A stretch of 64,000 bases of DNA from contig NZ_OZ034994.1 of the NCBI RefSeq assembly GCF_964031045.1, positions 682,001-746,000 of the forward strand, given 5' to 3'. Under the pieces are notes generated by a model, which was given only the letters and a program-made list of their open reading frames with translations, was not told the origin of the DNA and made no database searches. This document shows, one piece after another, positions 1-64,000 of the stretch; within the stretch, counting starts at the first letter, position 1, and each line of letters starts with the position of its first letter. This DNA comes from Spiroplasma endosymbiont of Aspidapion aeneum. GTDB lineage: Bacteria > Bacillota_I > Bacilli_A > Mycoplasmatales > Mycoplasmataceae. Position numbers and translations under genes: made by a program.

Positions 1-318
1 AAATAAGATATCATTTGTTGACCCAGTCAGATAAAAAACAATATCTAATTTATCATTTTCAAATAAATGATTTATAACATAGATAAGGTTTAATGTTTTG
101 CCAGACTGCACATCACCATAAATTAAAAAATTTTTATACTTATCATAGTTATTTATAATATGAACTCAATTAGCATTAAACAATGATAAGCTTTCATTCA
201 TCTCTTTTTCATCTTTTAGACCAAGAGTTTCCTTCAAGATATTATTAAAACGTTCACTAGAATCTATAGGTTCTTCTTTTTCTTGTTTTCCATATACCTT
301 AATCTTTATTATTTTCAT
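1..318 (-). CDS. Z1-domain protein, N-terminal part (cut by window edge)
   Basis: Only the first 106 codons are inside the window. After about 65 residues comes YGDVQSGKTLN, a Walker A variant with the VQSGKT form typical of the Z1 superfamily-II helicase-like domain. It is followed by a hydrophobic strand and FYLTGST, matching the LTG element that follows the P-loop in that family. The start ATG has GGAGAA just upstream and lies inside the last 20 bases of the MORC ATPase gene, so translation is probably coupled. In known MORC-Z1 modules Z1 proteins accompany a DNA methylase and a GHKL ATPase, as here. The family call rests on one motif pair and on context. The nuclease or other C-terminal domain is outside the window. 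Confidence 0.62.
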
Positions 319-2005
319 TTTCAAATAATTCTCCTACTTTATTTGCCCCACTAAAGGGATCGGTTTCTGGATTTTCAATTCATTCTATATATTGAATTGC
401 AACTAATAATGTAATAGGAATTAATGCTTCTATATATCATTCTTTACTATTATTTATTTTTTTAAAAAAGGGATGTGATGTATAAACTGTTATATCAATT
501 ATTTTCTCACTCTTTCTCCTTTCGGTATTAAAAATATCAAAAGGCACTAATGAATTGTCATCTTTTATATAAATATCTCATCCACCATATTTTGAATATT
601 TTATATTTACTCTCTTATTTTCATTATCAATTCCTAAAATTTTAATATCATCGTCTGGAAATTTTTGCTTAAATACAATCATAAGGTCATCACGGTCTTT
701 ATCTTTTATTTCTGGTGTTTTTGTTTTTATAAAATCGCGAGTTTTCATAATAAAAGTATTAAAAGCAATTCACACAGAATATATCTCCTTATCCAAGTCC
801 GCTTTAACATTATCAGACATTGTAAATGTTGATTTATCTGTTTTTGTAAGTAACCCTATTTGGGCAAGATTGCACTCTCCTGCAAACCTATTTTCAGTTG
901 AACCTGTCTCCATTTCTGAATTTTTTCACCCCATATATGGTTTTGTTTCTAAATCTTTATAACCACAATGATTAATCGCCCTTTTACCCTCAAACAATCT
1001 TATCCCTCTATATTGAGCATCTTTTTGGGGTAACATTCAAAAATTAAAATCAAGAGGCTTACCATCAATATTTACAGATATACCAAAATCAAAAACTATT
1101 TGATTTTCATCAAAAGATTTCTTCAACAAATCTTTTATTTTATCAAAAACTATCCTTGATGTTGAAGAATTTATTTTATCTCCCTCTTTCAAAATTCTTT
1201 TTTTAAAATTTTCATTAGCTTCATTTACAAAATTATCATAATTTTGCCTATTTAATTCTGACTTACTAAATATACCTACAACGTGCTGTTTAGGTTCGAT
1301 TGGAACCTCAAATTTTCTATAAATTTCACTTTCATTATGCAAATATCTAAAATTAATCTCAATGTTTTCTTCTATAAGATATTTTATATAGCGAAAACTT
1401 AGTGTATCAATTATTTGTTTAATAGTTTGTTGAGATAATATTTTATCATTATGAATTTTTTCAATAAGAATTGTTGTTCCTCTTTTAGATGAACCACTAT
1501 GATTTGGATAAATTGTAATTGGATTTTCCAAAGTCTCTTGTTCTGATGATTTAATTTTGACAATAAGCGGTTCATCTGTTCCATTATAAGTAGAAACTGT
1601 AAGATCTAAACCAAAAAAGAAAGCACATTGCTTTAGACCTCTTCCATGAACATTCATTAAAGATTTTTTTAGAGATATATTTTTGTTATTTACCCTATTT
1701 AGTTTAATTGCTTCTATAAGTTCAGATTCATTCATACCAAAGGCGTTATCGGTTACTTTTATAGATGCGTTAGAAACTACTTTATAATCATGGATTGTTT
1801 CTATATCGCCATTAAAATCAATTTCGATATCAATTTTAAGCTTTTCAGGTCACTCGTCTCCATAATGATTTTCGAATGAGGAAATTGAATTGTCAATTAA
1901 TTCTGCTAACATTAAAAAATGTTTTGTATTTACATTTCTTAATGAAGTGTAATCCTTATATGTTCTTGGGTCATAATGTATGTTAAATTCATCATTTTTA
2001 TTCAT
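299..2005 (-). CDS. MORC-type GHKL ATPase of a restriction-modification-like system
   Basis: 568 aa with several UGA Trp codons. The N-terminus shows the GHKL ATP-binding signature: LAELIDNSISSF (N-box, about residues 31-42), VTDNAFGM (the D-x-G-x-G equivalent, residues about 84-91) and NVHGRGLKQCAFFFG (lid and G3 box). A second half with YRGIRLFEGKRAI resembles the S5-like transducer of MORC and MutL proteins. GHKL ATPases of this group dimerise on ATP and are known in bacteria from methylase plus Z1 operons. The gene overlaps the methyltransferase upstream by 8 bp and the Z1 gene downstream by 20 bp, a tightly coupled operon. Nothing looks truncated. The role in restriction or DNA surveillance is inferred from context. 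Confidence 0.75.
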
Positions 2006-3104
2006 TTATTATATCAACCTCTATTTGTCTTTCTTTTAATATCGCTTTTGTTATATCAAATATATCTTCGTAATTAAAATTCTCACTTCTGCCCTTATTT
2101 TCTTTGATTTTCTCAGATTTTTGTATTAGAATACAATCTATGCCCAATTCATTTGATATTATAGCAGAAACACCAGAACCAGCATAGGGATCAAGAACTA
2201 CCTTATGTTCTAGAATTGGTAACTCAAATAAGAATTTAATTAATTTATTACTTTTACGATAAGCAAAAAGAGAATCTGTTTCAGTTTTAGTTGAATTTTC
2301 ACCTACAAATCTTTTATCTAATAAGTCAATGCTTGAAATTGGTTGACTTCTATCTTCATATACTATTTTATAATTAGATTTACATTCACTATCAATTTTA
2401 CAATTTGTATAAGTTTTTTTATAAACTCGGTTATTTTTAAATACAATAAAGTCATTTTCTATGGCAAAATTGATTTTATTTGCTGACCATAGCCAACATC
2501 AATCTTTTAAAAAATGTCTTTCTTTTCTATCTCTTCAACTCTGAATATCCCCAGATGGATAATATGTAACTCCTTTATAATCAATTCCAAAGTCACTTGA
2601 TGCACTATACAAAAAATCCTTGTAATCAAGCCTGCGCAAATGATAAAAGCCTCTCTTTTCGAAATGCTCATCTTTTAATTTATATACCGACTTATCAATT
2701 GCCTTTTTTTGAAAGGCAATATTCCCAGTAACATATACTAAAACAAAATCATTAATTTTTGATATTCTGTTTGTAGTTTTCGCAGTTGAACATGTCCTTC
2801 TTGGCATAACAGCAACACAACTATTTATTCCAAAAACATTATCCATAACAACCTTTGCATTTCCCAGTTCCTCAATACCTATAGATACATAAATAACAGA
2901 TTTATATTGAATAATTTTTTTTATTTCAATTACCCTCTTTTCAAAACCTTCTTTTCATTCGTTAGGATTGTTAAAAACATCGTGATATATTAATTTTGAG
3001 TTTTTGGTATTATATGGAGGGTCAAGATACACTATATTTGGTTTCTCTTTAATTGTGGGGATAATATCTAGATTATCACCTTTGTAAAGCCTAATCACAA
3101 TCAT
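1998..3104 (-). CDS. Site-specific DNA methyltransferase, beta class (adenine-N6 or cytosine-N4)
   Basis: 368 aa. The catalytic motif LDPPYNT sits near the N-terminus (about residue 28) and the S-adenosylmethionine-binding motif DPYAGSG near the C-terminus (about residue 305). This motif order (IV before I) defines beta-class amino-methyltransferases. The middle, rich in basic and aromatic residues with several UGA Trp codons, would be the target recognition region. The gene starts inside the end of the upstream 292 aa gene and ends inside the start of the MORC ATPase gene. It probably marks host DNA so that the MORC/Z1 proteins act on unmarked DNA. The recognition sequence cannot be read from the protein. 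Confidence 0.85.
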
Positions 3105-3969
3105 AACCTTTTTCTAATACAACTTTTTTATTAATAAATATTATATTAGAATCTTTCTTAACTGTAAAAAATCTTTGCTTTTCATCATTATTTAAATTTG
3201 AATATTGGTGAAAAATTTTTAAAATAGTAGACATTAGGTCATCAACAACAACATCTATTTTTAATTTTCTTTTAAAAATAACTGCAAGTCTTTCAGATAA
3301 TGTTTCAATTTCTGTGCCATCTTCTCAGTATTTAAATATAAACCTTATTAATTCATCGTTATCATCTATTATTGTTTGCTTATTATATTTTTCTTTTTGA
3401 GACAACAAAAATTCGTTAATATAAATCGGACTATATCCCAATTCCTTAGCAACTTTATTTGCATCTTTATATTTATCTATTAAATTATTAATTAACATAT
3501 ACAATTTTCCCTTAAAATCTCCATCATTATAAATATCATTAACTATATTACATATTCTCTTAAAGTTGAGCTTGTGATTATCTGCAATAGATATAAGATA
3601 TAATATTTCATTTTTTTGTTGATTAAAGGATTCTTTATTAAAACATGTAAGGTAAAATCTAATTTTTAATAACATTATTAGTTCATCATTTAAAAGGTTA
3701 TCTCAATCTTTGTAATTCAATACTCAATTGCCTATTTCCTTTATATTTATCTTAACAAAAAATTTAATATAGTACAAATATTCCAAATCTTCGCTAATAT
3801 TTCATCTGGATAATACTCACTTTTTTGTAGATTCAAGACCATTTAAATAAATATGCATATCTACCGATTTTTTAGTTGCTTTGCAATTTAAAAAATAATT
3901 GTTATTAGCCAATTTTTTTATATTTTCAATTTTATATCTAGGCAAATAATTTTGTGCATCTATATCCAT
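3091..3969 (-). CDS. Unknown protein, first gene of the MORC-Z1 methylase operon
   Basis: 292 aa, no family recognised. The N-terminal third is mixed and Trp-rich (three UGA codons). The middle is helical, and DANKVAKELGYSPIYINEF (about residues 210-228) looks like a helix-turn-helix. The C-terminus holds a lysine-rich helical stretch. It overlaps the methyltransferase start by 14 bp and is the promoter-proximal gene, so it is part of the system. It could be a regulator (controller protein), a specificity subunit or the missing nuclease, but no nuclease motif is evident. No Shine-Dalgarno sequence precedes the ATG. A -10 box ends 8 bases before it, which suggests a leaderless message. Confidence 0.7.
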
Positions 3970-3976
3970 TATATAT

Positions 3977-3982
3977 ATTATA
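3977..3982 (-). promoter_or_regulatory. -10 box of the methylase/MORC/Z1 operon
   Basis: TATAAT on the minus strand, 7 bases between box and the ATG at 3969, so transcription should begin at or next to the start codon. No clear -35 hexamer is seen. Confidence 0.5.
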
Positions 3983-4129
3983 ATCTATTTTTTAAGATGG
4001 TATTAAAAAATGCACACAATAAATAACATAGAAATAAAATTATTAAATAGTAAATATTGGTCTATTTCAAAAATAATAACTCTAGTTTTAGTAAATTATG
4101 TATCTTTATTACTTATATTATAGAAACAT

Positions 4130-4170
4130 AAGAAAGCTAGGTGTAATTTGGTACACTTAGCTTTCTTTTT
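4130..4170. terminator. Intrinsic terminator between the R-M-like operon and the cellobiose-type PTS operon
   Basis: Long inverted repeat (AAGAAAGCTA with TAGCTTTCTT, inner GTGTA with TACAC) followed by a T run on the plus side. It lies about 100 bp beyond the PTS IIA stop codon on the minus strand, where the PTS operon would end. The rest of 3983-4271 shows no gene. Confidence 0.7.
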
Positions 4171-4271
4171 GCTGTAAAATGTTAATAATATATTTAATTA
4201 AATAATTTGTAATTTAAGAAAATTTTCTATATATTATGATAATTAGTAATAATAAGTAAGACTGTTCACAT

Positions 4272-4619
4272 TTAAGTACTGCTTTTTTTATTAACCATAT
4301 TATTAGAACCAATCATTTTGTACAAATTATAAAATTTTTGTGCCATAATTAATAATACTTGCGTTGTTAGCATTTGGTCTTCCGCATGCATAAATAAAAC
4401 CTTAAAATCATGTTTAACTCCTTGTGCTTCTTGAACTATAATATCCATATGGGCTTTTTCTGCAATTATCATATATTTGTCAGCTTCTGCTAACAACTTA
4501 TCTGCTTCCTCAAATTTATTTTCTTCCATACAAGAAATAGCCATTATAGAGTTTGACTTTGCAGCGCCAGCATTACTGATAATTGTCATACTAATTTCAT
4601 CTCATAATATTTTTTCCAT
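4272..4619 (-). CDS. PTS lactose/cellobiose-type IIA component
   Basis: 115 aa, all-helical IIA of the Lac family, usual length. The phosphorylated histidine is H78 in LFMHAEDQML, matching the family VHAQDH motif; it takes phosphate from HPr and gives it to the IIB protein encoded at 9314-9610. The start at 4619 includes one UGA Trp codon (residue 6); AAAGGGA precedes it. The ATG overlaps the stop of the asparaginase gene in a TAATG arrangement. It is the last gene of the operon. Confidence 0.9.
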
Positions 4620-5578
4620 TATAATATTGGTCCCTTTCTAGATTTGTCATATTCATCTAGTCATTTTTTATTTGGTTCAATAATAGTTAATTTTTTTAAA
4701 TCATTACTTGGCTTGGCAATATATATTTTAACATCATTTTGATAATTGCCAACAACAAATGAAAACTCACAATTTGTTCCAACTCCTCAGTTTCCATTTT
4801 TATCAATTGCCACAATTGAAATTGAACCACAAGAACCTAATTTTGTTTTTAACTTATTTGTAAATTTGCAAACAATATCTTGAACTAATTCTTTAATATT
4901 TTTTCCATCTTTAATTTGCCTTACAACTTCAAATGACAAACATCCCTTAAATATATCCTCCCCTAATCCAGTAGCTGTCGCTCCTCCAATTTCAGTTTCA
5001 CAATAAAATCCACTTCCAACAATTGGAGAATCACCAATTCTACCTTTCTTTTTCATAAATAATCCACTTGTTGAAGTTGCACTAAATATATTTCCTTTTA
5101 TATCAAGAGATACCATTCCAACAGTATCGTGCCCATCATATGGGGATAGATGTGGGTTATCACTTAACATTTTTTTTCTTTTATTGTAATGAGATATCGC
5201 TCTATCACTTAACATATTTTTAATTAAAAAGCCATTATTTTTTGCATACTCTTTGCCACCATCACCAACTAAAAAAGAATTATATTTTTCTTTACTTAAA
5301 GATCTTGCAACCTTAATTGGGTTTGAAATGTCACTAACCCCAGCAAGTGCACCAACTTGTAATGTTTGACCATTCATAAAACCAGCGTCCAATTCAACCT
5401 CACAGTTTTCATTAGGTAATCCACCAAAGCCAACTGACTTAAAGTATTGATTGTCTTCAATCATAGATATTGCTCTAACTATAGCCTCACCATTTTTATC
5501 TTCAGATTTTAAAAGATTAATGTTTTCTTTAATTGCCTCATATGCCATTCTTCATGTTCCTATAAATGCATATTTCAT
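4619..5578 (-). CDS. N4-(beta-N-acetylglucosaminyl)-L-asparaginase (glycosylasparaginase)
   Basis: 319 aa Ntn-hydrolase. The start MKYAFIGTWRM is the typical N-terminus. HDTVGMVSLD carries the autocleavage site and catalytic Thr (T152), and the later GGATATGLGED block is also typical. The family matures by cutting itself before the Thr and hydrolyses the GlcNAc-Asn bond of N-glycoprotein remnants, or other beta-aspartyl amides. No signal peptide, so it acts in the cytoplasm. It lies between PTS IIC and IIA genes, which suggests that the PTS substrate, or a product of it, carries an Asn-linked amino sugar; that is inference. Isoaspartyl peptidase is the alternative activity. Confidence 0.85.
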
Positions 5579-5579
5579 A

Positions 5580-7508
5580 TTACTTAGTCACCTTAATATT
5601 TTCTATAATGTTTCCATTATCGACAATATTATATTCTTCGATCTTATTAGTATTGCAAATTTTTTCGACAATATTTGTCATACTATCTTTTGACATTGCT
5701 GTTGCTACTGTTTTTCCATTAATTCTTATTTTATATCCCCCGTATTCAACAACATCTACTTGTAACTTGATATTATTTAATTTACTTGATTTGTAGTTTA
5801 CACTTTGTAATTTTTCTAAACTTTTTTGTTCTTGTTTTGTTAATTTGATTAAATGTAATTTTTCTTTTCTTATTTCTGGGTCTAATTTTTTAAATTCTTC
5901 TTTTTGTTTTTTAATTTCTAATGTTTTTATTTTTTTTAATCTTTTTCTTTCAACAACCATTTCTTTATACTCAAGAACATCATTTTTAACATGTGCAAGA
6001 GCAGAATCTCTTGTCATTCCTTTATCCATATAAGTTTTTACATTTAAGTTAAAGTGATATTTATTTGCAATTAGTACAAATGGAATATATCAAACAAATG
6101 CAATGACTAAGCAAAATCATGAAAGAACAAATGCTTTTCAATCTAATCCAGAAGATAATAATGCTCCAACCCCTGGAGGAAGTGTTCAAGGGACAAGTAT
6201 ATATGATTTGTGAACCATACCAAATGGACCAACGAACAATCAAGCAACAAAGGTTGTAATTGGCATAGCAAACATAGCAGCGATTCCATAGATTGGATGC
6301 AACATTACAGGGATTCCAAATGTTACAGGTTCATTAATTGAGAAAATACCAGGAACAGCTGCAATTTTTGCAACTTCTTTATGTTCTTTAACCTTACCAT
6401 ATATAGAAATTGCCAAAAGCAAGGCACCAGTGTGTCCTCAACCAGTTGTTTGTGCATAGCTTTCTAAAAATTGAATATTAACAACATCTAACATCCCTTT
6501 TGCATTTGAAATATTGTAACCAAATTTGCTAACAGCATCTGCATTTTGAACAAACATTTGCATTAGAAATGGATAAAATGCACCATTAACAACAGATGAA
6601 CCATTTAGACCAAAGAATCAAAAGAAACCAATTAGAAATTGGTATAAGACACCAAACCCCAATCCGACATTATTACCAGAGATTAAAACACTAAAAGGAG
6701 CAGAAACTAGTTTATAGAATAGCCCAACAAATCCATATTCTCCACCTAATAATACTGGTTTATTATTATTGTCATTTATATTTCAATTTGTATAATTTCC
6801 GATGGCTCAACATCCAGTATTAAAACTTGAAACAATTATAAATACAATAGCAACTGGAAATAAAAGTGAAAATCCTGTCGCAACCATTGGTGGAACTTGC
6901 TTTGGCATTTTAATTAATAATCGATTATTAGTTGCAAATACTTTATAAAGTTCTACAACAAGAAATGTTTGAATAATTGCAGCTAACATCCCTTTAGAAT
7001 CATAAAAATAATTAAATTTTGAACTATCAGATTTGAATGTTGCAGCAGTTATCATAAATAATACTAAATTGAAAACTCCGACAAACATTGGATTTTTAAG
7101 ATTTATTTTTTCAGCATAAATATATGCCAACATTAGAGCGATCATTAATGAAAATGTTCCTAATGTGAAATTAAAAATTGTACTAAATATTTTTTCTCCA
7201 ACCTTGTTTGCTGTACTTCATCCACCAGTTACAACTCATGTTCCACTAGAGTCATCTACCTTACCAGTGGCTTTTGCTAAAAGTCCTAGTAGAGAAGTTT
7301 CCAAGGTATCTCCAGCGCCAAATAATATAATTCCCAATAAAAAAGAAATAGAACCACCAATGATAATTGGTGTTAAAATTCCAAACGCATCTCTAATTGC
7401 GGTTAGATGTCTTTGACTTGCAAATTTTGTCATCGCTGGCATCATTTTATTATTAATTCAGTCTTTTGCTGTAAGTTTTGTTTTTTTCTTACTTTCCTTT
7501 TTTATCAT
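5580..7508 (-). CDS. PTS cellobiose/chitobiose-type IIC permease with a long C-terminal extension
   Basis: 642 aa, while IIC proteins of this family are usually 410-490 aa. About 480 residues form the multi-helix permease, with IIGGSISFLLGI near the N-terminus and the conserved FSINEPVTFGIPVMLHP region around residue 370. The last roughly 150 residues are a charged, Lys/Glu-rich coiled-coil-like segment followed by a compact domain ending YKIRINGKTVATA and beyond, which I do not recognise. The start has a strong AAGGGGGA and overlaps the aminopeptidase gene by 20 bp. It imports and phosphorylates a disaccharide with the IIA and IIB genes of the same operon. The tail is in the cytoplasm by position and may bind a partner. 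Confidence 0.87.
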
Positions 7509-8841
7509 AATATCCCCCTTCTTTGCCATTATTTAAAAAATTAATAATTCCTTTAACCATTGACCCTGTTGCTCGGTTATCAGATACACCAGTTCCTCCA
7601 ATGTCTAAGTGAATAAATTTTGTTTCATTTGTAATAAATTCTTGTAAAAAGGCAGCCGCTTGTGAAGAACCACCATATTTTTTTATTGGGGCATTGGTAA
7701 TGTCTCCCAACTCTGATGATAATATTGATCTTGTATTTTGTCAATGAATTGGCAATTCTCACACTTCATCACCAACTTTATTGCTATGTATCATAAAATT
7801 TTTAGCAAATTTTCTATCATTTGAGAACAAACCAGCCATGTACTTTCCAAGGGTAATAGTTATTGAACCAGTTAATGTAGCTAATGTGATTAATGTTTGA
7901 ATATTATATTTTGATTGAATATAACTCATTGTATCTGCTAAAATTAATCTTCCTTCTGCATCTGGATTGTCAATCTGAACTGTTTTTCCCGAATATGATT
8001 TAATAACTTGTGATGGTAAAATTGAGTTAGCTGTTATAGTGTTTTCACATAATGGAACAGCTACAACTATATTTAAGATTGAGTTATTTTTAACTAAATA
8101 ATCAAAAATAGCAATTGCACTAGCACCACCACATTTATCAAGTCTCATTGTTCTAATCGAATCACTATTCTTGAGTGCATATCCACCTGCATCAAAAGTT
8201 ACACCCTTACCAATAAGAGCGATAGTTTCATTTGAATTTGGATTATTAGTAAATGATAATTCTAATAAATATGGTTTATTTATAGATCCTTGTCCAACTG
8301 AAGATAATAAATTAAGATTCATTTTTTTTAAGTTAATCTCATCAATAATATTTACCTTAACTTTTTTATCTACAATAAAATGGTTCTTGACAAGTTTACA
8401 AATACTTTCAGGGGTACCATCGTCAAGAGAATCTAGATCTGCAATATATTTTGCTCAATAGACACTATTTAATAATGAAATTTGCCTATTTTTATCTTCA
8501 TTAATTTCACCCAGAAAATATATAACTATATCTTGTTTATTATTGTTGCCTTTCTTACTATATTTTTTTGCATAATTTGCAAATAATATTTCTAATAATA
8601 CTTGAAATAAAAATTTATCCTTATAATCAATTAAATCTATACATACATTTCCCATTGATGGCAATTTTATTTTTGTTAGTCGCTCTATTAATTGACTAAC
8701 ATTATATTTATAATCTAAATTTATATTTATAATAATTTGATTTTTATTAACTGTTAAATATGTATCGTCACTTGTTAATACTTTAATCTTTATTATATAC
8801 ATCTCACTTAAAATTGAATTAATTTTTTGAAATTTTAGCAC
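7489..8841 (-). CDS. Leucyl aminopeptidase, M17 family
   Basis: 450 aa. The catalytic C-terminal domain has all M17 hallmarks: GKGVTFDAGG (metal ligands Lys and Asp), RLDKCGGA and NPDAEGRL (Asp/Glu ligands and catalytic Arg). It removes N-terminal residues from peptides in the cytoplasm using two metal ions. The chosen start is GTG 8841 with AAGGGG 10 bases upstream, overlapping the previous gene by 23 bp; ATG 8802 is possible but has no well-spaced ribosome binding site. Its place in a sugar PTS operon beside glycosylasparaginase fits processing of glycopeptides. Confidence 0.88.
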
Positions 8842-9313
8842 CTCTTACCAACCCCTTATATATATGTAGTGTTATTTGTTTTGATCTTTTATCAAATTCT
8901 TTATTAAAATTAATAAGACCAATTGTTTCTCTAAATCCTTTTAGGTTTTTTTCAAACATTATTACCTCACTAAATTCTATTTGTGTTTTTTTAGGTTTTA
9001 AATATTGAAGATAGTATGTTGTTTTATATACTTTATTTTCTATTCGTGTTGTTAATTGATAAATATTTGGAGGGTTGAAAGATGTAAGTTCATATTTCTT
9101 TCCGTCTTTACTTTTAAATATATCACCAACTCGATATTTATCTAATTTATGATAGTTTACTCCATTTAAAGTTTGAAATGAAATTTTTATTATTTGATTA
9201 AAACATTCCTCAATTGAAAATGGAAGTTTAAACTTTACAGATTTACTAAGGTTACTATTTTTTGTAATATCTTTTTTAAAAAAAGGGTCCTTATGATTTT
9301 TTATTTTTTGCAA
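8819..9313 (-). CDS. DUF3284-like protein of the PTS operon
   Basis: 164 aa. The pattern of alternating strands, with LTSFNPPNIYQLTTRIEN followed by VYKTTYYLQY and a C-terminal FNKEFDKRSKQI helix, resembles DUF3284 proteins, which are SRPBCC-like and often sit in Firmicute PTS operons. The start is TTG 9313 directly after the IIB stop codon; no later in-frame ATG would leave the fold intact. The function is unknown. It may bind a sugar or lipid ligand. Confidence 0.65.
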   Translation of the reverse strand: MQKIKNHKDPFFKKDITKNSNLSKSVKFKLPFSIEECFNQIIKISFQTLNGVNYHKLDKYRVGDIFKSKDGKKYELTSFNPPNIYQLTTRIENKVYKTTYYLQYLKPKKTQIEFSEVIMFEKNLKGFRETIGLINFNKEFDKRSKQITLHIYKGLVRGAKISKN

Positions 9314-9610
9314 TTAAAGTTTATCTTTCAATTTCATAATTACACTTTTACCATCCATCATACCATAGTCTTTCATATCGATCACCTCGACTGGTGTATT
9401 ATTTGATGATTGTAAAAAACGATTTAGTTCATATCTTACCTGAGGACCAAGCAATATATAATCAACATCATTGACTTTTGATATTGCTGTAGAAACAGGC
9501 TCAGCCCATATTTCTAATTCTAAATTAATTTCCTTAGCAGCGACCTTCATTGATTCAACCATCATCGATGTTGACAATCCAGCTCCACACGCTAATAAAA
9601 TTTTTTTCAT
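9314..9610 (-). CDS. PTS cellobiose-type IIB component
   Basis: 98 aa. The phosphocysteine is C8 in the loop LACGAGLSTSMMV, diagnostic for Lac/Cel IIB. The size is typical. It receives phosphate from the IIA encoded at 4272-4619 and passes it to sugar at the IIC. First gene of the operon, preceded by AGAAAGGA and a TATACT -10 box. Confidence 0.93.
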   Translation of the reverse strand: MKKILLACGAGLSTSMMVESMKVAAKEINLELEIWAEPVSTAISKVNDVDYILLGPQVRYELNRFLQSSNNTPVEVIDMKDYGMMDGKSVIMKLKDKL

Positions 9611-9635
9611 AATTTATTTCCTTTCTTATTTTTAT

Positions 9636-9643
9636 AGTATAAT
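9636..9643. promoter_or_regulatory. Overlapping divergent -10 boxes
   Basis: On the minus strand TATACT (9641 to 9636) serves the PTS operon. On the plus strand TATAAT (9638-9643) serves the 64 aa membrane protein. The two boxes share four bases, so RNA polymerase should not be able to open both promoters at once. No strong -35 is seen for either. Confidence 0.5.
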
Positions 9644-9666
9644 TTTTATATTAAGGAGTAAATAAT

Positions 9667-9861
9667 ATGACAAGTATATTAATAATTATTATATCAATCT
9701 TATTAATTGTTCCACTTGCAATATGAAGTTGGATTAAAATGATTAGAAAAACAAGAGGCTACCAAATATGGTTTAAAAAAGTATTAATATTTTCTTTTGC
9801 AATTTGTTACTGCTTGGCCTTAGTCTTTTTAATTATCATTGTCATAATTTTAATGCGATAA
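9667..9861 (+). CDS. Small membrane protein, two transmembrane helices
   Basis: 64 aa with one UGA Trp codon. AAGGAG lies 8 bases before the ATG. Two hydrophobic segments (about residues 3-22 and 38-62) flank a basic KMIRKTRGYQIWFKK loop, so it should be a membrane hairpin with the loop inside. It is divergent from the PTS operon and followed by a good terminator. Function unknown. Confidence 0.7.
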
Positions 9862-9900
9862 TATATCTATTACACACACTAATATTATAGTGCAAAAATA

Positions 9901-9930
9901 AAAATAATCTACATTGCTGTAGATTATTTT
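9901..9930. terminator. Bidirectional terminator
   Basis: Perfect 13 bp stem (AAAATAATCTACA with its complement) and 4-base loop, with T runs on both sides. It separates the convergent 64 aa gene and RpiR regulator, and overlaps the regulator's last codons. Confidence 0.85.
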
Positions 9931-10733
9931 TTTTCATTTTTTTGAAAAATAATATAGTTAGAAAAAACTAAATTATAAAGATTAAAAAGTGCCCCTCCTC
10001 TAATTGAATATAAATTTCAAAACTCACTCTCAATGTCTAAAAGATTAATTGTTAATGTTGGAGTGTAATTATATTTTTGTGGTTTTGATGAAATATGAAC
10101 CCATTTAGCATTATGTAATAATGCATTCTTACCCAAGTCAATAACCTCTTTGTTTTCATTTGATAAACTAATTGTAATTATTAATTTATTTTTTTTACTT
10201 GCATTAGTAATTCCTTGTAAAAGATGTAGATCTTGTTCAACAATACAATTTTTACCAGACGATATTAACTTATTTTTAAAATCAATTGATTGATTATAGT
10301 TTATATTCATGCCACAAATTATAATTTGTTCACTCTTTAAAATCATTTTTGCAAATTTTGAAATAACATCTGATTTTGCTAAATTTTTCAAAATCTGATT
10401 TTGCTTATCAACAATATCAAAATACTTATCAACAAAAGAATCCATATTCATAAAACTTTCTTCATTAAATATAAGTTCATAATCATTTAAAACAAAGTTG
10501 TCATTGATCATCATTATTTCTTTTCTAAAGTTTATAAACCCTTCAAAACCAAATTCTTTACAAAATCTAGTAATTGTTGCTGGTGATTGATTTGTTGAAT
10601 GTGATGCTTTTTTTATTGAAATATCACTAATATTATTTCAATTTGCTAAAAAGTATTCAGCTATTAAGCGATTATTTTCATTCATAGCAATCTTTTTTTT
10701 GTTTATTTCTTTATATAAATTACTTAAACTCAT
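9924..10733 (-). CDS. RpiR/MurR-family transcriptional regulator (PTS operon neighbour)
   Basis: 269 aa. The N-terminal 75 residues form the RpiR helix-turn-helix, with KKASHSTNQSPATITRFCKEFG as its core (about 20 residues). From residue 115 comes a SIS sugar-phosphate-binding domain starting SEQIIICGMNIN. AGAAAGGA precedes the ATG. It is the first of three such regulators here, each next to a PTS locus, and likely controls the cellobiose-type operon in response to a phosphosugar. Confidence 0.85.
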
Positions 10734-10918
10734 AAAATAATTCCTTTCTTTAATTATATTGATTTTTTCAAAAAAAAGAAAGAAATTAGATATTTGGGCT
10801 ATTTTTGTTTAAAAGTCTTTTTTAATTGTTAGAAATAAATATCTAATTAAATAAATTGTAAAAGGAATAATTTTTTAATATACTTTTTCAAGTATAAAAA
10901 ATGTTTTTTTATAAATTT

Positions 10919-11990
10919 AATGTCATTTCTTCTTGGAAATGGCATTTTATTTTGGAAAGGTAAATATCTGCTGGGGTATGCCCATTGCTTTTGATAATTA
11001 TTCTTTCATAATATTCCCATTGCTTTTAACAGTTATTTTTTCATAATTATAATATATATATTCCCACAAACATCTGAAAATGTTTTTTGATATAAAACAT
11101 ATTTATACTCAGTTTTTAATTGAGAAAAAAATGTTTCTGCTACAGCATTGTCAATAGAATTACATAGTCTTGATAATGATATAAATAAGTTTTCTTTTTT
11201 AGAAAATTTTCTAATTCAAATTGAAGTATATTGATAACAATTATCACTATGAATTATTTTTATTTTCCTTTTATCGTGATATGTTGAGCTGCTTTTCATG
11301 TATCCATATAATGTTTGCTATCGTTTCTTTCAGATACTTTGTATCCAACAACAAATCCAGTTTTTAAATCCTTTAAAATACTCAAGTATGCAAATTTATT
11401 ACTATATTTTATATAGGTAACATCAGTTGCTCACAATTAATTTTTTTGGTAAAGATCTCATTAGCTATTAACAATATTAGTATAACCACTATTACGTTTT
11501 TTAATCTCATTTTGTTTTTTAAATCTTTTTTGACCCTTATCTTTGATTTTAAGACTAGAATTCTCATATATCTCGCTATTTTAGACCAACTAATTTGCAT
11601 TGTTCTATTTAAAATGAATTTTATTTGTGGAGAACCATACAAACCATTGTGATAATTAAAAATAATATGTATTTTTTTAGCCGAACTTAAATCAAAATCT
11701 ATTTAATACTTTTTTAATATCTCAAGCTCCAACTTTTTCTTTTAAGTTGTTTATTTAATCTAACAATTTAAATGTCTTTTGTTTCCTTTAATAGTTATTA
11801 ACTTTATGCCCATATTTTTAAATTTACTAATATTATTTTCTAATGCTTTTTCTCCATAAATTTCATAATCCAAGCACCATCTCCTCACAGTGTGATATGA
11901 GACATTATTTTTCTCAGCTAAAACTCTAAATATTAAACCCCAATCAAAATGTTACTTAACAATTATTAAATTTTGTTCGTTTTTTAGAAT
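10919..11990 (-). mobile_element. Degenerate IS3-family insertion sequence
   Basis: Several frames are needed to read it, so it is dead. The upstream part (11990 to about 11700) encodes an OrfA-like helix-turn-helix (AEKNNVSYHTVRRWCLDYE). The downstream part carries the DDE integrase core in fragments: YGSPQIKFILN, WATDVTYI (first Asp), HSDNCYQYTS (second Asp) and NAVAETFFSQLKTEY (Glu). The C-terminus reads NGHTPADIYLSK. Frameshifts and stop codons lie between these blocks. Inverted terminal repeats could not be defined; the ends are given from the coding remnants. It abuts the PHP-ATPase module on its 3' side. Confidence 0.8.
10979..11050. repeat. 35 bp imperfect tandem duplication inside the IS3 remnant
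   Basis: Two adjacent copies of a unit containing CCCATTGCTTTT and TTCATAAT differ at a few bases. On the minus strand both encode versions of the YNYE-x-I-x-x-KSNG segment near the transposase C-terminus. A 35 bp unit shifts the frame, so the duplication itself would inactivate the transposase. Confidence 0.75.
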
Positions 11991-11994
11991 ATTT

Positions 11995-12303
11995 TTATAT
12001 TTTTTTAATATCTTTGATAATTCCGTCAACTTCTATTTGAAGTAACTCACAAAATTTATTTTTTATAGATTCATTAATATCTTTTTTTTCGGTGTTAATA
12101 ACATATTCTACATTAATTGATTCATCAGTTATATCATCTTTAACAGATTCTATAAAATTCAATAATCTTGAAAAAAAATCTTCAAAGTTTTTTTCAGAAG
12201 GATCTAATAATTTAAGATTAAATAACTTATCTCCTAAATTAATATCGATATATTCATCGTTTTCACTTAAACTTACTTTAATCCTTTTGTTTGATTGTTT
12301 CAT
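11995..12303 (-). CDS. Small partner of the PHP-ATPase
   Basis: 102 aa, acidic, no recognised domain. The start at 12303 has AGAGGTGA at the right distance and lies 26 bp inside the end of the PHP-ATPase gene, so the two are translationally coupled. The C-terminus is mainly helical and rich in Lys, Glu and Ile. Its stop is next to the IS3 remnant, but the frame looks complete. It may be an accessory or control subunit of the ATPase. Confidence 0.6.
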   Translation of the reverse strand: MKQSNKRIKVSLSENDEYIDINLGDKLFNLKLLDPSEKNFEDFFSRLLNFIESVKDDITDESINVEYVINTEKKDINESIKNKFCELLQIEVDGIIKDIKKI

Positions 12304-14449
12304 ATAAATCACCTCTTTCATGAAATGCATCTTTTCCACCCTCAAGAATTTCAACTGCTATTTCCTTTCATTTATACTTTGTTTGTGTTCCATCATTTTT
12401 TTGAAAATATTCTAAAAAGGGACTTCCTATATATGTTTCATTTTCAGAAGATTCTTCGCCTAATTCTCTATATATAACTGAATATGGTCATGTTCTAACT
12501 GCGATATTTGCATTATGTGTTGTTAAAACTATTACCTTATTATTTTTTGCAAGTGAATTAATTCTTGTAACAATTTCATCATTTGTAAAATAATTATCTA
12601 GTGATTTATCAGGTTCATCAAGGAAATAAAATTCTCGTTCTGTATCTAAATAGTTTGTCAACGTCAGCAATACTTCCTCACCAGTTGATGGATTATGGTC
12701 TTTTCCATTTTGATCAATAATTTTAGATCGCTTTCATATTAAATTATCAAATCTTAATTGATCTATTTTACTATCTTGCATTAATTTTTTAAGTTCCCTC
12801 ATTTTTAAATAAAAGAGTTTATCTTTTCAATTATCAGCAATTTCACCAAGAAATTTAAGTGCTGTTTTTGAAAATTTTTCAGCTTTTATTTGTCATTTAG
12901 CCTCATCTGGGTTTGGGTTAATACAAAATTCATTGAATATTGATAATTGCAAATTAGGTCTTATAGAACCTATTTTAATTACGTTGGACTTAATTTTATT
13001 CAAACCTATTAATTTTAAAATTTTTTCAGAGTTACTTTTTAAAAATAAATAATTATGACATAGATCTAAACTATCTGGCATAGTGGGGTTCGATGTATTA
13101 TCCTCAATTATTTTTTTTATACTTGATGAAATGGATTTTATAAAACGTGGACCCCTATATTCTTTACAAAGATTTTTTAGTTCATTTATTAATTTTTTTA
13201 TTATTCTAAATATGTAGGATTTTGTAGTTAAAAAATCAGGAAATTCTTTATCTTTTTCATAGTCTTCAATAATTTTAAGCGATTTTTTCAAAGCTTCTAT
13301 TTTGGTTAAATATCGGTCAAGTTCTGCATTATATTCTATAGGGGGTGTAGTTTCAATTTTATTTATAGTAAATATTTGTCATTTATGATATTTATCACTT
13401 TTTTTGTGTTCTTTGTAGTAATTTATTATTTTCTTGTAATTATTAAAAATATTAACAGTTTGTGGGATATCCTCTCCTTCAATCAATTTATTAATATCAT
13501 CAAAATAATGAGTAATATCTTCTTCTATTTTTAATTTATTATTTAGTGAATCTATCATTTTTATATAATTAGATTTTGAGTCTTCTCATAATTTAATTAT
13601 CTCACCATTATCCTTAATAATCTTATCTTTAATGGCTTTTAATAATTCAGTTTTCCCACTTCCTCTTGGACCAATGATAACATTAACATCCTTATAAATT
13701 GGAATCATATAGTTGTTTGCCCACCCATATGGTTTTATATCAAAATCACCATAATGTTTTTCTCTAATATATTTAGTCATAAATGTAGGGTCTTTTTTAA
13801 AAAAATGAATTAAATTTTCAAATGTATCAATCCTATTACGAATATCTGGTAATTTTGCATAATTTGGTTTATTTGTATCAAGGTCGTCGGAACCATTAAT
13901 AGCAGGAACTCCTTGAATTGCTAAAATTTGAGTAGATGTAAGATTACTTGTTTCATAAAAATTAATAGATTTATGATCACTTAGTAATTCATATTCATGT
14001 TCTGCTAAATCAAATTTTCCTTTTTGTTTATTAGGCATGAGGCATATTTTGACAAAATCTTTAAACTTTTTCTTAAAATCAGTAATTTTTAATCTATATT
14101 CTTCAGGAACAACATTATTTATTAGTGATGATAATAAAATGTTTCATTCCTCTTTTTTTTCATTACTAACAATAACATTTAAATTATGTATTTTATCCTT
14201 CTCATCAAGAATGTCTAATTCAACACCAGGTAATAATAAAATATTTTTTTCTTTTAATTTTTTCTCTAAAAAATTAAATTGATTTAGATCAAAATAATTA
14301 TGATTTGTTATTGCCAATATCATAACATTTGCCTCTTCTAGATCTGATACAAATTTTTCAACCTCTTTAGGATTAGAAATATCTAAATTTCTTGTATCTT
14401 TTTCACCTTGCTTAATTTTTAATGTATGCTTATGTAAATTTATTTTCAT
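12278..14449 (-). CDS. PHP-domain plus SMC/ABC-like ATPase protein (possible phage-defence protein)
   Basis: 723 aa. The N-terminus has the PHP metal-site pattern LHKHT, LAITNHN and LLPGVELD, with Asn where most members have Asp in TDH. At about residue 245 comes Walker A GPRGSGKTE. A long charged helical region follows, then STGEEVLL (ABC signature-like), FYFLDEPDKSLDN (Walker B) and VIVLTTHNAN (H-loop). PHP plus SMC-type ATPase in one chain is known from single-gene defence systems such as Ppl and from proteins annotated as TrlF-like. Which of these is closest cannot be told here. AGGGAG precedes the ATG. The gene is flanked by an IS remnant and decayed DNA, typical of acquired defence genes. 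Confidence 0.75.
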
Positions 14450-15390
14450 TTAAACTCCCTTAATTATTCAAAATTATATTATAATTTCTACTAAAAAAAT
14501 AATATAATTTTTTACTTATTTCAAATACACTTCTTTCTACTGATAGCACAATTATTTTCTTTTTTATTAATTAAATATCTTTTATTATACTTTTTAAATT
14601 CATATTCCACCGCTTCTCCTACTAAAACACTTTTTTTCTTGATTGTGCCATTTTATCGGTGATTGATATTTCTTTTTCTTTGGTATTTTTATATAAGTTA
14701 ATATGTCTTAATTACTCATTCTTTTTATTCTTATAATAATTATCTATTCAATTGTTTTCTTCTCTAATTTTTTTATTTCTTCTTTGTCTTTTAGTTATTA
14801 ATTATTGTTTAAATTTATTTAAAATTTGTGAATATACTATTTTGCTTCTTCTTTTGATATTCTTACTCAGTAAATCATATTAAAATTGTTTTTTTAATTA
14901 GATTTCATATATAAATATTTTCTATCAATTATCAGTATAATTTATACTCATCTTTTTTTGGCAACTATTAATAAAGTCCTCTTTTATACAAATTGCCATT
15001 ATAAAATCAAATCTATTGTCTAAAAATTTCTCTATAGTATTTTTAAATGTTATAATTATTTTTGGTTTGCTTCATATCTTTTTCTAACAATTTTTTTACT
15101 CTATTTAAATACTCAATACTTATTAATCAATAAAACTATGTATTTTCTTAAAATAATTCTTTTGCTTAACAAGTTCCAAATATAAAATTGGAATAAGATT
15201 TTTAAAAATCAGTCAGGATTAATCATAATAAATATATAATCAATCGCATGTTTTCTTTTTAGGCAATCTTAACCTAATATTATTAAATCATAAATATTAT
15301 AAAAATGCAATAAAAAAAATAACTAAAATATTCATTTTTTTAAAATAATGGTTATTAAATTTAAAAAAATAATAGGCATATTATAGCATT
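14450..15390. other. Decayed non-coding stretch
   Basis: About 0.9 kb without an intact reading frame on either strand even with UGA as Trp. On the minus strand short Lys/Ile/Asn-rich fragments are interrupted by many TAA and TAG codons, as in a pseudogene whose identity is lost. I could not match it to a transposase or a plectrovirus gene. Confidence 0.5.
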
Positions 15391-15424
15391 TTAAATAAAA
15401 AACTGGGGAATCTATCCTCCAGTA
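15391..15424 (-). terminator. Terminator of the aldolase/phosphofructokinase operon
   Basis: On the minus strand ACTGGAGGA pairs with the complementary arm ending CCCCAGT and is followed by TTTTTT. It lies 40 bp after the phosphofructokinase stop codon. Confidence 0.85.
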
Positions 15425-15464
15425 AATTATGCCATTTTATTAATTATTAAAAGGCTAATATATT

Positions 15465-16415
15465 TTATTTAATTAAATCAAAAAAATCTGAATTTTTAAG
15501 ATTAATTATTTGTTTATTTTTATTTGAAGTTATAGAGTAATTATTAATTCCCTCTATTCCTATATCACCGCTATCTTTAAAATTTTTTATAAATTTTAAA
15601 GTAACCAATGCAAGATTTGCAGCAAAATATCTCTCCAAAGCTGTGGGACTACCACCTCTTTGTATAAAACCCAATATATATGGTCTAACTAAGAGTTTAG
15701 TCTTGTTATGTATTAAATTAATAAGCTCCTCATAACTATTGTGCATTTTTTCTGTTATTGCAATGATAATACTCTTTTTACCTTTGCTAATTAACTCTAA
15801 AACTTTATATGTTATTTGTTCGAAAGAGAGTTTTTCTTCTGGCGTAGAACAAATATCTGCCTTTGCAGATATTGAGGCTATTTTTGTTAAATCACCACTT
15901 TTATCTCCCATAATTTCAATTATATAGCATCGCCCATGTGATTCAGCAGATTCTTTTAGGGCTTTAATTGAATTGGCAACAGTTTCAACAGCAGTCATAA
16001 AACCAAGACTAAAGTTTGTGTTTTCAACATTGTTGTCTATTGTTTCTGGGATTCCTATTGTTCTTATATTATAGTTTTTGATAATATTTTTTGCTAGATA
16101 ACTACCATTACCACCAACTACAATTAATGTATCAATATTATTTGCTAATAAATTATTTACACAAACTTCTTGGATTTTCTTATTTTTAAATTCACAAAAT
16201 CTAGAAGTTTTGATAATTGTTCCACCGTTATAATAGCTATACTCAATTTTTTGAAAATCTGTTTTGATAAATTTATTTTCATACAGTCCCTTAAAGCCTT
16301 CTTCGATTAAACAAATATCTAGATCATAATTGGGCGCATTATTAATTATCCATCTTATATAACAATTTATTCCCGGAGCATCTCCTCCAGAACATAGTAA
16401 GCCAATTTTTTTCAT
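15465..16415 (-). CDS. 6-phosphofructokinase-like kinase, divergent paralogue
   Basis: 316 aa, the normal length for ATP-dependent PfkA. Conserved: SGGDAPGIN, IPETIDNN (catalytic Asp of TIDND) and LGFIQRGGSPTA. Changed: the Mg/ATP loop GGDGS is GGNGS, and the substrate motif MGR is MGD (IEIMGDKSGD). It sits in a PTS operon behind an aldolase of the GatY/KbaY/Fba type rather than in a general glycolytic cluster. It may therefore phosphorylate a different sugar phosphate, for example tagatose-6-phosphate, or have altered nucleotide use; that is inference. The ribosome binding site is weak and the gene starts 6 bases after the aldolase stop. Confidence 0.8.
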   Translation of the reverse strand: MKKIGLLCSGGDAPGINCYIRWIINNAPNYDLDICLIEEGFKGLYENKFIKTDFQKIEYSYYNGGTIIKTSRFCEFKNKKIQEVCVNNLLANNIDTLIVVGGNGSYLAKNIIKNYNIRTIGIPETIDNNVENTNFSLGFMTAVETVANSIKALKESAESHGRCYIIEIMGDKSGDLTKIASISAKADICSTPEEKLSFEQITYKVLELISKGKKSIIIAITEKMHNSYEELINLIHNKTKLLVRPYILGFIQRGGSPTALERYFAANLALVTLKFIKNFKDSGDIGIEGINNYSITSNKNKQIINLKNSDFFDLIK

Positions 16416-16421
16416 ATTATT

Positions 16422-17282
16422 TTATTTTATATTTTTTGCCTTTCCATTAGAAGCTAGTAAATTAATTACTTTAATCGCATTGTTTTTTACAACATCAATC
16501 ACTTCTTTATCCATTGATGTTCATGAACCTTCATAATTACTATTTTCAATGAATTGAACCATTTTTTTGTATGCACCAACTTTCAAAGCTTGACCAACAT
16601 TTATTTTTGATATCCCAGCTTTGATTGCATTTTTTATTTGATCTTCTGGCGTACCACTAGTTCCGTGTAAAACTAAGATTGCTTGAGGTAGAGCCTTTGC
16701 AATTGCTTCGATTCTATCTATTTGCACCTCTATTTTACCTTTATTTTTTCCATGTTTTGTACCAACAGAAATTGCAAGAAAATCAACTCCTGTTTTATTA
16801 TAAAACTCTACTGCTTCATTAACATCAGTGTAGGCTTGATTTGCTTCATATTCAACTTCATCTGTTCCGTGAACATGTCCAATTTCTCCCTCAACATTAA
16901 CATTATATTTTTTAGCATAATCAACAACTTCTTTTGTAACTTTTACATTTTCTGCAAATTTCTTTAATGATGCGTCAATCATAACAGATTGAAATCCACT
17001 TCTAACAGCTCTTTTTATTGGTTCAACATTAAACCCATGATCTCAATGTAAAGCTATTGGTACTTTTGCATCCGAAATCATTCTTAAAGCCATTTGTGTT
17101 AATACATCAAAACCATGATGGTCAAACATTTTTTCAATTGTTTCAACAATTACGGGTGAATTTGTTTCTTCAGCTGCTTCAATTATTCCTTTTAATATTT
17201 CGAAATTATCAAAGTTAAATGCTGGGATTGCATATTTATTTTTTTTAGCATCTAATAGTAATTCTTTTGTACTTTTTATCAT
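16422..17282 (-). CDS. fba: Class II fructose- or tagatose-bisphosphate aldolase
   Basis: 286 aa, Zn-dependent class II aldolase of the GatY/KbaY/FbaA type. The metal site is visible as ALHWDHG (the Trp is UGA-encoded), SVGTKHG and VLHGTSG; most members have HGGSG in the last. EGEIG follows the second strand pair as expected. It cleaves a ketose-1,6-bisphosphate to dihydroxyacetone phosphate and glyceraldehyde-3-phosphate. Context between a IIA gene and a phosphofructokinase-like gene suggests a dedicated route for the imported sugar; tagatose versus fructose cannot be decided. Confidence 0.88.
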
Positions 17283-17286
17283 ATTA

Positions 17287-17766
17287 TTATTCTCCTATAC
17301 CTTTTAATTTATTTAGGTATCTTTCTATTTTTATCATTTCTTTTTGACTATTAATGTTACCAATTAAGTTTAATCATAGATGATCATTTCATAATTGAAT
17401 TATTTTTTGTAATATATCCATATGGCCATCTCCAGTTATTGAAACAAGAGTAAGAATAAATTTTATTTTTCTTGTTTTGTGATTTTTGTGGTCAATATTG
17501 ACTGGATATTTTAGAATTGAAAATGCAACGCAATCTTTTATCGTTTCACTTCCTGGGGAAATGTGCGGAAAGACCATGTCATCTGTAAGGATGAAATAAT
17601 AACCATAGTTATCTGTTAAACTTTTTAATTTTTCTAATCACTTGTTTGTGATATAATTATTCTTTATCAAAACACTAGATGAATCTCTTATTGCATCTCA
17701 AATATCTTTATATTTTTTATTAGAATATCTCATTAATTCTAAATTTATAATGCTGTTATTTTCCAT
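17287..17766 (-). CDS. PTS IIA component, fructose/mannitol-ascorbate type
   Basis: 159 aa. FPHISPG carries the phosphohistidine (H68), corresponding to the PHA/G motif of EIIA type 2 domains. The flanking strands and C-terminal helix fit the family. It overlaps the IIC gene by 11 bp and ends 4 bases before the aldolase ATG. It would phosphorylate the IIB encoded at 19294-19554. Confidence 0.85.
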
Positions 17767-19285
17767 TTTCAACTTTTTCATCTTTGACTTCTTTTTTGTC
17801 TATTTTATTTATTTGCTTGTTTTTTTCAACCTCTATTTTAGATTTTTTATTTTTTTTAAATTGGATTATTGAACCAAATGTTATCAACAAAACCCACGCA
17901 AATATGCTTGTTGCAAATATCGCTCATTTAATATCAAAACCAAGGTTTATATATTTTCAAAACCCAATAAATAACCCAATACAAAAGTCAGAATCTCCCC
18001 ACGTTGCACTAATAGCTAAAATTTCTTTAGGCAATAGATTTGCCAAAATAAATAAATAAGGAATTAATGTTACTAAAAATCCATCTACAAACCCAGCAAT
18101 AATAGCACCCAGTCTTCCTCCTTTTGTATCTCCAAAAACACCAGCTGTTGCTCCTGTAAAAAATATCGATATTGTCCCTGGAATTATAATTGATGTTATT
18201 GTTGTGGTTCCACTTATAAGAATTGATAAACCAAACATTAATAAACCCCCAAAAATAGAACCAAAGAATCCTATAAATACAGCATTTTGAGAATAAGGAA
18301 ATACAATTGGACAATCTAACGCTGGTTTTGCTCCTGGAACCACTTTTTCACTAATTCCCTTAAAAGCTGGTATTAATTCACTTAAGATTGTTCGAACACC
18401 AAATAAAATAACCTCCATTCCGGCTGCAAATGTTAAAGATTTTATTAAAACAATTATTATCATACTATTACTATTTTCTATAATATTATTATCAACATAT
18501 CATTTTTTTCCTAAGACCCCTCAACCAGTAAAGAAGACAATTGCATAAATAAGAGTCATGGTTGCTGTAATTAAAACACTTCTATTTCTTATAAAGGCAA
18601 ACTTCTTAGACACTTTAATATCATCACATTTTTTTATTTTATTTTTAGAAAGTATTGATATAGCTAATCCAATGTATCCAGAAATACAATAATTAAGTCC
18701 ACTTGTGTGACCCATAGCAACATCATTTGTTGAGGTAATACTTATCATAAACTTTTGGCATATTGCCGGGCTTATGACCATATACATTGATACAATCAAA
18801 GAACCAATTGTAATAATGATTCATCCATCACTATTTGGGTCAAGACCAACCATAACAGAGGTTACAACTACACAAATAGATATGTAAAATAATACGTGTC
18901 CAGATAAATAAATATATTTTAAATTAGTTAATCTTGCAATGATTATATTTCCGATCATAGACATTATCATTACAATTGAAGATAACGTACCTATAACACC
19001 TAATGAACCTTGAACTAGGCCACCTATACCATCATTATTGGGAATTACAGGGCTAACACCAAATAATTCTCGAACAGTTAAATCAAAACCAGTTAAAGAA
19101 CTAACAAGTAATGATGCTCCACCAGCCAACACCAAATAACCGATCATTGTTTTTATTGTGGATATAAAGACCTCTGAGGAATGTTTTTTTTGTACAATAG
19201 AACCGATCATTCCAAAAATCCCCATTAATAGAGCTGGTGTTGCTAGAAAATTAACAAAAAAATCAATTATTTCATTTTGTTTCAT
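17756..19285 (-). CDS. PTS ascorbate-type (UlaA/SgaT family) IIC permease
   Basis: 509 aa, about ten membrane helices. Motifs shared with its paralogue at 25206-26735 include the FLATPALLMGIFGM-like start, VIPNNDGI, AMGHTSGLNY, IPAFKGIS and the TATAGVFGDTKGG segment. The C-terminal 40 residues are a highly charged Lys/Glu tail. GGAGGT lies before the ATG within the end of the IIB gene. Together with adjacent IIB and IIA it forms a complete transporter. The family name does not prove ascorbate as substrate. Confidence 0.87.
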
Positions 19286-19293
19286 TATTTAAA

Positions 19294-19554
19294 CTAACCT
19301 CCAAATTTTTGTAGTTTTTCTTTTAATAATTTTTTATCCATTAAATTGACTAAAACAATTTTGTTTTCAAAATTTAAACTATCTGCAATATCTGCGCCAC
19401 ATACAACTAAATCAACGCCTATTGGATTAAATGAATCAACTGATATATGGCTTACATCTGCATTTAAATTTATACTTTTACAAACTTCTTTTATATTCAT
19501 TTCAACTATAAAACTTGAACCAAGTCCGCTACCGCATACAGCAACTATCTTCAT
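19294..19554 (-). CDS. PTS ascorbate/galactitol-type IIB component
   Basis: 86 aa with the phosphocysteine loop VCGSGLGSSF (C7). ATG 19554 is preferred over an upstream ATG because GGGGAGG lies 6 bases before it. It is the first gene of the operon IIB-IIC-IIA-aldolase-kinase. Confidence 0.9.
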   Translation of the reverse strand: MKIVAVCGSGLGSSFIVEMNIKEVCKSINLNADVSHISVDSFNPIGVDLVVCGADIADSLNFENKIVLVNLMDKKLLKEKLQKFGG

Positions 19555-19571
19555 ACTTTTCCTCCCCTCTA

Positions 19572-19585
19572 ACACATCTATGTGT
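19572..19585. promoter_or_regulatory. Candidate operator upstream of the ascorbate-type PTS operon
   Basis: Perfect palindrome ACACAT-CT-ATGTGT just upstream of the ribosome binding site of the IIB gene and downstream of an AT-rich -10-like TATAAA. Placement fits a repressor site for the neighbouring regulator, which is an inference. Confidence 0.5.
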
Positions 19586-19630
19586 GTACTTTTATATTAA
19601 CTTATTAATTAATGATATAAAATTTTACAA

Positions 19631-19657
19631 AAAAAATAGACTTTTGGTCTATTTTTT
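19631..19657. terminator. Bidirectional-type terminator
   Basis: Stem AAAAAATAGAC with its complement and a 5-base loop, T runs both ways. It contains the stop codon of the regulator at 19649-20320 and separates it from the PTS operon downstream. Confidence 0.85.
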
Positions 19658-20320
19658 TGAGAGAAATGCTTTTTTTATCTCGTGATTTATATATATTTGG
19701 GGTATAATTGGTGAGAGCGATGTATTAATATAGTATAGAGGATTTATAAAATCTATATTTGAATAAATAAAAAAGTTTACATAATCTTTATAAATATTTG
19801 AGATGTTATCGGTTATGCAAAATACAATATTATTTTCAAGAGAACTAACATATTTTAGGAAATTTAAGATATTTATATTTTTTCCTTTCGAAGAATAAAC
19901 TAAAAACAAGGAATTTGACATTTTTTCATCAAGAAACTTTCATGTCCAGTCCCTTTTGATTTCTACTAATTTACAGTCATTTTTAAAATTATTTATAAAA
20001 TACAAAAATTCATAGCCAGATATTTTACTATAACCTTCACCAGTTATAAATAATTTTTTGTGCTTTAATATATCAACAAATTTTTCAATATTAACTGCGT
20101 GTTTTATTTCTGCTTTGATGGGGCTTGTTGTATCTGCAATATTAATAGAAAACAAAAACTCCTTTCATTTTTTGAATCCTAATTTATTTAGCAAATTGTA
20201 AATAAAAGCTTTTGATAGTTTATAATGGTTAATAACTTTATTTTGACTTCATAAACTATGTTCTTTAAAGTTTGCCTTGAAATTAATCAAAAAATCAATT
20301 TCTTTCTTATTTAAATTCAT
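19649..20320 (-). CDS. Divergent RpiR-like regulator
   Basis: 223 aa. The first 60 residues form a helix-turn-helix like that of RpiR proteins (KLSKAFIYNLLNKLGFKKW). The rest has the strand pattern of a reduced SIS domain: KKLFITGEGYSK and SLFLVYSSKGKN. It is shorter and more diverged than the other two regulators in the window. AGAGGTT precedes the ATG. Adjacent to the ascorbate-type PTS operon, its likely target. Confidence 0.65.
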
Positions 20321-20662
20321 ATTAACCTCTATATTTTATTCTATATCATTTATTATATAAAAATAAATATTTGTTGATATAATATTAATAATAATTATTA
20401 TAATGTATATTAAAATTTTAAATATGACAATTTACAATAATATAAAAACAATGTAAAACAATAATATTAATTTATTATTAAATATTTAATTATATTTTGA
20501 TAATAATTAAATCAAATTTTAATTTTTATATCCACAAATTGAATAGTGTGGAGTAAATAATATGATATAACTTATAATTCATATTATTAGGAAAAATAGA
20601 ATAAAAATAATGTCTTATTGTAAAAATATATAATTAAAGTTTTGAAACATTATCACATAATA
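20321..20662. other. Intergenic, no gene seen
   Basis: Almost pure A/T with scattered TATAAT-like strings and one AATAATATGA palindrome near 20560. No reading frame or clear terminator. Confidence 0.4.
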
Positions 20663-22360
20663 TTATCTCACTCGACCATTTGAATTATTTTTTTCTTTTT
20701 TAATAACATTATCATCTGCTTTTTCAACATTCTTTTTTTCATCTTTTAATTTAGTGTTAAAATTATTAGGAGATTTTTTCTTATTATCAACTTTATATTC
20801 ATTAAAATTATTTTTTAATATGCGTGGTTTTAACGATGAAGAATTATGATCTAACAAATCCTCTTTACTATTTTTAATTGATTTATCAATTATTTTTTTA
20901 TTTTTTAAATTAATTGATTCTATAAATTTTGGAGTTTTCTTATACTCCTCAAGCCCATTTATATTTTTTATATCAATTTTAAGTGATTTATATGTTTCAA
21001 TTATTTCTTCTATACTTTTTTTAAAATATTCAATGATATTTGTTAATATTTTATTTTCCTCTGGTATTTTTATCAAAAGTGCAGATGACTCTTTATTGAA
21101 AATTAATTCATCAATATCTATAATATCCTTATTAAAAAAATAATCACTATTTTTTTCAATATCTATAAAATATTTATAACATTCTTCTGATTCAATTAGT
21201 TTTGGCTTGTTAATTTCATAATTTTTATCTAGTGATAACTTATTGAGTAAGATAAATAATCCCTCATCCTTTTCTTTTATATATTGAGAATAAAATTTCT
21301 TTATTATTGTAATCTTATTATTATCAAATGCATGTTTCATAATAGATAAAATATTAAAATTACCTTGTATATGTTCATCTTCGCTAGTACACAATGATTT
21401 TAATAATGTGTATGTAATTATTTTAAAATATTTTCTGCACTCTTCTGCAGTTTCTTTTTTAATAAACATACTATCGGGAAAAATATTATCAATAACTTTT
21501 ATAATTTCTTTAACTATATTATCAATTTGCTTTTTAATTAAATTTTTAAGCTCATTTAGATAATGTTTTTTAGTTTTGTATAATGTGTTTTCTTCAATAT
21601 ATATATTTAATTTATTACTTTCACCTTTATCGACACTATAGTATAAACAATCACAACATTTACCATTATTTTGCTTATTTAATAAATAATCAATGTTATT
21701 ATTAATACAATAATTACTATCCTTATGATAATTGCCGATAAAATTAAAAATTGAATTTTCATTATTTCTAAATCAAATACCACAAAAATAATTACTATAT
21801 TGTATATAAGTTTTATTTTGTAAATTAATATTTAATTTCTTATATATTGAATCATGATTATTAAATTTGCAAACTTTTATTTTAGATCTTAATGTAAACT
21901 GACTCAATAAATAATATTGTTTGTATTTTTTTCATAGTGTAAAAAATATATTTAATGTTCTATATTTTTTAGAATTAATAAAATCAATTATAAACTTATT
22001 GCAATTATAGTAATCAAAAATTGACTCTATTATAAAATAATCTTTTATTAATGAGCAATCTATAAATTTTACTTCTTTTGTTAATTCATTATTAAAAGTT
22101 TTTTTCTCAATGTTATTATAATATTTATAGTTATTATTTTTTATTTGTTTACCTTTATTTTCATCTTTTTCATAAACATTTTTGAAAACACTACCCCCAT
22201 TATTATTATTGTTAAGTATCTGATCATCTTTAATATTTTCATTTCTGATATTTTTTTTATTTTTTTTAATTTTTTTAATTTTTTTAAATAAAGATGGGAT
22301 AAAAAATAATATCACTGAAAATATAACAATGCCAAATAAAAATAAAATATATATATTCAT
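20663..22360 (-). CDS. Unknown membrane-anchored, Asn/Lys-rich protein
   Basis: 565 aa, two internal UGA Trp codons. One N-terminal membrane helix (residues 2-24, IYILFLFGIVIFSVILFF) is followed by a Lys-run (KKIKKIKKNKKN) and a low-complexity Asn-rich segment. Then comes a folded-looking middle with a CCDC motif, a helical region, and a disordered Lys/Asn/Ser tail from about residue 480. Topology by charge puts the bulk in the cytoplasm. No family recognised. Base composition is even more AT-rich than the neighbours. It stands alone between two sugar loci with its own promoter region. Confidence 0.7.
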
Positions 22361-22679
22361 AAATCTTCTTAAAATAAGTTATGTTACAAAATAGCTATTG
22401 TATTATGTGCAATATCAATTTTAATATCATAATCTTATGCTCCCCTCATACATATGATTATAATCTACTGAATTACTAATGTAAAGTATTTGTCTATATA
22501 AATTATAACTTATTTTATAATAAAAAAAATATTGTTAAAGGTAAAATAGTATTGTAAAAATTCATTCAAATTTAATTTTACTATTTTAATAATATTAACC
22601 ATTCTAATAATGTTAATAAGCAAGCTAAATTTTAATTGCATATTTTAAAACACAATGAAATAATATTTTTCTCAAAGAT
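22361..22679. other. Intergenic region with possible short leader frame
   Basis: Otherwise AT-rich and empty. On the minus strand an AGGGGAG sits 9 bases before ATG 22430, which opens an 11-codon frame ending at 22395. This could be a leader peptide of the 565 aa gene or chance. Confidence 0.3.
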
Positions 22680-23510
22680 CTACAAATCTATCATTCTTTT
22701 ATTTCACTTCATAATTTTATTGTTAGTTTTATTAAGAAATTCAACGATCTTTTTGTCACCATTTATAATTACGCTTATTATAATGTCACATATAAATGCT
22801 TGTGATGCGCTAGCAGATATTTTAGGAAATCTTACCATTTCTTTTATATGTTCTGTATGTGTTAAAATAATACTTATGTTTTTTGCTAATTTTGGATCAA
22901 CATTTTGAATTGGTCCTATTCAAATTATTTTTATTTTTTTATTTACCGCTTGCTTAACTGCTCACAAATTTTCTATTGTTATTCCAGATGCACAAAATAC
23001 AATTAATAGTGACTCATTGTCTACCATAAATTCTAATTGGGTTATCAAACCATGAATTGAAACATTGTTTGTTGCATTGATTCCAATTTTTTGTAGTGAT
23101 TGCTTTAAGTAAGTTCCAGATACATAACTCTCTTCAATTCCAAATATACTAATAATTTTGGCTTTTAAAATAAGGTTAACTGCTTCATATATTTTTTTAG
23201 AATCTAATATTCTTTTAGTTTCGATAATAGAATAAACATGAAAAGCAGAAACATTATCAATTATTGATTGAATATTTCCATCTATTTTTTTTACCTTTAA
23301 TAGTTCATTAACATTAATCTTTGGACTATACTGAATTTGCATATCACGAAATGAATTATATCCTAATTTTTTAGCAAGTCTTATAATCGTTGCTTCACCA
23401 CATGTAAATTCTTTTGCCAAAATTTTTAAATTATTTCTAACAAAAAATTCTATATCTTCATTGATACGATCTAAAATGAATTCTTCTGTACTTGTTAAAT
23501 TATTGTTCAC
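22680..23510 (-). CDS. RpiR/MurR-family transcriptional regulator
   Basis: 276 aa. The N-terminal helix-turn-helix includes LAKEFTCGEATIIRLAKKLG. The SIS domain starts around residue 120 with AKIISIFGIEESY and continues through LIVFCASGITIEN. The start is GTG 23510 because AAGGAGGG lies 5 bases upstream; an upstream ATG at 23558 has no ribosome binding site. It follows the rpe-like and ribokinase genes in the same direction and probably controls them in response to a pentose or hexose phosphate. Confidence 0.85.
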
Positions 23511-23588
23511 TGTACCCTCCTTATAAAATAATAAATTATTGACTAGTTTAATAGCCAATAATTTATCAGACCATAATTATTATTATTT

Positions 23589-24260
23589 TCAATTAAAAAT
23601 TTTATCAACTTGAACCTTCATTTCCTTTGGACCATAGTTTACAAAGAAACCAACAACAATAACATCAGCACCTGCTTGGCAAATATCTTTATATGTTTCT
23701 TCTCTACATCCCCCATCAACCATAATTAAGAAGTCTTTATTTTTTTTACTTCTAAAATCTGAAAGATCAGAAATTTTTTTAGTTGCAGAGTCAATTATTG
23801 ATTGACCATTAAATCCTGGTGTTATATTCATCAACATAACTCCGTCAAGATTGTCTATATATTCTTCAATTATAGATATTGATGTTTCTGGGTTTAAAGC
23901 AATAATTGGCTTAACGTTGTTTGTTTTAATTTTTTTAATAATCGAATTTATATTTTTACTAGTTTTATCTGTAATAGATTCATAGTGAAATATAAAATAA
24001 TCAATACCAGTTTTTGCAAATGATTCTATAAACCTGTCACTATTATGACACATCATATGAGCATCAACAATAATATCTTTATATTTATTTTTTATATCAG
24101 CACAAAACTTTTGACATAATGCATAATTATTTACAAACAAACCATCCATTATATCAACGTGAATTCATTTTACTCCACAAGCAATTAGTTCTTCTAACTT
24201 CTTTCCAATTTCTAAAAAATTAAATACATATATACTAGCTGCAACTATTTTTTTATTCAT
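23589..24260 (-). CDS. Ribulose-phosphate 3-epimerase family protein
   Basis: 223 aa TIM barrel. The metal and catalytic positions are visible: IHVDIMDG, VDAHMM, FHYES, NITPGFNGQ and VDGGC. The family swaps the C3 configuration of ketose 5-phosphates (ribulose/xylulose) or allulose-6-phosphate/fructose-6-phosphate. GFNGQ replaces the usual GFGGQ phosphate loop. The ATG overlaps the ribokinase stop by 8 bp. In a PTS-ribokinase operon an allulose- or pentulose-specific enzyme is as likely as the housekeeping Rpe. Confidence 0.82.
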
Positions 24261-25197
24261 GTATATTCACCTTTCCTTGTTTTTTTATAAATTCTTCAAC
24301 ATCCTTATAGTTTGGAATTGAAACTTGAGCTCCTTTTTTTTGAACTGTTAATGCTGAAGCTGCTGTTGCAAATAAAATAGCCTCTTTTATATTAACATCT
24401 AAAGCCAATTTTAAAACAAAACCACCAATAAAAGTATCTCCAGCTGCTGTTGCATCAACACACTTTATTTTATAAGCATCAATTATTGATATATTATTGT
24501 TTATATCAACAAAAATACTTCCTTTATCTCCTAATGTTACAATAATATTTTTTTTAGATATTAATTGTAAAGATTTAGCATAAGTTTTAATCACCTCTAA
24601 ATCCTCACTATATTTTTCACCAATTAAAATAGCAAGTTCAGACTCGTTTGGAATAATAAAATCACAATATTTTAATATCTCATCTTTAATTTTAAGTGCT
24701 GGACCTGGATTTAAAATTACTATTTTTTGTGCCAATGAAGCATATTTTAATAGTTCTTCAATAAAATCTAACGATATTTCTAGTTGACTAACTACTATGT
24801 CATAATCATCAATTAATTTTTTGTATTTGTTTATGTCATTTTTTGTAAAAGCAAAGTTTGCTCCAACATTGACAATTAAAATATTATCCCCATTATCATC
24901 AACAATAATATTTGCCACTCCAGTTGGAATTTTGTGATTAATTTCAACATTACTAGTTTTAACATTATTTGCTTTTAAATTTTCAATTGCTTTTTCACCA
25001 TTATCATCTGCCCCAACCATTGCCACCATCTCAACATTTCCATTTAATCTAGAAATGGCAATTGCTTGATTTGCGCCTTTTCCTCCACAAAATGTGTTAA
25101 ATGATTTTGATAAAATACATTGTCCTTTATTTGGCAATTTGTCCACATAATATACATGATCCATGTTCACACTACCAAAAACTAAGATTTTTTTCAT
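24253..25197 (-). CDS. rbsK: Ribokinase, PfkB family
   Basis: 314 aa, usual length. GSVNMDHVYYVD at the N-terminus, GGKGANQAIA in the sugar site, PNESE, and the anion-hole/catalytic motif VDATAAGDTF are all as in ribokinases. It phosphorylates a free pentose with ATP. Because PTS import already phosphorylates sugars, it may act on a nucleoside-derived or non-PTS pentose, or on a second position. It starts 8 bases after the IIC stop and overlaps the epimerase gene. Confidence 0.85.
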   Translation of the reverse strand: MKKILVFGSVNMDHVYYVDKLPNKGQCILSKSFNTFCGGKGANQAIAISRLNGNVEMVAMVGADDNGEKAIENLKANNVKTSNVEINHKIPTGVANIIVDDNGDNILIVNVGANFAFTKNDINKYKKLIDDYDIVVSQLEISLDFIEELLKYASLAQKIVILNPGPALKIKDEILKYCDFIIPNESELAILIGEKYSEDLEVIKTYAKSLQLISKKNIIVTLGDKGSIFVDINNNISIIDAYKIKCVDATAAGDTFIGGFVLKLALDVNIKEAILFATAASALTVQKKGAQVSIPNYKDVEEFIKKQGKVNIHE

Positions 25198-25205
25198 TTA
25201 GCCAC

Positions 25206-26735
25206 CTACTCTCTATCTTTTAATTTTTCTTCTTTAACATCATCGCCAATAACGCTTTTAATTTTTTGACCAACAATTTTATTATTAATTATATCATTTT
25301 TATGTCTTTTGCTATATAAATATCCATCAATCACAAGTCCAAGGATAGCACTTAATGCAACTCCTAACAAAATTCATTCAAAGATATTTATATTTATTAA
25401 TCATCCAAATATAGAAAATACAGCATAATCTGACTCTGCTCATAGTAATGTATGGGTACTTGTATCAAATTCCCATCCATATAATGATTGCATTAATAAA
25501 TATATAATCGGAATTATTGTGAGCAAGATTCCATTTACAAAAGCAGCAATAATAGTTCCTAAAATACCACCTTTAATATTTGCAAATGTTCCGCTTACTC
25601 CACCTGTAAAAAAATGAGCAATTATTCCAGGAATAACAATCGCACTAATTAATTTTGGATCAATTATATTTAAAGCCATAGTAATTGACATTCCAATTAT
25701 CCCTGCAATAAAACTAGAGATAAAACCAATTAAAACAGCATTGGGTGAATAATACATCGCAATACTACAATCAACACCCATTTTTGCTCCGTGGATTCAT
25801 TTTAAACTTACACCTTCTAAGGCGGGAATTAATTCTAATGTTAATGTTTTAATTCCAAAAATTAAAATTTCAACTCCAGCAGCAAATTTAATTGAATCAA
25901 TTATTATTTTAGTAATCACAGACTCGTTACTTGCAATAATATTTTTAGCAACCATATCTGCTTTACCATTTATACTTCAATATGAACCATATGTAATTCC
26001 AAATATTAACAGCATTGTCACAGTAACAGCAACTGTTGAATTTGAAAAAACTTTTAATCAGGTAGGAAAATTAATTTCCTCTGTTGACTTTATTTTTCCT
26101 TTTTTTATTTTTCCAACTAACTCTCCAATTTTACCAGCAATTGCAAATGATATTGCATTTGCATGCCCAATATACATTTTATTGTCATTGGTTAAAAATT
26201 CCATATATGGTTTTGATAACATTGGTGAAAGTAGCATATAAATTGCTACAAAAATTGAACCAACAATTAGGTAAAATCACATATCTTTAGAAAGATCGAT
26301 TCCTCCATAATAAAACATTATTGATATTGCCACAGATAAGTATAATATGTGGTGTCCTGTTAAAAAAATATATTTAAATCGGCTAGTTTTTGCCAAGATT
26401 ACATTTAAAATAATCGCAATAAACATGATAAGTGACGCAACAGTTGCAATATCGGGAATCGCATTCATAATACTCCCTGCTAACGCATCTGAATTTGGTA
26501 TTATTCCAGATAAATAAAATAAATTTGTAAATGCTATTGTAAAATCATTTAAGGTACTAGATAAAATTGTAATTCCACCAATTAGAATTAAATATCCCGC
26601 TGCTGCTTTTAATGAAGATTCAATAGTTTCAGTTGCTTTTCTTTTAAGTAAAATAGAACCCAACATTGAAAATAAACCAAGTAGTATCGCTGGTGCTCCA
26701 AAGAACCCTTTTATAAAATATATAAATTCATTCAT
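25206..26735 (-). CDS. PTS ascorbate-type (UlaA/SgaT family) IIC permease, second copy
   Basis: 509 aa, the same length as the paralogue at 17756-19285, with the same helix pattern and motifs: GFFGAPAILLGLFSM, IIPNSDAL, YIGHANAI, IPALEGVS and TGGVSGTFANIKGG. ATG 26735 is chosen for its AAGGAGA 7 bases upstream. No IIA or IIB gene lies in this operon, so it must use phospho-carriers encoded elsewhere, perhaps those at 17287 and 19294. First gene of the IIC-ribokinase-epimerase-regulator cluster. Confidence 0.85.
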
Positions 26736-26769
26736 AATATCTCCTTTCACCCTAATACTAACTTAATTT

Positions 26770-26786
26770 TCATATTACATATATGA
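26770..26786. promoter_or_regulatory. Candidate operator upstream of the second IIC
   Basis: Palindrome TCATAT-N5-ATATGA, 35 bp before the IIC start. A plausible RpiR binding site, but such AT palindromes arise easily here. Confidence 0.3.
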
Positions 26787-26956
26787 TTATTTTGTAACAA
26801 AAAAAAATACTCCAAATATTTGCTTAAAAAAAATGTTTTTGGTGTTTTTATTCATTAAAATTAAATTCTATTTTAGAAAATAAATAAATTGTTCACCAAT
26901 TCTGCTTATATAAATTTTTTTTAGGTCTAAATTTTTTTTATTTAGAAAATATTAAA

Positions 26957-26987
26957 AATAGTTTTTAATCTAAGATTAAAAACTATT
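26957..26987 (-). terminator. Terminator of the ABC transporter/lipoprotein operon
   Basis: Perfect 15 bp inverted repeat (AATAGTTTTTAATCT and its complement with one base between), followed on the minus strand by a U-rich tract. It lies about 55 bp after the permease stop codon. Confidence 0.75.
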
Positions 26988-27043
26988 GAATCTAAAAACA
27001 AATTATTTAGCAACTAATTAATAGCTATCAAATTCATTTATAA

Positions 27044-27955
27044 CTATAATGTTATTTTTTTATTTAAATAAATTAAATAAATTAAGATCAAAGACCCAAT
27101 TCCAAAACAATAAATTATATTAATAAGATTTTCAATTGTATTTCTTGCCATACTAGTCATTGAAGAAAATATAAGTGGAAAGTATCTAGAAATTTTGACA
27201 ATATTTTCTGGTAATAGAGTTGCATAGTAAATAAAATATCGATTACCACCCTCTTTTTTTCCAATATATTCTAAAGATAAAATAAAATAATCAAATCTAA
27301 CAATCGCAGCAAAAGCAAGTAAAAAGAATGAGATGATTGACAAAAATACAATATAAAGGACAAGTGATTTATTTCATAGTAAATATCCACCAAGAATAAT
27401 TACTAGAGAGAATAATCATATATTAAGATAAATGTTAAATATCTCCCAACAACCAATTCATCTGTTTCGATAGAGAGGATTGTCAAGCATTGCTGTAATC
27501 GAAATAGTTATTAGTGCATTTGAAAAAATATAAAAGAACAATGTAAATACTAAAACTCAAAATACTTCATTCCTTGATAATCCACTATAAATTGCAAATC
27601 TAAATTTTTTATTTTTTAATTGGGAAAAAAATAAAAAGTAAGCAAATAAGCAAACAGTCACTAGGAGAGTAAAATATAAAACCCCAAAGAAAAAAGAAGA
27701 GGTTATAGAAATATTATGAAAAGCAATTGATAACATATTTTCATTCGATTTTTTGCTAAAATCAAAATTACCCCATGTTAATCCGTGAGCTTTTTTATCG
27801 AGATAAAAGAAACTAAAAACAATTACTAAAAATACTGGCATCATAATTGCACAAATAAATCATGCTTTATTAATGCTCAATATTGCAGAAAAAAAACCAT
27901 AATATTTTTTAAATCTACTTTTTTTCTGAATCTTAATATCCTTTTTAGTCATCAT
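27044..27955 (-). CDS. ABC transporter permease
   Basis: 303 aa, six hydrophobic segments, basic N-terminal tail (MMTKKDIKIQKK). No cytosolic domain. It overlaps the ATPase gene by 11 bp. Partner of the ATPase at 27945-28679. The SGLSRNEVFW loop between membrane segments 2 and 3 resembles the coupling region of ABC-2 type permeases (GxxR). The substrate is unknown. Confidence 0.75.
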
Positions 27956-28679
27956 CTGCCTCGTTTAAAACATCACTAATATTTTGATTTTTTTCATAAT
28001 ACTCGTAATAAATTTCTCTTTGTTTAGAAATTAAATCATCTCAATTTGAAACATCTTCATTTTTAAATATTTCATTATTTTTAATTACAATAACCTTATT
28101 GCAAAGATTTGCTATATCTTCTAAAATATGTGAAGCATAGATAATAATTTTATCATTTGCTATTTGTTTTAAATAGTCTGATAATAATTTTGAAGCAACA
28201 GGATCAAGACCAATTGTTGGTTCATCTAGCAAATAAATATCTCGGTCATAACCCAAAATTAAACATATTTTTAATTTTTGAAACATCCCTGTTGAAAGTT
28301 CTTTTATTTTTTTCTTAGATGTTATCTTAAAGTTTAATAATTTTGCAATGGCATTAATTTTACTTTTTTTCTCACTATTCATATACTTATAAATTTTAAC
28401 AAATTTATTAACTGTTAATGATTTTGGAAGGTCATCTTCACTAGATATATAGCCAATTCTATCAAGATTAAATTCTTTTTTATTTGTATGGGTTTTGTTT
28501 ATAATAATTTCACCTTCGCGCGGAATTATAAGCCCTGTTAATAGACGTAAAAATGTTGTTTTTCCAGCTCCATTAACACCAAGTAAACCAATTATACCTC
28601 TGTCAATTGTAAGGTTAATATTATTTAAACCAGATTCTTCATCAAACATCTTACTAACATCATTAAATTCAATTTTCAT
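27945..28679 (-). CDS. ABC transporter ATP-binding protein
   Basis: 244 aa. Walker A GVNGAGKTT, signature LSTGMFQK (Thr for the usual Gly or Ser after LS), Walker B IYLLDEPTIGLDP and the H-loop ASHILED. This is the pattern of ABC-2 type exporters of antibiotics, lipids or peptides. It starts 20 bp after a lipoprotein gene and overlaps the permease. Confidence 0.9.
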
Positions 28680-28699
28680 AATTATACCCTCTCAATTTT

Positions 28700-29254
28700 C
28701 TAAAATTTACTATAATTTAAAGTGATATTAATATTAAGATATGTTAATTCATCACCTTTAATTGGTTTATTTTCAACATATTTTTTATCAAACATTTTCA
28801 CAATTATATTTGAACTTTGCGATTCATTTGATATTTCATTATTATTAAATTTTATCATTAAGGGTAAATTGTATATTTCTCGATTAGAACCTTGCATATA
28901 GTTTTGTTTTATAAGATTATAGTTATCATCATTATCCCTTATTATATCAATCGTTGTTATGGTATTATCTTTTTCTTCAGAAAGCGCTGTTTTAGGAGAA
29001 TAAGATTTAACTACTTTATTGTCAATCAAAATATCAATATATGTAGGATTTGTAAATCCTCCTTCAATAATCCAATACGGATTTATTGTTAAGGTTCCAT
29101 CATTATTAAGTAATGATTTTTCAACATAAAATGTTGCACCATTTTTATCAACTGGGTTTAGCATATAAAATGATTCAGCTTCGCACGATATTGTTTGTTG
29201 AATTGGTAATGGTAATACTGCGAATGATGCAAAAAAGAATAATTTTCTCTTCAT
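28700..29254 (-). CDS. Putative lipoprotein of the ABC operon
   Basis: 184 aa. The signal peptide has a basic start (MKRK), a hydrophobic core and the lipobox-like TISC ending at residue 24, typical for spiroplasma lipoproteins. The mature part is beta-rich with repeated Asn/Asp and no known domain. TATGGGGGTT precedes the ATG. Co-transcribed with the ABC pair, it may be a surface partner or a transported protein's chaperone; function unknown. Confidence 0.72.
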   Translation of the reverse strand: MKRKLFFFASFAVLPLPIQQTISCEAESFYMLNPVDKNGATFYVEKSLLNNDGTLTINPYWIIEGGFTNPTYIDILIDNKVVKSYSPKTALSEEKDNTITTIDIIRDNDDNYNLIKQNYMQGSNREIYNLPLMIKFNNNEISNESQSSNIIVKMFDKKYVENKPIKGDELTYLNINITLNYSKF

Positions 29255-29661
29255 ATAACCCCCATAATAATTTTCTCAATTATACCACTTTATTAAAACA
29301 ATTACAATAAAAATATAAAAAAAAACAATAATAAATATTTATTTATTCGATTTGAAATTTATGCTATTTTTATTATAAATATTGATTATTAAAATAAAAG
29401 TTCTATACAGGGTGAATTTATAATTTTATTATATGTGAATAAAATAAGGATTATCTTGTTTGTAACGTCCTTTCCTATGTAAAAAGATAAATAAAAAAAT
29501 AATTTAAAAAATTGTAAATTATTTTTTAAATGAAATTATTTTAAAAGAATTCTGCTAATTTTATTTATTTTTTAAATATAATCACCCATTTAAATTAATG
29601 AGAAATTAATTCGACTCACTTTTATAACCTTGAGTTATTGCATTTATGGTCATTACTTATA
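29255..29661. other. Intergenic, weak terminator only
   Basis: 407 bp, no reading frame. An imperfect AAAATAATTTA / TAAATTATTTT hairpin near 29498-29526 may end transcription from the DUF2130 gene. Confidence 0.35.
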
Positions 29662-30882
29662 TTATTCATTACTATCATAATCTTGACCTCTGATTCCTGT
29701 AATCGCTTCTAATTTTATGATAATTTCTTTTTCTAATTTATCTTTTAAAATACTGTGGGCTTTAGCAAGTGTATCTGCATTTTTATTTAATGAATTTTTA
29801 ACAGAATCAATATCTCCTAGTTGTTTTTTAAAAGAACGAATAAATTTTGGTAATTCTTCAGTCATGAAAGTAGATATTAAATTGATTTTTTCCTCATATT
29901 CTTTTAATAATTTTGAATCCTTTGAATCGTTTGAATCTATTAATAATTTTCTTTTTTCTTCGAAATCAAATTCAATTTCAATTAATCTTCGTACAATTTG
30001 GCCAACAAATATAAAACTTTCAGAGTCGCTCATTCATATATTTACCCATTCATCACTTCTAATAAATGGAATTGATTTATATTTATCGTTAAAACTTGTT
30101 GCAACTAATATACCATATTTTGTTTTATTATTTGAAACATCAACAGATAATTTTGGCAATCAAGCATCACTCCATTTAGCATTTTTAACCTCATAAACAA
30201 TCTTACCAATATCTTTACCTTGAGAATTTCTAACAGTTTGTAAATAATCTGCCTTTTTATCTCCAGTAGTTATTTTTTCAATTTTATCTAAATAACCAAA
30301 TGCTTTGCGAAGTTCTTTTTCAACCTCAAGTTCAAAGTTTTCTCCTTTAGATTTTGAATCAATTATACGCAATCTTAAGTTAGCTTGTTCTAACTCTCTA
30401 ATTTGTAAATTTAAACTATCTATTTTATTGGTGTGTGCTTTTTCTATTTCTAACATTTTATTTGCAAGATCAGTTTCAAATTTTAATTTTAAATTTTTTT
30501 CTTCAGATTCAAAGTTATTAATTTTTAATTCCAATTCCTTTATTTTTTGGTTAAATAGTAATTGTGTATCCTTTTCTTTATTTAGAATTTCTGCTGTTTT
30601 AGAAGCTTCGATTTGTTTTATTTTATTTTGATAATCGTTTAAATTTAATTTTAAAGAACTAATTTCTTTTTGTGATTGTACTTCTAAAATTCTTAATTTT
30701 TCAAGAAATTCTTTTTCTATTTTAGCCCTATCGGCTATTAGTTTTTCTTCGGTTGCTTTTTCTAATTTATTTGCAACCTTATCGTCGATAAAATCGTTGA
30801 AAACTTGAGAGTCGTGATTAAATAATTCCTCTAAAAATATTTTTTGTTCACAATTTGGACATGTTAAATATTTATTATCCAT
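29662..30882 (-). CDS. DUF2130 domain protein, coiled coil plus nuclease-like domain
   Basis: 406 aa. A CPNC pair near the N-terminus (residues 8-11) is followed by a long coiled coil (about 35-180). The DUF2130 domain follows: GENFELEVEKEL, then GDKKADYLQTV and IVYEVKNAKWSDAW. The spaced Glu, Asp and E-V-K residues resemble a PD-(D/E)xK nuclease core, which is an inference for this family. The C-terminal 120 residues are helical. Single gene with AAGGAGTT before the ATG. Confidence 0.8.
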
Positions 30883-31016
30883 ACTTAGATAACTCCTTCC
30901 ATTATAAATTTTTAAAAATTACAAAAAAATATTTAGATATTTTTTTGTATAATATATATTAAAATTTAAGAGTTTTAAAAATTTTGTCTAGATTGATTAA
31001 AAAGTATAAAATTAAC

Positions 31017-31058
31017 CAATGAGCAGAGACACAGTTCTCGGGATTTCTCTTTTCCCTA
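31017..31058. other. GC-rich structured element in the DUF2130 upstream region
   Basis: A 40 bp island of clearly higher GC than the surrounding DNA, in the 290 bp before the DUF2130 gene. On the minus strand it forms two tandem hairpins: GGGA...TCCC and GAGA...TCTC. No U run follows. It could be a small RNA, a 5' leader element or a protein-binding RNA. No known riboswitch class matched by eye. Confidence 0.4.
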
Positions 31059-31172
31059 TAATTATTAAAACATATTTATTTAAAGGAATGGTATTATTTG
31101 TTTATTATTTAACGTAAAAATTAAATAAAAAAATTTTTTATATCTATATATTAATATAAACAATTTTAAAAA

Positions 31173-31931
31173 CTATTTAATTCGAATATAGTGTATTTTT
31201 CCAACCTGCTTGATATCAAAATTATCCTTCAATTTCTCTTTAAAAAATAAAGATGGTTTATTATTTTGAGAACCATAGTTCTTTGGGTTAAAATCTGGGA
31301 TTTTTTTATACAATTCTTCAATTACAAATGAAAACTGAATATAACCCTCCTCATCTTTTTCATTATTATTTAAAATTAATGTTGTAATTTTAATCAACTC
31401 AATTAAACTATTGGTAATTGGAATTTTTTTATCTTTAATGGTGGTAACATTTTTATCTTTAACATCATCAATAGGCTTTGAGTGCGTTGCATTTTTAATA
31501 ATATCAATACTTATATATCTACTAAATAGTTTTTTATAATCTTCTGATTTAGATGCTGTTCCAGCACCAATAACAATCTTATTTTTTTGACGTAATCTTT
31601 TGGCAATTGGAGCAAAATCTAAATCATTTGTTGCTAAGACAAAACAATCTACATATTCTTTTTCCAATCATTCCATAACATCTAAAGCGATCCTAATATC
31701 CACTGCATTTTTTCCATTCGAGTATGAAGGTTCAACAATAAAATCATTAATTCCATATTCCTTTGATTTTTCAGAAACATTTTTATCTTTTGTATTTGTA
31801 TAAAATGCCCCTTTATAAATAACACTTCCATATTGTTCTAGTTCATCAAATAAAATTTTTAAATCTGCTTCGTTATTAAAATTGTCAAAGTCAATAAAAA
31901 CGGCTATAATTTTATCATTTATATCAATCAT
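31173..31931 (-). CDS. NYN-domain ribonuclease-like protein with C-terminal LOTUS/OST-HTH domain
   Basis: 252 aa. The NYN (PIN-like) domain spans roughly residues 8-155, with acidic residues in VFIDFDNFN, KNAVDIRIALD and LATNDLDFAPIA forming the presumed metal site. The last 65 residues (FVIEELYKKIPDF, then NPKNYGSQN and LFFKEKL) match an OST-HTH/LOTUS RNA-binding domain. NYN-LOTUS pairs are seen in bacterial LabA/DUF88 proteins thought to cut RNA. The ribosome binding site is weak. It stands alone, followed by non-coding DNA. Confidence 0.85.
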
Positions 31932-32343
31932 TTTAATCTTTTTCCTTTTTTTGGTTATTTTTTTATGTTTAATGTTTTTCTTAATTTGTCAATAATTAGT
32001 AAGCAAATATATTTTATCACAATATAAAATATATTTCATAATAATCTAATTATTTATATTTTGTTACAAATTATTGAAAAAAAATATCGCAACTTTAATT
32101 GTGATCTTGCTATTTAAAAACCTAAAAAATAATCTCCTATTATATAAGAATATAAGCCTTGAAGGATAAATATAATTTAAGTTTAAAACCGTAAATATAA
32201 ATAGATTTTATCGGCAATTTTTGCATATATAAACAAAGATGTTAGTAAAGTTCTTTATATTAATTAATACTAAAATTATTATTTTTGCCTAAATTTATTT
32301 TACTTTTATGCTTAAAATGTTATTAAATATGTATAATAAATAG
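31932..32343. promoter_or_regulatory. Divergent intergenic region with PAP2 promoter
   Basis: No gene. TATAAT at 32332-32337 lies 6 bases before the GTG start of the PAP2 gene, with no Shine-Dalgarno, so its message is probably leaderless. The rest is AT-rich. Confidence 0.45.
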
Positions 32344-33612
32344 GTGAAAAAACTAAAGAATTTATCAAAAAATATTTTTAAAACAAATGAAAAGAATGTT
32401 TACATAAAAATTCCATTTATTGTTATTTTTTTTATTGGTTTAATTGGATTTATAACAACTTCTTTTTTTGATTTAGATAATAAATGAGTTGCTTATGGAT
32501 GGGATTTGCAAAAAAGTCATTTTATAAAATCTTTTTGTTATTTTTATTTTAATATTGGTACAAATCAATTAACTGTTCTTTTACCTATCTGTGCAATTGT
32601 CTTGTTTGAATCATTTATGGCAAAAATTAAAAGACAAAAGCATTGAAGTGTTTATGGATTTTATATATTTTTGGCAATTTTTTGAATAGTATATAATTGA
32701 TATATCATTTATTCAACCTATAATGCAGATGATGGATGAGGTTTTGGAATTTGTGTTTCAGTATTGCTTGATGGAAAATCAGCATTATATGGAATAATTG
32801 CTATCACTGTGATAAATACGATAATTTTTGTTGCGGTTGCCTATCTTATCCATTTTAAAATTGCTAAATTTCCAACATTTATTGAGGATAAATATTGACA
32901 TCGTTCCCTATTTCTTATCATCTATGTATTAATAATGTACTTTTTTATCATTATTATTAAACAATCAACTGGAAGACCAGAATATATATTTACAAACTTC
33001 GAAGATATTGTTGGAAAAATAACTTGGGGGGATGTAGATAAACTGACCGGAAGAAGAAAGGCAATAGATATAGACCTTACACCTGCTATTCGAAAAATCA
33101 ATGGAATTACAGATGCAGATATGCCAAAACTTAAAGCAAATATTTTAAGAGAAATAAACAACAATAATTGAGCACCATCAAATTATTTTCAATGATGACA
33201 AATTAATGGTGATTGGGTATCAAATTTAAAACATTGAGCAATTTTTAATTGATTTACAGATTCATCAACTAAGAATATGCCAACAGGTTGATATGTAATA
33301 AACTTTCCAAGTGGACATATGAATGCCACATTTACAACATTTGGATATGGATATATTTTTCTTTATGAAAATAAAAATATTAAAAAGAAATGAAAAATTT
33401 CCTTTATGATTTTATGATTAGTGCATTTATTTGGAATGTTATTAACACTGACAATTTCAACACTACATTATCCAACCGATTGTTTCTTCACAATGACCTT
33501 GTGCCCATTGATAATATATCCATCCTTAAAAGCGACAGATTTTTGTGTTAAATTGGCTTTAAAAATAGTTGATCATAAAAAAAATAAAGTGGTTCTTAAG
33601 ATTGAAAAATAA
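32344..33612 (+). CDS. PAP2-family membrane phosphatase
   Basis: 422 aa with many UGA Trp codons. At least six membrane helices. The PAP2 motifs appear as KQSTGRP (domain 1), FPSGHMNATF (PSGH, domain 2) and STLHYPTDCFF (domain 3, His and Asp). A roughly 110-residue loop between motif 1 and PSGH is longer than usual. The family removes phosphate from lipid phosphates or pyrophosphates at the membrane. GTG 32344 is the only in-frame start that keeps the N-terminal basic segment and helix. Confidence 0.83.
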
Positions 33613-33873
33613 AAATAATTTTATATCACTATTGATTGGCTAGCAACATTTTTTTCACATTCTGATGGACATTATATTTTTTGATTTATTCTAAGGCTAT
33701 TATTTTTATTTAAAATATGAATATTTATCTTTTTTCTACACCTATAAAAGCGGATATAAAAACTAACCTATTATATCAAAAAATAAATTAATTTCTTTTA
33801 ACATTATATAATAAAATTAAATGAAAAATAACTTTGTAGAACTAATATTAATAATCTTAAATTTATTTTATTA

Positions 33874-34587
33874 TTAGGTTTTAAATATGCTATTAGAATC
33901 AAATTCAAATATTTCCTTAAATTTATTTTCAATTTTTAATAAATCATTTTTATCAACATCAAATTCTTCTTTTATCATTCCGTCTTTTAAAAAACATACC
34001 CGATTACAAACTGCTGCAACTTCTTGAAAAATATGAGAGCAAATTAAAATTGTTTTATTCATTTTTTTATTTAAGTTCAATAACAGTTCATTAAACCTTA
34101 ATTGCATCAATGGGTCTAACCCAGATGTTGGTTCATCTAAAATAATATATTCAGGGTCATGAATTAACGCTGCGATAATTGCTATTTTTTGTTTGTTTCC
34201 TTTTGATAGTTTTTTAATCTTTACATCAAGATCAACTTCAAAGAATTTTACTAAATTATCAAAAAAGTCTTTATTTATAAAGTTTTTTGTTTGTTCAACA
34301 AACTTAAAATAACCTCGCCCGGTCATTTTTTCATAAATTGCAATTTCACCAGAAACATATCCAACTTTATCCATAATAATTTTTGAATTATCTCAAGTAT
34401 TAACACCATCAATCATTACTTCACCACTATCAGGTTTTATAAATCCCATTATCATTCTAATCAACGTTGTTTTTCCAGCACCATTTGGGCCAATTATCCC
34501 ATATATTTGACCTTTTTTAATATTTATATTGATATTAAAAGCGCCTTTTTTATGTCCATAATCTTTTGTAATATCTTTTATAACCAT
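33874..34587 (-). CDS. ABC transporter ATP-binding protein of the modified-peptide locus
   Basis: 237 aa. Walker A GPNGAGKTT, signature LSKGNKQK, Walker B YIILDEPTSGLDP, H-loop ICSHIFQE: ABC-2 type exporter ATPase. It is the last gene of the operon peptide - ThiF-like enzyme - permease - ATPase and starts 18 bases after the permease stop, with GGGG before the ATG. Likely powers export of, or immunity to, the modified peptide. Confidence 0.9.
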
Positions 34588-34605
34588 TTTTAAAAACCCC
34601 TTTTT

Positions 34606-35529
34606 CTAAATATTAAAATCAATTTTTTTAAATTTTTTTAAATCAATAAAAAAGACAAAACAAGCAAGACAAGACCCAAATATAATAAATAATCACCCTT
34701 GTAAATAGTTATGTTTAGGATTAACTTTATTTATCATATAAATATTTTTTTCAGGATCTGGTATTCAAATATTTGTTTTCTTTGTATCAAATTGATTTCC
34801 AGCCAAGTTAAATATATCAATATAGTAGAACATTTTTGAAACAAAACCATCAACACTGTTATATTTAATAACATTATCTGCAATGAAAACTCCAATCATG
34901 GCAAGTGTTATTGCAAAAAATATAAAATTTACAGTCTTAATATATTCAAATAAATATAAATACACTAGCGCATATAAAGATGTTAATAATAATACAAATA
35001 TAATAAATGAAACTAATTGTGTTAAATAATTAAGATAATCTGTTGAATCAATTGCTTCATTTTTAAAGATAAATATAAAAGATGTTAATAAAATTGGTGA
35101 CAAAATTATTATTATTTCAATATATATACTTAATAATTTACTAAGAAATAATTTCTGTCTTGAAATTGGTGTTGTTAGTCATATTGTAATTTTTTTTGAA
35201 TAGGCTTCTAATAAAAAATGAATTGTAAACGCTAACATAAAATAAAATAAAACATATACAATAATTGGTCCAGATAATAAAAAATAAATCATATTATTAA
35301 TACCAATGTAATGTTGAGGATTACCACCTATCGACCCATTCTTATGATAATAAATATCTAAATAATACATTTTAGAAAAAACACTATCATCCTTATCTGT
35401 AGCATAAACAAATGATGATACTTGTCCAGCAAAAGCTACTGACATTATAAAAAAAACTAATAAAATTATCCAATCTTTTTTTAAAGACTTATTTAATATC
35501 ACAAATGTCTTGTTTTTTAACTTAAACAT
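34606..35529 (-). CDS. ABC-2 type permease of the modified-peptide locus
   Basis: 307 aa, six membrane segments. The first extracytoplasmic loop (about residues 40-85) is large and aromatic. The coupling loop KKITIWLTTPISRQKLFLSKL is the typical ABC-2 pattern of basic residues, Thr-Pro-hydroxyl and R-x-K. It lies 58 bases downstream of the ThiF-like gene and next to its ATPase. Substrate inferred from context. Confidence 0.8.
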
Positions 35530-35587
35530 CTTACCCCCTTATAAATTAATCCTATTAATATTAATTTCAAAATAATCCAATAATTTG

Positions 35588-36709
35588 TTAATTGTCATTA
35601 TTTTCAATATTACCCATTAATTTAAAAAAACTTAATAAATTATTATCCGTTATGTTATTATCACCACAAGTAGGACAATTTTTTTGTTTGTATCATTCTG
35701 TCACTTTTGTAAAACTAAGTGTATCAAAATCTAATCTTGTAATTCAATTATTAAATTTACCATCTTGTAATAAAATAATTCATTTTTGAATTATAATAGA
35801 ACACAATAAGCTTATAGTATATGATGTTGCTGAGGTTTGAGGCACAAAGTTTGAATTTTTTAAAGCTAAAATAAAGTTATATCACTTTTCATCAACTGTT
35901 CCAACAAATAGGCAATCAACGCACCCTGATTTAGCGGGGTCCATAAAAAAATATCTGCCATTATTTTTTTGGCAAAAGGAGAACAAAACTGGCTTATTGG
36001 CAATATAGCAGGCCTTGTTCACAATTCTTTGCATTTTATAAGGAGGGTCATCTGCGCAAGAAAAAACTCAATCCACATCATTTACATACTTTTGAATATC
36101 ACTTACACTCTCAATATTACATTTTAATTTTCTGATTCTTCCTTTAGAATTTTTATTTAAAAAATAATCTTCAGCAACATCAATTTTGTCACGTGAGACT
36201 TCCTTTTCACCTCACAAAACTTGTCTAGATATATTTGATAAATCCACTTTGTCAAAATCTATAACAGTTATATTCTCAACTCCCAATGACACCAAATGTG
36301 ATAGTATTGTAAATCCACCACCACCAACTCCAATAATTAAAACTGAAATTTTATTTAATTTATTTTGAAAATCAATACCATTAATTTTATCAGAATTAAA
36401 GTAAAAAATATTTGATCGATACCTTTCAAATCATTTTTCATTAGTAAACTTTTTATCTAAAACTAATAAAAATCCTTTATCCTTTAATTTATTGATCCCA
36501 TCAATAAAAAAATGTATTTCTGCATTTTTAATCCCAATATTATTAGCAATTTTATTAGCATCATTATAGCCATCAAATAGTGTTAAGGCTTTTCTTCAAT
36601 ACCCATTTTCATCATCCAGATAATAAATGTTGTTATCATCTGTACCAATTCTAAGCACTTTCTCATTAATCATAAAATAATTTATAGATTTATTCCATAG
36701 AGGATACAT
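35588..36709 (-). CDS. E1-like ThiF/MccB-family adenylyltransferase with N-terminal peptide-recognition-like domain
   Basis: 373 aa. Residues 1-105 look like a PqqD-type RiPP recognition element: a beta-hairpin start, LTLFDGYNDANKIANNIG, then helices and KLKDKGFLLV. From about 125 comes the E1 nucleotide site IIGVGGGGFTILSHL, IDFDKVDLSNISRQ (Asp, Asn and Arg-Gln of ATP and Mg binding), DDPPYKMQRIVNKAC, and two zinc CxxC pairs (GCVDC and NCPTCGD). This is the architecture of MccB, which adenylates the microcin C peptide. MoeB or ThiF for cofactor sulfur is less likely because no such pathway gene is nearby and a peptide gene precedes it. Its ribosome binding site is weak; the peptide gene's is strong. 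Confidence 0.8.
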
Positions 36710-36840
36710 AACTTTACCGCTTCTTTACATTTTAATTATACTTATAAGAAATTACGTGATAATAAATTTATATCTTTTATATTTATAACATAAATTTTAT
36801 ATTATATCATTTTAAGGTTTTCAAATAAAAATTAGCAAAT

Positions 36841-36867
36841 AAAAACTGGATTTCTCCAATTTTTTTG
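36841..36867 (-). terminator. Hairpin attenuator between peptide and ThiF-like gene
   Basis: On the minus strand a stem AAAAATTGGA with TCCAGTTTTT closes on a GAAA tetraloop and runs into a U tract. It lies directly after the peptide stop codon, so most transcripts would stop there and a minority continue to the enzyme and transporter. The same arrangement is known in the microcin C operon. Confidence 0.75.
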
Positions 36868-36875
36868 ATTTTATA

Positions 36876-36944
36876 TTAAATAAAATATCAATTTCCATCT
36901 AAAATAGATGATTCATTTACTTCAACTAAAACTAATTCTTTCAT
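36876..36944 (-). CDS. Putative precursor peptide (22 aa) of a modified-peptide locus
   Basis: ATG 36944 follows a near-perfect AAGGAGGAT with an 8-base gap, far stronger than most sites in this window. The peptide begins MKELVLVEV and ends SSILDGNWYFI when UGA is read as Trp. Codon 19 is UGA and follows a Gly-Asn pair, so a stop there would give an 18-mer ending in Asn, the residue MccB-type enzymes modify. A terminator-like hairpin and the ThiF-like gene follow. No other role for such a strongly signalled short frame is apparent, though a regulatory leader peptide is possible. Confidence 0.65.
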
Positions 36945-36965
36945 AGAAATATCCTCCTTAATAAA

Positions 36966-36981
36966 ATTATAAATCATTATA
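36966..36981 (-). promoter_or_regulatory. -10 boxes of the peptide operon
   Basis: Two TATAAT hexamers on the minus strand (boxes 36966-36971 and 36976-36981), 22-37 bases before the peptide ATG. Upstream, at 36995-37041, a 13 bp A/T inverted repeat may be a binding site. Confidence 0.45.
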
Positions 36982-37213
36982 AATATATTATTAAAAAAAA
37001 TAATTTTTTCTCTTTTTTTAAAAAAATAAAAAATTATTTTTAACAAAAACAAGGGGATTTTAACATACTTAAGATTGAATTACCAAATACACTAAGATTT
37101 ACTTTTCTCGTCTTCTAAATTTGTATAACCATATAAATATCATATTATTTAATTATATATAAAAATTATCAAAACACCTACTCTATTCAAAACATAATTA
37201 TCTAAATTTTTGA

Positions 37214-37219
37214 TATAAT
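37214..37219 (+). promoter_or_regulatory. -10 box of the azoreductase operon
   Basis: TATAAT, 25 bases before the ATG at 37245, with AAGGAG at 37232-37237 between them. No clear -35. Confidence 0.6.
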
Positions 37220-37244
37220 TAGAGCGTAAATAAGGAGATAGATT

Positions 37245-37844
37245 ATGGCAAAAGTATTAGTATTAAAAGTAACAATGATTAATGATAAAGTTAGTTACTC
37301 AACAGCAATATTAAATAAATTTATAGAAGTATACAAAAATAAATATAAAAATGATGAAATCATTGAATTAGACTTAACTAATGAACCAATGGCACAAAAA
37401 GCATTAACAAGAGATAATATGGGAAACTTTTGAAATAAAGATGATTCTGAAAAATATATTGATCAGTTAAAATCTGTGGATAAATTAATCCTAGCTTCTC
37501 CGATGGTGAACTTTAATATCCCAGCAATACTTAAGAACTATATAGACCACGTATTTTTAGCAGATAAATTATTTTCATACAAATATTCAAAAAAAGGTGA
37601 TGCAATTGGACTTTTAGATAAACTAAAGGTTCAAATAATTACAACTCAAGGGGCACCCGTTGGTTGATATCCATTTTCAAGCCACACTGAATATTTAAGA
37701 GGTCTTTGAGAATTTGCAGGAGCAAAAATTAATCGTCCAATTGTTATATCTGGGACAAAAGTTGAACCATATTCAAAAATGGATATAAATGACTTTGTAA
37801 AAAGTGAATTAGATAATATTATGGAATCTTTGAAAGAATTTTAA
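37245..37844 (+). CDS. azoR: FMN-dependent NADH-azoreductase (AcpD family)
   Basis: 199 aa flavodoxin-like reductase. The N-terminal strand and phosphate loop ([15 protein letters not shown]), [25 protein letters not shown] and TTQGAPVGW (UGA Trp) follow AzoR order closely. These enzymes reduce quinones and azo compounds with NADH and FMN. AAGGAG lies 7 bases before the ATG. Followed after 16 bases by an unknown gene in the same transcript. Confidence 0.85.
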
Positions 37845-37860
37845 AAGGATAGATAGCGTA

Positions 37861-38658
37861 ATGAATCTAAAGAAAATACACCATTTATCATTAGCACAAG
37901 CAAATCCTTTAGAATATTTTAAACGATCAAATCTATTAGAAGAAGAATTACTTTTTGATGAAGAATTTTTATATAGAGTATCTAATACTAGATTTTTTGT
38001 TCCTTTAAAGAAAATGTCATATAAAGAAATTTCAGGTTCAACAGGAGAGGCAATACCTCTGTTATTGTTCAAACCCGACTTTACACCATTTTTTACATTT
38101 TATAGTACAATAACAAAGGCTTTTAATATTGTTAAAACTGAAGGAGTTGGGTCAAATGATTATTTTTCTGACCTACTATATCGTGATATGTGTGCTCTTG
38201 ACATTATTAATCTCTTAGAAGATAATGATATAAGAGAAGCGGATATCGATGCAGATAAATGAACTGTTTCACCTCTTCACCTAAAAAAACCTAGAGCAAA
38301 AAGTTGAAAAAGTGCATTAACAAGTATAAAATATAAAATCTCACAAGAAGAGAAAACAGTTGATGCTAAAATAGATGATACTCTAGAACAAGCTATCACA
38401 ATTATTAAATCAAAAAAATTTATTACAAACATTTACTTAGAACAGATAGAAATAAGTAAATTCAAAAAATATAAATTTTATTTATCATCAGTAGAAGACC
38501 CATATATACTTTTTAATGAGTATGCAATATTATTAGAGACAATAAATGATTTGTTTAATAATGATATATTCATAGAGTTTATTTGTATATTTGAAAAAGA
38601 TATAAAAAATTTAGTTTTTGATAATGTATTACAAGTTAGTGCAGCAATAAAAAATTAA
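37861..38658 (+). CDS. Unknown cytoplasmic protein downstream of azoR
   Basis: 265 aa, no membrane segment, no recognised domain. The N-terminal half is mixed (SNTRFFVPLKKMSYKEISG), the C-terminal half helical and lysine-rich. UGA Trp codons occur at two or three positions. AAAAGGAT precedes the ATG and a strong terminator overlaps its end. Co-transcription with azoR is its only functional hint. Confidence 0.7.
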
Positions 38659-38690
38659 AAATTCTTAAATTATAATTTAAGAATTTTTTT
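38658..38690 (+). terminator. Terminator of the azoR operon
   Basis: Perfect 15 bp palindrome (AAAATTCTTAAATTA and complement) ending in a T run, starting at the last base of the upstream stop codon. Confidence 0.9.
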
Positions 38691-38765
38691 ATACCATGGC
38701 TGTTATATAGAATAAAAGCAGTTAATAATATTTACAAATAAAAATATTTAGGAGATTTTATAATA

Positions 38766-39731
38766 TTATCTTTTTTTAATATTTTTTACTGTCATCTTAT
38801 TGTTATTAGAATTTTTATTTTTAACATGACATTTAACACATATAGAATTGTCAATATTTAGGTCTCACATCTGGTCAATTGTAAAATATTCCTCACAAAT
38901 AATACAACGCCTAATTTCTTTATCTTTATACTTTTTGAGTGCTAACTGATAGTTTAATTGATTTGTTTGATATGCATTTTTTTCACGAATTAAACGAGCA
39001 ACATCATTCTCAGTTGAATTCATCCAGATATTATCTCTAATTTTTTTTGGGCTAACACCATCCTTTAGCGCTTCATAGATTAATCTCATCATGTTAGCAG
39101 AATATTCGCTCGCAAGATATAATTGATATTCAATTCTATCTAGCATTCCATCTAAAATAACATCTAATTGCTTTTCATTATATCCCTCTAAGTTAATGTC
39201 TATGAATATATCAAAATCTTTTCTCTGTAAAAAACAAGCCTTTACCACACAATCAAATGAAAATCGATTGTCTAATAAATAACAAAGCCTTTTAATATGA
39301 TTTTCTCTAATTAATGATTCATTAATTGCTGATTGTGAATATGCAATTTTCTTTCATATTTTTGGGTCATTATAATCAGTTTTTTTTGTATCTTCCAATT
39401 CACGTAAATAAGATGTTAGTGTTTTAACAGATTCAACAAGGCCGATAGATTCATTCTTTTTTATTAAATCATTAATTTTTCAATTAACTAAATGACAAAT
39501 TAACTCATACATTCTTTTCAAGAAATTACTATCATTTGTTTCGTGGGCAAATAATGAAACTCAAGATAGAGGGTAATTTCTTAAAAGACAATTTTTTAAT
39601 CACTCCATCTGGTCTTTATTGAAATATGGACAAGCAACAAGAGAAATAGATTCCTTCGAAAGCCCCAATTCTAAACCACTACTTATTTTTATTAATTGCT
39701 CTGGATCAAACTCTAAAACATCATATTTCAT
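38766..39731 (-). CDS. Unknown protein with C-terminal zinc ribbon
   Basis: 321 aa, helical throughout. The C-terminus has CIICEEYF and, about 25 residues later, CVKCHVK, two CxxC pairs that would bind zinc, followed by a basic tail that could touch nucleic acid. The middle contains LIYEALKDGVSPKKIRDNIW. No family recognised. It begins a group of three minus-strand genes with the two small membrane proteins upstream. Confidence 0.7.
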
Positions 39732-39751
39732 TTTGTACTCATACCCTTCTT

Positions 39752-40285
39752 TTATATTATTAACTCCAATTTTAAATTAAATAGATTTTCAATATACTCG
39801 TAAAAATCTATATCATATAGAGTTTTAATTTCTACACCATTTTTTAAAATAAGATAAATAGCTGTATGTCGCTTATTATATAGGCCAGTTGAAACATCAT
39901 CAATTGAGATTACACTAGAAATAGTGACAATTTTTTTATCATAAGATAAAGCAAACAGTCCATTTTTGTTTGAAAAACAATAAATATAGCAAAACATAAT
40001 ATAAATAACATCAAATAAAAACAATGTTACATATATATAATATAATACCATATTTTGAGAATTAATTAAAGATAATATTGCAAATAATGTAAATACAATT
40101 AATAATAGTGGTAAATAATATTTATGAGAAATATTTGTTAATTTATATCTTTTTGAAAGTCATACCCTATCATATTCAAGAACTTTTATTTTTTTGACTT
40201 GGATTTTAATTGAAATGTATGTATAATAATCAATAACACATATTATTATTAATAGCACAATATTAATTAAATACTCATAATTCAT
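39752..40285 (-). CDS. Unknown small membrane protein
   Basis: 177 aa. Three hydrophobic segments (about residues 5-25, 55-78, 80-105), the last two nearly continuous, then a beta-rich C-terminal domain of about 70 residues (KIVTISSVISIDDV). This resembles proteins with a membrane anchor plus a PH-like domain, but I cannot confirm it. GGGGGA precedes the ATG. The next gene upstream has a similar plan. Confidence 0.65.
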
Positions 40286-40302
40286 TTATATATCCCCCGC
40301 GT

Positions 40303-40896
40303 TTAATCTAAATATGTGCTATATATTTTTCTCAATATTAAGAAAGTATCATAATCATTAACTATTATTTGATAATAATTTTTTTCCGTTAAGACAATAA
40401 GGCAATTTTTTCACTCATCTATATATCTTTTTAATGAATAATACATGTGTCTTATTTTTGAAAAAGGAATAACAATGAATTCTTCTTTGTTTTCTAAAAT
40501 TAATCTAGAACTTGTAATAAACAAATTTATATATTCAACAAATATTTTATTTTGACCAATCTTAAAAAAATCTAACATTAAATAAAAACAATTATTTAGA
40601 GTCTCATTTTCATTTCTTTTTATTGCCTTTTTTTTATTTGTTAAAAAATAATGACTATTTTTTTCTATCTTATATAAAAGTTCTCCATCATCCAGTATAA
40701 AGTTTTTAATGTCTTCGGGATGTATTGGGGTTAACTGATAATCATTAGTTGTTTTTAAAAGAGAAAAAATCTCATCCCTTTTCTCCTTAAACCCATAATG
40801 GCTAAGATGATATAAATATGCCAGTAAGAAAAATATAAACAACGCAATTACTCAAATTGCAAATAAAATTATAATTATAATTAGTTGTAAACCCAT
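40303..40896 (-). CDS. Unknown membrane protein
   Basis: 197 aa with one long N-terminal membrane segment (residues 3-27), then a cytoplasmic region. The C-terminal ENKEEFIVIPFSKIRHMYY, followed by strands, has the same pattern as the end of the 177 aa neighbour, so the two may be distant relatives or partners. It ends 17 bases before the neighbour's ATG. Confidence 0.65.
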
Positions 40897-40960
40897 TCAT
40901 GCCTTTTATCAATAAATTTTTTTCTAATAAATAATGGTAATTCATTATATATAATCTTAT

Positions 40961-42718
40961 TTAATTACTATTTTTCTTTTCTAATTGTCCAAAATATAAA
41001 CTAGATAGCGAATCAATAAATTCATTATAAACACTTGAGCTTGAACTATCGTCTCCACCCTGAGTTTGCAATAAGACCTTCATATCAAATTTACCAGATA
41101 ATACAGCTCCTAGAAACTTAGCTGATTTTTCAACATTTGTTGAAATAGTAAAACTTAGATCAGTTGACTGAGCGTAAAATGCATAAAATTGTTTGCTATT
41201 ATCCATAAAGGATGAAAGAACCGCTAAATTAACATAAGTTGCATTTTGAAGAGATCAATTTTGTTGACTAGCTATATCTTTAGTTGACACAGAAGATTCC
41301 TTATCCTTTAAATCTACAATTGGAGCCACTGGGTCACTTTGTTGTGTTTTTTCCCCAAGGGTTATTGTAACATCTGTAGTTAAACCTCCAGCAGATACTG
41401 TATATGTTCCTGGTTTTGAAATAGATAACTTGTTAGTTGATTCATCAAAACTAAAGTTTGTATTTGTAGAATCATTTTTGTCTTTAACAGAAATTTTATC
41501 TTTTCCTATATAATAAACAGTAATATTTGTTGTATCATTATTAGCAAGAGTCGCCTTAGAAGCGCTTAAACCAATTTCTTTTTGTATAGGGTCCTTAAAA
41601 TAATCAGTTGGAATTAGTAAGGCTATTGTTGCAGTATTTCCAACTGTTTTTGTTTTTCCTGTGTCAAGAGTGACTTTATAATCTTTTTTACCAGCATCTA
41701 AATCCTTAATATTATAAAAACTATCACCATTAGTATATGATGTTGGCATAGAAGCTGTTTCTGGTGTTAATGTATTTTCTCCATCTTTAAAATTTAATTT
41801 AGAGTATCCAAAAGCCTGAACTAATACACCAGAGCTTTTAATTGTTGTATATTCACTTCCATTAAATATTTTATTAAAAGTTTCTTCTGTTTTTTTACCA
41901 ACACCACTTGTGTCGCTTGTATTTAAAGTTGCGGTAAATGTGAAAGTACCCTCACCCGCAGACTTAATTTTATCACCATTTGCATTAAAAACAATATTAT
42001 TATTACTATCTTTTGTGAAATATTTATCACCCTCTTGTGTTAATGTGCCTGTTATTGGTTCTGTTGAACCATCGGCTCCAGTTAATATATTTTCTTGATG
42101 ACTATATGTTTGCACAAAGCTATATTTAATATCATAACCAAGGGCAATTAAGTCCTTAATATTTGCAAATGAAAATGCAATTGGTTTATTTTTGTTATTG
42201 TTAATTGCTGTTGGAAAACCATTTTCTCCACCCAATATTTCCAATGAAGATGGAAAATTATCTTCATTTTTATTACCATTATATGATAATAATTCAATCG
42301 CTGGGACACATTTTATTGCAATATCATATGTTAACACTTTAGAACCATTTTTAGCAGTTATACTTAAAGTCCCAGTTCCAAAACCTTTCATTTCAACAGT
42401 GGTTACACCTGAGGTTGTTATTTTAGAAACTGTAAATGGGTCTTTGTCTTTATTAAAAGATTGAAAATTCTTTCCAGTAACACTAAAAACATAACCTTTT
42501 TTTAGCATAGTTGGATAACTTTTTATTGCTATATTTTGGGTTTTTGTTACAGCACTAAGATCTAAAGACTTAATGTTATTAGTAACTTCAATTTTGTCCT
42601 TACCGTTATCTGATTTATCTCCTCCATTTTTTGGGTCTGAAGAATTACAAGAAATAACTCCACTAGTTGAGGGAACAATTCCCAAAGATAGTGCTAATAA
42701 AGATAAAATTTTTTTCAT
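40961..42718 (-). CDS. Large surface lipoprotein with Ig-like repeats
   Basis: 585 aa. The signal peptide MKKILSLLALSLGIV runs to the lipobox VISC (Cys24). The mature part starts with a Gly/Asp/Ser/Lys linker and is then beta-rich. Several segments of the form KPGTYTVSAGGLTTDVTI resemble bacterial Ig-like (Big) modules. One UGA Trp codon (near residue 489) would break it under the standard code. ATG 42718 is preferred to ATG 42724 because GAAGGGA is properly spaced. Spiralin-like and other adhesin lipoproteins of spiroplasmas have this make-up. It is probably exposed on the cell surface. Confidence 0.82.
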
Positions 42719-42940
42719 TTTCATATTCCCTTCATTTAATAATTAAAATATCATTATTTTTATTATACATTATTTTTGAAAATGTTTGTAGATAAAATAT
42801 ACAATTGACTATTTTTAAGTCCTAAACACATAAATAAATTATATTAGATGGGTCTATATTTAATTTAAAATAATTAGTAGAAAAGAATAGCAAAATATGG
42901 TATAATAAATTAAATAAATGGAATTTGGGGACAGATATCT

Positions 42941-43471
42941 ATGTTAATAAAAACTGAATTTTCTAAACGTGTAAGTGCAGAATTGAGAATTTTAATTGAT
43001 CGAGAAAATGTTTTTTCTGGGACAAACACACTAAACAATCTTATTACTAAATTATTTTATGTTGCAAAACACTCTCCAAAAGAAGGAGATGAGTTTGATA
43101 AGGACTATCTTAAAGAAATTGCAGATACAATCTTTAATTTAGAAGATTTAGTTGTTAAAAATGCCCTTACTTATGAAGAGTTAATTTATGTATCATATAA
43201 TAAAGAAATAAACCCTCAACAATGGATTGATTTTGCTCAAAGCGAAGCAAGAAAAGCTAGTTATGAAATGTATGATGATGACGAACTTGTGTATTTACGC
43301 GGACTACATATTTCATACCTTACTTGAGTTTATTGTGATGATTCATTAAAGCGAGCAAGAATTAGAATCTCTCGTGAATCATTTAAAAAAATAGCTCAAA
43401 TTGAAAAAGACTATGTTATTAAAAGAACCGATAATTTAAGAGATATGCTAAAAGATAAAGAAAAATGGTAA
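42941..43471 (+). CDS. Unknown cytoplasmic protein
   Basis: 176 aa, acidic, helical, no signal peptide. DRENVFSGTNTLNNLITKLFY and a basic C-terminus (SLKRARIRISRESFKK) are the only features that stand out. GGGGA lies before the ATG. It converges on the unknown gene at 43475 with 3 bases between the stop codons. Confidence 0.7.
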
Positions 43472-43474
43472 TTT

Positions 43475-44782
43475 CTAAAAATCATTTTCTAAGATTCAAT
43501 CAGTATTTTTTAAACTATTTACAATTTTTTTAATCATATCAATTATTGATGAATATCCTTGATTTCTAATCAATGGATATTTTTTATCAAAATATATTTT
43601 TAAGTACTCAATCTTACTTTTATATGCACTTAAAAAATTATATGCAAGTTGATTTAAATATTCTAAATTTTCACGACTTCGAGAAGTTATAATATCATCA
43701 CGTAGATTAGATGGGATTGAATTAAAAATAACCTTGGATTTGCGATTAATTTCATATCGTAATAAGTTTATATTAGCTTGACCACTTTTTAAATATGGTG
43801 TACAAACAAAAGAAAGATCGTGTTGTCTTGCATAATCAAAAGCAGAAATTGAATAACCAGACTCAACTTTCATATTATTTTGATACTTTCGAAGCTCATC
43901 ATTATTTTTAATATTAAAAATATCAATAAAAGAAAAGTAATTGGCAGGCACAACAAATCCTGTTATTGAATTTAACGAATATCGAGAAACACTTTCAAAG
44001 AGCTCGATAATCATATCGTCAAATTCACTAAAGAAATATGTTGTTTTCTTGTACATATTATTTAAAATATAAAAACCCAAGCTTTGAAAATTAATATGAT
44101 GCTTTAATCAAAAACTAAGGTTTTCAGTTTTTAGAAAATTCTTAATATCAAAACTGCTATTTCACTCATTTGCAATAGAATCTTTAATTGTTTTGGCAAT
44201 ATATTCATAAAAACCCCTCAATATCATATAATCAATATTATATGTATATGCAAAATCATCTTTTAAAACAAAATTAATTAAGTGTTTAATATTTACCAAA
44301 AAGCCAGAACTTATCTTATTTGCTTTTAAGAAGTCATCACAAACTTTTAGAACATTTTCCTCGTTTCATTTATTATTAATAATTGCATAATGTTTATCAT
44401 CCTTACTATTAACATACATTATAATAGCATTAAATATATATTTAACTTTATCTGATTTGAATATAATTTGAATAATATTTTGTGAAATATTAACGGAATG
44501 AGTTTTATTAACTCTACTTGCAAGCTCACTTACGATTGTAAATATTTTTTTAGGTTCTGGTATTTGGGTTTTATAAAAAACAAATGCAATATCTAAATTT
44601 ATAATCTCAAGGCTTCTCTCATAAGTTTTATACCTAAAATCCCCTATTTTTTTAATATCAATTTTCTCAAAAGTTTCCTTAATAAGGTTAAAAAAATATA
44701 AGACTTTCTTATCAATTGTTGTATCAATTAGTGATTTTTTAACACTATTATTGAAATCTATTAAGAATTTGCTATTTTTCAT
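43475..44782 (-). CDS. Unknown protein, second gene of a two-gene operon
   Basis: 435 aa, mostly helical and rich in Ile, Lys and Asn, without membrane segments. The start ATG 44782 has GGAAGTGA just upstream and overlaps the previous gene by 11 bp, so the two are coupled. UGA encodes several Trp. No homologous family recognised; the alternation of short strands and helices gives no motif. Confidence 0.68.
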
Positions 44783-46097
44783 ATTCACTTCCATCTATAT
44801 CTTCGCTTCGATATTTACTTTCATTATTAAATTTGTATTCATAAAATATACTAAAAAGAACCATTTTTTCTCCAGTAACTCCATCAGCATAAATATTTGC
44901 GGTTCTTATTTTGATTTGAGTTTCCTCAAAATATTTAGTGCTATTTTTTAGAGTATATGATTGGGATATTTGATCGAATGTAATTAAAACTTGATTTTCA
45001 AGTAAAAATTCTAAATCAATTTTTTCGATCAATATTTTATGTGTTGATGGATTATAAATATTGGTTACATACTCTTTAAAATCATTTCAAAAGTGATTAT
45101 AAGATTCTCAAATTTTATTAGTAAAACTTCCAAAATTTTCAAGTTGTAAAGATTTCAATATTTTATCAAATAGACTAATTTTTTTATATCGAAAATTTTT
45201 ATCTTCAAAAATTTTTGTGACTAAATTTTCATCTGTTAAATTATTATTATAAACATATGCCATTCATTTTTTTAAATAATCTGAATTTATTATTTTCTTT
45301 ATCATATAGGACATAAATCCATATTTAATAAATAATCATTGCTTTTTATTGAGTGATAATAATAAAATCTTTTCTCATGATTTTCTCTCTTTTATATTTA
45401 ATAGCGTAAAGTCTCTACTATCAATTTCAAAAAATAAAAACCTTAGATATCCATGAGTAATTGCATTTAACTTTCTAAAATTTGATAAAAATTGTAAACT
45501 AAATGAAAACTCAATCTTCATTTCATTGCAAATAATTATTGGAAAATTTTTTGACTGTAAACAACAACGAATATTAATTATTATTTGTTCAAATCTTTGT
45601 ATCTTTTGACAATTAAAAACCACATTAATTGAATCAAAATATTGATACTTCTTACTATTTGCCAATCCTGAAATAGTTTTTGATTTAAATTCAATACTAA
45701 TATTTTCAAGATTGCGATACTTAGAATTCATAAATGCAAAAACTCTTTTTTTTAATTGACATAAATAACAATTTCTTGGGTGTGTTTCTACCTCATTATG
45801 GTTTTTATACTCTAAATACTTTTGTTTACTAACATATTTTATTGCTAGCAAATCAATTACAGCTGTTTTTTTATTTTCAATATCGATTGCCAACATATCT
45901 GTATTTTGATTTTTATATCTTCCATGCTTTTTAATATCTATATTTAGTAATTTTAATTGTTCTTTAATAAATAAAATATTATTCTCAATGAACCTAAATT
46001 GGTCATTGGCTTGAATAAGTTTTGCTTTTTTTATATTTTCAATTATCGATAATTGCATTCTAATATTTTGTGTTTTAATTTTCTTATCTAAATTCAT
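44772..46097 (-). CDS. Unknown protein, first gene of a two-gene operon
   Basis: 441 aa. ATG 46097 is chosen because TTGAGG lies 6 bases upstream; an upstream TTG is possible. The N-terminal half has NCYLCQ (one CxxC pair) and strands such as AVIDLLAIKYV. The second half is helical with many UGA Trp. The gene is divergent from rsmE. The pair could be strain-specific or a defence pair, but there is no motif to support that. Confidence 0.68.
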
Positions 46098-46244
46098 CAA
46101 AAGCCTCAATATCTTTATTTTATCAAATTTAAGGGCCAATTATCCCTTATTTTACTTTAACATTAAAATTATTTTATTAACAATAAATTACAATATTATA
46201 TAATTATTGCAACTTTATTACTATTATTAATGTAGAATACTAAT

Positions 46245-46952
46245 ATGCATAGATATTTTACAAATGAGAAGAATAGAGAAATAATAACTCTTAGAGGCAA
46301 TACATTTCACCATATTAAAAATGTTATTAAATTAAATATTGGCGATAAGATTGAGTGTGTATACGAAGGCAGACTATTTTTAACATCAATTTATGAATTT
46401 CATAATGATTTTTTAAATGTCAAAATAAGTGAAGAAGTACATATCGAAAATAAAAAACATAAAATTATTGCAATCGTTGGAATAATTCGCGAACAAAAAT
46501 TTGATTTTTTATTACAAAAATTAACAGAAATTGGTGTTGATGAGATATGACCTTGTCAATTTATTCGAAGCGTTGTAAAAATAAATGAAAATAATGAAAA
46601 TAAGAAATTAAAAAGATGGGGAGAAATTATTAAATCTGCCGCAGAACAATCTAAACAAATAAAAATTCCACACCTAAAAAAAATAATTAGAAATATAAAA
46701 GAGATAGAAACCATAAAAGCTGATATTAAAATTATTGCTTGAGAAGAGGAGAAAAATTTTTCTTTAAAATCATTAACAAAAAAAATTAATAAAGTGGCAT
46801 TTATTGTTGGACCTGAAGGGGGAATCGATAAAACCGAAGTTGATGAATTGACTAAATTTGGATATATCCCCATAAGTCTTGGTGACAATATTTTGCGAGC
46901 AGAAACAGCGGCTATATATTTATTGTCAATATTAAATTATCTATTATCCTAA
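46245..46952 (+). CDS. rsmE: 16S rRNA (uracil1498-N3)-methyltransferase
   Basis: 235 aa SPOUT methyltransferase, normal length. The N-terminal RNA-binding part (HRYFTNE, HHIKNVIKL) is followed by AAEQSKQIKIP, VGPEGGID and LRAETAA, the knot motifs that bind S-adenosylmethionine. It methylates U1498 in the decoding region of 16S rRNA. Single gene on the plus strand. Confidence 0.93.
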
Positions 46953-47035
46953 AATATAAATTAAAATCAATATCAAATTATTGATAGATTTAAAACCTTA
47001 TTATTTTATCCAAGAAATTTTAAATTTTAAAAATA

Positions 47036-47078
47036 AAATAAGTCACAAATAATTGAAAAATTATCTTGTGACTTATTT
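47036..47078. terminator. Terminator between rsmE and rbfA
   Basis: 13 bp perfect stem AAATAAGTCACAA with its complement around a 17-base loop, A/T-rich on both flanks. It lies between convergent rsmE and the infB operon and could serve both. Confidence 0.8.
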
Positions 47079-47098
47079 ATTATAAACTGGGTACAACG

Positions 47099-47464
47099 CT
47101 AATTATCATCGCCTTGTTTTTTCTTAATATCGCTTAATATTTTTTCAATATTCTCAGCGCTATCTGTTCATTGGTCGTAAACAAATTCTAAATTTGGTAC
47201 GCTTTTTACATTAATTTTTTTAGCAAGTAACATCCTAATTTCTTTAAGATTATCACTTAATATTTTTTCATAAGTTTTGATATCGTGATCTTCATCTAAT
47301 AATATTGTATAATAAATCTTTGCATGACTCTTATCTTTTGATAATCTTACTTCAACAACATTCACTCTTAACAAAAAATCATGGTTATTTTTTATTTCCT
47401 TTTGCAATATTATATTAACATCTCTCAAAATGGTTGATTGTAATCTTTCAATGTCTTTTAGCAT
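47099..47464 (-). CDS. rbfA: Ribosome-binding factor A
   Basis: 121 aa KH-like protein. VVEVRLSKDKSHAKIYYTIL and VPNLEFVYDQW are typical. It helps mature the 5' end of 16S rRNA in the small subunit. It starts 2 bases after the infB stop codon, in the standard order. Confidence 0.93.
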
Positions 47465-47466
47465 AA

Positions 47467-49371
47467 TTATTTTACCTCCTGATTTTTATACCCTTCAATA
47501 ATATCTCCTTCTTTAATATCATTAAAGTTTTTGATTGTTACTCCACATTCATGGCCTTCTTTCGCTTCCTTAATTTCATCCTTAATATGCTTAAGGGAAG
47601 AAATTTCACCAGAATATACAACAATACCATCACGAATAATTCTAACAGAACTTCCTCTATATATACTTCCATTAATAACATAGCATCCAGCAATCGTTCC
47701 AACTTGTGAATGCTTGAATATCGCTCTTACTTCTGCTTGGCCTGTGATCACTTCTTCAAATATAGGGTCTAACATACCAGTTGCAGCATCTTCAATCTCT
47801 TCTAAAATTTTGTAGATAATAGTGTGTAGCCTTATATCTACTTTTTCTTCGTCAGCTTTCTTTCGAACTTCTCCAGTAGGACGAACATTAAATCCATATA
47901 TTATCCCATTTGAGGCTTGAGCTAGTGTAATATCGGATAATGATATAGCACCAACTGTTGCTCTAAGAATATTTATTTTAACTCCCTCAATATTAATTTT
48001 TAATAAAGAGTTTCTTGTTGCTTCAACAGACCCCTGAGCATCAGCTTTTAAAATAATATTAATTGACTTTAGCTCTCCAGCATCTATTTGTTCTTTAATA
48101 TTTTCTAGCGAGAATGATGATTTTTTGTTATTTAATAAATTTTGGATTTTTAATTTTTGAGCTTTAGCTATTTCTCTTGCTGTTTTTTCATCACCAACAA
48201 TTAAAAACTTATCTCCTGGCATTGGTGTTTCATTAAGTCCCATTACCACAACTGGTTGAGATGGATATATTTCCGTTAAACGATGGCCATGTTCATTTTC
48301 CAATTCCTTAACAACACCATAAGTACCACCAGCTACCATAAGGTCTTTTTTTCTTAATACTCCGTGTTGAACAAGAATTGTTGCAATTGGTCCACGACGC
48401 TTATCTAAATGAGATTCAATAACAACTCCCCTAGCAGCACCTTTGTGATTTGCCTTGTATTCATTAATTTCTGCAACAATATTAATTGTTTCAATTAATT
48501 TATCCAAACCAATCTTTGTTTTAGCACTTCCTTCTACAAAAGGAATGTCTCCACCGTATTCTTCTGCAACAATACCAAAATTCATTAATTCTGATTTAAC
48601 ATTTTCCGTTTTTGCATGTGGCTTGTCTGTTTTATTTATAAATGTAATTATATTTGTATTAGCTGCTTTTGCATGATCAATTGACTCCTCAGTTTGAGGT
48701 TTCACACCATCATCAGCAGCAACTACTAAAACAACAATATCGGTAATATTTGTACCTCGTGCTCTCATTTCTGTAAAAGCTTCGTGACCTGGTGTATCTA
48801 AAAATGTAATTTTTCCACCTTTTGATTCAATTTGATAAGCGCCGATATGTTGGGTAATACCACCATGTTCTGTATCTATTACATTTGAATCTCTTAACGC
48901 ATCTAATAATGTTGTCTTACCGTGGTCAACGTGGCCAACAATTGTCACAACTGGCGGTCGTTTTTCTCAATTAGAATCATCCTCGTTTAACATTAATGTA
49001 TCAAATATATTTTCTTTTGTAACACTAACTTCTTTTTGAAAATCATAACCAAATTCTAAACATAACTCTCCCATTTGTTCCTCTGAAAGAATATTGTTAA
49101 GGGTTAACATTATTCCATTGTTAAAAAAATGCTTAATAATATCCTTTGCATTTTTATTTATTTTCTGAGCAAAATCCTTAATTGATAATTCAGAAGTATA
49201 AACAAATATACCATTGACAAGACCAGTTTCAATAGTCTCGTTTAGAGATTTTTTTATATGGGCATTGATATGTTTTTTTTGTTGTTTTTGAACATTTTTA
49301 TTGTTGTTGTTTTTTTGTCCCCCAACGTTTTTTTTATTATTAATATTATTTTTTTTATTTTGTTGTGCCAT
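47467..49371 (-). CDS. infB: Translation initiation factor IF-2
   Basis: 634 aa with the short mollicute N-terminus, here an Asn/Lys/Gln-rich start followed by the IF2-N segment. G-domain motifs: GHVDHGKTT, DTPGHEAFT, NKTD and the GSAK region. Domains II to IV follow, ending YKNQEVK. It brings initiator tRNA to the ribosome with GTP. Only one UGA (at the junction before EKRPPVVTIV). Sequence composition is closer to average than in the accessory genes. Confidence 0.97.
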
Positions 49372-49416
49372 ACAATTAAACCTCCATTATTTATTCATTA
49401 ACCTCTTTATATTATC

Positions 49417-49734
49417 TTACTCTAAATTTATTAAAAAAGATATATTTTTATCCAATAATTTTTTAAGTTCATTATTTGTTATTCCCATTGCTTTAATATT
49501 TTTTACTTTACTGATAAATTCTAGTTCTTTAGAATTAATATTTAATACACTAACTTCTGTGTTATTATTATTTGCCTTATTTTTAATTCTTTTTAGAGAA
49601 TTTAAAGAAATGTCTGATGCAACAATTATAAGAAATACTTTATCTAGATTTTCTAACAATCTTTCTCCATAAATAAAATTATTAGATTTAACAATCATTC
49701 CAATTGTATTTATAGCTTTTTGTCTTTCATCCAC
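49417..49734 (-). CDS. ylxQ: L7Ae-family RNA-binding protein YlxQ
   Basis: 105 aa L7Ae/L30e fold (NTIGMIVKSNNFIYGE, then VFLIIVASDISLN). Such proteins bind kink-turn RNA. It overlaps the ylxR gene by 25 bp in the nusA-infB operon, the normal location. Confidence 0.85.
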   Translation of the reverse strand: MDERQKAINTIGMIVKSNNFIYGERLLENLDKVFLIIVASDISLNSLKRIKNKANNNNTEVSVLNINSKELEFISKVKNIKAMGITNNELKKLLDKNISFLINLE

Positions 49735-49994
49735 TCTTCGATTTCCTTTTCGATTTTTAATATTTGTTCTTCTGAGAGAGTTATTTTAAAAGCTTTAGAA
49801 ATTCTCGATTTAGCTCTAATTAATTTTCCAACCTTAAAATTTGGAAGATATAAATAAATACCTCTTTTATTATTTAAATTATCTTTATCAATAATAAATT
49901 TACCGTCATTAAAAGTTAGTCTTAATAATTCTGATTTTAAAAATTTCTTATAGGTTATAATGTCTCGACGATAGCTAATTATTTTTGAAGCCAA
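49710..49994 (-). CDS. ylxR: YlxR-family nucleic-acid-binding protein (DUF448)
   Basis: 94 aa. The family core is recognisable as YRRDIITYKKFLKSELLRL and NNKRGIYLYL; the usual N-terminal Cys residues are absent. The start is TTG with GAGGAC 8 bases upstream, inside the end of nusA. It probably binds RNA; in other bacteria YlxR affects RNase P or transcription of the operon. Confidence 0.85.
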   Translation of the reverse strand: MASKIISYRRDIITYKKFLKSELLRLTFNDGKFIIDKDNLNNKRGIYLYLPNFKVGKLIRAKSRISKAFKITLSEEQILKIEKEIEEWMKDKKL

Positions 49995-49999
49995 TAATA

Positions 50000-51313
50000 T
50001 TAGTCCTCATCATCTGTTAAATAATCTTCGTGGTCTAAATTATAAAAATCATCATCAGCGCTATTAGTATCATAATTATCATTGAAATCTATTGTATCTA
50101 GATTAAGATAAGATTCTTCTAAATAATCGTTTACTTGTTTTGATATGGGTCTTACTGTTTGTTTTAACTTATTACCTCAATTTTTAAAATTCTTTTCTTG
50201 TAACCATTTACCAGCTTCTAAATCTTTTTCTGAGAGATTCCCATTTCATATAATCTCAATTCCTTTACTTTTAGCCTGCTCAACTGAGTAAATATCAATT
50301 TTAGTTTCTGCTAATTTAGCAACAACTTTTACTAAATAACCACCTCTACCAATAGCAAGTGAAATATGTTGTTCTGGGACAATAACAATATATTGATTTT
50401 CAACGCCCTCTTTTTTTTGAATAGAAACAACACGAGCCGGAGATAGTGCATTCATTATATATTGGTCCTTATCATCATCATAAAGGACAATATCTATTTT
50501 CTCATTATATAATTCTTTTAAAACTCCATTAATTCGACTTCCATTTGGTCCAATACAACAACCAATTGGGTCAATGTTTGGATCATTACTTCTAACAGCA
50601 ACCTTTGATCTAAACCCTGGTTCTCTAGCAACTTTCATAATATTAACAAGTCCAGAGGTAATTTCGGGAATCTCAATTTCCATTAGTCTCTCAATAAAAC
50701 GTGGATGAATTCTAGTCAAACCAACTTGTTGGAATTTATTATCCTTATCCACAAATTCTATGTAAAAGAAAACACGATCTCCAACACCAAAATTTTCACC
50801 TGGAATTAGCTTCATATTTCAAAACGGAAGTGTTAAACCATCAACGCTTAAAATAATACTTTTTTCTGTAATATCCTTAACAATTCCACTAGCGATTTCA
50901 CCAATCCTTGGTGTAAATTTATTAAATATAACAGATTTTTCAGCATCTCTAATTTTTTGTTTAACAGCTTGGCCAACTTTTAGAACTGCTAAGTTGGAAA
51001 ATTCAGTGTTAATATCGATAGGTTCTCGAACAATATCACCAATATTATCATTTTGATATAGTTTTTTGGCATCTTGTTGGGAGATTTCCAATCAATCGTC
51101 ATCAACCTCTTCAACAATAGTTAATAATTTTCAAACCTTTATCTCTTTTTCTTCTTCATTAATATCTACTTCAATTATAGCTTCTGGGTCAAAGTATTTC
51201 TCATAAGCTTTTTTAAACCCATCTCGAATGCCATCAAAAATTACTTCCTTATCAATTTGTTTTTCTCTAACAATATCCATTACAGAATCAATAAATCATG
51301 CACTATTAAACAT
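50000..51313 (-). CDS. nusA: Transcription termination/antitermination factor NusA
   Basis: 437 aa. NTD (residues 1-120), S1 (about 130-200), KH1 with GCCIGPNGSRI and KH2 with SLAIGRGGYLVK, then an acidic tail ending in EDYLTDDED. Three UGA codons lie within conserved regions. First gene of the operon, with its own promoter after a terminator at 51341-51365. rimP, usually directly before nusA, is not present. Confidence 0.95.
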
Positions 51314-51340
51314 TTTAAACCTCCAAACAAAAATTAATGA

Positions 51341-51365
51341 AAAAAAGACTCTTGCAGTCTTTTTT
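51341..51365 (-). terminator. Terminator upstream of nusA
   Basis: AAAAAAGACT-CTTGC-AGTCTTTTTT, perfect 10 bp stem. It would end transcripts from the 153 aa gene and lies in the leader of the nusA operon, just after its promoter. Confidence 0.8.
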
Positions 51366-51387
51366 CACTAGGTATTTGACTACTATT

Positions 51388-51393
51388 AGTATA
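51388..51393 (-). promoter_or_regulatory. -10 box of the nusA operon
   Basis: TATACT on the minus strand preceded by TGT (extended form). A transcript from here passes through the 51341-51365 hairpin, which could then act as an attenuator for NusA. Confidence 0.5.
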
Positions 51394-51583
51394 ACATAAA
51401 AAGAGAAGATTTGGAGAAAAAATATCTTCTATATCACTAATTATTAAAATATTTTTTAAAAAAATATTAATTAGAATTAAATAATTTACAGATTGATGAA
51501 ATAAATAAAAACACCAATTATTTAAGATAGCATATTTGTAATATTCTTATTAATTTCTTTTCTAAAGATTTCATTGCAAATTT

Positions 51584-52045
51584 TTAAATAGGCATATCGC
51601 TGAACTTTTCATTTGTCTTATCTTTTTCAATAATTTTTATAAGATAAACTATTAAAAAAGTTGCAATGTTAAAAATTGGTATGTAAATAAATATATTTAA
51701 CTTTTTCTTTGGTAAAATAATTGATGTGAAAAATATATTATCACCCTTGAATCTCTCCATATAGATAAAAATTATATATAGTGAGACAATATAGAAAAAG
51801 AAAGCAACTAAAGAGTAAAAAATAGAAATTGAAAGATAATATCCACTAACCGTTGTTCTTCAACGAACAATCGCATATGCCAATGTTATGTATAAAGTTA
51901 ATGTCCAAAAAATAAAATCAGAAAAAACAATCCAATAGGACTTATAAAATTTAATTCTTTGATATCCCTTAATGAGGAAAATAATACATCAAGAAAAAAT
52001 AATTAAAAATAATCATATAAAAAGCTCTAAAACCGCAACGTTCAT
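51584..52045 (-). CDS. Unknown four-helix membrane protein
   Basis: 153 aa, about four membrane helices: residues 5-25, 44-65, 80-108 and 125-145. Short cytoplasmic loops. It starts 23 bases after the rel stop codon and probably shares its transcript. It occupies the usual position of rimP but bears no resemblance to it. Function unknown. Confidence 0.72.
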
Positions 52046-52067
52046 TACATCTCATTTCTATTATCTA

Positions 52068-54368
52068 TTAATTATCCTCTGATGAATATCTAGCAGATGA
52101 AATATACCCAGGAAGTTCTTTTATTTTGTCAACTAAAGCATTATAATTAGAAATTCCTTTTAACTCAAATAAAATATTTATAATTTGAATATCACTTTCA
52201 TATCTTGGATTAATTGAAATAATATTTGCATTATTATTTAAGATTATATTAGCAACATCATTAATAACTTTATTATTTATTAATACTTTAATAACTATAT
52301 TTGTTATGTAAAAGTTTTCTGGGACATTATTAGCAATTCAACTAGCATTATAACTATTTTCTATTAAATCTGTTTTAGCCATCGATAATATATTTCGACA
52401 AATGTCTCGATGAATAAGCAATTGATCAGTACTTTTATCATTTAAAGCAATAATATCGTCAATTGGCAACGGATAACAACATCTCGCCAATTGACACTCT
52501 ATTCTAATTTTATTTCCAATATTAATATCATTTCTTCCATTTTTTAGGCTAAATTTTGATATTTTTAAAGATTTAACAATTGGAGATATTTTTTTTAGGT
52601 CTACATCCTCTAAATAAACAAAATTAATAGCATCCTCTATTGATATATCTTTCTTAGCAATCGCTAGGAGAAATAAATCTTTATTTTTAAATTTTAATTT
52701 TCGAATATTTTCTGCAATTTTACGGTCATCAATATCTCATTTGAGATTATGATTAATAATGTATTCATTAACTTGTTCTGCTGCTCTAATTATTAATTGA
52801 CTATCTGATAATTTTTCTTCAACCTGATTAGTTTTATCTTCTAGATATGTAGTAATTAATTTTTTAGCATCATTTGAACGGACATAATTTAATCAAAGTT
52901 TATCAGGTCTCTGGTCTTTTGAGTATAAAATTTCAACAATATCTCCATTATTTAAAACATAATTAAATGATTTTTCAATTCCATTAATTAATGCCCCTGA
53001 TGTTTTATTTGCTTTAGCTGGGTCAATTTTGTAAGAATAATCTAAAACAGTACTTCCAATTGGAAAGTTAAAAACACTACCATCAACTTGAAGAACATAT
53101 ACAGTTGGTTGAAGTAGGTCTGTTTTAATGATTTCATTAATATTTTCTTTTACATTAACATCAATAATTTCATTATTAAAATTATCAGAAAGATCATTAA
53201 GTTGATTTGAAATATTTAAAAGATTATTTATATATTCTGTTTTTTCTTTTCTTTGCTCTTCTTTTTCTTTTTCTGAGAAGTCATCTTCTCCTCTTTTGTA
53301 TTTTCAGTGAGCTGCAACTCCAGATTCTGCAATTTCATTCATTTTATATGTTCTTATTTGAACTTCAAAAACAAAGCCATCTTTTGAAATAACAATAGTA
53401 TGAAGAGATTGATACATGTTATTTTTGGGGGTTGCAATATAATCTTTAAATCTTCCTGGTAATGGTGTATATAATTTATGAACAACAGATAAAGCCAAAT
53501 AACAATCATCAATAGTTTTTGTTATAACCCTAAATGCTAAAACATCTCCAAGATTAATTATTTTTTGGTTTAATCTTTGCATTTTAGAAAAAATTGAGTA
53601 TTTACTTTTATACCTTCCAAATACTTTTGTTCCCAATATTGAAGAGTAATCTAAGCTCTTGGCAATTTCTACAGATATTTTCTTTACCATCTGTTCACGA
53701 TTTTGTTCAGATTTTGACAATTCTTCACTAATTAAATTATAAGAAACAGGATCTGTTATTTTAAAGCAGATTTCTTCTAAGTTTTCTCTAGCTTTTTTCA
53801 TTCCCAATCTATTTGCGATAGAAACATAAATATCTAACGTCTCTTTAGCTATACGAATTTGTTTTTCTGGCTTTAAACTCCCGAGTGTTAAAACGTTACT
53901 CATTCTATCTGCTAATTTAACAAAAATAACATTTATATCTTTAACTAGACCAAAAATTAGTTTTTCTAAATACTGACCTTTTAAAAAACTACTATTTTCT
54001 TTTGTTAAAAAATTTGATTTTGATAAAGAATCAACCATATTGGCAATATTTTTTCCAAAACTCAATTCAATTTCTTCTTTTAAAACTGGTGTATCTTCAA
54101 TAACATCGTGTAACAAACCAGCTATAATTGTATCAATATTCATTTTTCATTGGGCTAGATAATAAGCACAAGTTAAAGGGTGAACAATAAAAGGTGAACC
54201 AGATTTTCTCATCTGTCCTGAGTGTTTTTTATTAGCATAATAATAAGCATCTTTTACTCGCTCAAGTAAACTATTGTCACTTATATACTTTGAAACCTCA
54301 TCAAAAAGGATTTGTGGGTCCTCAATTTCTATAAATCTAAATTCTTCTTCTGTGTAATCTTCTTCCAT
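52068..54368 (-). CDS. relA: Bifunctional (p)ppGpp synthetase/hydrolase, RelA/SpoT family
   Basis: 766 aa, full length for the long RSH class. The HD hydrolase domain has IVHPL, LLHDVIEDT and ADRMSN, the H-HDxxED-D set, so it is probably active. The synthetase domain has YKSKYS, GDVLAFRV, GRFKDYIATPKNNMYQSLH and EVQIRT. TGS, helical and CC domains (ARCCYPLP) and an ACT domain follow. It makes and degrades the starvation signal ppGpp. No clear Shine-Dalgarno precedes ATG 54368; a TAAAAT box lies close to the start. Confidence 0.93.
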
Positions 54369-54470
54369 ACTACTATTTTATCTTAAAATCTAATCTATTT
54401 TATCAAAAAAAGATTATTTATTGCCAAACATCAGAAAATAAAAATTATTTTTATTAATATTTAAATTAAA

Positions 54471-54497
54471 AAAATCGATATAGTTTATATCGATTTT
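54471..54497 (-). terminator. Terminator of the apt transcript
   Basis: Stem AAAATCGATATA with TATATCGATTTT around a 3-base loop, starting 15 bases after the apt stop codon. Confidence 0.8.
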
Positions 54498-54511
54498 AAT
54501 TGTAAAATTGT

Positions 54512-55030
54512 TTATTTAATATTAATAATCGCCTTAAAATGACATTTATTAAAGAAGTCTTCATTTTTATGTAAAAAGACAAGATCAATAAGACAAATTC
54601 CCCCAACTAATTCTCCACCTAAATGATCAACAGCTAATTTAATTGCTTTTGCAGTTCCACCAGTTGCAAATACATCATCAATAAGAATTAATCGATCATT
54701 TTTCTTAATATCATCAACATGTATTTCTAAAATTGGGGCATCATATTCAGATGAAGCTTTAAAGGCATAAACTTTCCGTGGTAATTTTCCTTTTTTTCTC
54801 ACCAAAATAACCCTTTTATTCAACAAGTATGCGATCGTTGTTGCAAAAATAAATCCTCGAGATTCTGGGGCAATAATTGCATCAAATTCTATAGTCTTTG
54901 CAATTTCAACAAACTTCTCAATTGCACATTTTAATGCATCATTATTATTTAAGAGCGGTGTTATATCTTTAAAGTCAACACCTTTAATAGGAAAATCCTT
55001 AATATTTATAACGTAGTCTGTTAGGTTCAT
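54512..55030 (-). CDS. apt: Adenine phosphoribosyltransferase
   Basis: 172 aa, usual size. LILIDDVFATGGTA is the PRPP-binding motif; FPIKGVDFKDITPLL and APESRGFIFA are family-typical. It salvages adenine to AMP with PRPP, essential in an organism without purine synthesis. It follows secDF by 20 bases; secDF-apt-relA order is also seen in other bacteria. Confidence 0.96.
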   Translation of the reverse strand: MNLTDYVINIKDFPIKGVDFKDITPLLNNNDALKCAIEKFVEIAKTIEFDAIIAPESRGFIFATTIAYLLNKRVILVRKKGKLPRKVYAFKASSEYDAPILEIHVDDIKKNDRLILIDDVFATGGTAKAIKLAVDHLGGELVGGICLIDLVFLHKNEDFFNKCHFKAIINIK

Positions 55031-55050
55031 AGTTTATCACAATCCTATCT

Positions 55051-58000
55051 TTAATTATTGATACCAGCAATAATTTGTTCTTCACCAGTAACATAAATGC
55101 TATTAATATGTTTTTTATTTGCAATTTTCTGACGAATACGGAAGCCTTCTAACCATACCAATAATGGAATTGTTAAATATAAGATAACAAGGTTTGATAT
55201 TAATACACCAATTAAGATTGTAAATCCAATTGTAAGAATCTGATTAAAGGCAACAAGAACTCCTATACTTATTAATAGGTAAAATATAGTAATTAAGATC
55301 ATACGTCTAAGTGATAACTGATATACTGATGACTTAATTTTTTGAATATATTGATTTGTTTGTTTTTCTTTAATAATTTCTTTCTTATTTAAGATTTTAG
55401 CATTATTATATTCTACTCGGTTTAGTTTTTTAAATTGACGATATTCTTGTTTTAATTCAAAAATTTGTTTTCTAACATTATATTTTTCTTCACCAGTGAT
55501 CTCTGTTCAATATTTTTTATATTCATCTTTGGTAACAGAGGGATCTTTTTTTAGTAGTACTTTTATTTTGTCATTCATCTCTCGACGAAATTCATAATTT
55601 TTATCACTACGTTTTTTATTTTCTTTCTTAATTGTTAAAATATTTTCAATTTCATTTTTAAATAATTCTGTTAGTTTTTCCTCATCACGAACAGTTATAT
55701 TTCTTTTAGCATATAAGAAAGTGGTTGTTAAACTTAACATTGCATAAGCAAATACAAATATAGAAGTTATTAAAGTATTAATTCCGAAAGGAACATAGAA
55801 TGCAATAATTGTTGAAAATGTAAGACCGATGATAACGAATATGGAGAATAACATTGCCATAAAATAAGTTCATTTATATCTTAATAGGTAGTAGAACAAT
55901 AACAAAACCATCCCTAAAATAAATGCATAAATATACTGTTTCACTTGTTCTATTGCAGATGATGGAGAAGTTTTTTTGGCTATTGCTCCTCCTGAATCAG
56001 AAACTGTCGTTGCCTGAAAATTAATTTTAAAAGTGTTTGCTAGAATCTGTTTAATAAAATATGATTCTGAAGATTTTGACAACTGAACAGAAATTGTAAC
56101 TCATTGATAAGATTCAGTATTTTCATTAGAAGATGAGGTTGGCAATTTAAAATTAGTACCATATGTTGAATAAACATCATTTATAATTGCAATATCTCCA
56201 ATACTTGAAGATTGAATTGCATTATGTAAAAATCAGTTAGCATATATGTTATTTGCCAATATTTCTGTTAAGAAATTACCAACAACTTGAGCTTGTTTTT
56301 TATTTAGTTCATCTTTAGTAATTACAAGATTAGTTTTCTGAGTACGCGCTTTTTCATAATCTGCAATATCCGATTTTAGATCTTGTTTTAATTGACTTGA
56401 AAAATCACCAATAGAACTATCTTTATCGAGAGATTCCATACTTTCATATGCATCTTCTACTGTATCCCCTCAAAATGTATAATCAACTCTATTTGCAAAT
56501 GAATAATCATAATGTGGGCCAATAACAAATCCCATAAAAGCAGAAATAAGAACGATTAAAACCGCCCCAATTGAAACTAACCTTTTTCCAATTTTAATTT
56601 GGTTTAACTTAGAATTTGTTTTAAATCTATCTTCAATTTGAACAACTTCACTATCATAAAAATCATCTTCTGTTCTTGATAAGTATTCATCTAACACAGT
56701 ATTAATAATTTTTGGTGCATTTTTAGATAAATCTTCCTCATTTTTTAAATATTCATTTAAAAAATCATTTCTAGTTTCTAAAATAATTTTAGTTTTTTCA
56801 ATTTTAAATCTTATTTTTGAAAGTTTAGCAACTTCATATGTTTCATCATAATAAGCTTCTCTTTTTTCTAACATTAAAATTCTTTTATTTAGACGTTTAA
56901 TGAATTTTCTTTCTTCTTTGATATCTGTTTTAACCAGTTTAGTTTCTTTCTTCTCTAGTTTTATAAGCAATTTATCAACATGAGTTTCTAATTTTTTAAT
57001 TTCTGAATTATAATCTTTAGTTCTTGAATTTATTCTATCTAAAGTTTTTTTTCTGCTAGCTTCTAATTTATCAATATCTTTGTTAAGAATAGAAATTTTT
57101 GTTTGGGCATTGTTTTTGCCTTCTTGTTCTTTGTAGTATGATATTGTTTCATTTACCGAAAAAACTAAATTATCATATTTTTTTTCAACTGCTACGCTAT
57201 CAATCTTGTTTTTATTTAATAAATAATTAATTCGATCTCTTTTAGTTTTTATCAAATAATAAATATAAAAATTATCTGTTGAATTTGTAACTTTTGCTGT
57301 TGGGAATAAAAATGGGTATGATTCAAATCATCTAGTTTTACACAAAATTTTAAATAACAATATAGATATAATTAAAAACATAAACAGTGAGAATAACAAT
57401 GATAAAGATAAAGAAATTGTTAGAAGTTTTAAATTAGATGAAGATATTCACAACATACAAACTAATGGAATTAAAATTGCCAAAATTGCATCAATAATTG
57501 TTGGTAAAAATTCCTTAATTGAAATATTATATGAAGAATTAATCGACCTTTTTTTTGTAAATACGTTTTCTTTTATATTCTCAAAGAACTGTGCATATAA
57601 TTCTGTATTGAGTCCAATAATAATAAATAAGGTAATAATTGTTCCGATTCCTGTTGGAATTGAGAATCAAACACCTACACTAAATATAAGGACAGATATC
57701 AAGACCATTGCTACAATTGCGACAGCTCCCAATAACCTGTAAACAAGAACTAAATATGTAAGCAAGGCAATTACAAGAATTCCCATGAATATATAAAATA
57801 CCTCTAAATAATTAGGTGAAACTTTTGGTCCAAATTCATATAGCGAAGAAACCTCGTATCTAAATCCAGCACTTGAGGCATTAAATAATGATGAACCCAA
57901 TTTTGCCAATGAATATGAATTTACAAATGTAACAAGATATTGACCATTTAAAACAAATGATTGGCCCACCTGTGCTGTTTGCGTTGAACTAGTGTTTAAT

Positions 58001-59403
58001 GTTCCGTCAAAGACAAAGTAGTTCATTAAGGAATTTAAAACGTTTCCATCAATCAAACTACTACCTGTTCCCTTGTAGCCTAGAATTAGATCACATATTA
58101 CAGGATTAATTGATGAGAAAATATCATGAGTATTTCCATAATTTTTATCTGATTTTTTTCCTTCAGAAGATGAACTATCAAATAAATGTGTAGCCGCATA
58201 TGTTCCACCAGTTTGAAAATCTTTTGTTGTTGCATTTGAATCATACACATAATTTGAAGTAGAATCCAAGAACTTTAATGTATTATATATACCATTTTGA
58301 TAAAAATTACCAGCAGATGAAATATCTGCATTAGAATCATCCATCAATGAATCATAAAAAACATGCTTTGGATTATCTTTAGTTGTATATGAACAATAAA
58401 ACATATCATAAATAATATCTGCTATCAATTTATCTGCAGTTGTTCCACTAGAACGTTTTTTTTGCATTGTTTGTCTTAATGGAGTAATAAAATATTTGTA
58501 GTATTGGTCAACTTTATCTTTGGTTGATAGCTTATTTGATGCTGCTTGATAATAGTTTCTTACTAAATTATACATAGAATCTGCATCAACTAAAATAGCT
58601 GCTCCACCAGTGAAGTCCTTAGAACCACTACTTCCCCCGCCAGAGTCATCTCCGGCATATAATTTTGTACATTCATTATTATTTTGGGTTAAATTTGGTT
58701 TGGGTGTTGTTCCACCTCCAGATAGAGAATTTAAATATGTAACTAAATTTGTTGAATTTAGTTCATACTCTATTACCGGGAGTCTACCAGTTGTAATTGA
58801 AATAGCTGTGCTTTTAGCACCTTTTATATAGTTAGACATTGGGTCTCTTGTAAAATTAATATCAGAATCATCTGCTTTTAATGAAGAATAAGTTGGTGGA
58901 GTTTTAGATGAATTTTTTACTAATAAATCATCATATTTTGTATTAACTTTACCGTCGGTTGAAATGAAATATACAGACCCAGCACGCTCAATCGCATTTT
59001 TAAAAAGTGTTTCATTTGAATATGAACTCTTAGGCGCTGTTACTTTTAAAAAGTTAGAACCAACTTTTTCAACAGAAATGCTATTAACCCCCAAAGGATT
59101 TAAACGAGTTTCTAAAGATTTTGCAGCTTTTGAAGAATCACCATTTGGTTGACCATCTGGATTTTGTTGTGAATTTGAGCTTACATCATTAACAGACACT
59201 AAGGCAGAATAATAACCCCCTGTATCTGCATCAAATGATTTATTTTCATAATAATTAGACAATAAAAAATATGAACCAATTAGCATTGAAGATAATATTA
59301 AAAGAAGTGATACTATACGTAAAAACTGATTTCTTATAAATGTACGTTTAAATTTTCGTTTTTGGGAATTAAGTTTAACTGTTTTAGATTCATTTCTTTT
59401 CAT
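55051..59403 (-). CDS. secDF: Protein translocase SecDF, single very large polypeptide
   Basis: 1450 aa, about twice the length of the fused SecDF of Bacillus subtilis. Order: basic N-terminus and membrane helix (about 29-50), a large Ser/Gly/Asn-rich extracytoplasmic P1 region, SecD membrane bundle (about 535-710), a roughly 220-residue Lys/Glu coiled-coil cytoplasmic linker (720-940), SecF helix and periplasmic part, SecF bundle (1155-1265), a charged cytosolic loop, and two final helices (1368-1425). The conserved Asp motifs (VDANV in SecD, NDT in SecF) are not seen; instead there are IGLNTELYAQFFENIKEN and AYAMLSLTTTFL. It aids late steps of protein export. Six or more UGA Trp codons. Confidence 0.85.
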
Positions 59404-59568
59404 TTAATGCTCCCTACTAATTTTTATCAATTGAATAATTTTCAAAAATTTATTAAAACCTTTAATTATTATATTACAAAATCAACCTTAACATACAAAA
59501 TTATTGCTTATATTGATAAAAATTATTAAATTTTTAATCTATAAAGGACATACAATTAAATTATTTGG

Positions 59569-61158
59569 CTATGAATCCTTATTATTTTTGTTATAATTTT
59601 GTTCACTTTTTTGTTTACTATTTTTTTTAATTAATCTCTCTTCCTCTTTTTTTGCAACTTGCAAAGCTAAATTTCTAATTCTAAGTAGTTCATTTGAATC
59701 TTTCATAACATTATTTTTTGCAACTTTTTTTGCATGTTCAAATTCAGATTCTGTTTCGAGGTTAAAGAAACCTTTTATAGATGAAGTTTTAAGTGTCACA
59801 ATTCTTATCTCAGGATCAATCATAAATAAATCTTTTTCAATTAGTTTTCAATTTAACATTAACATTGATAACAAAATATTTGATCTTTCAATTTTAGTAG
59901 TTGGATTTACTCTCATGACATTTCAAGATACAAGATCATTTTTATATCCTTTATCTGACAAAAAATTAACAATTTTTTCTTCTTCTCTTGTGGTTATAAT
60001 ATGTGTTCTTACTTTATATCGAGGGTATAATCAATTAATTGATAAACTTTGGACAACAACACCCAATAATGATGAAAATAGTGACGGTCCAAAAATAAAG
60101 AATATTCTTAATTTAGAAGCAATTGGACCATTGATTTGATTTCCATACCCTAAATTTACAGCTTGTCGTAAATTTGCTAGTCAATTATTTGGATTAATAG
60201 TAGCAGTGGGATCACGAGAGATTAAATAGGCTTTAACAGATTCATATAATGTTTGTCCATTACCCAATTTATAAGCATTTGCATCGTTAAAAGTGTATTG
60301 TGATAAAACATTATATCTCTGTGCAATTGGTATTTCAGCAAGTGGAATTATTAGCGAATTTGCAATTACAACAGAAAATAAAATAATCATATTAATAGTT
60401 CTAGCAATATTTCCTAATGGTTTTTTATATTTCATTGAGAAGTAGAAAATTACAAAATCACTTCCACCAGAAGAAGACCCTATTTTATACAAAATTGAAT
60501 AAGCATAACCTAATAATAACCCAGATAACGCTGAAAAAAGAAATAAAAATATCTGTCCAGATAATGGAGAATCTGATATGATTTGTTGATAATTAACAAT
60601 AAATGTGAATTCTTTTGTATTTAGAAATGGGATAACTTGTAATAATTGATCAAAAGCCATAGATAGTGTAATATATATAAAAGATGACAATGTAAATTTA
60701 AGCCCGATCTTGAAAGCGCCAAAAATAATTAAAGGAATATTTAAAATAAAATAGTATATAAAATAAAATGAACCTTGTTTTGATATATCATTTTTATACG
60801 TTACAATTGCTAGAAACCTACATATTGTTCCAAAACCAAAAGAAAAATTACCAGTTTTACCGGTTGAACTTATCAAATAGTCAAATGTTATTGTTGTTAA
60901 TAGGCTAGCCCACACAACTAAAAGCAATTCTTTTCAAAAACGTTTTTTGAAGTATTGTTTGATAAGAATCATTTGCTCTCTTTTAGATAAAAGATAACTC
61001 TCAATATTTTCAATATCTATATTTAATAAATTAGAATTTACTTTCTTTAATGATTCATCAATTTCTTCTTTTGTAAAAACATCCTTTTCAGATTCTAGAA
61101 CTTCTTTTGTTGACACTATATCATCAACAATTCCATCTTTTTCATTATTTAATTTCAT
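59569..61158 (-). CDS. YitT-family membrane protein (DUF161 plus DUF2179)
   Basis: 529 aa, larger than the 280-300 aa of typical YitT proteins because of a 75-residue acidic N-terminus and a charged C-terminal tail. Five or six membrane helices, the DUF161 pattern GGSDFVIFYFSMKY, and a C-terminal DUF2179-like domain (THIITTREEEKIVNFL). The function of the family is uncertain; some members affect membrane transport. The gene is read from a single frame with two UGA Trp codons. Confidence 0.85.
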
Positions 61159-61240
61159 ATTAATTTATTTTTCTTCTCACATATAGTTATTATATATATT
61201 ATTTTATAAAAATAATATAAAAAAACTATTATTTATAAAA

Positions 61241-61266
61241 AAAATAGAGATTTATATCTCTATTTT
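61241..61266 (-). terminator. Terminator of fib
   Basis: 11 bp stem AAAATAGAGAT with ATCTCTATTTT, 4-base loop, A/T-rich flanks, starting 20 bases after the fib stop codon. Confidence 0.85.
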
Positions 61267-61286
61267 AGTTTTAAGTTAACTAATAC

Positions 61287-62822
61287 CTATTCAGGTTTCA
61301 ATCTTACAGTTACTTTAAATGAACCAACTTTAATTGGATCATAGTCAGTTCTCATAATATCTACAACTGTGTATTTATTTGCAAATCCTTTGTTTCATGT
61401 ACCAAAATTAATGTTTGAATTAATTTTATTTTTTGATTCAATTCACATTGAGATTCTTTTATTTCTCAACGCAGGTATCTTAGCAAAGATTTTTATTTTT
61501 GCAAATGGAGAATCAGTTTCTTTTAACATTTCATTCAAGTGTTTAATAACCTCATTTGATACTAATTTAGTTCCAAATGTTTTATCTTCAACAAATTCAT
61601 GAGTAGCATTATTTGATATATAGAAAGTAATTGGCATATCAATAGTTACTAATAAGTTTTTATTAACAACTGTTGCACCTTCGTAAGTATAACTTGATTT
61701 ATCTTGACATTTGTCTGCAATTGCTTTAGATATGTTTTTACACACATCTTCAATTGATGAGAAATGTTTTACTTTAACATCATATTTTGCTGATTTATTT
61801 CACAATAATTCATCATCGTTGATATCATAGTTTTCAAGAAATAACATTTTACGCAATCATTTCTTAGGAGCATGTTTTCATTCATCTTCCCCTAAAATAA
61901 CTTTTGATGGTCCTTCTTCATCAAATTTTGGTTTCATTACTTCAATAATGTCCAAAGCTTCAGAAGTTTTTTCTTTCCCATCTACCAATAATAATGATGG
62001 TCCGATTCCAGATAGTAATTTAGCTGTATTTGCTTTGAATTTTGCAATTCATCCATCATGTTCTCATTCATATAATTCAAAAATAGCTTCCAATTCATCA
62101 TTATTACATTTTGAAAAGTCAATTACATATTTTGATGATAATAAATTGAACAATCTAGCAACTAAATATTTTAAGGTGTTTGATGTTTCATACATTTTAA
62201 ATTTATGTAATGGATCATTATCTCATGGAGATAATGCATTATTATACATAATTTTCAATGAGAGGAAACCTATACTTGATTTTTTTGCAACTTGTGCAAT
62301 AGCACCAGCCTCAGTATCAATAACATCAATTGATTGACCATATTTGTCAACCATTTCTTTAAATTGTTTAGAATTATAAATTAACATATCAGCAGTTCCT
62401 ATAATACCGTCTGATACTCCTAATTTAAAGTTTCTAATTTCCTGTACAAATTCATCGTTAAATGTAAATGCCTCTGGTTCATGAACTATTTGTCCATATT
62501 TAATATCCTTAAATACAGTTAAATCTGCATCACGGTAAATGAATTTTGTTCCCAATACTGTACTTGCTGTATCAAATTTATCATTTGTAGATAAAGCAAG
62601 ATCAATATTAATTACAGTTTGCATTTCTGCATATTTTTCCATTAAATATGTCATCGCCATTGCTGCATTAGCCTTACCATAACCAGTAGTTGCGATTATG
62701 AAAGACTTGTTTTTAAACCTTACTATTTGAATAACAACATTTCTTCATCAGTATTTTTTTAGTGTTTTTATTCCTTCACGGTCTTTTACACTAAAATATG
62801 CCGTTGTTATGATTCCTATCAT
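61287..62822 (-). CDS. fib: Spiroplasma cytoskeletal fibril protein Fib
   Basis: 511 aa, matching the roughly 512 aa of Fib from other spiroplasmas. MIGIITTAYF, ATTGYGKANAAMA and VIDTEAGAIAQVAKKS show the nucleoside phosphorylase/MTA-SAH nucleosidase fold of the N-terminal half. The C-terminal half (GEDEWKHAPKKW, then DKSSYTYEGATVV) is specific to Fib. The nucleosidase acid Glu near the N-terminus and the catalytic Asp (here Asn in IMYNNAL) are replaced, so it is probably not an enzyme. Fib forms the internal ribbon that shapes the helical cell and drives swimming. Good promoter at 62986-63015 and a long structured leader. Confidence 0.96.
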
Positions 62823-63163
62823 ATATTCACCATTTCCTTTTTTCTACCCATTTTATATGGGGTGGTTGTTTATAAAGAAAAATTAACCTAAAAGTTAATA
62901 TTTCTTGGCTTGTGAGTTTTTATTTTTTTTTTAAAAAAACAAACACTATCTCAACAAACAAGCAATTATTGAGATGTTAATATTATTATATCTAAAAAGT
63001 ATATCATAAAGCAAGGAAAAAAGATATATTTGTGTTTTTTTTAATTTTAGTATAAATCGTAAAAAAAAAGATAATTGAACCAATATTTAGATATATTTGT
63101 CAATTATATGTAGATATTTTTTTATATAAAAGATATTAAGTCTATTTTTGCAATAATTTTAAA
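62823..63163 (-). promoter_or_regulatory. fib promoter and structured 5' leader
   Basis: On the minus strand TTGCTT (63010-63015) and TATAAT (62986-62991) are 18 bases apart, the best-formed promoter in the window. Transcription from about 62979 gives a leader of about 157 bases. It can form three hairpins: ATCTCAA/TTGAGAT, ATTAAC/GTTAAT with a small loop, and CCCAT/ATGGG next to the AAAGGA ribosome binding site. The last could control access to the start. Confidence 0.7.
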
Positions 63164-64000
63164 TTAGTTATCGACTTCATTATATTTCTGCTTTAATTTA
63201 TCTAATTTTGCTTTTGCTTTCTCTTTTTTCTTTCTTTCAAGTTTAGCTTTTTCTGCTTTTGTTTGTTTTTCAACTACCTTACGATTACGTCTTTTATCAA
63301 GAACTTGATTTAGTTTGGCAATTTGTTCATCACGAAATGCAATTTCTTCTTCTTTTAGTTCTCGCAAATTATCAAGAGTTTCATTTAAGGATTTAACAAT
63401 TTGGGAAGTAGACTCTGGGTCATCTGGGTCATAATACATAACATTATCGAATATATCTTGTGAAGCTATATTTGGCATTCCACCAACAACCAATGAGTGA
63501 AAACGATTATATTTTTGTTTTAAATTAGTTAAACGAAGTCTCTGAACATTAGACATTGAATTTAGCATAAAATCTGAAATCATCAATAAATCTGCGCGTT
63601 TAAAGTCTTCCTCTCACATTTTATCCATAATTTGGTCAAATGCTGGACTTGCATTGGTTAACCCGTAAAATGATTTAGAAATGAATTTTAATAACTTATC
63701 TATATTTAACTTCCTTGCTAAAATTGTAAATTCCTCAACATCTTGGGCAAAATTGTATATCACAATATCCCTATCCCCTTTTAAAGCAACCTTAACAACT
63801 GCAAGTGCTAGTGCTTTAGCAATATACTCACCCGCCCCCTCCATTGAGCTTGATGTATCAATACAAATTATAAATTTTCCTTGATCAATTGGGATTGGAG
63901 CTTCATATTCTACTTCTTCAATATCGTGTTCAATAACAACTTCTCTTGATTCAAATAAGAGTGTCTGCAATTCACTTTCCACAAATTTTTTATAAAAAAT
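63164..64000 (-). CDS. VWA-domain protein, ViaA-like (N-terminus beyond window)
   Basis: 279 codons are inside the window; the reading frame stays open to the edge. The MIDAS metal site is DTSSSM. Further ViaA-like blocks are TNASPAFDQIMDKM, ADLLMISDF and KYNRFHSLVVGG. The last roughly 80 residues are a Lys/Glu/Arg coiled coil not usual in ViaA. ViaA-type proteins work with a MoxR/RavA AAA+ ATPase, so such a gene should lie just upstream, outside the window. Its neighbourhood with fib is noted; a direct link is not shown. A GTG at 63982 could be an internal start. Confidence 0.82.

What the first reader, a model, noticed from the sequence alone, without database searches (positions are those of the whole stretch)
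33874..36981. Candidate microcin C-like modified-peptide locus in a spiroplasma
Seen: a 22-codon gene with an almost perfect ribosome binding site; a terminator-like hairpin after it; a 373 aa E1-like enzyme with both zinc CxxC pairs and an N-terminal region patterned like a RiPP recognition element; then an ABC-2 permease and ATPase. Established: MccB (ThiF family) adenylates the C-terminal Asn of the MccA peptide, and the mcc operon has a hairpin between mccA and mccB. Inference: this operon makes, exports and protects against a modified peptide. I know of no described system of this make-up in mollicutes, and no YcaO or other second enzyme is present.
Basis: partly seen in the sequence, partly recalled or inferred. 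Interest (0 to 1): 0.9.

Follow-up and report, generated by a model that had tools for sequence, protein, structure and literature searches.

The report
Trp-ring peptide operon in a spiroplasma
A tiny cell-wall-less bacterium carries a four-gene operon that very probably makes a small ring-shaped peptide by joining a tryptophan side chain to the peptide's end, a chemistry so far shown only for a Streptococcus pneumoniae enzyme; it is not a microcin C as first guessed.

Summary
On the minus strand the window has a 22-codon gene with a perfect AGGAGG (the only one among 202 free short ORFs), a hairpin, a 373-aa RRE+ThiF enzyme, an ABC-2-like permease and an ATPase. The short gene is real: the one close orthologue (46% identical enzyme, another genus of the family) is preceded by a 24-codon frame sharing MKEL... 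and a C-terminal NWYF[IV]. 'Modified-peptide operon' is therefore right; 'microcin C-like' is not. The peptide does not end in Asn and no MccF is nearby. Its end, NWYFI, is letter for letter the core of IndA, whose enzyme IndF (S. pneumoniae, 2025) links the Trp indole nitrogen to the C-terminal Ile. A review calls this NWYFI group exclusive to lactobacilli/streptococci. Here the cyclising Trp is coded by TGA, and the IndP (M16) protease is absent from the genome. In sister genomes of the orthologue the same exporter gene stands behind a class III lanthipeptide synthetase instead, which supports a swappable peptide-modification cassette. True microcin C-like loci do occur in other mollicutes and, frameshifted, elsewhere in this genome. 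Best reading: a mollicute variant of the ind RiPP system; product and function untested.

The parts
36953..36959 (-). Shine-Dalgarno AAGGAGG of the precursor gene
   Evidence: sequence; unique among 202 free short ORFs of the window
36876..36944 (-). precursor peptide gene, 22 codons: MKELVLVEVNESSILDGNWYFI; cyclising Trp19 = TGA
   Evidence: conserved MKEL...NWYF[IV] upstream of the orthologous enzyme in G012; C-terminus identical to IndA core NWYFI (PMC12150305)
36841..36864 (-). hairpin between precursor and enzyme, 10 bp with GAAA loop and a U-rich 3' side; probable attenuator/terminator
   Evidence: z -2.6; hairpins at the same place in 4 of 4 related mollicute loci tested (z -3.1 to -4.6)
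35588..36709 (-). RRE-ThiF adenylating enzyme, 373 aa (IndF-like)
   Evidence: PF00899 131.6 bits; best PDB MccB E 5e-24, PaaA E 2e-12 over residues 15-189; no ThiF/MoeB equivalog cut-off reached
36395..36709 (-). N-terminal RRE (winged-helix peptide recognition) domain, about residues 1-105
   Evidence: profile search hits PaaA RRE E 1.5e-10 and, without Pantoea sequences, 4.8e-6
34606..35529 (-). ABC-2-like permease, 307 aa; presumed exporter with the next gene
   Evidence: sub-threshold ABC2_membrane_2/5 hits; four paralogues elsewhere in the genome
33874..34587 (-). ABC transporter ATPase, 237 aa
   Evidence: PF00005 96 bits; lantibiotic-protection/DrrA-like ATPases among best sub-threshold NCBIfam hits

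Best explanation
A minimal ind-type RiPP operon. The 22-aa precursor is translated from a strong ribosome binding site; the hairpin lets some transcripts stop after the precursor gene so that the peptide outnumbers the enzyme (inferred). The enzyme's RRE binds the MKEL...-type leader, its ThiF domain adenylates the C-terminal carboxylate of Ile22, and the indole nitrogen of Trp19 attacks it, giving a Trp-Tyr-Phe-Ile macrocycle (loss of one water) as shown in vitro for S. pneumoniae IndF. The ABC pair then exports the product, with or without leader removal by an unidentified protease. Shown here: gene content, conservation of the precursor end, enzyme class, absence of M16 protease. Inferred from the published IndA/IndF work: the bond. 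Unknown: the product's role (signal or antagonist).
For: Precursor ends in NWYFI, identical to the five-residue core whose indolylamide was solved by NMR (PMC12150305), and sits in front of an RRE-ThiF enzyme. In the only close orthologue (G012, 47% id) the upstream frame is otherwise diverged but keeps MKEL at the start and NWYF[V] at the end. Residues tested in IndF are present with the same spacing: Q167-K179-Y228 correspond to Q163-K175-Y224 (gaps 12 and 49 in both); Tyr224 is shared by the two NWYF enzymes but is Phe, Met, Pro or Ala in the other RRE-ThiF enzymes compared. The enzyme groups with G012 (100/100) and next with the WWIII (enterofaecin-type) enzyme of a Niallia plasmid (88/91), apart from mollicute MccB-like enzymes. 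Context: G012's exporter gene (530-aa ABC) stands at the same site, after the rRNA operon, behind a class III lanthipeptide synthetase and its precursor in G007/G008, alone in G010/G011; G006 shows the empty site. No ThiS/MoaD in the genome for a cofactor E1 to serve.
Against: No streptococcal IndF sequence could be obtained, so direct orthology to IndF is untested; at the expected offsets K256 is Arg252 and T298 falls on Ala294/Thr295. IndP (M16) is missing from the genome and from G012. The permease/ATPase belong to a paralogous family in this genome that is not linked to a recognised peptide gene in the one other neighbourhood read, and the exporter type differs between the two loci. Only two loci known, so conservation rests on one pair. 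No expression or product data.
Confidence: 0.78

Rival explanations
1. A RiPP operon whose enzyme makes a different C-terminal bond: an EnfB-like macrocyclic imide or C-terminal amide rather than the indolylamide.
For: The closest non-mollicute enzyme found is the WWIII (enterofaecin-type) one of Niallia; [quoted passage not shown]
Against: The peptide end is NWYFI as in IndA, not WWI[IV]I; Tyr224, required in IndF, is Phe in the WWIII enzyme. PMC12150305 notes that the enterofaecin structure still needs detailed NMR.
Confidence: 0.13
2. A microcin C-like peptide-nucleotide operon.
For: MccB is the best PDB match (E 5e-24); hairpin between peptide and enzyme as in mcc (PMC6495379); mcc-like loci exist in mollicutes.
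Against: C-terminal residue is Ile/Val in both loci, not Asn; no MccF; enzyme not in the clade of the Asn-peptide enzymes. Read with the wrong code (TGA as stop) the frame would seem to end in Asn, but code 4 applies: the enzyme itself needs 8 TGA=Trp.
Confidence: 0.04
3. A sulfur-carrier activating enzyme (ThiF/MoeB/HesA) with an unrelated short ORF upstream.
For: Belongs to the ThiF superfamily; hits ThiF/MoeB models.
Against: All equivalog scores far below cut-off; N-terminal RRE; no ThiS/MoaD family member in the genome; conserved precursor frame.
Confidence: 0.02

Closest known systems
ind cluster of Streptococcus pneumoniae (IndA/IndF/IndP + transporter; PMC12150305) and the 'NWYFI group' of streptococci (PMC12250964)
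   Same: precursor ending NWYFI; single RRE-ThiF enzyme; adjacent transporter; Q-K-Y active-site spacing
   Different: in a mollicute with code 4, Trp coded by TGA; shorter precursor (22 aa against a longer IndA with MIMI start and EDTTNWYFI core); no M16 protease IndP; ABC-2-like pair (here) or single-chain ABC exporter (G012); hairpin after the precursor (not mentioned for ind in the text read)
Enterofaecin type (EnfA/EnfB, WWIVI; PMC12250964)
   Same: short precursor with aromatic-hydrophobic end, RRE-ThiF activating the C-terminal carboxylate, ABC transporter genes; Niallia WWIII enzyme is the nearest outside relative found
   Different: WWI[IV]I end, proposed backbone imide; leader (V/I)RKA motif absent here
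Microcin C (MccA/MccB/MccF)
   Same: peptide + hairpin + RRE-ThiF enzyme layout
   Different: Asn-ended 7-residue peptide, N-P bond to a nucleotide, MccF-type immunity; none found here
Pantocin A (PaaP/PaaA)
   Same: RRE-ThiF; PaaA RRE is the best match of the N-terminus among solved structures
   Different: PaaA closes internal Glu residues; oxygenase partner; core in mid-peptide

Membership tests
ind (indolylamide RiPP, NWYFI group) | precursor with C-terminal NWYFI (Trp three residues before the terminal Ile) | tested here: met
   NWYFI in the window, NWYFV in the orthologous locus
ind (indolylamide RiPP, NWYFI group) | RRE fused to a ThiF-like enzyme, no YcaO | tested here: met
   no YcaO-type gene among the neighbours scanned
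ind (indolylamide RiPP, NWYFI group) | IndF residues Q167, K179, Y228, K256, T298 | tested here: inconclusive
   first three match with exact spacing (Q163, K175, Y224); K256 position is Arg252; T298 falls at Ala294/Thr295. IndF sequence itself not available
ind (indolylamide RiPP, NWYFI group) | M16 protease IndP for leader removal (accessory; the class is defined by the bond) | tested here: not met
   no PF00675 match at E<=1 in the genome or in G012, while 10 of 14 control genomes match
ind (indolylamide RiPP, NWYFI group) | Trp-N1 to Ile-carboxyl bond in the product | not testable with these tools
   needs co-expression, MS/MS and NMR
ind (indolylamide RiPP, NWYFI group) | enzyme clusters with streptococcal IndF | not testable with these tools
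   no streptococcal ind locus in the plasmid, phage or viral collections searched nor in the genome samples
microcin C | precursor ending in Asn | tested here: not met
   ends in Ile (window) and Val (G012)
microcin C | MccF-like or other immunity enzyme in the cluster | tested here: not met
   flanking genes are PAP2 phosphatase, ABC pair, flavodoxin-like
microcin C | enzyme groups with MccF-linked MccB-like enzymes | tested here: not met
   separate from the MccF-linked mollicute MccB-like set, 100/100 each
enterofaecin type | precursor ending WWI[IV]I with (V/I)RKA leader motif | tested here: not met
ThiF/MoeB sulfur-carrier E1 | equivalog model cut-off and a ThiS/MoaD partner | tested here: not met
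   114.6 of 275 bits for ThiF, 83.8 of 266 for MoeB; no PF02597 in the genome

The most novel reading that the evidence does not exclude
Mollicutes, with near-minimal genomes, keep an exchangeable slot for ribosomal peptide natural products: one exporter locus paired with alternative synthetases (ind-type ThiF, class III LanKC), with the indolylamide made from a TGA-coded Trp and released or exported without the M16 protease, possibly with its leader still attached.
Probability: 0.4. Interest if true: 0.75.

Novelty: new variant of a known kind. Interest (0 to 1): 0.6.

Why it matters
It would be the first indolylamide RiPP outside the lactobacilli/streptococci and a RiPP in wall-less bacteria with reduced genomes, a group for which I found no described RiPP of this make-up in the papers searched. 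The locus is as small as such a system can be (peptide, one enzyme, exporter), lacks the known leader protease, and codes the reacting Trp by a reassigned codon, so pipelines that use the standard code would read the precursor as ending in Asn and the enzyme as broken. It gives a simple test: one peptide, one enzyme, one predicted mass.

Tried and rejected
Microcin C reading: rejected on the peptide end, missing MccF and the tree. Cofactor E1: rejected on scores and absence of ThiS/MoaD. Class and phylum genome samples gave no further close relative. Other NWYF[VILM]-stop matches in the family: the eight fetched were checked, and apart from the two known precursors none was a ribosome-binding-site-led short gene of this kind; the rest, two in this genome included, were not inspected. 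Single-sequence structure prediction failed (pLDDT 38), so no fold search was made. The ABC pair's paralogues elsewhere in the genome show no recognised precursor or synthetase in the one neighbourhood read. The genome-contig scan returned only distant E1s.

Full report
What is there. The window is bases 682001-746000 of a single-contig 1.21 Mb genome that needs code 4. All the reported parts are on the minus strand: precursor ORF 36876-36944, hairpin 36841-36864, enzyme 35588-36709, permease 34606-35529 and ATPase 33874-34587, with gaps of 58 and 18 bases between the last three genes. The next gene beyond the ATPase (PAP2-like, 32344-33612) and the one beyond the precursor (flavodoxin-like, 37245-37844) are on the other strand, so the four genes form a closed unit.

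More than chance. Of 202 short ATG frames (7-60 codons) that lie outside larger ORFs in the window, only this one has a perfect AGGAGG in front. The hairpin folds better than all but 2 of 200 shuffles. Of 60 genomes of the family, one other (G012) has a close relative of the enzyme (E 1e-98, 46%), and its upstream 24-codon frame, also with a strong ribosome binding site and followed by a hairpin, reads MKELKLNKIIKTAKEDVVVNWYFV against MKELVLVEVNESSILDGNWYFI. The two peptides agree at both ends and hardly in the middle, as a leader start and a core would.

Enzyme. Pfam ThiF 131.6 bits; best solved relatives MccB (E 5e-24) and PaaA (E 2e-12, residues 15-189, so including the N-terminal region). 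ThiF and MoeB equivalog models are missed by a wide margin, and the genome has no ThiS/MoaD-type carrier protein. A profile of the N-terminal 105 residues made from the two mollicute enzymes and Niallia, Macrococcus and Sporosarcina relatives finds the RRE of PaaA at E 4.8e-6 across its length. Both CxxC pairs are present.

Which RiPP. A text search for NWYFI led to PMC12150305: IndF of S. pneumoniae, an RRE-ThiF enzyme, joins the indole nitrogen of Trp6 to the carboxyl of Ile9 in the core EDTTNWYFI (MS/MS, NMR, W6A control). [quoted passage not shown] The window peptide ends in exactly these five residues. Three of the residues tested in IndF (Q167, K179, Y228) have counterparts at the same spacing (Q163, K175, Y224 here); the Tyr is specific to the two NWYF enzymes in my set. 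K256 and T298 cannot be placed without the IndF sequence. As a check of my mass arithmetic, the published cyclic core m/z 585.7591 is reproduced (585.7587).

Relatives. Enzymes of the same layout stand behind different peptide ends: WWIII on a Niallia plasmid, GVPG on a Macrococcus plasmid, LALVG and LAAVG in Salmonella and Pantoea plasmids, VEPR on a Sporosarcina plasmid where, as here, an ABC ATPase and an ABC-2 permease accompany the enzyme. In the tree the window and G012 enzymes form a 100/100 pair next to the WWIII enzyme (88/91), apart from the MccF-linked enzymes of mollicutes.

A cassette slot. In G012 the peptide, enzyme and a single-chain ABC exporter lie between the rRNA operon and a hydrolase gene. 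In five genomes of the same genus the site differs: G006 has rRNA directly followed by the hydrolase; G010 and G011 have the exporter gene alone (78-80% DNA identity); G007 and G008 have the exporter behind a 763-aa class III lanthipeptide synthetase (NF038151 267 bits, below its curated cut-off; RamC_N 105.7 bits and LANC_like 48.8 bits, both above theirs) and a 34-codon precursor MTINEILDLQINTEKETPVFASEAIIQITIICKA. An exporter shared by two unrelated RiPP synthetases is independent support that the ThiF enzyme is a peptide-modifying enzyme.

What differs from ind. No M16 protease (IndP) in this genome or G012, so leader removal is by something else or does not occur. The ABC-2-like permease has four paralogues in the genome; the set near 886000 has no peptide gene beside it that I could recognise. 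So export and especially protection by the window's ABC pair are inferred from operon position only. The cyclising Trp is coded by TGA in both precursors; 8 of 9 Trp codons of the enzyme are TGA, so the genes are adapted to code 4.

Microcin C proper in mollicutes. The G002 peptidase matches MccF at E 2e-71 and its enzyme MccB at 7e-29. In three genomes of other families of the order, MccB and MccF domains are fused into one protein behind 11-12 residue Asn-ending peptides. I found no paper on these in the library searched; that library lacks most subscription journals.

Verdict. A RiPP operon (about 0.95), most likely of the ind type in chemistry (about 0.78), a variant because the protease is missing and the host and code are new. 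No experiment has been done on it; the function of the ind peptide was still open in the streptococcal paper too.

Noticed in passing
L221 2538-4466 (-), L222 4087-6078 (+), L224 3071-5059 (+): MccB and MccF domains fused in one protein (ThiF + Peptidase_S66) in three mollicute genomes (G202, G212, G208), each behind an 11-12 residue peptide ending in Asn (MPIEWSVINFN, MPISWFNLTLN, MIPSTWAVNVFN); in G202 the gene directly follows a class II (D/K/N) aminoacyl-tRNA synthetase that I read as AspRS, the target of microcin C.
   Followed up: partly
L016 5490-8762 (G000:C1 about 345489-348761): A microcin C-like locus elsewhere in the window's own genome: MDIIIGQMSN, hairpin, MccB-like gene broken by a frameshift, S66 (MccF-like) peptidase, with transposase fragments before it.
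   Followed up: partly
L207 1660-5736 and L208 1725-5803: Class III lanthipeptide-like synthetase with a 34-codon precursor containing the ILDLQ leader motif in two mollicute genomes, at the same site and with the same exporter as the G012 ind cassette.
   Followed up: partly
L225 3547-4565 (-): A split ThiF-like gene in G029 behind a peptide MIFNEEQVSEEIHRC with strong ribosome binding site and hairpin-like repeat: another peptide class ending in Cys, apparently decaying.
   Followed up: no
L031 1500-2655 (-): RRE-ThiF enzyme with precursor MRFGVKKLRVVKFACHVDQNC in a relative of the class (G369): a Cys-ended peptide reminiscent of GrcA thiolactones.
   Followed up: no
window 299-3969 (-): Three adjacent genes: HATPase_c_3 protein, type III-like DNA methyltransferase and an unknown protein; possible restriction or defence unit.
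   Followed up: no
window 11995-14449 (-): PHP plus AAA ATPase protein with a small partner; PADLOC candidate PDC-M49A, 101 bits.
   Followed up: no
L218 5858-8582 (-): One ATPase and two tandem permeases, close paralogues of the window's ABC pair, near 886000 in the same genome with no recognised peptide gene.
   Followed up: partly

Follow-up and report, generated by a model that had tools for sequence, protein, structure and literature searches.

A UGA-encoded tryptophan in the NWYFI end of a putative indolylamide-type precursor peptide from a Spiroplasma endosymbiont

In the genome of the Spiroplasma endosymbiont of Aspidapion aeneum we identified a gene cluster that is probably a minimal RiPP system of the IndA/IndF (NWYFI) type, consisting of a precursor peptide, a ThiF-like enzyme with a predicted N-terminal RRE-like region and an ABC exporter. 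If the chemistry follows that published for IndF, the tryptophan encoded by an in-frame UGA at codon 19 of the precursor would attack the activated C-terminal residue, Ile22. This reading draws on how the genes are ordered, on a peptide end that is exactly NWYFI, on the conservation of this end, again with UGA, in a second genus, on the kinship of the enzyme and on the genetic code of the host. Unless another locus is named, coordinates refer to the window, that is, the whole 64,000-nucleotide stretch of DNA analyzed (positions 682001-746000 of the 1.21 Mb genome). The features of the cluster are as follows.

36953-36959, minus strand: Shine-Dalgarno sequence AAGGAGG upstream of the precursor ATG (36944), from the sequence.
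36876-36944, minus strand: precursor peptide gene, 22 aa, MKELVLVEVNESSILDGNWYFI, stop codon TAA; from the sequence, with start and end echoed by the G162 relative MKELKLNKIIKTAKEDVVVNWYFV.
36888-36890, minus strand: codon 19, TGA, read as Trp (code evidence); putative nucleophile (indole N1), by analogy with IndA W6.
36879-36893, minus strand: NWYFI core motif, Asn18-Ile22, the same five residues as at the end of the IndA core and in the published 'NWYFI group'; the Ile22 carboxylate is the putative adenylation site.
36841-36864, minus strand: stem-loop with a U-rich stretch after it, located between the precursor and enzyme genes, possibly a partial terminator (-9.5 kcal/mol, z -2.06).
35588-36709, minus strand: ThiF/E1-like adenylyltransferase, 373 aa (PF00899, 3e-38).
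34606-35529, minus strand: membrane protein, 307 aa, probable ABC-2 type permease judging by its appearance and position (unmatched in Pfam and NCBIfam).
33874-34587, minus strand: ABC transporter ATP-binding protein, 237 aa, downstream of the enzyme gene on the same strand.

Read from 36944 to 36876 on the minus strand, the precursor gene is ATG AAA GAA TTA GTT TTA GTT GAA GTA AAT GAA TCA TCT ATT TTA GAT GGA AAT TGA TAT TTT ATT TAA, which translates as MKELVLVEVNESSILDGN-UGA-YFI-TAA. Codons 17-19 (36896-36888) are GGA AAT TGA, followed by TAT TTT ATT TAA, just as the initial annotation of this DNA had described them. That annotation expected UGA to mean Trp and set against this an 18-residue peptide ending in Asn. 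According to the part of PMC4014445 available, UGA is read as Trp where release factor RF2 is missing. A search of the endosymbiont genome with the RF2 model returned one match of 277 bits, below the cut-off of 370; this match is RF1 (484 bits, above the RF1 cut-off), and RF1 alone was found. A tRNA with the anticodon UCA, labeled SeC by an ARAGORN run with the bacterial code, adjoins tRNA-Trp(CCA). Among 47 window ORFs that do not overlap and are at least 150 aa long, 172 TGA codons were counted versus 28 TGG, with at least one TGA in 42 of the 47 and eight in the enzyme gene. UGA at codon 19 therefore most likely encodes ordinary tryptophan, as had been expected, and the Asn-ending 18-mer is not to be expected. 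Gene callers using the standard code would trim the precursor to 18 residues and break the enzyme at its eight UGA codons.

The end of the peptide is conserved. At a threshold of E<=1e-8, relatives of the window enzyme were found in six of 320 genomes of the order: the endosymbiont itself, a member of the same family but of another genus (G162) and four weaker cases. The G162 enzyme (46% identity, residues 1-365) is the sole close relative among the 320 genomes. Its gene is preceded by an ORF, ATG...AAT TGA TAT TTT GTA TAA (MKELKLNKIIKTAKEDVVVNWYFV), again with UGA. Both peptides start with MKEL and share NWYF before a branched last residue (I/V), so the ORF just upstream of the G162 enzyme supports both the start and the end of the window peptide. 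The Gly-Asn pair before UGA, singled out initially, survives only in part: Asn is kept and Gly is replaced by Val, and after UGA the residues YF are identical, followed by I or V. Homologues that keep the three codons after UGA and lose Asn had been named as the outcome that would count against a role for this Asn; in the two mollicutes Asn is kept as well. In a more distant precursor with a WWIII end, Trp and the C-terminal Ile stay in register while the position of Asn is taken by Trp. Given this register and the Asn kept in both mollicutes, Asn18 is a part of the published NWYFI motif and not a C-terminus.

We estimated how often such an end arises by chance. The pattern AAYTGRTAYTTYRTNTAR has 72 matches in the 320 genomes, and approximately 5e-5 matches are expected per 400 nt of one strand (calculated from 73 matches in an estimated 290 Mb). 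Because so few are expected there, the N-UGA-YF[IV] end upstream of the G162 enzyme is not a chance occurrence. Orphan NWYF[IV] peptides elsewhere were rejected as chance matches: none of the 52 matches whose surroundings were checked lies near an E1 relative (best E 2.3), and in most of them a start codon is lacking. The window and G162 are the two mollicute examples of an NWYF[IV] precursor with its enzyme. Between its precursor and enzyme genes, G162 likewise carries a stem-loop (L003 1430-1500; -11.9 kcal/mol, z -2.44); stricter consensus terminator scans listed neither this one nor that of the window. The G162 precursor gene begins about 100 bases past an apparent 5S rRNA gene, identified by eye, that closes an rRNA operon (L003:900-1432).

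The closest precedent is the ind cluster of S. pneumoniae. According to the available portion of PMC12150305, the RRE-containing ThiF-like enzyme IndF acts on IndA, which a peptidase cuts to EDTTNWYFI; the product, solved by NMR, is a macrocycle in which the indole nitrogen of Trp is acylated by the C-terminal Ile. The same portion reports that the IndA variant W6A gives no product, that the IndA peptide without its first four residues is approximately 3.2 kDa, and that Y228, K256 and T298 of IndF contact the core. The window 22-mer ends exactly as the IndA core does, its UGA19 corresponding to the reactive Trp, and since this end is identical to a core cyclized by IndF, the gene looks like a member of a recently described cyclic-peptide family. 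Both systems also place a ThiF-like enzyme with an N-terminal RRE-like region beside the precursor, include a transporter and share the Q-K-Y spacing of the enzyme. They differ in that the window Trp is written UGA, the precursor is shorter (22 aa), an ABC permease and ATPase follow and the host is a mollicute. Moreover, ind includes the M16 peptidase IndP, whereas a search of the endosymbiont genome for PF00675 gave 0 matches (the control was positive in 9 of 14 genomes), and no such peptidase is listed in the operon.

A wider 'NWYFI group' beside ThiF-like enzymes is described in the accessible part of PMC12250964, with 31 instances accompanied by a peptidase, a regulator and a transporter, and is called there exclusive to Lactobacilli, mainly streptococci. 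The window locus shares with it the motif, the enzyme superfamily and the transporter. It differs in that its motif occurs in two mollicute genera and that a peptidase and a regulator were not found in the operon. We base membership in this group on the motif, the gene order and the enzyme clade, the latter from a comparison among enzymes other than IndF; the peptidase is one group feature not found here. The locus extends the motif, as that part of PMC12250964 delimits it, to two genera of another order.

The following scheme is modeled on IndF. The leader (MKEL...) would bind the N-terminal region of the enzyme, and the enzyme would activate the C-terminal Ile22 by adenylating its carboxylate with ATP. 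UGA-encoded Trp19 would then attack the activated Ile22 through its indole nitrogen, with departure of AMP, so that a W-Y-F-I indolylamide macrocycle would form with loss of water. The conserved Asn18 would directly precede the ring, which is also its position in IndA, and would not be the activated residue. The ABC genes would export the product. The initial annotation had reasoned that a genuine 22-mer would require a target for the enzyme other than a C-terminal Asn; this branch is favored here, with the activation by IndF of the C-terminal Ile of ...NWYFI as its precedent. An apparent codon oddity is thereby turned into a concrete product prediction, a Trp-Ile cyclized mollicute peptide. 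As to its role, we lean toward a secreted signal or an antagonist against close kin.

To place the enzyme, we considered its domains, relatives and conserved residues. The putative leader-binding, RRE-like region spans residues ~1-100 and is fused to a ThiF domain (residues 111-346), with Cys pairs at 263/266 and 345/348; the enzyme gene lies next to the precursor gene. Beyond the order, the nearest full-length plasmid match is from Niallia taxi (28.6% over 97%; 30% over 376 columns), where the enzyme gene lies downstream of MKKVTVRRATKVEATTWWIII, an enterofaecin-type (WWIII) precursor. In a tree of 17 rows, the window and G162 enzymes group together (100/100), are joined by the Niallia enzyme (97/91) and stand apart from four MccB types with Asn-ending precursors; support is weak at most of the other forks (nine of 14 are open), several rows have long branches and IndF is not among the rows. 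Left out of the tree were a frameshifted second ThiF gene of the endosymbiont genome, the IS-interrupted ThiF gene of G307 and the G374, L010, Nonomuraea and Actinacidiphila matches. The N-terminal region of the window and G162 enzymes matches that of four Gram-positive ThiF-RiPP enzymes with 96.4% probability (20 column shuffles gave at most 0.7%), versus 38.5% for Niallia alone, 6.7% for three mollicute MccB-like enzymes and 0.1% for E. coli MccB.

The residues assigned to ATP/Mg binding (R162, Q163, K175 and D220) do not vary across the 17 rows. Spacing is equal between Q163-K175-Y224 of the window enzyme and Q167-K179-Y228 of IndF, and likewise between R162-K175-D220 and R167-K180-D225 of EnfB. 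Y224 and T295 are confined to the two NWYF rows of the 17, and K248 occurs in these two and in Sporosarcina. By spacing alone, the counterpart of IndF K256 is K248 or R252, and that of IndF T298 is T292, T295 or T298. The window pair together with its 46% identical relative forms a naturally minimal enzyme-precursor set for finding core-binding residues. An AlphaFold model of the enzyme, made from a four-sequence alignment, has a mean pLDDT of 48, so the structure lends the enzyme reading no support.

The grouping with the Niallia enzyme bears on an alternative second step. Following the same activation of the carboxylate, a backbone amide nitrogen might attack to give a macrocyclic imide, or a free amine might cap the C-terminus, in the manner of EnfB, which acts on WWIVI using one ATP as stated in the available part of PMC12250964. 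The window locus resembles the EnfA/EnfB and WWIII systems in its enzyme clade, the W-x-x-I end and a precursor of ~21-22 aa. However, its core is the exact NWYFI of IndA and not WWIVI or WWIII, and neither a WWI(I/V)I end nor the EnfA-type (V/I)RKA leader motif is present in the window peptide. In addition, the portion of PMC12150305 available states that enterofaecin still awaits a detailed structural analysis by NMR. We consider the EnfB-like step unlikely and retain Trp19 as the probable nucleophile. The Niallia taxi locus itself (L034:3787-8495) is on a megaplasmid and encodes, in addition to the WWIII precursor and enzyme, an HEYMH membrane protein and ABC transporters; an AgrA/AgrC-like pair lies on the opposite strand, and the region has no annotated genes.

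The neighbor of the peptide gene had been taken at the outset for an MccB-like E1 enzyme. This was borne out: it is ThiF/E1-like, and among solved structures MccB matches it best (E about 5e-24), PaaA ranking lower. The window system is like MccA/MccB of microcin C in having a ThiF-like enzyme with a leader-binding N-terminus and the universal ATP-site residues, but MccA ends in Asn and the window peptide in Ile, and the N-terminal regions of the enzymes do not match. It is likewise comparable to PaaP/PaaA of pantocin A, PaaA being a sequence match with a leader-binding N-terminus as well; however, PaaA acts on two internal Glu residues, whereas the window core has no Glu and the 22-mer contains no adjacent Glu pair.

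Mollicutes do appear to have microcin-C-like loci. In G143, G149 and G212, three of the four weaker cases of the order search, the ThiF enzyme is fused to an S66 peptidase (by Pfam in G212 and by alignment in the other two), and the upstream peptides are MPIEWSVINFN, MIPSTWAVNVFN and MPISWFNLTLN, respectively, each with one internal UGA=Trp and the end Asn-TAA. As far as can be told from sequence, these ThiF-S66 (MccF-like) fusions with precursors of 11-12 aa (L013:4043-6081, L015:5032-7060 and L007:1194-3210) are microcin-C-like and would combine making and immunity in one protein. The endosymbiont has a second ThiF gene of its own (L012:5489-6668; about 345.5-346.7 kb in its genome), which is frameshifted between the N-terminal region and the ThiF domain, has a transposase beside it and follows a 10-aa ORF, MDIIIGQMSN-TAA; this is likely a decayed microcin-C-like locus. 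A fifth mollicute ThiF-RiPP enzyme gene, in G307 (L014:4340-6172), the remaining weaker case, is interrupted by transposase genes.

These loci bear in two ways on the possibility that UGA ends translation, or that a protease cuts after Asn18, to leave an Asn-ending 18-mer for MccB-style nucleotidylation. On the one hand, four mollicute loci with microcin-C-like enzymes do have Asn-ending precursors, and no enzyme of solved structure is closer than MccB. On the other hand, all four mark the Asn end with TAA, three of them with an internal UGA=Trp, and the window peptide is built differently. The finding of RF1 only, the UCA tRNA, the excess of UGA among Trp codons and the YF[IV] kept after UGA in the relative also argue against the 18-mer, as does the mismatch with the N-terminal region of E. 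coli MccB. The tree points the same way, and microcin C was dropped as the main explanation; we regard the MccB-style product as extremely improbable. No S66 (MccF-like) protein was found among the seven neighboring window proteins scanned.

Precursors beside the other enzymes were called by eye as short ORFs with a Shine-Dalgarno-like stretch, a procedure that recovers MRTGNAN beside E. coli MccB; a stricter first pass missed the Niallia WWIII peptide. The ThiF-RiPP precursors examined end in N, C, G, R or WWIII, so chemistry varies within the superfamily. This variation, and the fact that the mollicute examples are two and known from sequence alone, might favor some other function, for example an ester at Tyr20, a peptidyl adenylate whose target is separate or a role outside RiPPs, in which case NWYFI would serve recognition only. 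The identity of the whole five-residue core to the solved case speaks against it, and we rate it as highly unlikely. The indolylamide reading remains the preferred one.

Searches at the level of order, class and phylum and of phages, plasmids and viral contigs did not reach the streptococcal ind locus or IndF. The class search found matches in 3 of 395 genomes at 1e-20, and the phylum search with alignment A3 in 3 of 245 at 1e-30, mostly repeating the same genomes, with no IndF in either. Among phages 12 records were found, none covering 80% of the query, and among plasmids 104 records, three of which cover 80%. Viral contigs gave no match with alignment A2, none with the DTTNWYFI pattern and 11 chance matches with TNWYFI.

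Within the open-access literature searched, we found no earlier report of a Spiroplasma ThiF RiPP or of a mollicute microcin C or MccB, nor one of this kind in the mollicute RiPP literature screened by title. This is thus apparently the first NWYFI-type RiPP reported in Mollicutes. A broader proposal may also be made, although we hold it doubtful as a whole. Wall-less bacteria would possess an indolylamide system whose cross-linking Trp is written as UGA, so that translation of the same gene in a standard-code host would end one residue before the ring and yield a harmless 18-mer ending in Asn. At the same time, the W-x-x-[I/V] common to NWYF[IV] and WWIII on kindred enzymes would make enterofaecin-type peptides Trp-Ile indolylamides and not backbone imides.

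Transporter genes follow the enzyme in both mollicute loci: the ABC ATPase and probable permease in the window and a 530-aa ABC exporter in G162. Two further proteins near the window cluster (37861-38658 and 38766-39731) have no Pfam or NCBIfam match. Elsewhere, two near-identical short ORFs ending in ...KNGSC lie beside a ThiF enzyme in Lactiplantibacillus plantarum (L078, upstream of 2824), short ORFs upstream of the ThiF gene in Salmonella and Pantoea (L080, L077) end in ...LVG and ...AVG, and one beside the ThiF enzyme of G369 (L074) ends in ...DQNC. These unusual ends suggest further undescribed chemistries.
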